Positions 1 to 35,551 of a stretch of 35,551 nucleotides of DNA are shown here, piece by piece (position 1 is the stretch's first letter; every line of letters starts with the position of its first letter). The translations under genes and the position numbers were made by a program. The notes beneath the pieces were generated by a model. That model was not told the origin of the DNA. It ran no database searches and saw nothing but the letters and a program-made list of their open reading frames with translations. Source of the DNA: a virus; the IMG/VR virus record IMGVR_UViG_3300020467_000018, positions 1 to 35,551 of that record. One strand, written 5' to 3'.

Positions 1-86
1 TGGCTGGTCAATTAAAACAAAAATCGTCGATCAAATGACTGACGAAAATATTATAACCATGAAAGCCATTGTTAAAGATGAACAAG
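1..86. repeat. Terminal direct repeat, left copy
   Basis: Bases 1-86 match 35466-35551 at 85 of 86 positions. The one difference is at base 10 (A here, T at the right end); it is the third base of a Ser codon and is silent. The reading frame of the annealing-protein gene continues through the joint. The simplest reading is a circular or circularly permuted genome whose assembly runs past its own start, rather than a biological terminal repeat. Confidence 0.9.
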
Positions 87-487
87 GAAGAACGCGCGCC
101 GTTGGTCATGCGAAAGAGATTAAAGGCGACAAGGGAATTAATAGCACAAGCCACATCGAGAACTGCGAAACCTCTGCTATTGGTCGAGTGTTAGCGTGTC
201 TAGGTTTAGGCGGCACAGAGTTTGCTAGTGCAGAAGAAATAGCGGCGGCCTTGATTCAACAGAAAGAACAGGAAGAAGTTGGTGAAACGGAATACCGAAA
301 GGCTGAAAAGGAGTTTTATAAACTCGTAAAGTACGACGAAAAAACCGGAGAGTTAAAGGGGACGATTATTGAGGTTAAAGAGGCGATAGAAACAATAAGT
401 GCAAAACATCCCCCGAACGTCGTGAAGAAAATGAGCATGACTTTTGAGCATTTTGAAGATGCTTTGGCAGAAATAGATGCAGTCTGA
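2..487 (+). CDS. Putative single-strand annealing recombinase (C-terminal part; gene starts at 35326)
   Basis: This is the larger part of a 208-residue protein whose true start is ATG 35326; the frame runs unbroken through the terminal repeat, and an internal ATG at 35 is not the start. The segment TSHIENCETSAIGR followed by a glycine-rich LGLGG and an ASAEEIA motif is typical of a phage family often placed beside recombination genes and sometimes called Rad52/Erf-like. The middle of the protein carries a GHAKEIKG segment. The neighbours are a YqaJ exonuclease, overlapping by 11 bases, and SSB, which is the usual exonuclease, annealing protein and SSB trio. The role (annealing ssDNA during phage recombination) is inferred mainly from this context, since the fold cannot be verified by eye. 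Confidence 0.7.
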   Translation, partial: GWSIKTKIVDQMTDENIITMKAIVKDEQGRTRAVGHAKEIKGDKGINSTSHIENCETSAIGRVLACLGLGGTEFASAEEIAAALIQQKEQEEVGETEYRKAEKEFYKLVKYDEKTGELKGTIIEVKEAIETISAKHPPNVVKKMSMTFEHFEDALAEIDAV

Positions 488-1151
488 AAAGCGTCTTGAG
501 AATGAGTATCAACAAGACCCGCAAACCTCTCCCGAAAGGATTGGTAACTTTACCGCGAGTGTTCTCCATGCAGCCGTCAAGAAAGGAGTTAATAAAAAAT
601 ACAACAAGATAGGGCGACAGACGTTATTAGATATAAAAGGCGCAGAGCTTGATACAGGAGTAATTGAGGACGGCGGTAGTTCTCGATGGATGGATGATGG
701 TGTTATTAGTGAGCCGATTGCGAAACAAGTTTGGCAAGAATTAACAGGCAGAAATATTATTGACGTACCGCCTTACGAGCATAAAACGATTAGTTTTTTC
801 GCAGCAAGTCCAGATGGAGTGTTAGAAGATGACCCCTCATGTCTTGTTGAAATTAAATCACCGAAAGCAAAAGAACACAGAAGGACAATCCGCACAGGCC
901 AGATCAAAGAGGAATACATCACGCAGATGTTGGCTCAAATCTCTTGTATGTGGCATCAGGGCGCTCGGAAGTGTTTGTTTATTTCTTATCACAAACGATA
1001 TACACCGCCGATTCATGTCATCGAATTTAAGCCAACAAAGAAAATGATTACAGATTTAGAGGCCGAAGTTATAAAACTTAGCAGAGAATTAGTTAAAGAC
1101 AATTTACAAGTGAGGAAAAACCAATGGCATCCAGAGGCGTTAACAAAGTAA
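477..1151 (+). CDS. YqaJ-family (lambda exonuclease-like) recombination exonuclease
   Basis: This 224-residue protein has the PD-(D/E)xK pattern of the YqaJ family: an ERIGNFTAS start to the domain near residue 20, G75 to E79, SPDG with D113, and VEIKSP with E125 and K127. The family resects dsDNA ends to give 3' overhangs that an annealing protein then pairs. The ATG lies 11 bases inside the upstream annealing-protein gene and the 3' end overlaps ssb by 28 bases, so the three are translated as one unit. No strong ribosome site precedes the ATG, which fits coupling to the upstream gene. The core domain looks complete. Family assignment is firm; exact substrate preference is not visible. Confidence 0.85.
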
Positions 1152-1543
1152 TTTTAGTGGGAAATGTCGGAAACGATCCTGAGTGCCGCGAAGGTGGTAG
1201 TGGTGCAATCGCCAATCTATCGGTCGCCACTAGCGACACATGGAAAGATAAAAATACGGGAGAGCAGCAAGAACGCACTGAATGGCACCGCGTAGTTTTC
1301 TTTAACCGACTCGCGGAAGTTGTTAGAGACTATGTGAAGAAAGGTACAAAAGTTTACTTGGAAGGTCGATTGCAAACACGATCCTATGAGCAAGATGGCG
1401 TTCAGAAGTATTCGACTGAGATTGTGGCTAATGAGATGCAAATGCTAGACAGTAAGAACGGGGCGGCGCCAGAGGCTTCAAAGCCTAGTTACCCGCAGGG
1501 TAAGAAGCCAAAGATAATTACCCCAATTAAACAAAATGGTTAA
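1124..1543 (+). CDS. ssb: Single-stranded DNA-binding protein
   Basis: This 139-residue SSB has an OB fold covering about residues 5-110, opening with [16 protein letters not shown] and containing the typical [13 protein letters not shown] and [17 protein letters not shown] segments. It coats ssDNA made during resection and replication. A GAGG ribosome site sits just upstream of the ATG inside the exonuclease gene. The tail is short and ends in a run of Lys, Ile, Pro and Asn, so the acidic DDIPF-like tip that bacterial SSBs use to recruit partner enzymes is absent. That may limit crosstalk with host SSB partners. Confidence 0.93.
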
Positions 1544-1552
1544 CGCAGGTGC

Positions 1553-1642
1553 GCCTGGGCATCAGCGGATTCCCACTCCCCCTCGCGGGGCGTTTATAAA
1601 TAGGTGTGCGACGGTTGGTTCCCGTTGTACATCATCCCAGGC
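1553..1642 (+). other. Candidate structured RNA element between ssb and the zinc-ribbon gene
   Basis: A perfect 7-bp closing stem is possible between GCCTGGG (1553-1559) and CCCAGGC (1636-1642). Inside it, 1604-1614 can pair with 1622-1632 over 11 positions (several G-U) around a 7-base loop. A small CCCC/GGGG hairpin with loop TCGC lies at 1579-1590. The stretch is more GC-rich than its flanks and lies in the 106-base gap before the next ATG. It could be a 5' leader structure controlling the zinc-ribbon gene, or an independent small RNA. No known class is recognised. Confidence 0.4.
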
Positions 1643-1649
1643 AAATACA

Positions 1650-1847
1650 ATGAACGATGAACAGAAAGGTGACAAAGCTCGAAGAATGGACATTTTAAAG
1701 GCACAAGCAGAGTTAACGCCTTATGTAGTTTTTATACCTGAGAGTTGTCTATGTCCTCATTGCGGCTTTGATTTTGTTGATTATCCGAAAGCCTATGAAG
1801 AATGGGTCACGGGCTGCCCTAGTTGCCACAGGAGTTATTGCGAATGA
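1650..1847 (+). CDS. Small zinc-ribbon protein
   Basis: A 65-residue protein with two Cys pairs near the C-terminal half, CLCPHCGFDF and TGCPSCHRSYC, spaced as in a zinc ribbon. It is probably a nucleic-acid or protein-binding accessory factor, but the function is unknown. The frame is open further upstream to 1536, yet that extension translates through the structured region after ssb and looks non-coding, so ATG 1650 is preferred. Its stop overlaps the next start as ATGA, showing translational coupling. Confidence 0.7.
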   Translation: MNDEQKGDKARRMDILKAQAELTPYVVFIPESCLCPHCGFDFVDYPKAYEEWVTGCPSCHRSYCE

Positions 1848-2206
1848 AAGAAATAGAGTTTTGTAAATCGGTTACTGAAAAACCAAGGAGAGGTTCAATG
1901 AGAGGCGCATGGCCTGAAAATCATCCTTTGCTTGTTGCAATAAAAAACCTGACACCGGACAGCGATGAATGTGTTGAGACCGACTACATGACAAATTCTG
2001 ACATGAGTGGTTTGTACCGACGAATAAAAGAAGTATTGCCAAAACAATACAGAATGACTTTTAGAAGTGTTGGCCCTCGTCAAGAACATGGATTGGCGGA
2101 ACGCAATAAACCCAAAAAGCGCATCTTTTGGGTAGAGACAAAAAAAGAATCTAAGGAATTTGAGGAAGGATTTGAGTCAAGAAAAACAAAATTAAAGTTA
2201 TGTTAA
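1844..2206 (+). CDS. Conserved-type hypothetical protein, 120 aa
   Basis: I do not recognise this protein. The ATG at 1844 overlaps the upstream TGA (ATGA) and follows an AGGAG ribosome site about 10 bases away. The product is basic, with a Lys/Glu-rich C-terminal third. The central part contains RRIKEVLPKQYRMTFRSVG and ends in RIFWVETKKE, which looks like a small folded domain with a charged tail. Position between recombination genes and the ParB-fold gene suggests an accessory DNA-metabolism role, but this is only context. Confidence 0.65.
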   Translation: MKEIEFCKSVTEKPRRGSMRGAWPENHPLLVAIKNLTPDSDECVETDYMTNSDMSGLYRRIKEVLPKQYRMTFRSVGPRQEHGLAERNKPKKRIFWVETKKESKEFEEGFESRKTKLKLC

Positions 2207-2219
2207 AAGGGGTCGTTGC

Positions 2220-2969
2220 GTGAAAGTAATAGAAAGCACTGAGTACGACAAGTTTAAAATTTTAAACGGTAATCGAACGATAAGAGAGTCTCATGTTAAT
2301 AAATTAATTGAGTCAATGACTGAGCAGTATATCCCAGTACCTATTATAGTTAACGAATTGCATTACATCATCGACGGTCAGCATCGAATGGAGGCCTGTA
2401 AAGAATTAGGTATTCCGTTTCACTATGTCGAGATAAGAGGCCTTACATTAGCAGACGTTCAAAGACTTAACTCCAATAATAAGAAATGGTCATTAGACGA
2501 TCATATGATGTCTTTTATTGATCTTGGCAACACTAACTATGTCGCTTATAAGGCTTTCATTGACACTTATAAGTTCGCCCATGAGCCAAGTTGGTTATTG
2601 CTTAAAGGACTGCATCGAGACGGCACCAGGAAAGAATTTAAAAATGGCAAGTTCACTCTATCCCATAGAGAGATAAAACAAGGCGGCATTTACGCTCAAC
2701 AGATTAACGAAATCCTAGAATATTTTGAGGAAGATGACATCGTACACGCAAAAAAGAAGGCCTCAGTAATCGCATTTGTGAAGGCTTTTTTTAATGATAA
2801 ATACTCTCAGCCTTCAATGCTGCGTAAACTAAAGCAAGCCAAGAAAAAGCTAGAGGCAAAGAGAATCACACAAGACTACACGCGACAACTTGAAGAAGTT
2901 TATTTTTACAAAGTCCCGGTGAGCAAGCAATTTAGACTCGACGTAGAAGGCCCGCCAGGATTATTTTAA
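2220..2969 (+). CDS. ParB/sulfiredoxin-fold phage protein
   Basis: A 249-residue protein that starts at GTG 2220 behind an AAGGGG ribosome site. The N-terminal domain (about residues 1-80) carries YIIDGQHRMEACKELG at 49-64, the signature of the ParB N-terminal/Srx-like fold, here without an obvious ParB helix-turn-helix. The second half is rich in Lys and Glu, with a helical region around QPSMLRKLKQAKKKLEAKR. Related phage proteins have been suggested to be nucleases or nucleotide-dependent DNA-binding proteins. It lies next to the xis/int pair with a TAATG stop-start overlap. A partition role for a plasmid-like state is possible, but no ParA partner is present. Confidence 0.75.
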   Translation: MKVIESTEYDKFKILNGNRTIRESHVNKLIESMTEQYIPVPIIVNELHYIIDGQHRMEACKELGIPFHYVEIRGLTLADVQRLNSNNKKWSLDDHMMSFIDLGNTNYVAYKAFIDTYKFAHEPSWLLLKGLHRDGTRKEFKNGKFTLSHREIKQGGIYAQQINEILEYFEEDDIVHAKKKASVIAFVKAFFNDKYSQPSMLRKLKQAKKKLEAKRITQDYTRQLEEVYFYKVPVSKQFRLDVEGPPGLF

Positions 2970-3166
2970 TGCAATGGCAAAATAAAACAAAAGTAGCAGA
3001 AGATATGGGGATTAGTGTAAGAACCTTAGAGGGATGGTTGCACAAAAAGCTGGACAAGGGTGTACACTGGCAAACAGTGGGACACAAAACTCTAATAAAC
3101 GTGGGAAAATTGAACCAATGGCTAAATTCACAGGCGTCAGAACTCAGCGCGGCTCAACAAGAATAA
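2969..3166 (+). CDS. xis: Excisionase-like winged-helix protein
   Basis: A 65-residue basic protein with an N-terminal helix-turn-helix, KVAEDMGISVRTLEGWLHKK, followed by a wing-like GVHWQTVGHKTLINV segment and a final NQWLNS helix. This is the pattern of small MerR/Xis-like recombination directionality factors. It directly precedes and overlaps the integrase by 49 bases and shares a TAATG junction with the ParB-fold gene. It would bind attP/attR DNA and bias the integrase toward excision. The call combines fold pattern and position; an alternative is a simple transcription regulator. Confidence 0.72.
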   Translation: MQWQNKTKVAEDMGISVRTLEGWLHKKLDKGVHWQTVGHKTLINVGKLNQWLNSQASELSAAQQE

Positions 3167-4473
3167 CTATAATTTTCGGTACTCGCAAAAAGACTTTTCA
3201 ATTTAAACGAGACGATTCGATAGAAACCCAGAAGGAAGCTAGTCAACTCCGCAAGGAGATTTACAGCGACCTGGCAGACGGCTCCGTTTCTTTTCATAAA
3301 ATCCAAGAAACTTATTTTGGCAAGGTTATCAATAAGGCGCCGCGAGGGAGTGGCACTCTCCATGATGTCCTTGAAAATTGGATCGAATACTGCAAACCGT
3401 ACCGAAACAAGCGTAAGGGATATAAGGGAAAGACTTTAAATTTAATTAAACAAACAATCGAAAATAAGTTTATTCCCGAACTAGGCCGTAAGCGGTTAAA
3501 AAATATTACCTATCAAGACCTTTTCGACTATTACCACTCTCCAGAGTTTGCTCACCTCGACCCAAAAAGTTTCCAGAATTGGAATGGCTACCTAGCAAGG
3601 ATGTTCAAACACGCATTTATCCATATGAATATAAAATGTGCGCCCTTTCCCACGGACAACATGATCTATCCAGAAGCTAGGATAGACCCGGCTTTAAAAG
3701 TTATATTCCCTTATGCGCCGGAAGAAGTTGAAGCATTAATTAAATATATCATCGAGCATTTTTCTATCGACATACAGCTATACTTTGTCCTATTTCGCGG
3801 ATTAGGTATAAGGCCTTGCGAATCACTTGCGTTAGAAGAAACAGATATTGAAGGCGACTATATCCATGTTACTAAAGGCATGGTCGAAAATGAGATAGTG
3901 CCGCCTAAGAATTGGAAGTCCAGAGAGGTCTATGTACAACCTCAAGTGATGGAAGTCTTGCAAAAATATCTAGCTATTAAGAAGAAATACAATCCTGTGT
4001 TTAACCGGAATGTTACGAAAATAGAAAAGAAGGCTATACCTTTGTTCCAGGCAGGTAAAACCCGCTACTTATTTGAGAACGGACAACGCAAGCATCACGT
4101 TAATATGAGGCGGTTTAATCGAGCTTGGACGGAAGCTCACCACGCAGTAAGGCTAGATAAAGCGACTGCTGAAAAGCTCTATATCACCAACAAAAGAGAA
4201 CTGTTAGCTCTCGATGCCGAGGCGTTAGCCAACGATGAGCGCCTTACTCCTTATCTAAAGCAGCAAATCCCACAGAGAGACGCCTATAAACTCAGGCACA
4301 CTCGCGCTAGTGAATTAATTAGCAGCGGTGCCGCCGACGAAGGCCCTTTTGAACTCGGACATGACCCCAAGATGTTCTTTGATATTTATGCAAAACAAAT
4401 ACAGGCATATAAGAAAAAAGAGCATGAATCAGAGCGCAGAAAGAAGCTCACTTCTGTGGTCAAAATATCATAA
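3118..4473 (+). CDS. int: Tyrosine recombinase (phage integrase)
   Basis: A 451-residue site-specific recombinase from ATG 3118 (GGGAAAA-type ribosome site upstream). The open frame extends to 3034, but that part translates through the xis gene. The catalytic domain shows R232 in FRGLGIRP, K267 in KNWKSREVYV, Y390-x-x-R393 followed by HTRAS, H415 in ELGHDP and the nucleophile Y424 in FFDIYAK. The first His of the usual HxxR box is Tyr here. The N-terminal arm- and core-binding domains occupy roughly residues 1-190. It ends at the candidate attP beside tRNA-Glu, so integration into that tRNA gene is the likely reaction. Confidence 0.93.
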   Translation: MAKFTGVRTQRGSTRITIIFGTRKKTFQFKRDDSIETQKEASQLRKEIYSDLADGSVSFHKIQETYFGKVINKAPRGSGTLHDVLENWIEYCKPYRNKRKGYKGKTLNLIKQTIENKFIPELGRKRLKNITYQDLFDYYHSPEFAHLDPKSFQNWNGYLARMFKHAFIHMNIKCAPFPTDNMIYPEARIDPALKVIFPYAPEEVEALIKYIIEHFSIDIQLYFVLFRGLGIRPCESLALEETDIEGDYIHVTKGMVENEIVPPKNWKSREVYVQPQVMEVLQKYLAIKKKYNPVFNRNVTKIEKKAIPLFQAGKTRYLFENGQRKHHVNMRRFNRAWTEAHHAVRLDKATAEKLYITNKRELLALDAEALANDERLTPYLKQQIPQRDAYKLRHTRASELISSGAADEGPFELGHDPKMFFDIYAKQIQAYKKKEHESERRKKLTSVVKIS

Positions 4474-4494
4474 ACGCGAACGCAAAACGCGAAC
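4472..4494 (+). repeat. 23-bp repeat, copy 1
   Basis: Identical to 4668-4690 and, in inverted orientation, to 27273-27295. Each copy is itself two aaacgcgaac units spaced 13 bases apart. This copy overlaps the last two bases of the integrase stop codon. A weak GCAAA/TTTGC stem followed by a T-run (to about 4506) could also serve as the integrase terminator. Confidence 0.85.
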
Positions 4495-4580
4495 ATTTGC
4501 ATTTTTGAAATTTTAAGTTGTTGATTTAATTAGATATTTGGTCTAAAAGTTGCCGGGATGAAAATCAACGATCGTGTGCT

Positions 4581-4665
4581 CTGTGAGTAGCTGTGAGTAA
4601 GTAAAGTATTAGCAAAACCAATAACTTAGCTAAAAACTTACTCAGAGAAACTCGCAGCAACTCAT
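4581..4665. repeat. Cluster of GAGT-cored repeats, candidate integrase arm or Xis sites
   Basis: Two direct copies of CTGTGAGTA lie at 4581-4589 and 4591-4599. On the opposite strand CTCTGAGTAAGT (4636-4647) matches the second copy at 11 of 12 positions, followed by CTGCGAGTT (4649-4657) and ATGAGTT (4659-4665). The 10-base spacing and opposed orientation resemble arm-type or Xis binding sites in attP. Confidence 0.5.
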
Positions 4666-4667
4666 AA

Positions 4668-4690
4668 AAACGCGAACGCAAAACGCGAAC
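4668..4690 (+). repeat. 23-bp repeat, copy 2
   Basis: Identical to copy 1 at 4472-4494. It ends three bases before the -35 hexamer of the tRNA promoter. The downstream sequence can form a CGCAAA/TTTGCG stem followed by CTATTTTT, so a terminator role is an alternative to protein binding. Confidence 0.85.
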
Positions 4691-4693
4691 GCT

Positions 4694-4722
4694 TTGCGCT
4701 ATTTTTAACTTTTATTTATAAT
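4694..4722 (+). promoter_or_regulatory. Stable-RNA type promoter for tRNA-Glu
   Basis: A TTGCGC -35 and a perfect TATAAT -10 (4717-4722) are separated by 17 bases and followed by a GC-rich discriminator (GCGCGG), as in bacterial tRNA/rRNA promoters. The start would fall near 4729-4731, about 10 bases before the tRNA. Confidence 0.75.
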
Positions 4723-4740
4723 GCGCGGCGATGTTGTAAC

Positions 4741-4816
4741 GTCCCGTTCGTCTAGAGGCCTAGGACACTGGGTTTTCATCCCAGCAACAGGGGTTCGAAA
4801 CCCCTACGGGACGCCA
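4741..4816 (+). tRNA. tRNA-Glu (anticodon UUC)
   Basis: A complete 76-base tRNA with encoded CCA. The acceptor stem pairs GTCCCGT with ACGGGAC. The anticodon arm is CTGGG-TTTTCAT-CCCAG with anticodon TTC at loop positions 3-5. The T arm is AGGGG-TTCGAAA-CCCCT. It closely resembles gammaproteobacterial tRNA-Glu. It has its own promoter, lies beside the integrase, and ends three bases before the stop codon of the convergent ejection-protein gene. It is likely both the attachment target sequence and an expressed tRNA. Confidence 0.97.
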
Positions 4817-4819
4817 ATA

Positions 4820-7456
4820 TCATTGTTGTTCTTCTTCGCCTCTCAGTAAGTTTAGTGTCGCGGCGCCAGTAACACCAGGGCGTACTCTTGGTTTTATTGT
4901 TTCTTTTGCTGTAGCAATGACACCTTTTTTATAAGCCTCCACTACTTTCTCGGCTCCCGTTATGTCAGCAGTGTCAAACAACGCATTAAACAAATCTTTA
5001 TCTGCTACAGCGTCAGCAATTATTTTTGCAGGAGGGTTTTCGATCCCGGCCTCAAACATATCTTTTAAGGTTGCCGAAACAATAGCCGCTGTCTGTAAGG
5101 AGCCACCAGGAGACATCGTGCTTGCCCCTCCAACCCTCGCACCAATAACTCTTGCACCAGTAGCTAAAATTTGACTTGCTAGATTATCTACACCTACGCC
5201 CTCTGGTAATTTCTGTGCGCCTTGAGCTAGAGTGACACGCCTCGCGGTTGCTCTTATCCTACCCCAACGTGCTTGTTCTGCCGGGGTAAATAACATTGAT
5301 AAAGTTGTTCTTACTCCTTTTTGTTTAAACATTTCGTCAAGCGTACCGCCGTCAACAAATCTTTGACCTAAGACGCCTAAAGAGCCGGATCGCTTGCCTG
5401 TTTGAGCCACACCTAAAACGTGTTCAGCCCAAGCCTGTTTAAGCCCCTCTTTCGCTCTGCCTGTTTGATCTCTCCTTGTTAGCCTTATTAACCTTGCCAT
5501 TTCTGCACCTGGCTCTGCTGATCGCAAAACATCCCTGATTGCCTCTGGCGCGGGTTTACTGGCAAAGACAGTAGCGGCATTGATATAAGGTTCAAAAATC
5601 CTTTGCTCACGGGCTTCCCTTACAGGCCCTAGATTTTTTGTTTCAATCGCTCTTTGTATCTCTTGCTTAAAATCTGGCATATCATCGAGCAATCGCTTAT
5701 TGCTTTTCATAAATCTTTCTGCTGCGGCCAAATCAAAACCATCATCAGAAAAATAGTTGTATCTAAAATAATCTTTTACAGCGTCACGCATAGCAACATC
5801 GTCTTTTACCGCTGTCATCAAATTATTAAAATTTTCTCTGTTATTTTTTGCGCCAGAAAACAAAAAGTCTAATACTTGTGTTTCTTCTACTTTTCTCTGA
5901 CCTTTTGTAGTCCTCTCAAAAACTGCTTCAATGCTTGGCTTACTCCAAGTCTCATGGAAGGCCTTTGAATAATTTACTGCGTCAACAATGGCGGCACCTG
6001 CGCCGTCAGAAATTTCATCGACTGAAAGTAAAAGATCGTCATTAATGGCTTCGGCTAACTCGTCAGCGATTCTTGCTCTGTTTAGATTTTGTTCACCAAA
6101 GGGGGAACGGTCTAGCCTCGCGCTGCGTCTTAACTCACTAATCAAATCTCTAGCTTCTTGAATCGTTGCTGTTTTTCCTAGTCGCGTTGTCCCTTTCTTT
6201 TTCCCATATTTAAACTTAGCTAACCAACCCGCCGCGAAAGGCATATCTGCTTTTTTTACCTTAGTCAGTTGATTTTCAAGTTGCTCATACGCTTTAGTGA
6301 AGTTATTTGTTGGAACCTTTACATCGTCAGGTATATCTTGCCAAAGTTGTTTTTCAGTATCCCTAGCCGCTTTTCTATATGATTCAAGTTTTGACGCAGC
6401 GATGACGTTCGCTTGCTTTTCACTTTGGACGTTACGAAACCCACTTAGCGTTTCTTCAATGTCTGCTGCTGCCTGACTTACTCTAGTTTCCATTAATTCT
6501 TGATAATATCTGGCCCTGCCGTCGAGAAAAACACGCAAACCTTCGGCATCTCCAAATTGTGCAGCTTGAACTACATCATCGTTTAACTGACGCAGAACGT
6601 CGGCTCTTTGTTGCAAAAGGTAGCCATCTTTCGCGGAATCCATGACGGCTTTCTCAATGTTTAAAAGCATTGGTTCGGCTGTCCTCATTGCAAAAGGCAT
6701 TATTTCTTCTGATCTTTCTAGTATTGGCTCATCCAAGTTTGCCGCAATACGAGCCGTAGCTTCTTCCTCAGTCAGTCCGGCCCTTTGAAACCTTGATCGT
6801 GCGGCGCCATACCTGGCTGTTGGAAGTGATGCTTGTCTAGCGCGGTCAAACCTCTCTTTAATTAAGTTACCAACCTTCATAACAGGACTGAAATTTAACG
6901 CAGCCTTACCCGCTTTCTTCGCGCCTCTTTTAGCTGTCTGACCTACGGCGCGACCTGTAGCAGAAACTAGCGCCCCACCTGTTTTAAGAGCTGCATCTGT
7001 ACCCATACCTCCGGCAAATTCAGCGACAAAAGTGGCGACCGGGGAATTAGGAAACTGCTGCTCTGCATAAAATCCCGCCGTACCCGCACCCGCCCCGACA
7101 AGTCCCTCGGCAGTAAGCGTCCTTGTTGGTGCTGCTTTAAATGACTGTCCCATTTTATAAACAACATCCCGACCTTTTTGTAATAATGTTAGAGCTTCTT
7201 TCGTAGGAGCTTTTAGCTTTGAAGCAGGGAGTAAAAACGCCGCAGCGGTCGTGAATGATTCACCGCCCATGTGTCCGGCTCTTTCAGCTAAACTAGCATC
7301 AGGCCCAGGCCTTTCTCCGTATATCGGCACAGCGCCTTCTAAGAACGACATACCAAACTGTGCCAACGCCGGAGGCTGATCTGTGTTATTTCTCTGAGGC
7401 GACGGCTCTGTTTCCAAAGAATTCGCCCAGTTTAATATTTCATTTGCATCGGCCAT
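4820..7456 (-). CDS. Internal virion (DNA ejection) protein, 878 aa
   Basis: The last and largest gene of the late operon, joined to the previous gene by a TAATG overlap. The protein is alanine-rich and mostly helical. An N-terminal region of small hydrophobic stretches around residues 100-175 (GLVGAGAGTAGFYAEQ and similar) could enter membranes. A long charged helical middle and a second glycine/alanine-rich segment near 770-810 follow. Three consecutive large proteins of this type at the end of a podovirus late operon are normally ejected with DNA to form a channel across the cell envelope. No lytic transglycosylase motif was seen. The call rests on size, composition and position. Confidence 0.7.
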   Translation of the reverse strand: MADANEILNWANSLETEPSPQRNNTDQPPALAQFGMSFLEGAVPIYGERPGPDASLAERAGHMGGESFTTAAAFLLPASKLKAPTKEALTLLQKGRDVVYKMGQSFKAAPTRTLTAEGLVGAGAGTAGFYAEQQFPNSPVATFVAEFAGGMGTDAALKTGGALVSATGRAVGQTAKRGAKKAGKAALNFSPVMKVGNLIKERFDRARQASLPTARYGAARSRFQRAGLTEEEATARIAANLDEPILERSEEIMPFAMRTAEPMLLNIEKAVMDSAKDGYLLQQRADVLRQLNDDVVQAAQFGDAEGLRVFLDGRARYYQELMETRVSQAAADIEETLSGFRNVQSEKQANVIAASKLESYRKAARDTEKQLWQDIPDDVKVPTNNFTKAYEQLENQLTKVKKADMPFAAGWLAKFKYGKKKGTTRLGKTATIQEARDLISELRRSARLDRSPFGEQNLNRARIADELAEAINDDLLLSVDEISDGAGAAIVDAVNYSKAFHETWSKPSIEAVFERTTKGQRKVEETQVLDFLFSGAKNNRENFNNLMTAVKDDVAMRDAVKDYFRYNYFSDDGFDLAAAERFMKSNKRLLDDMPDFKQEIQRAIETKNLGPVREAREQRIFEPYINAATVFASKPAPEAIRDVLRSAEPGAEMARLIRLTRRDQTGRAKEGLKQAWAEHVLGVAQTGKRSGSLGVLGQRFVDGGTLDEMFKQKGVRTTLSMLFTPAEQARWGRIRATARRVTLAQGAQKLPEGVGVDNLASQILATGARVIGARVGGASTMSPGGSLQTAAIVSATLKDMFEAGIENPPAKIIADAVADKDLFNALFDTADITGAEKVVEAYKKGVIATAKETIKPRVRPGVTGAATLNLLRGEEEQQ

Positions 7457-9009
7457 TACTGACTCCTATCCGGCATTTTGCTTTCGATTATGTCTCTTAT
7501 GTCTTGTGGCAAAGCGTCGATTTGGTCGGTCGTCATACCTTGTAATGTGCGTTGTATTGCCTCTGGCCGCGTAGTTTCCATAATTTGCGGATTCCGCAAT
7601 TCATTGTCACTCAAAATCGAAGGGAAACCTAAACCTTGTACAGCCTTGTCTATTGCTTGTAATTGCTGATTGAGCATCGTTAGGTCTTTTTGGTCATAGG
7701 CTCCTGTATCAAGTGTATTTCGTATTGCAATAGATGAATTTCTTAAATTATTGTCCACAATTCTTGCTTTTGTTTCCCATTGGTCAACAGACTCTAATAA
7801 TTTACCCGCCAGGCCTAAATCTTCTTGTATGAGCGTAATCATTTGATTGGTTAATCTTGACCCGATTTCGTCTCTGGCCGCACCAATAAGATCAAACATC
7901 CAATTATTAGCCGCTTGTTTAGCTGCCACTTCTGCTTCTGAAAAGTAATTTATCATTTCTGAAACGGCTGGAATCGGAACTTGACCAACCGTAGCAGCAA
8001 GCCCTCTCTGCGCCGAATTTCCAACGCCTGTTAAGTACGCTCTCTGGCTGTAAAGTGTCTCGCCAACATAAGAGGGAAGCGTAAACTCAGGAGCATTTAA
8101 ATAAGTAAGCACACCAGGCGATTCCGCACCCGTCTGAGCGTCGGCGGCAGCTTGAAGCACATCAACTATGGCAATTCTGCCATCCTCTGTCGGTACGACT
8201 GTTAATTCTTTATCATTGACACGCTGCACGATAACTTTTGCAACGTCCTCAGTCATCTCAGGATTATTACCCATTAAAGTTCTTATGTTTCTCTGCGTGT
8301 CTGCTAAACCTCTTGAAGTGTCAGCAACATCTAGGAAACGACCCAGAGTTTGTTGATCTACTGCTCCGGCGTTGTCTGCTGCTATCTTCAATATAGGTAG
8401 ATTAGGGTCGTTCGGGTTTTGCCCTGCTATCGTGTCATGCAAAGTTTGATAGGCTAGACCCATGCTTGTATCTTCAAGATTCTCTATTCCGTTTTGTTTT
8501 ACTTCCTCTGCTAACTCAGCCGTTCTTAAAGCTATTATTTGTTGCTCTTGTCTGTTTTCTATAGCTTGCTGTGTAGCATCATTTTGAGCTTGTTGCTGTT
8601 CAAACTTAAAAATGCGCTCTTTTAATTCTGCCTCTGCTATTGCAGCGTTCTTTTCTCTGTAATGCTCTCTTAACATTTCGGCTCGACCAGGATCAATTCG
8701 CTCGATTAACGCTACAGCTTGCCTCTGACCTGCTTCTGTATTGGTGTTAATGTTCTTTAGCTGGTCGGCTAGTTTCTCTCCTGGTAGCTGAAAAGCGGAT
8801 AGACCTGCATCCCTCGCGGTCGTTCTTACGTTTTCCGTTATTCCTGGGAGTGACCCTGCTATACCACTAGCTAGTGCCGCAAAAGGGCCTCCTGTTTGTG
8901 CTACCCGCTGTTGTGCTAATAGGCTTGCTTCCTCTACCTTACGGCGCCGCGAAAGTGGTGTCTCGATAATGTCGTCAAACGCTAAACTGATGTCTTGAAA
9001 TCGCGCCAT
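7456..9009 (-). CDS. Internal virion protein, 517 aa
   Basis: Second of three tandem candidate ejection proteins, with TAATG overlaps at both ends. The sequence is glutamine-, alanine- and acid-rich and largely helical, with a coiled-coil-prone stretch around residues 110-170 (REKNAAIAEAELKERIFKFE and following). A short glycine/alanine segment near 40-55 precedes it. No enzymatic motif is visible. It would be packed in the capsid and delivered at infection together with its neighbours. Function is inferred from context; homology to a named family cannot be asserted from the sequence alone. Confidence 0.65.
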   Translation of the reverse strand: MARFQDISLAFDDIIETPLSRRRKVEEASLLAQQRVAQTGGPFAALASGIAGSLPGITENVRTTARDAGLSAFQLPGEKLADQLKNINTNTEAGQRQAVALIERIDPGRAEMLREHYREKNAAIAEAELKERIFKFEQQQAQNDATQQAIENRQEQQIIALRTAELAEEVKQNGIENLEDTSMGLAYQTLHDTIAGQNPNDPNLPILKIAADNAGAVDQQTLGRFLDVADTSRGLADTQRNIRTLMGNNPEMTEDVAKVIVQRVNDKELTVVPTEDGRIAIVDVLQAAADAQTGAESPGVLTYLNAPEFTLPSYVGETLYSQRAYLTGVGNSAQRGLAATVGQVPIPAVSEMINYFSEAEVAAKQAANNWMFDLIGAARDEIGSRLTNQMITLIQEDLGLAGKLLESVDQWETKARIVDNNLRNSSIAIRNTLDTGAYDQKDLTMLNQQLQAIDKAVQGLGFPSILSDNELRNPQIMETTRPEAIQRTLQGMTTDQIDALPQDIRDIIESKMPDRSQ

Positions 9010-10169
9010 TATCTACTCCTCCCGCCTAATCCAAACCGATTTAACGCTGAATTAGGATCGAATTGTATGCCGCCAGGCGTTATCTGGAATATCGAGCCAT
9101 TACCTGACCCGCTTCCGGCTTGTGCTGCGGCAACGTCCCCGGCTGATTGCTGCTCAGAAATAAGCAAGCCAAACAAACTATTAAGCGCCTCTCTGCGTAA
9201 GTCTGTGGCTAATTGCTCTGCGTTCATGTCGTAATCTAACGCTGCGGCGCCTAACTCGGTCGCATAACCACCTAATTGACGACCTGAGAGGTTAGCTAAC
9301 ATTGCCGCATCTAGACTCGGTGCTGTCGCGTCAATCATTGCCTCTTGCGGTCTATAAGATTTCTCTATGAATAAGTCGGCTAATCGACCGCCAAGCTCTT
9401 TTTCTGTGACTTGTTGCTGTAATGCTTGCAAGGTTCTATTTGAAATTTCGCTGGCATCTTGTCTAGCAAGTCCCATCGCGCTAATTGCGTCGGCTGATCT
9501 TTGTTCTTCCATCGCTTTTGCCAGGGCAAATTGTTCAGGAGAGCCGCCATAAGCGTCTGTTTGTAAGCCTTGTCTGCCTTGACCCACTAATTGATTAGTA
9601 AGTGCAGTTTGCGCTCTGGCTTGCTCTGGCGCCCTTAGTTCTTGCAACCGATCAAACATTGTTGTCTCAGTTTTTGCTAGGTTTTCAGCTCTAAACGGGT
9701 CGGTAAGCATACCTATTAGGGCGGCTTGCTCAGAACGCATATCGTCGCGCATTTCGCCAGTAACCGGGTCTTTCGTGCCGTAATTACCGCGCCCTAATAC
9801 AGCGTCAAGTAATTCAGTTCCGCCTGTGCGTAGCGACTTTTCGAGAGCAGCTTGCTCCGGGTTTAGCGCAAAATCGGTAGTGCCTCCGGCGCCAAACGTC
9901 GTTTTGCCAGGCAAAGAAGTAACACTGAAAGGCGTGAATTTTGCGGCATCGCTTACTGTGTCGTATAAATCTTGCGGCAAGCCATCGGCCCCGGTTCTTG
10001 GAAAACCGATAAACTCTTTGGCTTCTCCGCCTAGGTCTTGTAGATCACCCATCGCCTTTTCAGCAACGGCAATCTGTCCTGTGGTGCCTAAGATATTCCT
10101 CAGATTAGAATATTTATCATTATCAAAGAAATCATTGACGCCACCTAAAATGTCATCATACCAGGCCAT
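9009..10169 (-). CDS. Internal virion protein, 386 aa
   Basis: First of the three tandem candidate ejection proteins. The start is ATG 10169, overlapping the stop of the preceding small gene (TAATG). It opens with MAWYDDILGGVNDFFDN and contains a long Gln/Ala/Glu-rich helical region (about 180-300). A short flexible GSGSGNGS linker precedes the C-terminal tail. The composition matches internal head or ejection proteins of marine podoviruses. No catalytic motif is visible. Confidence 0.65.
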   Translation of the reverse strand: MAWYDDILGGVNDFFDNDKYSNLRNILGTTGQIAVAEKAMGDLQDLGGEAKEFIGFPRTGADGLPQDLYDTVSDAAKFTPFSVTSLPGKTTFGAGGTTDFALNPEQAALEKSLRTGGTELLDAVLGRGNYGTKDPVTGEMRDDMRSEQAALIGMLTDPFRAENLAKTETTMFDRLQELRAPEQARAQTALTNQLVGQGRQGLQTDAYGGSPEQFALAKAMEEQRSADAISAMGLARQDASEISNRTLQALQQQVTEKELGGRLADLFIEKSYRPQEAMIDATAPSLDAAMLANLSGRQLGGYATELGAAALDYDMNAEQLATDLRREALNSLFGLLISEQQSAGDVAAAQAGSGSGNGSIFQITPGGIQFDPNSALNRFGLGGRSR

Positions 10170-10405
10170 TAGTACGTCCCTCCGTCAATGGTTGTGGCGC
10201 CGCTAAAAGTCCCACTCACCGAGAGATTCGCTACTGTCAACGTACCAGTTGCCGTACCTCCGGCGGCGTCAAGTTTTGAGTTAACGGCACTTTCAATATT
10301 ATTCATTTCAACTCCAATAGCTGTCGCTTTCACAACCTTATTGGGGCTTCCGGTCGGCAGAGAGTCGAAAGAACTCCAGGCATACGATGGGGTATAAGAG
10401 CTAAT
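10169..10405 (-). CDS. Small virion-associated protein with apparent ATT start, 78 aa
   Basis: A fully open frame fills the whole gap between the tail nozzle gene and the first ejection protein gene. It encodes SSYTPSYAWSSFDSLPTG, then a VVKATAIGVEMNNIESAVNS helix, then short TGTLTVANLSVSGTFSG strand repeats like fibre N-termini. No ATG, GTG or TTG occurs near its beginning. The best start is ATT at 10405-10403, which shares its A with the upstream stop (TAATT) and lies 8 bases after GGAGG. Other late junctions in this genome are TAATG, so this looks like the same junction with a G-to-T change in the start codon. A later ATG would give only about 45 residues and would lose the typical N-terminus. 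Confidence 0.68.
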   Translation of the reverse strand: MSSYTPSYAWSSFDSLPTGSPNKVVKATAIGVEMNNIESAVNSKLDAAGGTATGTLTVANLSVSGTFSGATTIDGGTY

Positions 10406-11931
10406 TAGTTTATCCTCCCGATAGTCGAATGGATATTGAACTCCTGAAACGCTATCTCTGTTCCGTTTACGATTGTGGATATTCCGACTGTCACTACTGA
10501 GCCGGAACCGCCTGTGTTTACTTTTTGTGTGTTAATTAACGAAGCATCGGAGCTATATTCCGCTGTCGTATTAAATTCTGAAATGTTGTAAAGCGCACCG
10601 ACAAAATCTGGCAAGGTATAGACCTGAGTGCGATAATCTCCCCTATAGTCGTAAGCCCAATTTAAAGAGACGTTGGCGTTTTCTCCTGAAAAAGTCGTCA
10701 CGTTTACTTTTTTTAAAAACTTTAGCCGCGAAGGATCGCCAAAACTTAACGGGTGACTAAAATATTGCAGCGCATAACTGCTGGCGTCATCTGTATAGCT
10801 ATCATATTTTGCTATCCCCGTAGCTACCCCAAGAAATAACTCATCATTGTCTGTCAGCGCGAAACTAAGAGGGCGCATTTGCGTCCAGGTAGTCGTCCGA
10901 TAACTGCCATTATCTAGCGGGTATCTGGTGTCAAAACAATAGACAACTCCTACCGTTGGAAAGTTAACTAAATAAAATGAATTGTTGGGGTCGTAAATTG
11001 CTTTTATATTGCCCGTCTCTGTTTTAATTCGTGATTTTATTTCTGAGTTGACGTTTCGGCTTATATCACCTATCGGGGCCGACTTTTCCTGTATTGTGCG
11101 CGAGAGGGAACGGACACCAGAAAAATCGAGGAACAATAAGTCCTTACCTGTGCTTTGAACCGCATCACGGCCTACACAACCTATATTGAGTATTGTGTCG
11201 GATAAGGCCATTGTTGATGGGTCGGTAGCCCCGGAATAAACCAAAATCGAACGTCGTCCGAAAATTATGAGAAAGTTGTTATGACTGTGCAGAGCGATTA
11301 TTTCGTCGAAGCCGTTAGGCCAAACCGTTGTTAAATCAATACTTCCGCTTGAGCCGCCCGTCCAACTCAAACCGTTTAATGAATCAGTCCAATAGATTGT
11401 CTGCTTATTTCCTGTGACATCAGCAGCCCACAATCGACCAAAAGCCGCTAAACAAATATTAGCGTCAGGCGGTGTACCCGTAACGGCACTGTGAGCCGCA
11501 ATCGTCGTCAAAGCTGCGGTGCTAGGATCGTAAACTAAGGGGCCGTGATCTCGCTGAAAAAAGTAAAACTTGTTAGCCAGGGATGCCATATCCCAATTAT
11601 TCGCGGTAATAGTCAAACTGCTGCTAATGTCCGTTAATGTAGTGTCTCCGCTAAATATCTTGTTATTACCTGCGCTAAAAAATACCTTTACCCCGTCTGT
11701 TTGAATAAACTCACCTAATGACTCGATTCCATCGCTACTGCCTAATACAGCGGCGCCATTACCAGAAACCATTGTGTAACCTTTCCTGGCAGCAATACGC
11801 CCTTCTTTGTCAATAATGCAGTTATCAGCAACCGCCGCAAAACTTGGGTCTTGCGTCAGCGGGGCTTCTTGCGTATTTATTCCCGCAAAACCTGGCGCCG
11901 AAATTGTGATGTTTTGTAAAGGCTGTGCCAT
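10405..11931 (-). CDS. Tail nozzle / tail tubular protein B-like, 508 aa
   Basis: The N-terminus MAQPLQNITISAPGFAGINT, followed by a GRIAARKGYTMVSG segment, is characteristic of a large family in marine podoviruses annotated as tail tubular B or DNA-stabilisation proteins. The rest is beta-rich and resembles a propeller, with repeated aromatic/Gly strand motifs such as ANKFYFFQRDHGPLVYDPS. It would form the distal tail tube or nozzle that plugs the portal channel. It follows the tail tubular A-like gene after three bases, matching the usual pair order. Confidence 0.75.
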   Translation of the reverse strand: MAQPLQNITISAPGFAGINTQEAPLTQDPSFAAVADNCIIDKEGRIAARKGYTMVSGNGAAVLGSSDGIESLGEFIQTDGVKVFFSAGNNKIFSGDTTLTDISSSLTITANNWDMASLANKFYFFQRDHGPLVYDPSTAALTTIAAHSAVTGTPPDANICLAAFGRLWAADVTGNKQTIYWTDSLNGLSWTGGSSGSIDLTTVWPNGFDEIIALHSHNNFLIIFGRRSILVYSGATDPSTMALSDTILNIGCVGRDAVQSTGKDLLFLDFSGVRSLSRTIQEKSAPIGDISRNVNSEIKSRIKTETGNIKAIYDPNNSFYLVNFPTVGVVYCFDTRYPLDNGSYRTTTWTQMRPLSFALTDNDELFLGVATGIAKYDSYTDDASSYALQYFSHPLSFGDPSRLKFLKKVNVTTFSGENANVSLNWAYDYRGDYRTQVYTLPDFVGALYNISEFNTTAEYSSDASLINTQKVNTGGSGSVVTVGISTIVNGTEIAFQEFNIHSTIGRIN

Positions 11932-11934
11932 CTT

Positions 11935-12582
11935 TTAAACCGCCACAAAGGTTAATTCGTTTTGATATTTATTAGCGTCTAACTGAATCGCGTCACTTAG
12001 CGCAATCGAGGCGACACCAAACTGTTCCGCCGCCGACTGTCCTCCTGTCTCTCCCCTTTCCCTTAACGCCATTGCGTAACCTAGTTGCACTACTGGATTA
12101 GAGGGAATTTTTAGGAATGTTGCATCTGCGTCTAATGTCGCTTGTGGAATAACCATATCCCACCTTAATTGATAAATTTTGTCAGGCGTAGGATAAACTT
12201 GTACCTGTAGCTGTCCCGTCGCGTCTGTGCCGTTCCATGTGAAACAATCAGGCGCAGAGTTTGGGGCGGTGCCTATGTAATTTTGTTCATTAAAGTAATG
12301 CCTAGTTTTCGGGTGCAAATAAACATTCTGCGTATCATTTAACGCTTCTTTTAAAACAGCGTCTTGGTATGCGCCAGTGAGGACGTAATTTGTCTGACCT
12401 ACTACAGTCGGCACTGTGATCGTCTGCCTTAAAGCCGTCCACTCATGCGACAACTCAACAGTAGTTTTTGCGTCGTTAATGAGATCGCCGACCATTTTGG
12501 AGTAATCAGTTTCCGAAAAGGTTGAGACTGTGTTTTCGCGGAGCCTTCTCAATACATTGTTAATTAAGTCTAAATAAATCAT
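11935..12582 (-). CDS. Head-tail adaptor / tail tubular protein A-like, 215 aa
   Basis: The protein starts [20 protein letters not shown] and continues with a [17 protein letters not shown] helix, the conserved opening of podovirus adaptor (gp11-like) proteins. A beta-rich centre follows, and a helical C-terminus contains [20 protein letters not shown]. It would ring the portal and hold the nozzle. It is coupled to the collagen-like gene by ATGA and followed by the nozzle gene. Assignment is by N-terminal pattern and pairing. Confidence 0.78.
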
Positions 12583-13835
12583 ACTAAGTTTCTCCAGCTT
12601 GTACGCCGACGTAAGGCTTCCAGTAAGGGAGTATCGACTTCTATATCTTTCAATTCCCGGCTAAAAACTGTACTTGTTATATTCGTGCCTCTAGCATTTT
12701 TCCCTGGCTTTCCTGGCGCTCCTGGCGCTCCTGGCGCTCCTGGCGTACCAGGTAATCCTGGCGCTCCTGGCAAACCGGGTAAACCGGGTAAACCGGGTAA
12801 ACCGGGTAAACCTTGCAGACCTTGATCCCCTTTAGCTCCGGTTCTACCTTGTAAGCCGTCCTTCCCGTCCTTCCCGTCCTTCCCGTCCGTTGCGTCTTTT
12901 CCGTCCTTTCCGTCCTTTCCGTCCTTTCCGTCTTTCCCGTCTTTTCCGTCTTGACCCTTTCCAGGGATAGTCCCGTCAAGAGTTGGATCAAACCCGCCTA
13001 CCTTTGTAGTCGCGGCACCTGACGTATCAGCGGCACCTGACGTATCAGCATCACCTGAAGATAAATCCCCATCGCCTGAAGATAAATCGCCGTCACCTGA
13101 AGATAAATCGCCGTCACCTGAAGAAGCACCTGAAGGCGCAGGGTCAGTCGCCGGGAGATCAATACCGGAGTTTTTTATCACGATATCTGCATTTTCATTC
13201 GTATTCCTGTGGATTATTAAGCTAAAAAGCACCTCGGCAAAATCGTAATCTGAGCCATCTGGTTTTTTATGAATAGTCAGCAAATCATTTATTGTCAGGC
13301 CTTTGTCTGCCGCATCATCAATAATTACGTTAGGGTCTACCGCTGCGGGGCCAGTGCCAGAGGATGACATATCTATAACAGTGTTTCCCAAATCGTCAGC
13401 ATTTTGTATACCGTCAACGGTTGTTGCTGTCGAATCAGTAGCAGATACACCGTCCAGACCATTTATCGCTGCAACTGTTGCGTCGTTTGCAGATGTTGGA
13501 TTTAGACCGTCTACGGCAGCAATAACTTCATCATCTGCTTCTATAGGATTCCCTTGTTGATCTAAACCTGCTTCCGCTGCTGCTTTTGCCGCTGCATCCC
13601 TAAAGGATAAACCATAAAAAGGATTGCCCGGTAAAAATGCGGAAGGAAGAAGATCAAAACCAGCGTTTCTTAGGGCATCTCTGGCAGCAGCATCTGCCAT
13701 AGCGTCATCCATTTGGTATCCGCTAAGTGCATCCATAAACTGGCGCAACGAATCCATGCCGAGAGAATCCGAAGGATTAAAGGTATCAAAATTAAACCCG
13801 TCCGATGCAGTACCTTTTCCAATTCCGTAAGCCAT
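12579..13835 (-). CDS. Collagen-like virion protein, 418 aa
   Basis: The N-terminal 100 residues form an Ala/Asp-rich region ([20 protein letters not shown]). Then come repeated acidic SSGDGDL units near 230-260. A Gly-X-Y domain covers about residues 291-382: DGK triplets first, one break (DATDG), then LPG/APG triplets. A short 35-residue charged C-terminus includes EALRRRTSW. Such domains trimerise as collagen-like rods in phage fibres or head decorations. The gene is coupled by TAATG to the holin and by ATGA to the adaptor gene, so a tail-associated role is likely. The exact location in the virion is unknown. Confidence 0.8.
12690..12965 (-). repeat. 9-bp tandem repeat tracts encoding the collagen-like domain
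   Basis: Runs of near-identical 9-base units correspond to Gly-X-Y triplets: GGCGCTCCT, GGTAAACCG and CCGTCCTTT/CCGTCCTTC blocks on the + strand. The units stay near-identical at DNA level in blocks, which suggests recent expansion by slippage and predicts length variation between relatives. Confidence 0.9.
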
Positions 13836-14308
13836 TATTTATTCCCGCTTGACCCGCCATAGAAAAATGCGGCGGCTGTTCCTAGAATTCCAGATAACTG
13901 ACCAAGCACCAAACTGATAATCGTCTCGTCGTTTTGGTCATGTGGCAGCAATGTGACTATCATTACAAAGCCCCCATACAGCAATAAACTAAGTATGCTA
14001 AAGACTTTAGGCGTCCAATCAGTCGCAAAGTTTTGTCTAGCATCTTTCCTATCCTCGACCTCTGTTTTAAAGCTCTCTAAATCAATTTCCATCTCTTTTA
14101 TGCGGTCTTTAAAGTCTTGGTCTGCCTGTTTTAATGCCACCGCACGTTCTGGTTGTCGTTCAATCAAATCTTCAATTTCGTTAGCCGTTGTTGTCTCTGG
14201 CAGCCCTAATTTGGATGCGGCCATTTTTACGGCCATCCCTGCCATTGGCCCCCCTGCCGCTGAAGCAATCGTAGGGGCAAGGCTTTTCAGTAGGCCACCT
14301 AATTTCAT
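13835..14308 (-). CDS. Holin, GTA-type 3TM family
   Basis: A 157-residue protein with an N-terminal small-residue helix (about 9-33) and a charged coiled region (55-95, with [20 protein letters not shown]). Then comes [17 protein letters not shown] leading into a membrane segment at about 102-121 and a second at about 130-150. The charged helix followed by DWTP and paired membrane spans is the pattern of the three-TM holin family known from gene transfer agents and marine phages. It would form inner-membrane lesions that release the lysozyme. It sits directly after the lipase and lipoprotein genes, making a lysis cassette. Confidence 0.8.
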
Positions 14309-14351
14309 TGGAGCAACAAATACACTTTAATCAGCGCCTCTATGTTGTTAA

Positions 14352-14564
14352 TTACTTTTTTTCAGAATCTTCTTGAACAATGTCATCAATGGTTTCACAT
14401 ACGTCTGGAATACTTACCCCTGTCGTCACCTCAGAAGCGACTCGACCGACTGCCCTTACCCCTTTATATAATTCACTACAATATAGCCTTTTGTTAGAAA
14501 TCATGTCCTCGCTGACTGAACAGCTTGCCGTGAGTAAAAACATTAAAGTGATGATTTGTCGCAT
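14352..14564 (-). CDS. Small putative lipoprotein, 70 aa
   Basis: The N-terminus MRQIITLMFLLTASCSVSED is a short signal peptide ending in a lipobox-like LTASC, so Cys15 may be lipidated. The mature part is about 55 residues with two more Cys and an acidic C-terminus. A GAGGGG ribosome site precedes the ATG, and the start overlaps the lipase gene by 22 bases. Position between lipase and holin suggests an envelope role in lysis, possibly a spanin-like outer-membrane component. It is not proline-rich like Rz1, so that name is not applied. Confidence 0.65.
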   Translation of the reverse strand: MRQIITLMFLLTASCSVSEDMISNKRLYCSELYKGVRAVGRVASEVTTGVSIPDVCETIDDIVQEDSEKK

Positions 14565-15268
14565 ATAAGCCCCTCAACTTTGCAAGCGTTCACTCGCGGT
14601 ATATAAGATGTTTCCATCATGTGTGAAGAAATACTCTCTTTTAGTTTTCTATCTCCGTTTCTAAACTCTTTTGTTGGGTTAAGGTAATCATTCCCGTCTC
14701 GTCCGAAAAATATGATGTCCTGGTTCGAATCTGCCGAATAAAAAAGTCTTGGCACCGTAGAAACGATATCGCTAGAGGCTACAACGCTGACATTAACCAT
14801 TTCTTTCAATCGTTTTTTACTTTTTAACCAAACATTAGGCCGTCCAAACGTAATACACCGCACATCTTTAAAGGCTGGGCGTTTGCCGCTTACTAATCGG
14901 TGTGCTGTTAAAATGGCACAAGCTCCACCGAGCGAGTGACCTATACAATAAGTCTTTTTGGCAGGGTCTAAACGCTTTCTTATAGGTTTCCAAACAGAAT
15001 TTTGCGCTGCCACAAAACCACCATGCGCCCACTTCCCGTTTATTCGCCAGGGTATTGCTGACAAATTCATTAGCCAATCACTCGGATCACCGTTGGTGCC
15101 GCGAAAAATGATGTATTGAACATCGTTTTGGTAAAGATAAAATGCGGTAGTACCGAGCTTGCTATCAAACCTGGTTGCACCGCCTATTTCTTCCCCATAA
15201 GCCTGTTCCGCGAAAGCGCAAGCTAAATTAATTTCTCGGTCGGTTAATGTAGTTGTTATTCCTTCCAT
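14543..15268 (-). CDS. Class 3 lipase-like hydrolase
   Basis: A 241-residue alpha/beta hydrolase of the Lipase_3 type. It shows IIFRGT (oxyanion region, residues 53-58), the nucleophile elbow GHSLGG with Ser112, ASSDIVSTVP with Asp167, and His216 in SSHMMET, giving a complete catalytic triad. No signal peptide is visible. The family hydrolyses acylglycerols or phospholipids. In a lysis cassette beside the holin it could attack membrane phospholipids and help breach the outer membrane. A tail-bound envelope depolymerase is the alternative. An AAGG ribosome site precedes ATG 15268. Confidence 0.82.
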   Translation of the reverse strand: MEGITTTLTDREINLACAFAEQAYGEEIGGATRFDSKLGTTAFYLYQNDVQYIIFRGTNGDPSDWLMNLSAIPWRINGKWAHGGFVAAQNSVWKPIRKRLDPAKKTYCIGHSLGGACAILTAHRLVSGKRPAFKDVRCITFGRPNVWLKSKKRLKEMVNVSVVASSDIVSTVPRLFYSADSNQDIIFFGRDGNDYLNPTKEFRNGDRKLKESISSHMMETSYIPRVNACKVEGLICDKSSL

Positions 15269-15283
15269 TAATATACCTTAATA

Positions 15284-15784
15284 TTACTCATGTCCTGAGC
15301 CGAAAAAAAGAAAGACTAAACCAGCAATCACCGCCACCGCACCAACCAATGACAAAAACATTTTTGCTAAATCGTGGATTAACATTTCTTCCTCTTCCGC
15401 TGCTAGTCTAGCCGCTGCATTTTTTGCTTTACGCTTCACCTCACGTTTCTTTTCGATCTTTCTAGCTTCTGCCTTTATTTTAACCCAGCGATGAGTTTGA
15501 CCTTTGCGCGAATAATAGGCGCCAACCTTCTCCATCATTTTTTCAATTCTTTCTTCTTGCTGATCTATCGTTATCGCTTCTTCAAGAGCCGATCCGGTCA
15601 TCAGGTCATCAGTGCCAGCTTTTCGTGCATTTTCGATGTGTTCTTCTACTTTCTTTTTAGCGGTGAAAAATTTACCGACTTCACCAGCCATATCCTCGAC
15701 TTCTTTTTTCTTGGCAATCGCACCCTGCACAAGCACAAATGCTGAATCGAGCGCCTTTATTGCAAGCATCGCTTCGCCAATCAT
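15284..15784 (-). CDS. Coiled-coil protein with C-terminal membrane anchor, 166 aa
   Basis: Residues 25-135 are strongly charged and helical, with Lys/Glu heptad-like runs (EKKREVKRKAKNAAARLAAE). A single hydrophobic span at about 142-162 (LVGAVAVIAGLVFLFF) is followed by only a few residues. Proteins of this build are common near tail and lysis genes of marine podoviruses and have no settled role. Candidates are a lysis accessory protein or a membrane-associated virion component. It is coupled by ATGA to the upstream 57-residue gene. Confidence 0.7.
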   Translation of the reverse strand: MIGEAMLAIKALDSAFVLVQGAIAKKKEVEDMAGEVGKFFTAKKKVEEHIENARKAGTDDLMTGSALEEAITIDQQEERIEKMMEKVGAYYSRKGQTHRWVKIKAEARKIEKKREVKRKAKNAAARLAAEEEEMLIHDLAKMFLSLVGAVAVIAGLVFLFFGSGHE

Positions 15785-15954
15785 CTCTCTATCCTTTCAC
15801 ACATTGCGCTGATGTTTGTATTGGCAGAATTTAATATAATTCTTTGTGCGAATTTCTCACAATGCGTTTTTTGCTCAAAGCACAGGCCGCCATCATCGCA
15901 ATTCGTAATTGCAGATATTCCTCCTATCACGATAACGAGCAGAAAAATGTTCAT
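15781..15954 (-). CDS. Small secreted or membrane-anchored Cys-containing protein, 57 aa
   Basis: The protein begins MNIFLLVIVIGGISAITNCD, a hydrophobic signal or anchor, followed by a short domain with Cys at 19, 25, 32 and 52 that could form two disulfides in the periplasm. Its stop overlaps the next start as ATGA, which supports it as real. It starts 7 bases after a 19-codon mini-cistron. No family is recognised. Its place beside the coiled-coil membrane protein and the lipase suggests an envelope or lysis role. Confidence 0.6.
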   Translation of the reverse strand: MNIFLLVIVIGGISAITNCDDGGLCFEQKTHCEKFAQRIILNSANTNISAMCERIER

Positions 15955-15961
15955 TGTGCAT

Positions 15962-16021
15962 TTACTCTGAACCTGAATATTTTTCGTTTAACGACCATTC
16001 ATTGCGTGTAATTGTTTTCAT
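15962..16021 (-). CDS. Mini-cistron, 19 aa
   Basis: ATG 16021-16019 overlaps the upstream TGA (ATGA). The frame, MKTITRNEWSLNEKYSGSE, ends at TAA 15964-15962, seven bases before the next ATG. It could be a real peptide, or a translational relay that carries ribosomes across the gap to the 57-residue gene. Its length alone gives no statistical support. Confidence 0.3.
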   Translation of the reverse strand: MKTITRNEWSLNEKYSGSE

Positions 16022-16368
16022 CCGTTTAACCTGTCAATTTCAGTCTGTACTGCCGCAATAAACGTATCGGAAAAAGTATTCATTTGAACATATCTGTTTT
16101 TATCTATAGTAAGAATACTGACAGATGGGTCAACCCATTCAGAGTTTGCGGTAAAACTTGAACCATCGTACTTGTACTTGCGATCTGTGTAATCGTCTGG
16201 CAATGTAATATTTTCATACACAGTAGCGTTGCTAGAATTAAACTCTTGGTAAACTCTTGTTTCCTCTCCAACCTGAATTGAAATAGCATCATCAGAAGGC
16301 GTGATAGTTACTTCATCAGCAAAAGAGAGGATACTTACATTGTCTGAATTTCTAACAATTATTTTCAT
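16018..16368 (-). CDS. Tail-fibre-associated hypothetical protein, 116 aa
   Basis: A 116-residue beta-rich, acidic protein that starts at a TAATG junction with the large glycine-rich tail protein. It ends with a helical TFSDTFIAAVQTEIDRLNG segment. The KYDGSSFTANSEW motif resembles short fibre-tip or fibre-assembly proteins, which often follow fibre genes. The function is not recognised with certainty; a chaperone or cap for the preceding fibre is the most likely role. Confidence 0.6.
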   Translation of the reverse strand: MKIIVRNSDNVSILSFADEVTITPSDDAISIQVGEETRVYQEFNSSNATVYENITLPDDYTDRKYKYDGSSFTANSEWVDPSVSILTIDKNRYVQMNTFSDTFIAAVQTEIDRLNG

Positions 16369-17897
16369 TAACTTACACCTTTTAGAATCATAGCTGTTGT
16401 CGAAAATGCTTTACCAATCTTGATAGCCGGACTTGTTGATGTAGTGCTTATAGTCCCATCACCTTGTAAGTACATATCACTGTCTATTGTCAAACCAGTT
16501 AAATTTGTTGGTACACCACCTTTTAAAGTAACCGTACCTGTGGCTGCGTTTGCAATCGCCTCATTCGTAATCCCAATAAACGTATCGTTATTTGTCGATG
16601 AATGAGCAACACGAAAAGTGAAAGATTGTTGATATTGGTCAGTCGTGCTTTTTGTAACATGACCAACATATTTCGATGCGGAATCATACCAAGAAAGACC
16701 GTTACTACCGTGAATTCTAAAGTAATCAGCAGAACTTACAGCAGCCTGATAGGTTCCTGTAAGAGTATTTGTTGATTGATCGTAACTAGCTTTGTAAATT
16801 GATATTTGATTGGGAGTATGTGTAAGGAATGAATAAATGTAACAATCTTCCGTTGAGTCGTAGACCATAGAAATCGAGCTTTCTGTTCTAGGTCGAACAT
16901 TAAAGACTTGGCTGAATGTACCATCCTGGCTCAATGTTGTAGTTGCGATATTGTAAATAATTCCGTAGTCATAATAATTTCCGCTATTATTATCAACTGC
17001 TATGCACAATAATTGATTATTTGTGCTGTCATAAGCTACAGCAGAATATTGTTCAATATTACTTGTTGGGTTGTAAAAATTATCTCCATGATCTGTCATG
17101 GTGCTGCCACTTAAAGTAAAACATTTTGTAAGCAGTTTTCTACCACTACCATCATTGAAAATCACGTTCCACCACAATCTTCCATTATTATCTCTAACAG
17201 ATTCACAAGGATCAGCACTACCTTGATAGTACGCATAAAAATAATTCTGTGTTACTTGAGAGTAAGCACTTGAGCTTGTTGTTTTCATAGCAGCTATTGC
17301 TGAATAATAACTCCAACTGCTTCCGCCATCTTTCCACCACACCCAATGGCAATCGGAATGGTCATCATACCCAACAGAAATACTATTATTACTACCGTAA
17401 TATATGCCACCAAGCCCAGAGCTTATGCTTATAGATGTTGAAGCACCGCTACCACTCAATGTACCAATAGCAAAATAAGTGTAATTACTATCTGCATAAG
17501 CAAAAAATAATTCATCTTTGTTTGGATCATAAGATAAATCATAAAAAGTTCCACTATGCGAAAAAGATGCAACCGTTGAGTTGAATGTGATAGCACCAGT
17601 TGAAGTATTAATTACTCCTGTTGTGACATAGATAGAGGTAGAATTACTTGTAGCAATAAAAACACGATTGTTAGCTTCATCATGGGTTACTGCAAATTCG
17701 CTAGTATAAGTTGGCGATGACATAGTATTAACAGGTGTTGTTGTTGAAGCGCCAACACTAGTTTCTGCAATCGGTTCGACTGTACCGTCAGACCGCAAAC
17801 CAACCGTTTGACCATTAGATAAAGTCCCTGTAGCCGTAAATGTAGCTTCAACGCCTCCGCCACCGCCACTAGGTAATAATTCACTTAAGTTGCTCAT
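16368..17897 (-). CDS. Glycine-rich-start tail protein with propeller-like repeats, 509 aa
   Basis: The opening MSNLSELLPSGGGGG, followed by FTATGTLSNGQTVGLRSDGT, is a family hallmark in marine phage tail proteins. The rest contains many repeats of the form YDSTNNQLLC / YDPNKDELFF / YDSTEDCYIY, as in beta-propeller or receptor-binding domains. The C-terminal 100 residues repeat the TVTLKGG / DSDMYLQGDGTIS style of capped fibres. It probably recognises host surface glycans or proteins. A 15-codon mini-cistron links it to the preceding fibre gene. Confidence 0.68.
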   Translation of the reverse strand: MSNLSELLPSGGGGGVEATFTATGTLSNGQTVGLRSDGTVEPIAETSVGASTTTPVNTMSSPTYTSEFAVTHDEANNRVFIATSNSTSIYVTTGVINTSTGAITFNSTVASFSHSGTFYDLSYDPNKDELFFAYADSNYTYFAIGTLSGSGASTSISISSGLGGIYYGSNNSISVGYDDHSDCHWVWWKDGGSSWSYYSAIAAMKTTSSSAYSQVTQNYFYAYYQGSADPCESVRDNNGRLWWNVIFNDGSGRKLLTKCFTLSGSTMTDHGDNFYNPTSNIEQYSAVAYDSTNNQLLCIAVDNNSGNYYDYGIIYNIATTTLSQDGTFSQVFNVRPRTESSISMVYDSTEDCYIYSFLTHTPNQISIYKASYDQSTNTLTGTYQAAVSSADYFRIHGSNGLSWYDSASKYVGHVTKSTTDQYQQSFTFRVAHSSTNNDTFIGITNEAIANAATGTVTLKGGVPTNLTGLTIDSDMYLQGDGTISTTSTSPAIKIGKAFSTTAMILKGVS

Positions 17898-17941
17898 ACT
17901 GACTCCTTAATAGCAATAATTGATGAGCTAACAGCCGTCAT
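17894..17941 (-). CDS. Mini-cistron, 15 aa, ATGA-coupled at both ends
   Basis: ATG 17941-17939 overlaps the stop of the large fibre gene, and its own TGA (17896-17894) overlaps the ATG of the next tail gene. The peptide would be MTAVSSSIIAIKESV. A ribosome site (AAGGAG) for the next gene lies inside it. The arrangement bridges the 40-base gap exactly, so a coupling function is more plausible than a peptide function. Confidence 0.35.
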   Translation of the reverse strand: MTAVSSSIIAIKESV

Positions 17942-19713
17942 ACACTCCAACCGATAGTTGCATCAACGTAGGTCATCACTATTTCTGCAAAATTTTTATC
18001 GAATGTTAAATCTGTAGCGGAACTAGCTATATTGCTTCCGTTTCTTGCCACTATAAAAGTTGTTGTCGCTGCACCACCAGTGCCATCTTTTACTGTAACT
18101 GTGTCACCCGCTGAAGGACTTGACGGTAAGGTTATAGTTATACTTCCGGCTGTTGCGATAACGTAGTCACGATTTACAGCCGTATAATCAACACCTTTCA
18201 TAAGAGGAGTTATAGCTCCGCTACCTCCATTTGCAAAAGGTAACGAACCTGTCACGCCTGTAGATAGAGGCAATCCAGTGGCGTTTGTTAATGTTGCTGC
18301 GCTTGGTGTTCCTATATCTGGTGTAGTTAAAGTTGGACTTGTTCCAAAAACTAAAGCGCCTGTCCCTGTCTCATCTGTAACAGCACTAATCAAATTAGCT
18401 GATGAAGGTGTAGCAAGAAAAGCATCTAAATTAGCATTTAAATCACTTATCTGGCTTATTGTCACAGACGTTGCTGTTGGTGCTACTGCGCTCCATGAGG
18501 AACCGCTATAAACCTTCATAGCATTTGAAGTCGTATTAAAATAGAGGTTACCTGCAACTTGAGCGTCACCATCTGGGTCTGTTGCCGGATCGCTAGACTG
18601 CGCTCCTTGATACTGATCCGTAAAACTATCGAGCGAATTTGCCGCAGATGTCGCGCTTGCCGCCGATGCGGTCGCTGAATTTGCGCTATTCGTTTCGGAA
18701 GTCGCACTATTTGTGGCACTTGTCGCCGCTGCATTTTGACTGACTAAGGCCGCTGCCGCAGAAGTCGCCGCAGATGTGGCACTTCCAAGTATCCCATCAA
18801 CATAAGTTTTTGTAGCGGCATCTTGAGCAGCCGTTGGATCACCCATTCCGGTAATCTTGTTTGTTGACATGGCAATAGCGCCCGTCATGGTGCCGCCAGT
18901 TGTCGGCAAACCACCACCAACTTGTGTATCTACATACGTTTTTGTTGCTGCATCCTGGGCAGAAGTTGGATCGCCAAGACCTGTAATCTTAGCCGTACCC
19001 ATCGCAATAGCACCAGACATTGTTCCTCCCGCGAGGGGAAGTTTAGTCGCTATGCTGTTGGTAATTGTTGTATGAAATGACGCATCATCAGCCATTGCCG
19101 CCGCTAACTCATTAAGCGTGTCTAAGGCCGCCGGAGCGCCATCAATTAAATTCGTTATTAGGTCGTCTGCATATTGCTTAGTTACAGCATCAGTCGCCGC
19201 TGTGGGTGTGCCAATGTCGGTCAGTCGGGCAGCATTAAAATCTACAGTACCCGTTAGCGAGAGATTATGGAGCGATGTCGTTCCGCTTGATGCAGTAACA
19301 TTTCCTTGAAGGTCGCCTGTCACATCTCCCGTGACCGCGCCTGTCACATTTCCTTGTAAATTTCCTACGACATTTCCGGTTAGCCCGCCGACAAAACCAG
19401 TAGAAGCGGTGACAGTTGTACCTGTAATAGCTGCCGCTGTTGTGTTACCGATTATGATGCCGTCGATGGCGCCGCCCGTAAGAGCCGCATTTGCGTTTAC
19501 TAATTGTCCGTTGAAAGTAACAGTGCCGGACGCCGTTATAGCGCCAGTGGTTATTGAAGTCGGATTGGTGCCAAGCTCGATTATCGTTGCGGCATTATCT
19601 TCGGTAAAGAGTCTTTTGTCGGCAACATTGACCGCGAGTTCGCCCTGGACTAAATCCGAGCTAGTGGGTATGGCTGACGCCGTAGAGCTATTTTTAGTGA
19701 CTATAACTGGCAT
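17938..19713 (-). CDS. Tail fibre protein, 591 aa
   Basis: The start is ATG 19713 behind GGGGGA; the frame runs on to a TTG at 19743 that lies in the terminator and is rejected. The N-terminus, MPVIVTKNSSTASAIPTSSD followed by LVQGELAVNVADKRLFTED, is the typical virion-attachment domain of marine phage fibres. Next come GNVTGDVTGDLQGNV repeats and three copies of a GxMxGAIAM-KITGLGDPTxAQDAATKTYVD-type unit. A Ser/Ala/Thr coiled segment and a C-terminal TITLPSSPSAGDTVTVKDG domain follow. It is likely a trimeric fibre. Confidence 0.85.
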   Translation of the reverse strand: MPVIVTKNSSTASAIPTSSDLVQGELAVNVADKRLFTEDNAATIIELGTNPTSITTGAITASGTVTFNGQLVNANAALTGGAIDGIIIGNTTAAAITGTTVTASTGFVGGLTGNVVGNLQGNVTGAVTGDVTGDLQGNVTASSGTTSLHNLSLTGTVDFNAARLTDIGTPTAATDAVTKQYADDLITNLIDGAPAALDTLNELAAAMADDASFHTTITNSIATKLPLAGGTMSGAIAMGTAKITGLGDPTSAQDAATKTYVDTQVGGGLPTTGGTMTGAIAMSTNKITGMGDPTAAQDAATKTYVDGILGSATSAATSAAAALVSQNAAATSATNSATSETNSANSATASAASATSAANSLDSFTDQYQGAQSSDPATDPDGDAQVAGNLYFNTTSNAMKVYSGSSWSAVAPTATSVTISQISDLNANLDAFLATPSSANLISAVTDETGTGALVFGTSPTLTTPDIGTPSAATLTNATGLPLSTGVTGSLPFANGGSGAITPLMKGVDYTAVNRDYVIATAGSITITLPSSPSAGDTVTVKDGTGGAATTTFIVARNGSNIASSATDLTFDKNFAEIVMTYVDATIGWSV

Positions 19714-19729
19714 ATATCCCCCCGTAATT

Positions 19730-19756
19730 AAAAAAGGGGACAACTTAATGCCCCCT
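19730..19756 (-). terminator. Rho-independent terminator after the major capsid gene
   Basis: On the - strand, AGGGGGCA pairs with TGTCCCCT (one G-U) around a TTAAGT loop (19735-19756), followed by six T. It begins about 20 bases after the capsid stop codon. It would lower transcription of the fibre and tail genes relative to capsid, which fits the copy numbers needed. Confidence 0.8.
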
Positions 19757-19776
19757 ATAACTCAGTTAGGAGAGTT

Positions 19777-20730
19777 TTATGCGTTGACTACAATATTGAA
19801 CGCAGTATCAGGACGATATGCAAGGCTGCCAAAAATTACATCGCCTGTCATAAGGTCAGCTAACCACTCTTGCTTATATTGAGTCTGCACTCTTACGTCT
19901 TGCTGCATCGCAAGGACAAGAGACGATTCGTGCATAAGCATACCTGCTTTCAGTTCACCACCTGCGCTGTTATCAGCAGCGGATTCTGTTACAGGGCAGT
20001 TAGTAGATACCATAATATCAATACCGTAAACATTACCGATCTTGCCATTGTCAACGGTGCGGCTGTTAACAAAGTCAGAACTAACATAACGATCAATACC
20101 CATCATCGTAGACCTGGCGCTAGGAGGAATTACGAAATACCTCTTATCGAAGGGAGTGTCTACGTTATCCTGTAGGACGATTGCGGCGCGAAATCCGGCG
20201 TCGGTTAGCAAATCGCTTGTCGTTACCGTATCTGTGGCGTAAGCGGTTAGCCCTGTAGAAGCATCAACGTAGTAAGACGCTGAATTGACCCAAGAGCTAC
20301 CATCGCCGTCACCTAGGTTTTTGCCCAAGTTATGTAAATTGGTATCTACGGTTTTTGCTAATTGGAAGCCACAGTCGTCAGTGTAAAATTCTTGAGCACT
20401 GTTCAGCTCTTGAATCGCTGCAATATCTTCTAACAGACGAGAATACTCGAAATGTTGGTCGATATTTATTGCTACATTGGCCGCTGTATCATTCTGAATC
20501 GTGACCGCAGCGCCGGAGGCCTTGGCCGAACTCGAACCTCTAGAGGGGGCAGGTATATTTATTTTGTCACCCTTCTTACCTGTCATCGGGAGAGATTTGC
20601 AGATGTTCGCCATCACAATGCGAGTCTTAAATGCAGCTCTAACCTGGTCGGAAAATATTTCCGGTATGAAATTTGCCTGAGTAGTGACGTTACTTACGCC
20701 ACCCTGGGCGGGATATACTGATGTTGCCAT
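19777..20730 (-). CDS. Major capsid protein, 317 aa
   Basis: The start is ATG 20730, preceded by GAGGTG; an in-frame GTG three codons upstream lies inside that ribosome site. The sequence ANFIPEIFSDQVRAAFKTRI with MTGKKGDKINIPAPSRG and DQHFEYSRLLEDIAAIQ matches the HK97-fold capsid family seen in T7-like and marine podoviruses. The C-terminal half has RYFVIPPSARSTMMG and GNVYGIDIMVSTNCP. It directly follows the scaffold gene and is followed by a strong terminator. Confidence 0.9.
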   Translation of the reverse strand: MATSVYPAQGGVSNVTTQANFIPEIFSDQVRAAFKTRIVMANICKSLPMTGKKGDKINIPAPSRGSSSAKASGAAVTIQNDTAANVAINIDQHFEYSRLLEDIAAIQELNSAQEFYTDDCGFQLAKTVDTNLHNLGKNLGDGDGSSWVNSASYYVDASTGLTAYATDTVTTSDLLTDAGFRAAIVLQDNVDTPFDKRYFVIPPSARSTMMGIDRYVSSDFVNSRTVDNGKIGNVYGIDIMVSTNCPVTESAADNSAGGELKAGMLMHESSLVLAMQQDVRVQTQYKQEWLADLMTGDVIFGSLAYRPDTAFNIVVNA

Positions 20731-20774
20731 GTCAATCACCTCATTAAAGGAATATTAATTAAGTGATCCTTAAG

Positions 20775-21560
20775 CTATTTTTTGATTTTATTCCTATAGG
20801 CTTCTTTTATCTTACCTTGGGCGTACAATCTCCAATAGCGATCTGGATCAGTCACTTGTAGATTGACCATATCCTCACGGGTGAGTGTTTTGCCTGGCGC
20901 CTTTTCCCCTGACCCTTGCGTTGAACCTGTCGCAGCTTGTCTTACCTGCTGCTTTCTGTCTTGCGTTTTTAACTGTTCAACTTCCGGGTCTGTATGCGCT
21001 GCCTTATACTTCGAAACCAGCTCATCGAGAATCGGAACATTCAAATTTTTCATTCCGTGGGCATAACCTTCGGTATAACTCGGAGACTGTGAAACCCATT
21101 GCTTGAATTCAGCCGAACTTAGTATCTGGTCAGCATCGGGATGTTTGGCTTGCAGATTCATGGCCGCATTTTCAGCCTTCAACCTAACCAATTCCTCTTG
21201 CGTCTTTCTAAGCGCCGGATGATTGTCTACAACTTGATTCACGGCCCCTTTCGGGTCGCCGAAATAGTCAATCTCTTTAGACTCGGCTTGTTCCGGCTGT
21301 TTCATTTGTCCGTCTACGAAACTCTGTGCGCTTACCTGGCTTTTCAAAGAATCAATCTCACGCCTTACGTCGCTAACTTCGTTAGACTGCCTTCCAATCA
21401 TTGACTTCTGATCGTCTAGCATTTTCTCTAACTCATCACGCGACTTTTCAGCATAAGCACTCTTTGGCGCCGCTGGCACTTCTTCCGCTATCTGTTTTTC
21501 CGGGTCGATAGCGTCCACTGGATCGTAAACGGGTTGATCCGCCGTCTCTTGCTCTGCCAT
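20775..21560 (-). CDS. Scaffolding / capsid assembly protein, 261 aa
   Basis: A highly charged, helical protein with an acidic N-terminus (MAEQETADQPVYDPVDAIDP). A predicted coiled coil covers about 40-75 (SRDELEKMLDDQKSMIGRQS and following). A basic C-terminus contains YAQGKIKEAYRNKIKK, as needed for capsid contact. Position directly upstream of the capsid gene is the standard scaffold place. An AAGGGG ribosome site precedes the ATG. No protease domain is seen. Confidence 0.82.
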   Translation of the reverse strand: MAEQETADQPVYDPVDAIDPEKQIAEEVPAAPKSAYAEKSRDELEKMLDDQKSMIGRQSNEVSDVRREIDSLKSQVSAQSFVDGQMKQPEQAESKEIDYFGDPKGAVNQVVDNHPALRKTQEELVRLKAENAAMNLQAKHPDADQILSSAEFKQWVSQSPSYTEGYAHGMKNLNVPILDELVSKYKAAHTDPEVEQLKTQDRKQQVRQAATGSTQGSGEKAPGKTLTREDMVNLQVTDPDRYWRLYAQGKIKEAYRNKIKK

Positions 21561-21601
21561 AACTACCCCTTAACAAGTTGTCCAATAAAATTGGGCTTGG
21601 G

Positions 21602-21850
21602 TTACGCCGGGCCGTGGGATGCAGCTTGTCGGCGTTCTGCCTTTATTTTCTCTTGCCGCCCTCTTGCCCATTTTAACGTCGCACCTGGGAAGTCGCCGCT
21701 TATAACGTCAAGCACTGGCCTTGCAAAAGAAACTAATCGAGTCGCTGGCTGCCGACAGATTGGGCAATCAATTTGTTTAACAGAAGTCTCTATGAATTTT
21801 TCAGTTATGTGTCCATCTGGACACTTAAAATCATAAATTCTTTTTGTCAT
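21602..21850 (-). CDS. FmdB-like zinc-ribbon protein, 82 aa
   Basis: The start is ATG 21850 (MTKRIYDFKCPDGHITEKFI); the frame is open further upstream, but that part translates through the neighbouring gene. Residues C10, H14, C29 and C32 (CPDGH and CPIC) form a zinc ribbon like FmdB regulators. The tail is basic and helical (WARGRQEKIKAERRQ). Small zinc ribbons between portal and scaffold genes recur in marine podoviruses and have no proven function. It overlaps the preceding gene by 20 bases. Confidence 0.75.
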   Translation of the reverse strand: MTKRIYDFKCPDGHITEKFIETSVKQIDCPICRQPATRLVSFARPVLDVISGDFPGATLKWARGRQEKIKAERRQAASHGPA

Positions 21851-22067
21851 ACAAATCTTCGACTCGATCCCGCAGTTTGAGAACGGAGGTGATGACATCT
21901 ATTTGCCCCTTACGGAACCTTAAATCATCGTTGTCTCGCGTTCTTTCCACTGAATTTATATTGGCTTTATTATCTTCAAATTCTTGTATCAGATATTGCC
22001 AGCCATCTGTCCTGAACATATCAAACATCGCTTCGCAATATTTCTCATCTTCCTTGGACAGACTCAT
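21831..22067 (-). CDS. Small conserved-type hypothetical protein, 78 aa
   Basis: A 78-residue acidic helical protein whose middle contains SVERTRDNDDLRFRKGQIDV and ends VLKLRDRVEDLYDKKNL. This layout is familiar from short proteins that follow podovirus portal genes, but no function is known. It may be a head-assembly accessory protein. It is preceded by a 57-base gap that holds an operator-like half palindrome. Confidence 0.6.
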   Translation of the reverse strand: MSLSKEDEKYCEAMFDMFRTDGWQYLIQEFEDNKANINSVERTRDNDDLRFRKGQIDVITSVLKLRDRVEDLYDKKNL

Positions 22068-22108
22068 GTAATTTTCACCGTAACAGCAATATTAGTATTT
22101 GTAAAACA

Positions 22109-22125
22109 ACTTAATTTCACTAATT
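22109..22125 (-). promoter_or_regulatory. Degenerate operator-like site after the portal gene
   Basis: ACTTAATTTCACTAATT (read on the + strand) matches the operator at 33861-33877 at 13 of 17 positions. It sits at the portal stop, within the late operon, so it may be chance in an AT-rich gap. Confidence 0.25.
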
Positions 22126-24206
22126 TATGTAGACGCAGATAATTTTTCTTCCTGTATAGTAGCGCCTCGCTCTTTGATCGCGGTTTCAGCTATTTTTAGC
22201 TTCATTTTATCGTCTCGCGTTAGCTCTCCGTCTGCCCTGGTAATGTCAGCAATAGCCTCGATTCGATCAGTTTCTTCCTTAATCGGAATCGCCACAGTTT
22301 CAGCTTGTATCTTTTTAGCTCTGGCTTGCGATTCTGAGGCTTGTCCGATCAACGCTTGAGTCTGAGATTGCGTAAATTCTAACTGAGTCTGAGCTGTTGC
22401 TTGAGCTAATTGCTGTTGCTGTGGATCAGGCTGCATAGAGTTATCAATCATGCGATCCAATTCTTCTCTATTGCTTAGAGACATATTCTCGATGACTGCC
22501 TTAACAAGCAAAGGATAGACCGGGTTATCTTGCGGCATGGTTTGTAATAGCTGTACTAGCTGCGTAATCTCATACTCTCGTTGCAAAATGCCAAGACTAG
22601 AGGACACTGTAAAAATAAAATCCTCAACCGGGTAATTCTCTGGGTCAAATTGCATATAACGGCAAGCGGCCATTTTGACAAAAGGCACCAGGAAAGATTC
22701 CTGAAAGTTAACTAACGTGCGTTTCTGTCGTTTAATAATTGCCGAAAGGCCCATTGAAAGCGTCGATGAAGATGTCCGATTTATTGCGTTAGGCATCCCT
22801 GTACTGTCAAAAGCTCCTGTGGCTGCCTGTATTTGGTTCTGTAACGCCTCGGCTTGAGCAAAAGTGATGTTCTGTACTTGCCCGAAATTAAAGGGCTGTA
22901 GCACTTCTCGCGGATCACCGTTAGTCAGAATCATTTTGCCGGGTCTAATTTCACCCTTTTCACCCCTGGGCTTGCGAGTCGCGTCCATTGCCATCATGGG
23001 GACGTTTGTTAGAGCCAGCGCATCTATCCGGCCCCTCAGTTCAGCGTCGAGTGCTTTTTGTGAATGAAAGGCTTTTTCAGTGACGCCTCTACCCCAGAAC
23101 CGCGAAGGCACAACGTCCCACGGAAACGCTAAGACGGGACGATCTTTCATCATGTACGGATTTTCAATCGCCTTTAGGATGGTGCCGCCGTTAGCAATAA
23201 CGACACACGCCTCAACGTAATAGCTATCGCCCGATTTAACTTCTACCTCGACATCTTCAACCTCGTAGGCAAGCGGGTTTGGTTCTTCTTCCTCAACCTC
23301 GACGATTTCATCAACAAGCTCATCTTCGGTTTTTTCGGCCAATTCAGCATCTAATAAGTGGCGCGGTACTAAACCATAGTATTTCGTTAAGCGCACAACG
23401 CCGTCCGGCTGAACCGCTAAGGTTGAATCAACCTCTAAATCGTCACTTGTCTCGGTGCTTGACGAACCGACGACTACATCTCTGTAAATGCCCTGCTCTT
23501 GCAGCAATTTAATAGAGTGCGGCGAGACTTCCTCATCAATAGCCACGCCTAAGCTGGATTGAATATCCGTCGCTTCTGGCTGAATAAGGAAATTTTGCGG
23601 TAACACTGGCTTGAGCCTAACGACCGCCCTTTCAGTTTCAGTAATTCCCTGGGCCATGACATCACCCATTGTTTGCGTGGCGGGTTTTACCTCGTTTTCT
23701 AAATCGAGAATAACCTCGGCGATTCCGGTGCCAAAAATTGCCGCATTAAGCAAAACCTCACCAATATCTTTGCGTACTTTCTGCTTTTGGAAATCTTCAC
23801 CAAGTTTTTGCTTCAAATACTCGATTTTTTGCTTATCCATCGCTTTTTGACGCATTTCTGCTTGTAATTGCGCCTGTTCCTGTTCGCTCATACCCTCTTT
23901 CATGTCAGGAATGACAATATCATCCCTAATATCAAAAAATTCTCCCCGGCCAAACGTCGCTTCTTCAATTTCAGCTACGCTAGACTCGATTGCCTGGGCT
24001 GTCGCCGGAGAAATAAGCTGTGATCTTTCGCTTTCGCGGATTTTATCGTTAGGATCATACTTCCCTCGCCAAATCCGGTAGTATTCTCGGAAGGTTTCTT
24101 TGTAATTATCGACGTAATGCTGTTGCCATTGATCGCATTTAGTCATTACCCAAGAGCTTAACCCGTTATCTTCGTATAATCTTTGCTCTAAATCTTCGGT
24201 TTCCAT
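22125..24206 (-). CDS. Portal protein (head-tail connector), 693 aa
   Basis: ATG 24206 is chosen; an in-frame TTG 15 bases upstream lies inside the large terminase gene. The protein opens METEDLEQRLYEDNGLSSWV and has the YYRIWRGKYDPNDKIRESER and AQAIESSVAEIEEATFGRGE segments of marine podovirus portals. It ends in a long Gln-rich helical tail (LAQATAQTQLEFTQSQTQAL and following). The dodecameric ring would dock the terminase and, later, the tail adaptor. It begins one base after the terminase stop, the standard order. Confidence 0.88.
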   Translation of the reverse strand: METEDLEQRLYEDNGLSSWVMTKCDQWQQHYVDNYKETFREYYRIWRGKYDPNDKIRESERSQLISPATAQAIESSVAEIEEATFGRGEFFDIRDDIVIPDMKEGMSEQEQAQLQAEMRQKAMDKQKIEYLKQKLGEDFQKQKVRKDIGEVLLNAAIFGTGIAEVILDLENEVKPATQTMGDVMAQGITETERAVVRLKPVLPQNFLIQPEATDIQSSLGVAIDEEVSPHSIKLLQEQGIYRDVVVGSSSTETSDDLEVDSTLAVQPDGVVRLTKYYGLVPRHLLDAELAEKTEDELVDEIVEVEEEEPNPLAYEVEDVEVEVKSGDSYYVEACVVIANGGTILKAIENPYMMKDRPVLAFPWDVVPSRFWGRGVTEKAFHSQKALDAELRGRIDALALTNVPMMAMDATRKPRGEKGEIRPGKMILTNGDPREVLQPFNFGQVQNITFAQAEALQNQIQAATGAFDSTGMPNAINRTSSSTLSMGLSAIIKRQKRTLVNFQESFLVPFVKMAACRYMQFDPENYPVEDFIFTVSSSLGILQREYEITQLVQLLQTMPQDNPVYPLLVKAVIENMSLSNREELDRMIDNSMQPDPQQQQLAQATAQTQLEFTQSQTQALIGQASESQARAKKIQAETVAIPIKEETDRIEAIADITRADGELTRDDKMKLKIAETAIKERGATIQEEKLSAST

Positions 24207-24207
24207 G

Positions 24208-25467
24208 TTAATACCCCGCAACTACATCGTAAGGTTCGTAGTTATCTTCAATTACCTCATCCACATAAACGATATTAGCCATTTGGTCGCAGTAACTTAG
24301 CGCATCGACGCAATCATCATGTGTTAATTGATCTGGAAATTGATAGAGTTCGTCTAAAAATTTGTCGTTCCAGGCGCCGCGATTCAGTCTTATCATTCCG
24401 TTCTCAAATCGGCCTTGCAGCGCCCACATAATCCGATCTGTTTTGTTCTTGTTGCCGTGTGTTAATTCTTCGATCCTGAAATAAACGGCGTGTTGTCGCA
24501 TTAAGTCACTTAAAGGTGACATGACCGCTTGTTTAGCAATCCCTCTCTCAATACCGACCGCGAGAGGTTGATAATCTCGTACAGCCTGAAAAATCTTCAT
24601 AGCAGTTTCGTTTAAGTCCCATCGGCCAGAAATAATATCTTTTACCCACCAACCGTCGGCGTTGACTTTGACTATCGCAATAGCCGAGGAGTCTAGGTTT
24701 GTTTTTTTTCTTCTTCGGCTCTGGCCGACCTCTGCGAATCCCGCCAAGTCAATGCTGATATAGTAATCGCCAGTGGCGGGTTCTTCGGTTTCGAACCTAA
24801 CCCAATCTTCCTTAAACATTTCAGAACCTCGCGCTTCAAACGAGGCCATATATTCTTGTCGGAATCCGAAACTGGACATTGATTTTTTAGCGGCATTGAT
24901 TTCCTTTTTATCTAATAGATTGTTGTCGTAAGAAGTAAAATGGAAGGCTTGATAATCTTCATAATCCATCGCTTTCTTATACAACTCGTAAAAATGGTTG
25001 CGCCCGGTTGGTGTCCCAATAAACAGAGCCGACGAGTGCGGCGCCAAGTCAGTCAAGGCAGGTCTTAGAACCAACTCCCAAACACTCTCGCGCATATCTG
25101 CGTACTCATCGATTGCGACAAATGCAACCTTGTTGCCTCGGAGCGTCTCAGGCCGATCGCTTCCTTTCAGCGATATTTGTGTCCCGTTAACAAGCCTAAT
25201 CTGCATATTGTTGATGTGGTGCGATTCAATAACGCTACTACCCAACTCCATAAGCAAATTCCAAAGAATGTCTCTAGCCTGTCCTTGCGTGGGCGCCACA
25301 TAAAAGATTTCACCTTCTGTTGTTTGTAATCCCTTGACGAGCAACATATACGCCGCCAACCGAGACTTTCCGGTTCGTCTCCCGGCAGCCACAACTTTAA
25401 ACCTGGCTTTACTGTTCCAGACTTTTTTTTGCCAGGGAAGAAGATCAATATCAAAATCCATTACCAA
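24208..25467 (-). CDS. terL: Terminase large subunit
   Basis: A 419-residue packaging motor. The ATPase has an A28-GRRTGKS Walker A (residues 28-35) and KVAFVAIDE Walker B with catalytic E121, then LFIGTPTG as the coupling motif. The C-terminal RNase H-like nuclease shows YYISIDLAG (about 230-240), VGIERG, and HDDCVDALSY near 385. All core motifs are present, so it looks functional. It overlaps the upstream 94-residue gene by 7 bases and is followed by the portal gene. Cos versus headful cutting cannot be told from the protein by eye. Confidence 0.95.
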   Translation of the reverse strand: MVMDFDIDLLPWQKKVWNSKARFKVVAAGRRTGKSRLAAYMLLVKGLQTTEGEIFYVAPTQGQARDILWNLLMELGSSVIESHHINNMQIRLVNGTQISLKGSDRPETLRGNKVAFVAIDEYADMRESVWELVLRPALTDLAPHSSALFIGTPTGRNHFYELYKKAMDYEDYQAFHFTSYDNNLLDKKEINAAKKSMSSFGFRQEYMASFEARGSEMFKEDWVRFETEEPATGDYYISIDLAGFAEVGQSRRRKKTNLDSSAIAIVKVNADGWWVKDIISGRWDLNETAMKIFQAVRDYQPLAVGIERGIAKQAVMSPLSDLMRQHAVYFRIEELTHGNKNKTDRIMWALQGRFENGMIRLNRGAWNDKFLDELYQFPDQLTHDDCVDALSYCDQMANIVYVDEVIEDNYEPYDVVAGY

Positions 25468-25745
25468 GCCTTACAAGACCAGTACCTTGCGCTAAACTTA
25501 TCTTTCGCGGTATCGCAGTTATGTCGCGCTCTAAAGTTTTTTTGTCTACCAGGCTGATCTTTTTTAATGGTCATACTGGCATCGCCAAAACGCACCAGTT
25601 TCACCTCAGAACCTTTTTTCGCTAAAACCGCCGACCGCTTACCGCCTTTGACGCTGCGTTTAGGCTTGTTGTACCCGGCAAAAGTTTCCCCGCGATATTT
25701 AAGCCTTCCGCTTGGCAATCTTTCTACGCTCGATGTTGTCGCCAT
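25461..25745 (-). CDS. Conserved-type small basic protein upstream of terL, 94 aa
   Basis: A 94-residue, Lys/Arg-rich protein. The C-terminus, KNFRARHNCDTAKDKFSARYWSCKAW, is a recurrent ending (shown here as KNFRARHNCDT...WSCKAW) of short proteins located just before large terminases in marine phages, with two Cys that might bind metal. Its function is unknown; packaging or DNA binding is suggested by charge and position only. It begins two bases after the tiny 28-residue gene. Confidence 0.65.
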   Translation of the reverse strand: MATTSSVERLPSGRLKYRGETFAGYNKPKRSVKGGKRSAVLAKKGSEVKLVRFGDASMTIKKDQPGRQKNFRARHNCDTAKDKFSARYWSCKAW

Positions 25746-25747
25746 GA

Positions 25748-25834
25748 TTAACGCCTCACTGGAGGGCGTCTAGGTGGCTTTTTAACTTTCTTAGGTCGTC
25801 CGGGTTTATTGTATGTACCTGGGCCGTATGGCAT
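25748..25834 (-). CDS. Tiny basic protein, 28 aa
   Basis: ATG 25834 follows a full AGGAGG ribosome site, the best in the late operon. It encodes MPYGPGTYNKPGRPKK plus a Pro/Arg-rich end before a TAA. The MPYGxGTY...GRPKK pattern recurs in very short phage genes next to terminase. The protein has AT-hook-like GRPKK and would bind DNA or RNA. It is too short for normal gene callers but well supported by its ribosome site and snug spacing to both neighbours. Confidence 0.72.
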   Translation of the reverse strand: MPYGPGTYNKPGRPKKVKKPPRRPPVRR

Positions 25835-25843
25835 ATGAACCTC

Positions 25844-26251
25844 CTATAAAACTTTTCGATTGAGTAGGTGTAACCTTTGTATCTCTTTTTTAGACTGCCC
25901 GTGGTAAGGAACGCCTAGACGGGCTTTTAACAATTCAGCGACGAGCCATCTGTTTTTTACTTTAAAGTCACCGAGGTAACGTCCGTATTTACCTTTTTCC
26001 TTGGTGTGTAAAATGACTGACTCGGCACCTTCAAAAAAATCAATTACAAATTCTTTCGCCAGTAAGCCGTATTTCTTTTCAGTAAGATCGCGTGTTCTAG
26101 ACTCAGGAGTGTCAATACCGCTAAGACGCACCCGTAACCCACGATTATTATTACCATGAAGATGAACGCCGAAACCAAGAGAAGGAATACAGTCAACCGT
26201 ATCTCCGTCTACACATTTAACAATCTCGCACTTGTAATGGTATAATGCCAT
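25844..26251 (-). CDS. Staphylococcal nuclease-like (SNase) protein, 135 aa
   Basis: The SNase OB fold is shown by VDGDTVD (D15, D17, D20), VRLSGIDTPESR with R42, D47, T48 and E50, and KYGRYLGDF with R91. These match the calcium ligands and the two catalytic Arg plus Glu of thermonucleases. No signal peptide is visible. It could degrade host or misplaced DNA, or act in packaging, given its place between lysozyme and terL. It starts at a TAATG junction. Confidence 0.87.
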   Translation of the reverse strand: MALYHYKCEIVKCVDGDTVDCIPSLGFGVHLHGNNNRGLRVRLSGIDTPESRTRDLTEKKYGLLAKEFVIDFFEGAESVILHTKEKGKYGRYLGDFKVKNRWLVAELLKARLGVPYHGQSKKEIQRLHLLNRKVL

Positions 26252-26673
26252 TAGTCAGGGTATTCACCCGTTTTAATAATTTCCGCGAGGACAATAGCTC
26301 TATGACCAACCTGGTCGGCCCATTTGCTATCCAAGAACTCAGCAGCACTTTCTTCAAATCGGCTATGCTCTAAATGATCCAATGCTTTTACAAATTTCCT
26401 TAGTCGGGTCAGTCCTAGGTTAAAACAAATCATTATTAAAGCTTCTTGCCTAACCTCATCTAAAGTACCAAACCAAGGGAACGCATTAGCCAGTTCTCTC
26501 ATAAACCGAACAATGTCATTCTCTAGCAGTAAATCGACTTCATCTTCACTCAAACCAAGACCCCCATTAGCATCAATATTCCTACCGATGCCAATATGGG
26601 TTATTCCATCAAGCACATAAGCAAACCGTTTCCTTCCCTCATGCTCAGTGAGTAGATTCCTCAACTTCTGCAA
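26251..26673 (-). CDS. Endolysin, T4-type lysozyme (GH24-like), 140 aa
   Basis: The motif TEHEGRKRFAYVLDG ITHIGIGRNID follows the lysozyme pattern, with catalytic Glu12 in HEG and Asp22 in the LDG turn. The Thr/His just before IGIG replaces the usual Thr position. A C-terminal LTRLRKFVKALDHLE region follows. No signal peptide is present, so holin-dependent release is expected. The start is taken as TTG 26673, six bases after AAGGAG; a TTG at 26688 would place that ribosome site inside the gene. It overlaps the small terminase gene by 29 bases and lies far from the holin. Confidence 0.8.
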   Translation of the reverse strand: MQKLRNLLTEHEGRKRFAYVLDGITHIGIGRNIDANGGLGLSEDEVDLLLENDIVRFMRELANAFPWFGTLDEVRQEALIMICFNLGLTRLRKFVKALDHLEHSRFEESAAEFLDSKWADQVGHRAIVLAEIIKTGEYPD

Positions 26674-27061
26674 TGGCCTCTCCTTCAATTACGTTTGACT
26701 CATTCGCTACATCAAGCGTATTAATATTAATCTGTATAGCACTCTTACCACCCATCTTTTCAAAACCACTAACAGGTAACATCCTATCCATCAGTATCTT
26801 CATAAAGGCTGCCTGGTTCTTGTGGTCATTATCCAGCGCCCCATCAAACAATCTCTTAACCACCTCTACCTTCTTCGGGTGCTTGTACATGAATTCTTGC
26901 AATTCTAACTGTGCTGCACGTTGACCAGGGGGACGCCCTACTCGCTTCACAGGACGCTTCTCACGCATTTTAGGATGACCTGGGCCTTTACCCTTTGGGA
27001 TTGGTTTCTCCCAGGAGTCAATCTGTGCTTGCGTGTCAGGGTCTATCTTACGTTTAGGCAT
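26645..27061 (-). CDS. terS: Putative terminase small subunit, 138 aa
   Basis: First gene of the late operon. The N-terminal third is basic (KRPVKRVGRPPGQRAAQLEL), suiting DNA recognition. The centre contains HKNQAAFMKILMDRMLPVSGFEKMGG, and an acidic tail ends IEGEAIAEVEESTH. This layout is typical of small proteins at the head of marine podovirus packaging modules that are usually taken as small terminases. It is separated from terL by lysozyme, SNase and two small genes. The assignment rests on layout and composition. Confidence 0.6.
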   Translation of the reverse strand: MPKRKIDPDTQAQIDSWEKPIPKGKGPGHPKMREKRPVKRVGRPPGQRAAQLELQEFMYKHPKKVEVVKRLFDGALDNDHKNQAAFMKILMDRMLPVSGFEKMGGKSAIQININTLDVANESNVIEGEAIAEVEESTH

Positions 27062-27272
27062 TAATACACCGTAACATCGTTAATATGAAAAAGCTAAATT
27101 GGCTTTTTTGTGTGGGGGTGGGTACTTTTATTTTCACATGCGCCGTCGGGGGCCTCCGGCCCAAAAAATCGCGGCCCTAGGTCAAAATCTGGCTGGCCGA
27201 TGATAATTATCCCGGTAACTAATAGATTAATCACTATCTATATCAATAGGTTATATATTTAATTCGTTAATT

Positions 27273-27295
27273 GTTCGCGTTTTGCGTTCGCGTTT
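27273..27295 (-). repeat. 23-bp repeat, copy 3 (inverted)
   Basis: The reverse complement of copies 1 and 2 near attP, identical over 23 bases. It lies in the terS-ardC intergenic region about 22 kb away from them. It has no adjacent TTTGC or T-run, so the terminator reading possible for the other copies does not apply here. Confidence 0.85.
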
Positions 27296-27397
27296 TGAAG
27301 TGAGGGCGGCGCCGCATTATGTCGCTAGTCTCTATCTTTATATATTCCAAAACGGAAAAGGTGCGAATACAAAGCACCATCTAGCCCCCAAAAAAAA

Positions 27398-27414
27398 TAT
27401 TAATTTCGCTAATG
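27398..27414. promoter_or_regulatory. Operator-like palindrome 1, TATTAATTTCGCTAATG
   Basis: It matches the site at 33861-33877 at 16 of 17 positions and fits TATTAR-N5-YTAATA with one end mismatch. It lies just upstream of the ardC -35 element. Confidence 0.6.
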
Positions 27415-27421
27415 TAATTAC

Positions 27422-27450
27422 TTGACACTACGATATCCTATATATTAGAT
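27422..27450 (+). promoter_or_regulatory. Promoter of the ardC operon
   Basis: A perfect TTGACA -35 (27422-27427) is followed after 17 bases by TTAGAT (27445-27450). The -10 lies within operator 2, so repressor binding there would block RNA polymerase. Confidence 0.65.
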
Positions 27451-27459
27451 TTACTAATA
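27443..27459. promoter_or_regulatory. Operator-like palindrome 2, TATTAGATTTACTAATA
   Basis: A perfect 6-bp inverted repeat with a 5-base spacer that covers the -10 of the ardC promoter. It is the same form as the site before the CI-like gene (34553-34569). Confidence 0.7.
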
Positions 27460-27470
27460 CGAGTTAGAAA

Positions 27471-27487
27471 CATTAATATTATTAACA
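27471..27487. promoter_or_regulatory. Operator-like palindrome 3, CATTAATATTATTAACA
   Basis: It matches the site at 34360-34376 except at two outer positions. It lies between the ardC promoter and its ribosome site. Confidence 0.5.
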
Positions 27488-27510
27488 GCAACATAGGGGA
27501 ATCTAGAACC

Positions 27511-28377
27511 ATGCAAGATCTAAATAAGAAATTGACAGAACAAATAATCGAGCAAATGGAAACACTCGGAGATAACTGGCTCCGTCCTTTTGGTGCGATT
27601 GGCGGCGCTCCCATCAATGCGATAACGGGCGAGCACTACAAGGGCGGTAACTACATGATGTTTTCATTGTTCGCGGATTGTCATGTATTAGCGACATATA
27701 AACAATGGCAATCAGTAGGCGCTCAAGTACGCAAGGGCGAGAAAGGTATAGCGGGATTCAAGTACGGGACTTTTGTTAAAGAGAACGCACAAGGTAAAGA
27801 GCAGACGCATAGCTATGCAAGTAGTTTTACAGTTTTCTCTATCACACAATGCGATAACGTGCCGGATTGGATTATAGATGCCGCTGGACTTAATGAGAAA
27901 GTAGATACTACGGAAGTCGTTAAGAATATCGACGAGTTCATCAAGAACACAAAAGCTAAGGTGACGACCGGCCAGCCTTGTTATATACCTAGTCAAGACA
28001 CTATCCAAATGCCGGACCGATCCAGCTTTGTATCGAATACCGATGCTTCATCTACCAGCCACTACTATTCTACATTCCTACATGAACTAACGCATTGGAC
28101 TAAAGGCCCCGGCCGATTAGATCGCAAATCTGGCAAGCGTTTTGGTGATCCAGCCTATGCGTTCGAGGAATTAATAGCTGAACTAGGCGCCGCTATGCTA
28201 TGCGCTCGTCTAGGCCTCGATCAAGAACCTACGCCGGACCATGCCAAATATCTGAACAACTGGCTTAAGGCCTTAAAGAAAGACACTAAGCTAGTATGGG
28301 ACGCTGCAAAGTACGCACAAGCGGCCGTCGATCACCTACTCACCTATCAGCCTGAAAACTTCAAACTGGCCGCCTAG
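27511..28377 (+). CDS. ardC: ArdC-like antirestriction protein
   Basis: A 288-residue protein with the ArdC two-domain plan. The N-terminal ssDNA-binding domain (about 1-130) contains NWLRPFGAIGGAPINAITG and VGAQVRKGEKGI. A C-terminal zincin-like domain has HELTHW (H191, E192, H195) and a downstream FEELIAELGAAM helix supplying E224 as third ligand. ArdC proteins protect incoming DNA from host restriction. The gene leads the + strand accessory operon, has its own strong promoter under three operator-like sites, and uses an AGGGGAATCTA leader that recurs at two later genes. Confidence 0.87.
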   Translation: MQDLNKKLTEQIIEQMETLGDNWLRPFGAIGGAPINAITGEHYKGGNYMMFSLFADCHVLATYKQWQSVGAQVRKGEKGIAGFKYGTFVKENAQGKEQTHSYASSFTVFSITQCDNVPDWIIDAAGLNEKVDTTEVVKNIDEFIKNTKAKVTTGQPCYIPSQDTIQMPDRSSFVSNTDASSTSHYYSTFLHELTHWTKGPGRLDRKSGKRFGDPAYAFEELIAELGAAMLCARLGLDQEPTPDHAKYLNNWLKALKKDTKLVWDAAKYAQAAVDHLLTYQPENFKLAA

Positions 28378-28395
28378 CGCGGCCTTGGAGCCTAT

Positions 28396-28566
28396 ATGTA
28401 TAACCTAACATTCTACTTTAAAACGCCTCACGGCGCTAGTTATTGGGGCGGTCATCACCTCAATATTTCATTCAGTGAGGCCGTCGATTTTATGAACCAT
28501 TATCGCCGTGGCTATTTTGATAATAAAGAAGTTTTATTCGATCTATCGCCTATCGGCATTAACTAA
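28396..28566 (+). CDS. Small hypothetical protein, 56 aa
   Basis: ATG 28396 follows TTGGAG. The product opens MYNLTFYFKTPHGASYWGGH and is aromatic- and His-rich, with a middle helix FSEAVDFMNHYRRGYF. No family is recognised. It sits 18 bases after ardC and 15 before the next gene, so it is part of the same operon. A role in countering host defence is possible from position only. Confidence 0.65.
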   Translation: MYNLTFYFKTPHGASYWGGHHLNISFSEAVDFMNHYRRGYFDNKEVLFDLSPIGIN

Positions 28567-28581
28567 CCAAAAGGAATCAAC

Positions 28582-28824
28582 ATGAATAACTTAAAAACTA
28601 TTTTTAAAATTGCGGAGCATTTCGACGGAAAAATTGCGGGGTGTGATCGTCTATCTTTAGCGATGGATATAGACGCCGTGAATGACATAAACCCATTAAA
28701 TCTAGAAGCGATGCTAAACGATCTAGACGGGCCTCACACAGCGCACGACGTTTATGGAATCGCTGCAAATTTCGATCGTAAAACTTTAACTTTACAGAAT
28801 GGATGGACGCCGCGATTTACATAA
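28582..28824 (+). CDS. Small hypothetical protein, 80 aa
   Basis: ATG 28582 is preceded by AAAAGGAATCAAC, a good ribosome site. The protein is acidic, with MNNLKTIFKIAEHFDGKIAG at the start and LNLEAMLNDLDGPHTAHDVY in the middle. It has no membrane segment or Cys cluster. Unknown function; member of the ardC operon. Confidence 0.65.
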   Translation: MNNLKTIFKIAEHFDGKIAGCDRLSLAMDIDAVNDINPLNLEAMLNDLDGPHTAHDVYGIAANFDRKTLTLQNGWTPRFT

Positions 28825-28927
28825 GTTAGCTACAGAAGAACAGAACGAAGAACCAAGCCTTAAAAAGTTTGACCGAGATGCTTTTATTAAAAGCATTATA
28901 AACGATGACAACCAAGGAGAACGATGA
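28799..28927 (+). CDS. Small hypothetical protein, 42 aa
   Basis: The frame MDGRRDLHKLATEEQNEEPS... runs from ATG 28799 to TGA 28927. It overlaps the upstream gene by 26 bases and the next start as ATGA. It fills what would otherwise be a 99-base gap and shows coupling typical of this genome. The ribosome site is weak, so it probably depends on upstream translation. The product is charged and helical. Function unknown. Confidence 0.5.
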   Translation: MDGRRDLHKLATEEQNEEPSLKKFDRDAFIKSIINDDNQGER

Positions 28928-29160
28928 TGAGTAAAATAAGTGAAACGTTAGACAAAGAAAAAACCTACGGGATAGATGTTTGGGAAGATGCAACTTACTT
29001 CCTGTACGACAAAAAAACAGGGGAGCCTCATGCGGATGAGGACGGACAAGTCATTGTATATAGGAAATCTGGCTACATCCAACACACCAAAGCAGATGGC
29101 ATTGAGATTGATGAGTTGGAAAATGTACTTTATAGAGGCAGGCGAAAAGGCGCACAGTAA
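28924..29160 (+). CDS. Small acidic hypothetical protein, 78 aa
   Basis: Two adjacent ATG codons (28924 and 28927) follow AAGGAG; the second has the better spacing, while the first gives the ATGA coupling. The product has a DVWEDATYFLYDKKTG strand pair, an acidic PHADEDGQVIVYRKSGYI segment and a basic end, suggesting a compact beta fold. No homologue is recognised. It belongs to the ardC operon. Confidence 0.65.
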   Translation: MMSKISETLDKEKTYGIDVWEDATYFLYDKKTGEPHADEDGQVIVYRKSGYIQHTKADGIEIDELENVLYRGRRKGAQ

Positions 29161-29204
29161 AGCTAAAGGGCCAAAATTTAACTAACCAATTAAAACTTAA
29201 TGAT

Positions 29205-29222
29205 GGGCCTCTAATGAGGCCC
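29205..29222 (+). promoter_or_regulatory. Hairpin leader before the SH3-like gene
   Basis: GGGCCTC-TAAT-GAGGCCC forms a perfect 7-bp stem. It is followed directly by CTAGGGGAATCTACA and the ATG at 29238. No T-run follows, so this is not a standard terminator; it may set messenger stability or ribosome access. Confidence 0.6.
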
Positions 29223-29237
29223 CTAGGGGAATCTACA

Positions 29238-29432
29238 ATGAACGTAGCCATTGGGGATAAGGTTAAAGTGATAGATCAGGAGATCACTGGCACCGTAATC
29301 GAGGACTATGGAAACAAAGTAGTGATTGAAGAAGATGACGCAGAAATTGAGCTTTCTGTTTTTTCAGAATTTGAAGATGACACACTTTTGTTTTTTAAAT
29401 CAGACTTGGAACTAAATGAAGGGCCTAACTAA
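29238..29432 (+). CDS. Small SH3-like beta-barrel protein, 64 aa
   Basis: ATG 29238 is preferred because it follows AGGGGA; an upstream in-frame ATG at 29214 lies inside the hairpin leader. The sequence MNVAIGDKVKVIDQEITGTV followed by an IEDYGNKVVIEEDDAEIEL strand pattern resembles an SH3/KOW-type small barrel and is markedly acidic. Its stop codon lies inside the second hairpin leader. Possible roles are nucleic-acid mimicry or regulation; unproven. Confidence 0.62.
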   Translation: MNVAIGDKVKVIDQEITGTVIEDYGNKVVIEEDDAEIELSVFSEFEDDTLLFFKSDLELNEGPN

Positions 29433-29438
29433 AGGCCC
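29421..29438 (+). promoter_or_regulatory. Hairpin leader before the 66-aa gene
   Basis: GGGCCT-AACTAA-AGGCCC forms a 6-bp stem whose loop contains the stop codon of the preceding gene. It is followed by TAGGGGAATCTAAG before ATG 29457, matching the first leader in design. Confidence 0.6.
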
Positions 29439-29456
29439 TAGGGGAATCTAAGCAGC

Positions 29457-29657
29457 ATGAAAGTATTAATTATTACCGACAACGACGCCTGTTTTCTTGA
29501 AGTAATACAAACAGCGGAATTATTTGGATTTGATGAAAATAAATATCTGGACGGCACCGATCCAAAATATACCGCTAATTATGCCGACGCTATGTATGTT
29601 GAGGCAATCTCACATATAGAAAGCCGAGGTATAAAAGTTTTAGTTCAAGATCAATAA
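29457..29657 (+). CDS. Small hypothetical protein, 66 aa
   Basis: ATG 29457 lies after AGGGGAATCTAAGCAGC. The protein starts MKVLIITDNDACFLEVIQTA and has an alternating strand-helix pattern ending IESRGIKVLVQDQ. It is acidic and soluble. The name and role are unknown. A 14-base piece spanning its last codons (TTCAAGATCAATAA) recurs at 30060-30073 near the operon end, as if a fragment were duplicated. Confidence 0.62.
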   Translation: MKVLIITDNDACFLEVIQTAELFGFDENKYLDGTDPKYTANYADAMYVEAISHIESRGIKVLVQDQ

Positions 29658-29697
29658 ATGATAATTTACAATCTGATAAAAATAGAGGAATCAAACA

Positions 29698-30042
29698 ATG
29701 ACCGAAGAAGAATTTAAAAAAGAAATTTACGAGCTGGCTTTTGGAGTTGGCCCTTACAAACCTGAGCCTAAAGAAGTTGTAGAACGGATTGAAAAATACA
29801 CCAATGATTCTTTTCTGGTTGAAGATTTGGAAGTAAAAGTTAATGACGCTATCAAACACCTGTGGGGTAAGAAGGGTGAAATAGACCCTGACTTGTCATT
29901 AGGATTGCGTTTAAGAAACAACATTGAAAACGAAGAAAATGAAAAGACTCTCAATGCCATCAACACAATCATCAAAGCATTAAATCAATTCCACACTTCA
30001 AACAATGACAATGGTGAAACTGACACTTTTAAATATTATTAA
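29698..30042 (+). CDS. Hypothetical protein, 114 aa
   Basis: ATG 29698 follows GAGGAATCAAACA. The product is helical and charged, with KEEIYELAFG-like start (MTEEEFKKEIYELAFGVGPY), a central EVVERIEKYTNDSFLVEDLE, and a polar C-terminus. No known domain is seen. It is the last clear gene of the ardC operon and faces the convergent NinG-side genes after a short gap. Confidence 0.62.
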   Translation: MTEEEFKKEIYELAFGVGPYKPEPKEVVERIEKYTNDSFLVEDLEVKVNDAIKHLWGKKGEIDPDLSLGLRLRNNIENEENEKTLNAINTIIKALNQFHTSNNDNGETDTFKYY

Positions 30043-30074
30043 GAAGGACAATGATGCAAATTCAAGATCAATAA

Positions 30075-30185
30075 TCAAATCTCATCATAAACGATCTTTA
30101 GAAATCGACTAGCAACTCTTATATCACTTTTAGCGGCCTCCGGAGCGTTCTTGAGGTCGCTAACTTCATTCATTAAGATCAGCAC
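30075..30185 (-). CDS. Possible small gene after ninG, 36 aa
   Basis: An open frame continues after the ninG stop, from GTG 30185 (or ATG 30173) to TGA 30075. It encodes MNEVSDLKNAPEAAKSDIRV and a short helix ending YDEI. The frame is also open back to 30470 inside ninG, but that part is low-complexity Ser/Asn/Lys and looks like a shadow. There is no good ribosome site. Kept at low confidence. Confidence 0.3.
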   Translation of the reverse strand: MLILMNEVSDLKNAPEAAKSDIRVASRFLKIVYDEI

Positions 30186-30186
30186 A

Positions 30187-30927
30187 TTATTCGTTCTTAT
30201 CCCAATAACGCCATCTTGTTCCGGTATGACATTTAATAGATTCCTTTCGGTATTCTGTTGTGATTGGGTAGCTTTTTGAGTTGTCCTGGCGTTTGAATTG
30301 TTCGAGCGTTTTTCTGTACGCAAGTTTTTGTTCGTACTGTTCGCGGTCTTTCCTAAAGTGCTTTTCATAAATTCGCTTTTTTCTTTGATAGAGTTTTTTG
30401 ATTTTTCTGAGGTCGGTATGGTTCCACTTTTTGATTTCATTAGTTGCCTCAATTTTTTCAACTCGCTCAATTCCTATTCGCTTTATTAACTCGACTCGAT
30501 ACGGCACCAAATTTCCAGACAGATAACGGTTACAATGCTTACAGGCTGAGAAAATATTATTCGGATCATAACGTCTAAAACTGCCGCCCTTGGCGCTTCC
30601 CCTCGGCAAGTAGTGGCTAGCGTCCGTCCCGCCGCCCCTTCCGTGGGGACTTGGAGGCTTGCCACAGCTTACGCAAGGCTTGTATCTGTCTCTAACTCTG
30701 ATGTAAGCGTTAAAGGCAGTCTGAGCCTCTGCTAGTCGCTGCGGTATTGTCTTTATATCATCCTTGCGCCGCTGCAAATCTTTCCTGTAAACCTTCTCGC
30801 CTGCCTTCCGGCCTTGTTCGCTCTTGGTAAAGCTAAATACACAAGTCCAATTACAGAATATATTCAGGTTGTGCCGGAGCGCTGTTTTTTCGTTAACCTT
30901 TTTTTTACAGTGTTTACACTTTCGCAT
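30187..30927 (-). CDS. ninG: NinG (Rap-like) recombination protein
   Basis: A 246-residue protein with an N-terminal CKHC...C-x3-C zinc site (C4, C7, C25, C29). A second, HNH-like part has CVSCGKP (C85, C88), DASHYLPRG (H105) and FSACKHCNRY (C129, C132). A Lys/Arg-rich C-terminal tail follows. This is the lambda NinG family; lambda Rap resolves branched recombination intermediates. It follows the helicase, NinB and a small coiled-coil gene. The ATG overlaps that gene by 14 bases. Confidence 0.88.
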   Translation of the reverse strand: MRKCKHCKKKVNEKTALRHNLNIFCNWTCVFSFTKSEQGRKAGEKVYRKDLQRRKDDIKTIPQRLAEAQTAFNAYIRVRDRYKPCVSCGKPPSPHGRGGGTDASHYLPRGSAKGGSFRRYDPNNIFSACKHCNRYLSGNLVPYRVELIKRIGIERVEKIEATNEIKKWNHTDLRKIKKLYQRKKRIYEKHFRKDREQYEQKLAYRKTLEQFKRQDNSKSYPITTEYRKESIKCHTGTRWRYWDKNE

Positions 30928-31069
30928 TTTGTTCTATTGCTGCTTTGAGTAATTCTCTCAGTTCATCAACGGAGTCCTGTAGCATTTCAATCTGTCCTTG
31001 AACCTCGCCAATTTTCCGAGCCGCTTCAATGGCCTCGTCACCTGTAACCTTAATCATAAACTCGTTCAT
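30914..31069 (-). CDS. Small coiled-coil protein, 51 aa
   Basis: ATG 31069 overlaps the ninB stop as ATGA, and the stop at 30914 lies inside ninG. The product MNEFMIKVTGDEAIEAARKI continues into a clear heptad-like helix, LQDSVDELRELLKAAIEQ. It is missed by 60-codon cut-offs but is well supported by overlaps on both sides. Probably an oligomerising accessory factor; function unknown. Confidence 0.68.
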   Translation of the reverse strand: MNEFMIKVTGDEAIEAARKIGEVQGQIEMLQDSVDELRELLKAAIEQNAKV

Positions 31070-31485
31070 AAGCCGCCTTTGTCGGGGAACTCGGTAGACA
31101 CACCGAACTCTCTAGATAATTCTCTGTTAATAACTTCGTACACTTGCCCTACTTGCCCTCGCTCTAGCTTTGTCGTTGAATCAATTTCGAACATGGCTTT
31201 CATTATTGGCTTCCATAGATTTTCCTTAAAACTTTCTTGCGTCCAAGGAATCTCAAAACTTGGCTTCAAAACTTTTCGTTGGTCGAGTCCATGTAAATTC
31301 AATCGGTCGGCGGCCAGTTTGCAGTACAAATGTATAGCGTTATTCTGTCGGCTCGATCTGCGTTTAATCGTCGTATACTGCACTTGTACATATTTTTTGC
31401 TTGAATATTGCGCCTTCAATTCCTCAATAGCTTGTTCAAGCTGAAAGTCGTTGGTAATAATTCTGAACTCGCCACTAATTGACAA
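31066..31485 (-). CDS. ninB: NinB-family recombination protein
   Basis: A 139-residue protein with the family core SSRQNNAIHLYCKLAADRLN, then PWTQESFKENLWKPIMKAMF and LERGQVGQVYEVINRELSRE. Lambda NinB (Orf) binds ssDNA and mediates loading of recombinases over SSB. The upstream-most start is TTG 31485, overlapping the helicase gene by 11 bases; no ATG occurs early, so a non-ATG start is required. It lies between the helicase and NinG, as in lambdoid nin regions. Confidence 0.85.
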   Translation of the reverse strand: MSISGEFRIITNDFQLEQAIEELKAQYSSKKYVQVQYTTIKRRSSRQNNAIHLYCKLAADRLNLHGLDQRKVLKPSFEIPWTQESFKENLWKPIMKAMFEIDSTTKLERGQVGQVYEVINRELSREFGVSTEFPDKGGL

Positions 31486-32449
31486 AATAAATAGCCTTAT
31501 CCGATCGGTCGCCGATTAACTGCCTTGAACCGCTGTGCTGATATAAAGCGATGGTGCCTTGGAAAGCATTAAAACGGTTCTTAGCGACTATCAAACGTTG
31601 GCAAGGCGTCCGGTCTACATACTTTTGATCTGCCTCGCTTAATGTCTCGCCGTACTTGTGAACATCTTGCAAAAGTTTTTGTTTTTTCTCGTCTTGATGG
31701 CAAAGAAGCACCACGGCGGCAACGTCGGTGATACTGCTCGAACCCCTTACGCTGTTTTTGTTTGGCCTTCCTTCCCCTTGGTACTCTCCCGGTTTTCTAT
31801 TGTGAGCCACTAACATAACGTGCATATCATGAATCGCAGCAAGTCCTGACAAAGCCGATACAAAATCTCGCTGTTTTGAAAATTCTTCTTGACCTGATTT
31901 AGCGTATAAATCAACCATCATTAGCGAATCAACAACGACCAATTTACAACCCATTGAACCTAGAGCTTCGACGGCGCCAAGCACTCTCATCGCTTTAACG
32001 TCTCCAATTTGGTCGTAACAGTAAATTCTGTCAGTCGCATACTCACAAAAATCTCTCACTACTTGTTGTGTAACCGTTTTCTCACTCACTCCCGCTTTCA
32101 TAGCGGCCATCATTTTCGTTAAGTAATTCACTCTCATTTCAAATGATGCAAAACCTACTTTGTGTCTTTGTGATGTGTGAAGGAGTTGCAAAACAGAAAG
32201 CGTCGTTTTCTTCTGGCCGCTGCTACCCGCTAAGATGCTGATATATTTAAGCGGTAGAGCAATATCTTGATTTGTCTTTCCCCAAGGCAGCGGGATGCCG
32301 TCTAATTGGAATCCGTTTTCCATTTCCTCTATCGCGGAGTTGGCATACATTCCGAGGTGCTTGATGTAGTCGGTCTGCGCTGTCGCCATCGACTTCTGCA
32401 AATCTCGGTCGTTAAAGTTTGTTAGGTTTATTCTCTCTATGTCACTCAT
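31475..32449 (-). CDS. DnaB-like replicative helicase (RecA-fold core)
   Basis: A 324-residue protein with mainly the C-terminal RecA-like core; the normal N-terminal DnaB collar domain is missing or very short. Walker A is ILAGSSGQKKTTL (residues 72-84), with Lys80 where the consensus has Gly before the catalytic Lys81. FASFEM supplies Glu104, Walker B is KLVVVD with D174, and SVRGSSSITDVAAVVLL is the sensor-like H4 region. It would unwind the fork in partnership with the upstream initiator/loader, to which it is coupled by ATGA. Confidence 0.83.
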   Translation of the reverse strand: MSDIERINLTNFNDRDLQKSMATAQTDYIKHLGMYANSAIEEMENGFQLDGIPLPWGKTNQDIALPLKYISILAGSSGQKKTTLSVLQLLHTSQRHKVGFASFEMRVNYLTKMMAAMKAGVSEKTVTQQVVRDFCEYATDRIYCYDQIGDVKAMRVLGAVEALGSMGCKLVVVDSLMMVDLYAKSGQEEFSKQRDFVSALSGLAAIHDMHVMLVAHNRKPGEYQGEGRPNKNSVRGSSSITDVAAVVLLCHQDEKKQKLLQDVHKYGETLSEADQKYVDRTPCQRLIVAKNRFNAFQGTIALYQHSGSRQLIGDRSDKAIYFVN

Positions 32450-33057
32450 AAGTAATTTTCTGTTTTTGTTTCCGCGAAAGTGGATGCCTTATTTCTCTTT
32501 TCCCAAGTCCTGACACAGCCTCGCCAGTCTTTTATTTTGTTCTTGCCCCGATACCATCCGTTAGCGGTGTAATGGTCTACAAATAATTCGGCGTTGATGT
32601 TATTTGAGCGTTCGTCACAATATTCTTTAACCTGGTCAACGGTCGGAGGAACAAACTTCGTTTTTCCCCCTATATTATTGTTTACTTGTTTAGATGTGGC
32701 CCTTTGCTGGCCCTTTGATGGCCTTTGGCTGGCCTTATCTTGGTAGCTTTCGTAGTTAACTATTGAAATTAAAGTATATTTATTAGTTTTTTGCTGGCCT
32801 ATCATGTCGTCTTTTTCTAACAAATTTAAATACCTTCTAATTCGCTTTTCGGAAATGCCTAATTTAATTGAATATTTTATTCTTCCGAAAACTAACTGCC
32901 CTCTTTTGACAGTTAATAAACTGCCGTTAAACATCGTTTTTTTTTCTTCCCAATTAGCCTCTAATAACAACGCCATCCAAAACTTCAACGCTTCCGGTTC
33001 TTCCCAAATCCAGTGTTTCATCATCTGCCGATGAACCGTAATAAATCCTTCGCTCAT
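32446..33057 (-). CDS. Replication initiator / helicase-loader-like protein, 203 aa
   Basis: The N-terminal half is a winged-helix domain of the phage replisome-organiser type: LKFWMALLLEANWEEKKTMF, KRGQLVFGRIKYSIKLGISE, then RIRRYLNLLEKDDMIGQQKT and SIVNYESYQ. A Gln/Lys/Ser linker (about 105-128) follows, and a C-terminal domain ends ADWRG-like with IKDWRGCVRTWEKRN. Such proteins bind origin repeats and bring in the helicase. The linker is encoded by an 11-bp iteron array, as in lambda O. Coupled by ATGA on both sides. Confidence 0.78.
   Translation of the reverse strand: MSEGFITVHRQMMKHWIWEEPEALKFWMALLLEANWEEKKTMFNGSLLTVKRGQLVFGRIKYSIKLGISEKRIRRYLNLLEKDDMIGQQKTNKYTLISIVNYESYQDKASQRPSKGQQRATSKQVNNNIGGKTKFVPPTVDQVKEYCDERSNNINAELFVDHYTANGWYRGKNKIKDWRGCVRTWEKRNKASTFAETKTENYL
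32698..32741. repeat. Four tandem 11-bp iterons, candidate replication origin
   Basis: On the + strand GGCCCTTTGCT, GGCCCTTTGAT, GGCCTTTGGCT and GGCCTTATCTT lie end to end; a further partial copy starts at 32796. One unit per helical turn is typical of initiator binding. AT-rich stretches flank the array on both sides (32670-32695 and 32761-32792), suitable for unwinding. The array lies inside the initiator gene, as in lambda. Confidence 0.6.
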
Positions 33058-33188
33058 AGTTTGTTTTTATCTTGAAACTTAACGACGACTTCGCTCTCTC
33101 CCCTTGGGAGTTGTTTTATGGTGCCGCCGTTTTGAATGAACTGCTCGGTGTCGTGCTTTATCTTTTCCCTTAGTTTCTCTTTGGACAT
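33054..33188 (-). CDS. Small charged protein, 44 aa
   Basis: ATG 33188 gives MSKEKLREKIKHDTEQFIQN followed by GGTIKQLPRGESEVVV; the GG-x-I-x-QLPRG ending is a recurring pattern in short phage proteins. Its TGA overlaps the initiator ATG (ATGA), which supports translation. It overlaps the 3' end of the primase-domain gene by about 110 bases in another frame. Function unknown; likely a small early regulator or adaptor. Confidence 0.6.
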   Translation of the reverse strand: MSKEKLREKIKHDTEQFIQNGGTIKQLPRGESEVVVKFQDKNKL

Positions 33189-33594
33189 AAGCCCTAAGCC
33201 TTTCCTCTGCGGCGAGTTTAGACTTATGTTCTTCCTCGTCTTGTTCCATTCCATAATTGTTTCTTTCGTTGTAGAAATAGACGATAAGCGTGTCTTCTTC
33301 GAATCGTTCGCGCTCGGCTTTAGATGGTCGATATTCGGGTGTTTTAGATGTATCGCCATAATCTTTAAATAACCTTTGTGGTTCTACGCCCAGGGCGTGA
33401 CAAATATCTTTAAAACGACAGCCTTGGAAGCAGTTAAGAAGCACCCCTTTATCTCCTTCTCTAATACTAAGGCTTTCAGCTTTATCATCGTGAGCCGGAC
33501 ATCTAGCCAGATAACCTCGTTCGTTCTTTCGCGGTGCCTTTCCCGTAATTGACTCGACGAGCAAACAAATATCATTCGCTGTCAGACGCGACAC
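33079..33594 (-). CDS. Primase zinc-binding domain protein, 171 aa
   Basis: The GTG start at 33594 is chosen because it matches the usual short N-terminus (SRLTANDICLLVESITGKAP) and limits overlap; an ATG at 33642 is the alternative. GYLARCPAHDDKAESLSI with C32 and H35, and LLNCFQGC with C55 and C59, form the CHC2 zinc domain of DnaG-type primases. The TOPRIM polymerase domain is absent; the remaining part is a charged helical tail. It may recognise template sites for host primase or work with the helicase. The last ~110 bases are shared with a second gene. Confidence 0.78.
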   Translation of the reverse strand: MSRLTANDICLLVESITGKAPRKNERGYLARCPAHDDKAESLSIREGDKGVLLNCFQGCRFKDICHALGVEPQRLFKDYGDTSKTPEYRPSKAERERFEEDTLIVYFYNERNNYGMEQDEEEHKSKLAAEERLRAYVQRETKGKDKARHRAVHSKRRHHKTTPKGRERSRR

Positions 33595-33838
33595 TTGCGA
33601 TATCCCAAGGGAGCTGACCAATACCCATCGTTTTTTCGACATGGAGCGCGTACAGTGGGCCTTTTACGTGCTTAGGTTTAGGCACTCCGTCTAATTTTTC
33701 GACAGAGAAACGGCGCTCACCAGTGCTAGTCGTTCTTAATGCTTCGGACACAGTTCCCTGAGAGACAGAAAACATATCTCCAAGTTCTTTTTGTGTGAGT
33801 TTTTTTCGGACTTTAAAACTAAATAGTGCTTCTCGCAT
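33572..33838 (-). CDS. Cro-like helix-turn-helix protein, 88 aa
   Basis: The N-terminal half is an XRE-type helix-turn-helix: LFSFKVRKKLTQKELGDMFS followed by VSQGTVSEALRTTSTGERRF. The C-terminal half has no recognised domain. Size and position at the head of the replication operon suggest a Cro-like regulator or replication control protein. The start ATG 33838 has an AGGA ribosome site, and an operator-like palindrome lies 23 bases upstream at 33861-33877. Confidence 0.75.
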   Translation of the reverse strand: MREALFSFKVRKKLTQKELGDMFSVSQGTVSEALRTTSTGERRFSVEKLDGVPKPKHVKGPLYALHVEKTMGIGQLPWDIASVASDSE

Positions 33839-33860
33839 GGCATCCTGTGAAATTAATCTA

Positions 33861-33877
33861 TATTAATTTCGCTAATA
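33861..33877. promoter_or_regulatory. Operator-like palindrome 4, TATTAATTTCGCTAATA
   Basis: Near-symmetric TATTAA-N5-CTAATA just upstream of the Cro-like gene and downstream of the second regulator gene. It differs from the site at 27398-27414 only at the last base. Confidence 0.65.
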
Positions 33878-33898
33878 TGCCACGAAGTATTTTAGATA

Positions 33899-34339
33899 TC
33901 AATGCTCATCGAGAGGATCGACCCGATAAAGTATGCGGTCGTAATATTGGAGTTGTTCTTTTGTTTCTGATTCACGCTGATCTAACACTTTGCGTTGGCT
34001 CTCAACCTGTTTTAAGGTATTTGCTAAAGTGTTTCTATGTTTTCTTGTGTTGTCTAGCATATAGTGTGTGTCGGGTAAATCGCTTAAATAACTAACGGTT
34101 GTTTTTAAAGCGGTGGCAATAGCTATAGCCTCGTTAAGCCTAATATGTTTTTGAGTCCCGTTCATAATTCGGGAAACCACTTCTGAGTCAAGCTGCGCTC
34201 TTTCAGATAATTCATTCCATGTAATCTTTTTTCCTGTTTGTAACTCAATTCGTGCTTTTACGTCATTTGCGCGTATTCTAAAATTCATCTCGTAAGTTTT
34301 TTCCTTTGTGTTTTGCTTCTCCTTTGCTGCAAGTACCAT
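33899..34339 (-). CDS. XRE-family regulator with C-terminal coiled coil, 146 aa
   Basis: ATG 34339 is chosen; it follows GGGGAG, whereas the longer frame to 34441 runs through the promoter and operator. Residues 39-62 (ITWNELSERAQLDSEVVSRIMN) form the helix-turn-helix, followed by LNEAIAIATALKTTVSYLSD. A helical tail with LANTLKQVESQRKVLDQRES may drive dimerisation. It is transcribed leftward from the switch region, opposite the CI-like gene, and its promoter contains operator 5. This suggests Cro-like or autoregulated control of the lytic side. Confidence 0.78.
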   Translation of the reverse strand: MVLAAKEKQNTKEKTYEMNFRIRANDVKARIELQTGKKITWNELSERAQLDSEVVSRIMNGTQKHIRLNEAIAIATALKTTVSYLSDLPDTHYMLDNTRKHRNTLANTLKQVESQRKVLDQRESETKEQLQYYDRILYRVDPLDEH

Positions 34340-34359
34340 ATTAACGCTCCCCTTCCTTA

Positions 34360-34376
34360 TATTAATATTATTAATA
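34360..34376. promoter_or_regulatory. Operator-like palindrome 5, TATTAATATTATTAATA
   Basis: A perfect TATTAA-N5-TTAATA inverted repeat that covers the -10 and spacer of the leftward promoter at 34362-34390. Binding would shut off the XRE regulator and possibly the replication operon behind it. Confidence 0.68.
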
Positions 34377-34390
34377 TCGCGGATTTGCAA
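34362..34390 (-). promoter_or_regulatory. Leftward early promoter
   Basis: On the - strand TTGCAA (34390-34385) and TATTAA (34367-34362) are 17 bases apart, followed by a purine-rich leader and GGGGAG before ATG 34339. The other bases between 34391 and 34552 are AT-rich with no further clear feature. Confidence 0.55.
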
Positions 34391-34552
34391 CCCTACCACA
34401 CTACTTGAAAATTTACAGATATATTTACACTTATTTGACACTTTCTTTAGTTTGTGTCCAAAAAAATGGAATTTTTACCTTCTACGGCCGTCAATCTTTT
34501 GACATATTACAAACAGAGGAGAGAAGGTGTTTAGTTGAATTTGCTTTTTAAT

Positions 34553-34569
34553 TATTAGATGCGCTAATA
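34553..34569. promoter_or_regulatory. Operator-like palindrome 6, TATTAGATGCGCTAATA
   Basis: A perfect TATTAG-N5-CTAATA inverted repeat 30 bases before the CI-like gene. It overlaps a possible weak rightward promoter (TTGCTT at 34541, TAATAT at 34565), which implies autoregulation. Confidence 0.7.
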
Positions 34570-34599
34570 TAAGTTACGGAATCTAATATTTGGAATCAA

Positions 34600-35283
34600 A
34601 TGCCTAAACTTACGGAAGAACAGATACGCGAGAAAGTTAAGCTACACGCGATATATGTTAATAAGGTCGAAACGCAGAAAGCGCGGGGAGAGAAACCCAT
34701 CGACCAAGAACAGATACGCATAGTTTTAGGGCTGAAAACGCAAAGCCGGGTGTCTCAAATAATGAGTTCCCGACCGAATTCTAGCCCACTTACACCGGAA
34801 AATGCTCTGGTGTTCGCACGACTGCTCGACTGCCAGGTTCAGGATTTTGCGCCAAGAATAAACGCATTGCTAAGTGGTACACCCGTTCATCAAATTTCGA
34901 TCATAGAGGGATCGGACGCGGAGATAGCAAAGGCGGCAAGGCAAATGGCAGCAGGTAAAAAGATTACAACTAAGAACGGGCGAAGCATAAGCTACCCTGG
35001 GAATTGTTCAACAGAAGTACGCGCCTTTATTGTAGACAGCGAGGCCATGCAACCCGAATTAACGGAAGGATGTTTCGCTTACGTTGACCCTACAATAGAA
35101 TCAAGCTCTGGTAATGCCGTTTGTTTAGTTCAAGATGATAAACTGGTGTTCGCTAAATATATTGGTAATTCAACGTATGAATTTACTAACAAGAAATTTA
35201 AAGACAGAGTATTCAAACTTAAAGGAAAAGATATTGAGGTCGGCGTAGTTATAGGCACGTTTGTCCCAATGGTAGACCAATAA
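34600..35283 (+). CDS. CI/LexA-like repressor with degenerate S24 peptidase domain
   Basis: A 227-residue protein. The N-terminal ~85 residues hold a helix-turn-helix-like region, IRIVLGLKTQSRVSQIMSSR, followed by TPENALVFARLLDCQVQDFA. The C-terminal domain (about 140-220) matches S24/LexA: RAFIVDSEAMQPELTEGCFA, NAVCLVQDDKLVFAKYIG and KLKGKDIEVGVVIG. The position of the Ser nucleophile (xSM box) is Ala149, while the general-base Lys186 is kept. Dimerisation is therefore likely but self-cleavage is not. It is transcribed toward the recombination and integrase genes, so lysogeny control and integration may share a transcript. Confidence 0.85.
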   Translation: MPKLTEEQIREKVKLHAIYVNKVETQKARGEKPIDQEQIRIVLGLKTQSRVSQIMSSRPNSSPLTPENALVFARLLDCQVQDFAPRINALLSGTPVHQISIIEGSDAEIAKAARQMAAGKKITTKNGRSISYPGNCSTEVRAFIVDSEAMQPELTEGCFAYVDPTIESSSGNAVCLVQDDKLVFAKYIGNSTYEFTNKKFKDRVFKLKGKDIEVGVVIGTFVPMVDQ

Positions 35284-35301
35284 AAAAAATTTATCTGAAT
35301 G

Positions 35302-35318
35302 TATTAGTAAAATTAAGG
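35302..35318 (+). promoter_or_regulatory. Degenerate operator-like site before the annealing-protein gene
   Basis: TATTAGTAAAATTAAGG has one perfect TATTAG half-site and a partial second half. It lies in the 42-base gap between the repressor and the annealing-protein gene. Confidence 0.3.
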
Positions 35319-35325
35319 TGTATTA

Positions 35326-35551
35326 ATGCTAGAGACAAAAGAATTAGATTTAGCCTCGTTAAGCAAAGAAGAAAAGTTAAGCCTTGGTATCGTGCCGATT
35401 CATGGAAAAGACTATCACTCGGTTGCTCGTCGCGTTGGCTTGTTCAGAGAGAGGGAGCAATATGATGGCTGGTCTATTAAAACAAAAATCGTCGATCAAA
35501 TGACTGACGAAAATATTATAACCATGAAAGCCATTGTTAAAGATGAACAAG
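35326..35551 (+). CDS. Putative single-strand annealing recombinase (N-terminal part)
   Basis: ATG 35326 follows AAGGTG. The N-terminus MLETKELDLASLSKEEKLSL continues through YHSVARRVGLFREREQYDGW into the part encoded at the other end of the window (2-487), giving 208 residues after joining. The VARRVGLFRE...GWSIKTKIV segment is conserved at the start of this phage recombination-associated family. It lies 42 bases after the repressor gene, probably co-transcribed. Confidence 0.72.
   Translation, partial: MLETKELDLASLSKEEKLSLGIVPIHGKDYHSVARRVGLFREREQYDGWSIKTKIVDQMTDENIITMKAIVKDEQ
35466..35551. repeat. Terminal direct repeat, right copy
   Basis: Right copy of the 86-base overlap with 1-86, with a single silent T/A difference. 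It closes the genome into a circle. Confidence 0.9.

Follow-up and report, generated by a model that had tools for sequence, protein, structure and literature searches.

A palindromic operator family probably places the ardC operon of a marine temperate phage under lambda-type immunity control

We analyzed a viral DNA record of 35,551 nt (hereafter, the window, meaning the whole stretch) and found that one family of palindromes, TATTAR-N5-YTAATA, ties the lysogeny switch region to the operon of the anti-restriction gene ardC, as a preliminary description of this DNA had proposed. The connection is supported by the enrichment of the sites, their positional conservation in relatives and their overlap with promoters, together with a lambda-CI-like domain and an invariant recognition helix in the cI-like protein encoded from position 34600 (hereafter, 34600). 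These palindromes probably serve as operators for an immunity repressor of the lambda type, the best candidate being 34600, gating the early transcription units, including ardC; in other words, one lambda-like repressor probably keeps cI, the early lytic genes and ardC off in the dormant state. The circuit is well supported and fairly ordinary as phage control, i.e. a lambda-type immunity regulon that includes the ardC operon, of a kind already known.

The phage is marine and temperate. An 86-bp repeat common to both record ends (one mismatch) and a 208-aa gene that reads across the record junction indicate that the record represents a circular genome of about 35.5 kb that is complete or nearly so. 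The window contains an integrase gene with a tRNA-Glu 3΄ of it, and in a related contig (L009) the 3΄ half of tRNA-Glu, reversed, follows the integrase; these arrangements are as expected for a putative attP in tRNA-Glu. A megablast search of the region against phage records returned zero matches, which leaves the phage group without a close cultured member in that collection. A Planctomycetaceae MAG contig containing the window sequence was considered as a guide to the host and dropped, because it appears to fuse two different phages.

Palindromes in the promoter gaps

The motif is an odd-centred palindrome of 17 bp. Exact matches were found in the whole window at 27443, 33861, 34360 and 34553 only, while 27398 carries one mismatch, 27471 and 35302 carry two and 22109 carries three. 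Six strong sites, all in promoter regions, had been claimed earlier; both statements hold for the four exact sites and for 27398, whereas 27471 is replaced by an overlapping palindrome at 27462, the third ardC site that is conserved in relatives. The constant 5-bp spacer, the spacer sequences shared between sites (27398 with 33861; 27471 with 34360) and the coverage of a –10 element by two of the sites (27443 and 33861) were found as described. The features are listed in Table 1.

Table 1. Operators, promoters and genes of the predicted regulon
Feature	Position	Strand	Remarks
Conserved 208-aa gene	35326..35551, rest at 1-487	+	Followed by RecE-like exonuclease, SSB-like, ParB-like and integrase genes
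ardC operator, distal	27398..27414		TATTAATTTCGCTAATG, 1 mismatch; directly upstream of –35; L014 counterpart at 9863 exact
ardC promoter	27422..27451	+	TTGACA-N18-TAGATT (or N15-TATTAG)
ardC operator, main	27443..27459		TATTAGATTTACTAATA, exact; covers –10
ardC operator, weak third site	27462..27478		AGTTAGAAACATTAATA
ardC	27511..28377	+	ArdcN domain, then zincin-like metallopeptidase domain with HELTH (HExxH)
Small genes after ardC	28396..30042	+	Genes at 28396, 28582 (DUF6874), 28924, 29214, 29457 and 29698
88-aa HTH gene	33572..33838	-	First of replication operon; primase-like, helicase and NinG genes downstream
Operator O1	33861..33877		TATTAATTTCGCTAATA, exact; covers –10 of TTGATA-N17-CATATT on - strand
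Cro-like HTH gene	33899..34339	-	146 aa from ATG 34339
Operator O2	34360..34376		TATTAATATTATTAATA, exact; 20 bp upstream of Cro-like ATG
cI promoter	34541..34570	+	TTGCTT-N18-TAATAT
Operator O3	34553..34569		TATTAGATGCGCTAATA, exact; overlaps cI –10
cI-like repressor gene (34600)	34600..35283	+	227 aa; lambda-CI-like DNA-binding domain and degenerate S24-like domain
Operator O4	35302..35318		TATTAGTAAAATTAAGG, 2 mismatches; between cI and recombination genes

When up to two mismatches were allowed, 18 matches were obtained in the whole window against a shuffle mean of 9.7 (1 out of 100 shuffles reached 18). Whole-window counts at this threshold are thus uninformative, and the signal lies in the exact and one-mismatch sites. 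We compared the relevant promoter gaps (821 bp upstream of the ardC, 88-aa HTH, Cro-like and cI genes) with dinucleotide shuffles, and observed four exact sites versus 0.005 expected, and five sites with at most one mismatch versus 0.12 expected. The scan against shuffled sequence that had been advised at the outset was therefore barely above chance window-wide, whereas the enrichment in the gaps was strong. All five exact or one-mismatch operator sites fall in these gaps. The sole further site of this quality in the window, at 4607 between int and tRNA-Glu, was rejected as an operator: it sits in a separate conserved inverted-repeat element, and its right arm reads CCAATA both here and in L009. 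The palindrome at 22109 is an unproven candidate; in the matching late-operon gap of L014 the palindrome (CATTAATTTTACTAATT) fits the motif slightly better, and in the late-operon gap of L016 a palindrome of this type is not clearly kept.

At ardC, the site at 27462 lies 19 bp, centre to centre, from that at 27443, and this spacing is identical in L014. The two domains of the ardC product were identified as ArdcN (E 8.7e-21) and MPTase-PolyVal (E 5.7e-41), and the HExxH zinc motif is present in the translation. Judging from order and strand, the small downstream genes would be co-transcribed with ardC. The Cro-like gene most likely starts at 34339, rather than at 34441.

Conservation of the sites in related phages

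Five related viral contigs were collected through the CI protein (L007 and L008, 85% identical; L009, 62%; L010, 63%; L011, 52%), and a sixth, L106, was found through its helicase. With the window included and L007 and L008 taken together, we compared six distinct switch regions. Sites recur at the same four places in the relatives, one before each of the three regulatory genes (88-aa, Cro-like and cI) and one in the gap that separates cI from the recombination genes; the summed best mismatches of O1 to O4 over the six regions were 3, 4, 3 and 8, respectively, versus shuffle minima of 14–15. O1 and O3 were conserved in 6/6, and O2 was exact in L007, L009 and L010 and degraded in L011 and L106. 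O4, exact in L011 and weak in L106, had been rated as a weak relative of the motif; it is in fact a true conserved operator, and it brings the recombination/integration operon into the regulon. The right arm of O3 forms most of the cI –10, and the promoter pattern TTGNNN-N18-TAATAT occurred six times in eight related contigs (260,532 strand-bases), once per cI and nowhere else. In three relatives the cI ATG lies only 6 bases past the –10, so that their cI transcripts are probably leaderless.

Operator sites were also found no more than 140 bp upstream of all three nearest ardC homologues (L014, L015 and L016; 69, 60 and 58% identity, respectively). The contigs of these homologues align over large parts with the structural genes of the window and hence represent the same phage group. 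Sufficient upstream sequence was available at 73 further ardC loci, and no sites were found there, except for one doubtful match, the same one-mismatch sequence 346 bp from ardC in L063 and L064. A perfect TTGACA adjoins the operator in the window and in L014, L015 and L016, and it is kept beside the operator in L104 as well; the site covers the ardC –10 in the window and L014. In four contigs, ardC occupies the slot that separates the replication genes from the late genes, and in L104 this slot contains an unrelated 170-aa gene of no known type with an exact site upstream, which implies that the operator goes with the slot and not with ardC itself. Over these five contigs the summed best mismatches in the slot amounted to 2 versus a shuffle minimum of 10. 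The presence of sites before three further ardC homologues and before a replacement gene reinforces the proposed link between the operator family and this locus. Contigs with both this CI and ardC were sought, and none was found beyond the genome of the window and its MAG copy; the other three ardC contigs stop short of the switch region.

The candidate repressor and competing explanations

The 34600 product appears to be the likeliest ligand of the palindromes, since it has a lambda-CI-type N-terminal domain and an invariant recognition helix (QSRVSQI, identical in six CIs), and since the site has the format of a lambda operator. In a profile search against the PDB, the best sequence matches were lambda repressor chains (E about 5e-6, residues 4–87), and in a fold search the top hit was 1lmb, the lambda repressor-operator complex (TM 0.80 by target, E 1.3e-3), using a structure model whose confidence was modest (pLDDT 55 overall, about 70–87 in the DNA-binding domain). 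The published lambda operator consensus, TAtCACCGCcaGTGaTA, is likewise odd-centred and 17 bp long (PMC10742460), and shares with TATTAR the bases at half-site positions 1, 2, 3 and 5. According to the proposed circuit, a 34600 dimer would sit on each 17-bp site, with one QSRVSQI helix per TATTAR half-site, and the predicted sites coincide with or adjoin the core promoters of cI, the Cro-like gene, the 88-aa HTH/replication operon, the recombination/integration operon and ardC. The natural reading of the site on the cI promoter would be negative autoregulation. In a lysogen the repressor would hold down all early transcription units, ArdC included; in an infecting phage that still lacks repressor, transcription of ardC would start immediately from its consensus-like promoter, and early ArdC could help the incoming DNA to survive restriction.

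It is rather unlikely, though worth weighing, that the sites serve mainly the Cro-like or the 88-aa protein, which would silence the early genes and ardC late in lytic growth, the use by CI being secondary or nil. Each of the two genes carries an operator in its promoter, and lambda CI and Cro share operators; furthermore, an 88-aa gene whose product has a fairly conserved QxxxS-type helix occurs in every one of the six relatives, and O1 ranks with the best-conserved sites. However, the sites persist although the helix of the Cro-like protein varies freely (SEVVSRI, PETTSRI, EETLGRI; replaced in L011), and that of the 88-aa protein varies too (QGTVSEA, QGTISTY, QATISGA), in contrast to the CI helix. 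It is also CI that matched the lambda operator-binding domain in PDB searches, which were run for CI alone of the three proteins. Far less probable is a role of the palindromes in partition or replication, as sites of a ParB-like protein or as iterons instead of transcriptional operators. A ParB-like gene is located at 2220–2969 and the repeats occur at scattered places in the genome, but the palindromes lie on –10 or –35 promoter elements and not in direct-repeat clusters, and this explanation was discarded because L011 and L106 keep the sites with no ParB-like ORF in their ORF listings. Finally, it is scarcely credible that the motif arises simply from the AT-rich composition of promoters: TATTA resembles a –10 element, the gaps are 62–83% AT and the window-wide two-mismatch counts barely exceed chance, but dinucleotide shuffles of the same gaps fail to reproduce the motif, and half-site positions 2–5 (ATTA) are nearly invariant over 28 sites, whereas the spacers vary.

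Returning to the immunity repressor, we examined the C-terminal domain of 34600. An S24-like domain is suggested by sub-threshold Pfam S24 matches in five relatives (E 2e-4 to 4e-3), and an hhalign comparison with the CI of phage H66 covered both domains (probability 98%); the C-terminal domain alone gave no match in a sequence search of the PDB. The position of the catalytic Ser is occupied in the six relatives by Ala, Ala, Ala, Ala, Val and Gln (Ala in the window), and two of the six have Gln or Thr instead of the catalytic Lys; H66 and F116 carry NSM at the aligned catalytic place. Because the Ser is missing in all six, RecA-stimulated self-cleavage of the lambda style seems unlikely, and the release on induction that had been proposed earlier would need another trigger. 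Although the protein may work like CI, it should not be classified among the self-cleaving S24 repressors. We tentatively raise the possibility, to which we assign somewhat less than even weight, that these phages keep, between their late and replication operons, a cargo slot in which an immunity-regulon promoter drives an exchangeable gene, under a CI that does not self-cleave; immunity would then gate counter-defence genes, with release independent of SOS or driven by an anti-repressor.

The circuit yields the testable prediction that phage-borne ArdC acts immediately on entry and is off in lysogens. In related marine phages, TATTAR-N5-YTAATA beside TTGACA could serve as a marker for candidate counter-defence genes in the slot, the 170-aa gene of L104 being one example. 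Two features are worth testing, namely the putative exchange of cargo in the slot and the probable inability of the repressor to cleave itself, and the missing catalytic Ser makes the induction mechanism of the phage group a testable question.

Comparison with known systems

The lambda CI/Cro immunity region resembles the present one in its 17-bp, odd-centred operators of similar sequence, in the DNA-binding domain of its repressor, in the divergence of cI from a cro-like gene with an operator on the cI promoter, and in having an anti-restriction gene inside a repressor-controlled early operon. In lambda this gene is ral, which lies in the pL operon under repressor control. Ral functions in anti-restriction (PMC3874165), whereas the gene here encodes ArdC. 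Further differences are that the sites are distributed here over five promoters, compared with two clusters of three in lambda, that the repressor here is without a catalytic Ser, and that the ardC operon, which is convergent with the replication operon, is separated from the next operator by about 6 kb.

Among cultured relatives, the Pseudomonas phages F116/H66 (Hollowayvirus) have the CI-like repressor closest to 34600 in the DNA-binding domain (about 41%, residues 4–87), and they also show the divergent cI/cro layout with NinG and NinB. However, their repressors have an intact NSM catalytic motif and a different helix (TQSAASHYL). Exact or one-mismatch copies of the operator were sought in the F116/H66 switch region and none was found, and the site thus appears to be specific to the phage group of the window.

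Repressor sites distributed over the genome are also known from the mycobacteriophage stoperators, which are numerous, asymmetric and stop elongation (PMC9283540), whereas those described here are palindromes at promoters. ArdC of plasmid R388 consists of the same ArdcN and metallopeptidase domains, and its anti-restriction activity is needed in the recipient cell (PMC7213743); in contrast to this plasmid-borne protein, the function of the phage homologue is predicted. In conjugative plasmids of the pLS20 family, a shared upstream sequence unites ardC and further entry genes in one group that is expressed rapidly and transiently (PMC8708921). These establishment regulons resemble the present system in that a common upstream regulatory sequence joins ardC to other genes, although they belong to plasmids and use other regulatory elements, whereas the sequence found here is a phage immunity operator.

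The int/tRNA-Glu element and the late-operon site

Between int and tRNA-Glu, a conserved inverted-repeat element (TGAGTAAGT...ACTTACTCA) was observed in the window and in L009, a contig related through its CI protein. The rejected operator match at 4607 lies inside this element. In L009, the 3' half of a tRNA-Glu lies at this place in reverse orientation, which is likely to represent attP. The weak site at 22109 in the preliminary description falls within a late-operon gap, and at the matching position L014, a contig with a near ardC homologue, contains a similar but imperfect palindrome.

Coordinates of the features discussed
Feature	Window	Other contigs
Region with the inverted-repeat element	4473-4816	L009:9135-9400
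Complete tRNA-Glu	4741-4816	
Late-operon gap	22081-22124	
Opening point in G001:C1	28915-28924	
Methyltransferase-like gene		L104:1580-2425
Pre-terminase palindrome (CATTAATCTAACTAATG / CATTAGTCAGATTAATG)		L010:4240 / L105:2787
Early region of the second phage		L098:3394-8049; L099:1529-6747; L107:975-6185

Relatives with other arrangements

In L104, where another gene occupies the ardC slot, the replication operon includes a cytosine DNA methyltransferase-like gene, as judged by eye from the first residues of the protein, and this gene is possibly an alternative anti-restriction strategy. No ardC was seen in the relatives L010 and L105, and both keep a palindrome in the gap upstream of the small-terminase gene, where it perhaps controls a small gene or the late promoter.

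The contig filed under Planctomycetaceae and its second phage

The 55-kb contig G001:C1 (L094, L098, L099), filed under a Planctomycetaceae MAG, consists of the window genome, opened at 28915-28924, fused to 19.6 kb of a second phage. Their junction is a ribosome-binding-site/start-codon match. This contig is probably a chimeric assembly, and the Planctomycetaceae host assignment is therefore unreliable.

The early region of this unrelated phage encodes its own CI, Cro-like protein, integrase and DNA polymerase, and contains seven exact ATTAG-N5-CTAAT palindromes (0.017 expected), the majority of them intergenic, within a single long early region. Compared with L107, a relative of the second phage, the palindrome arms are conserved, whereas the spacers differ. 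This arrangement resembles a dispersed-operator system.
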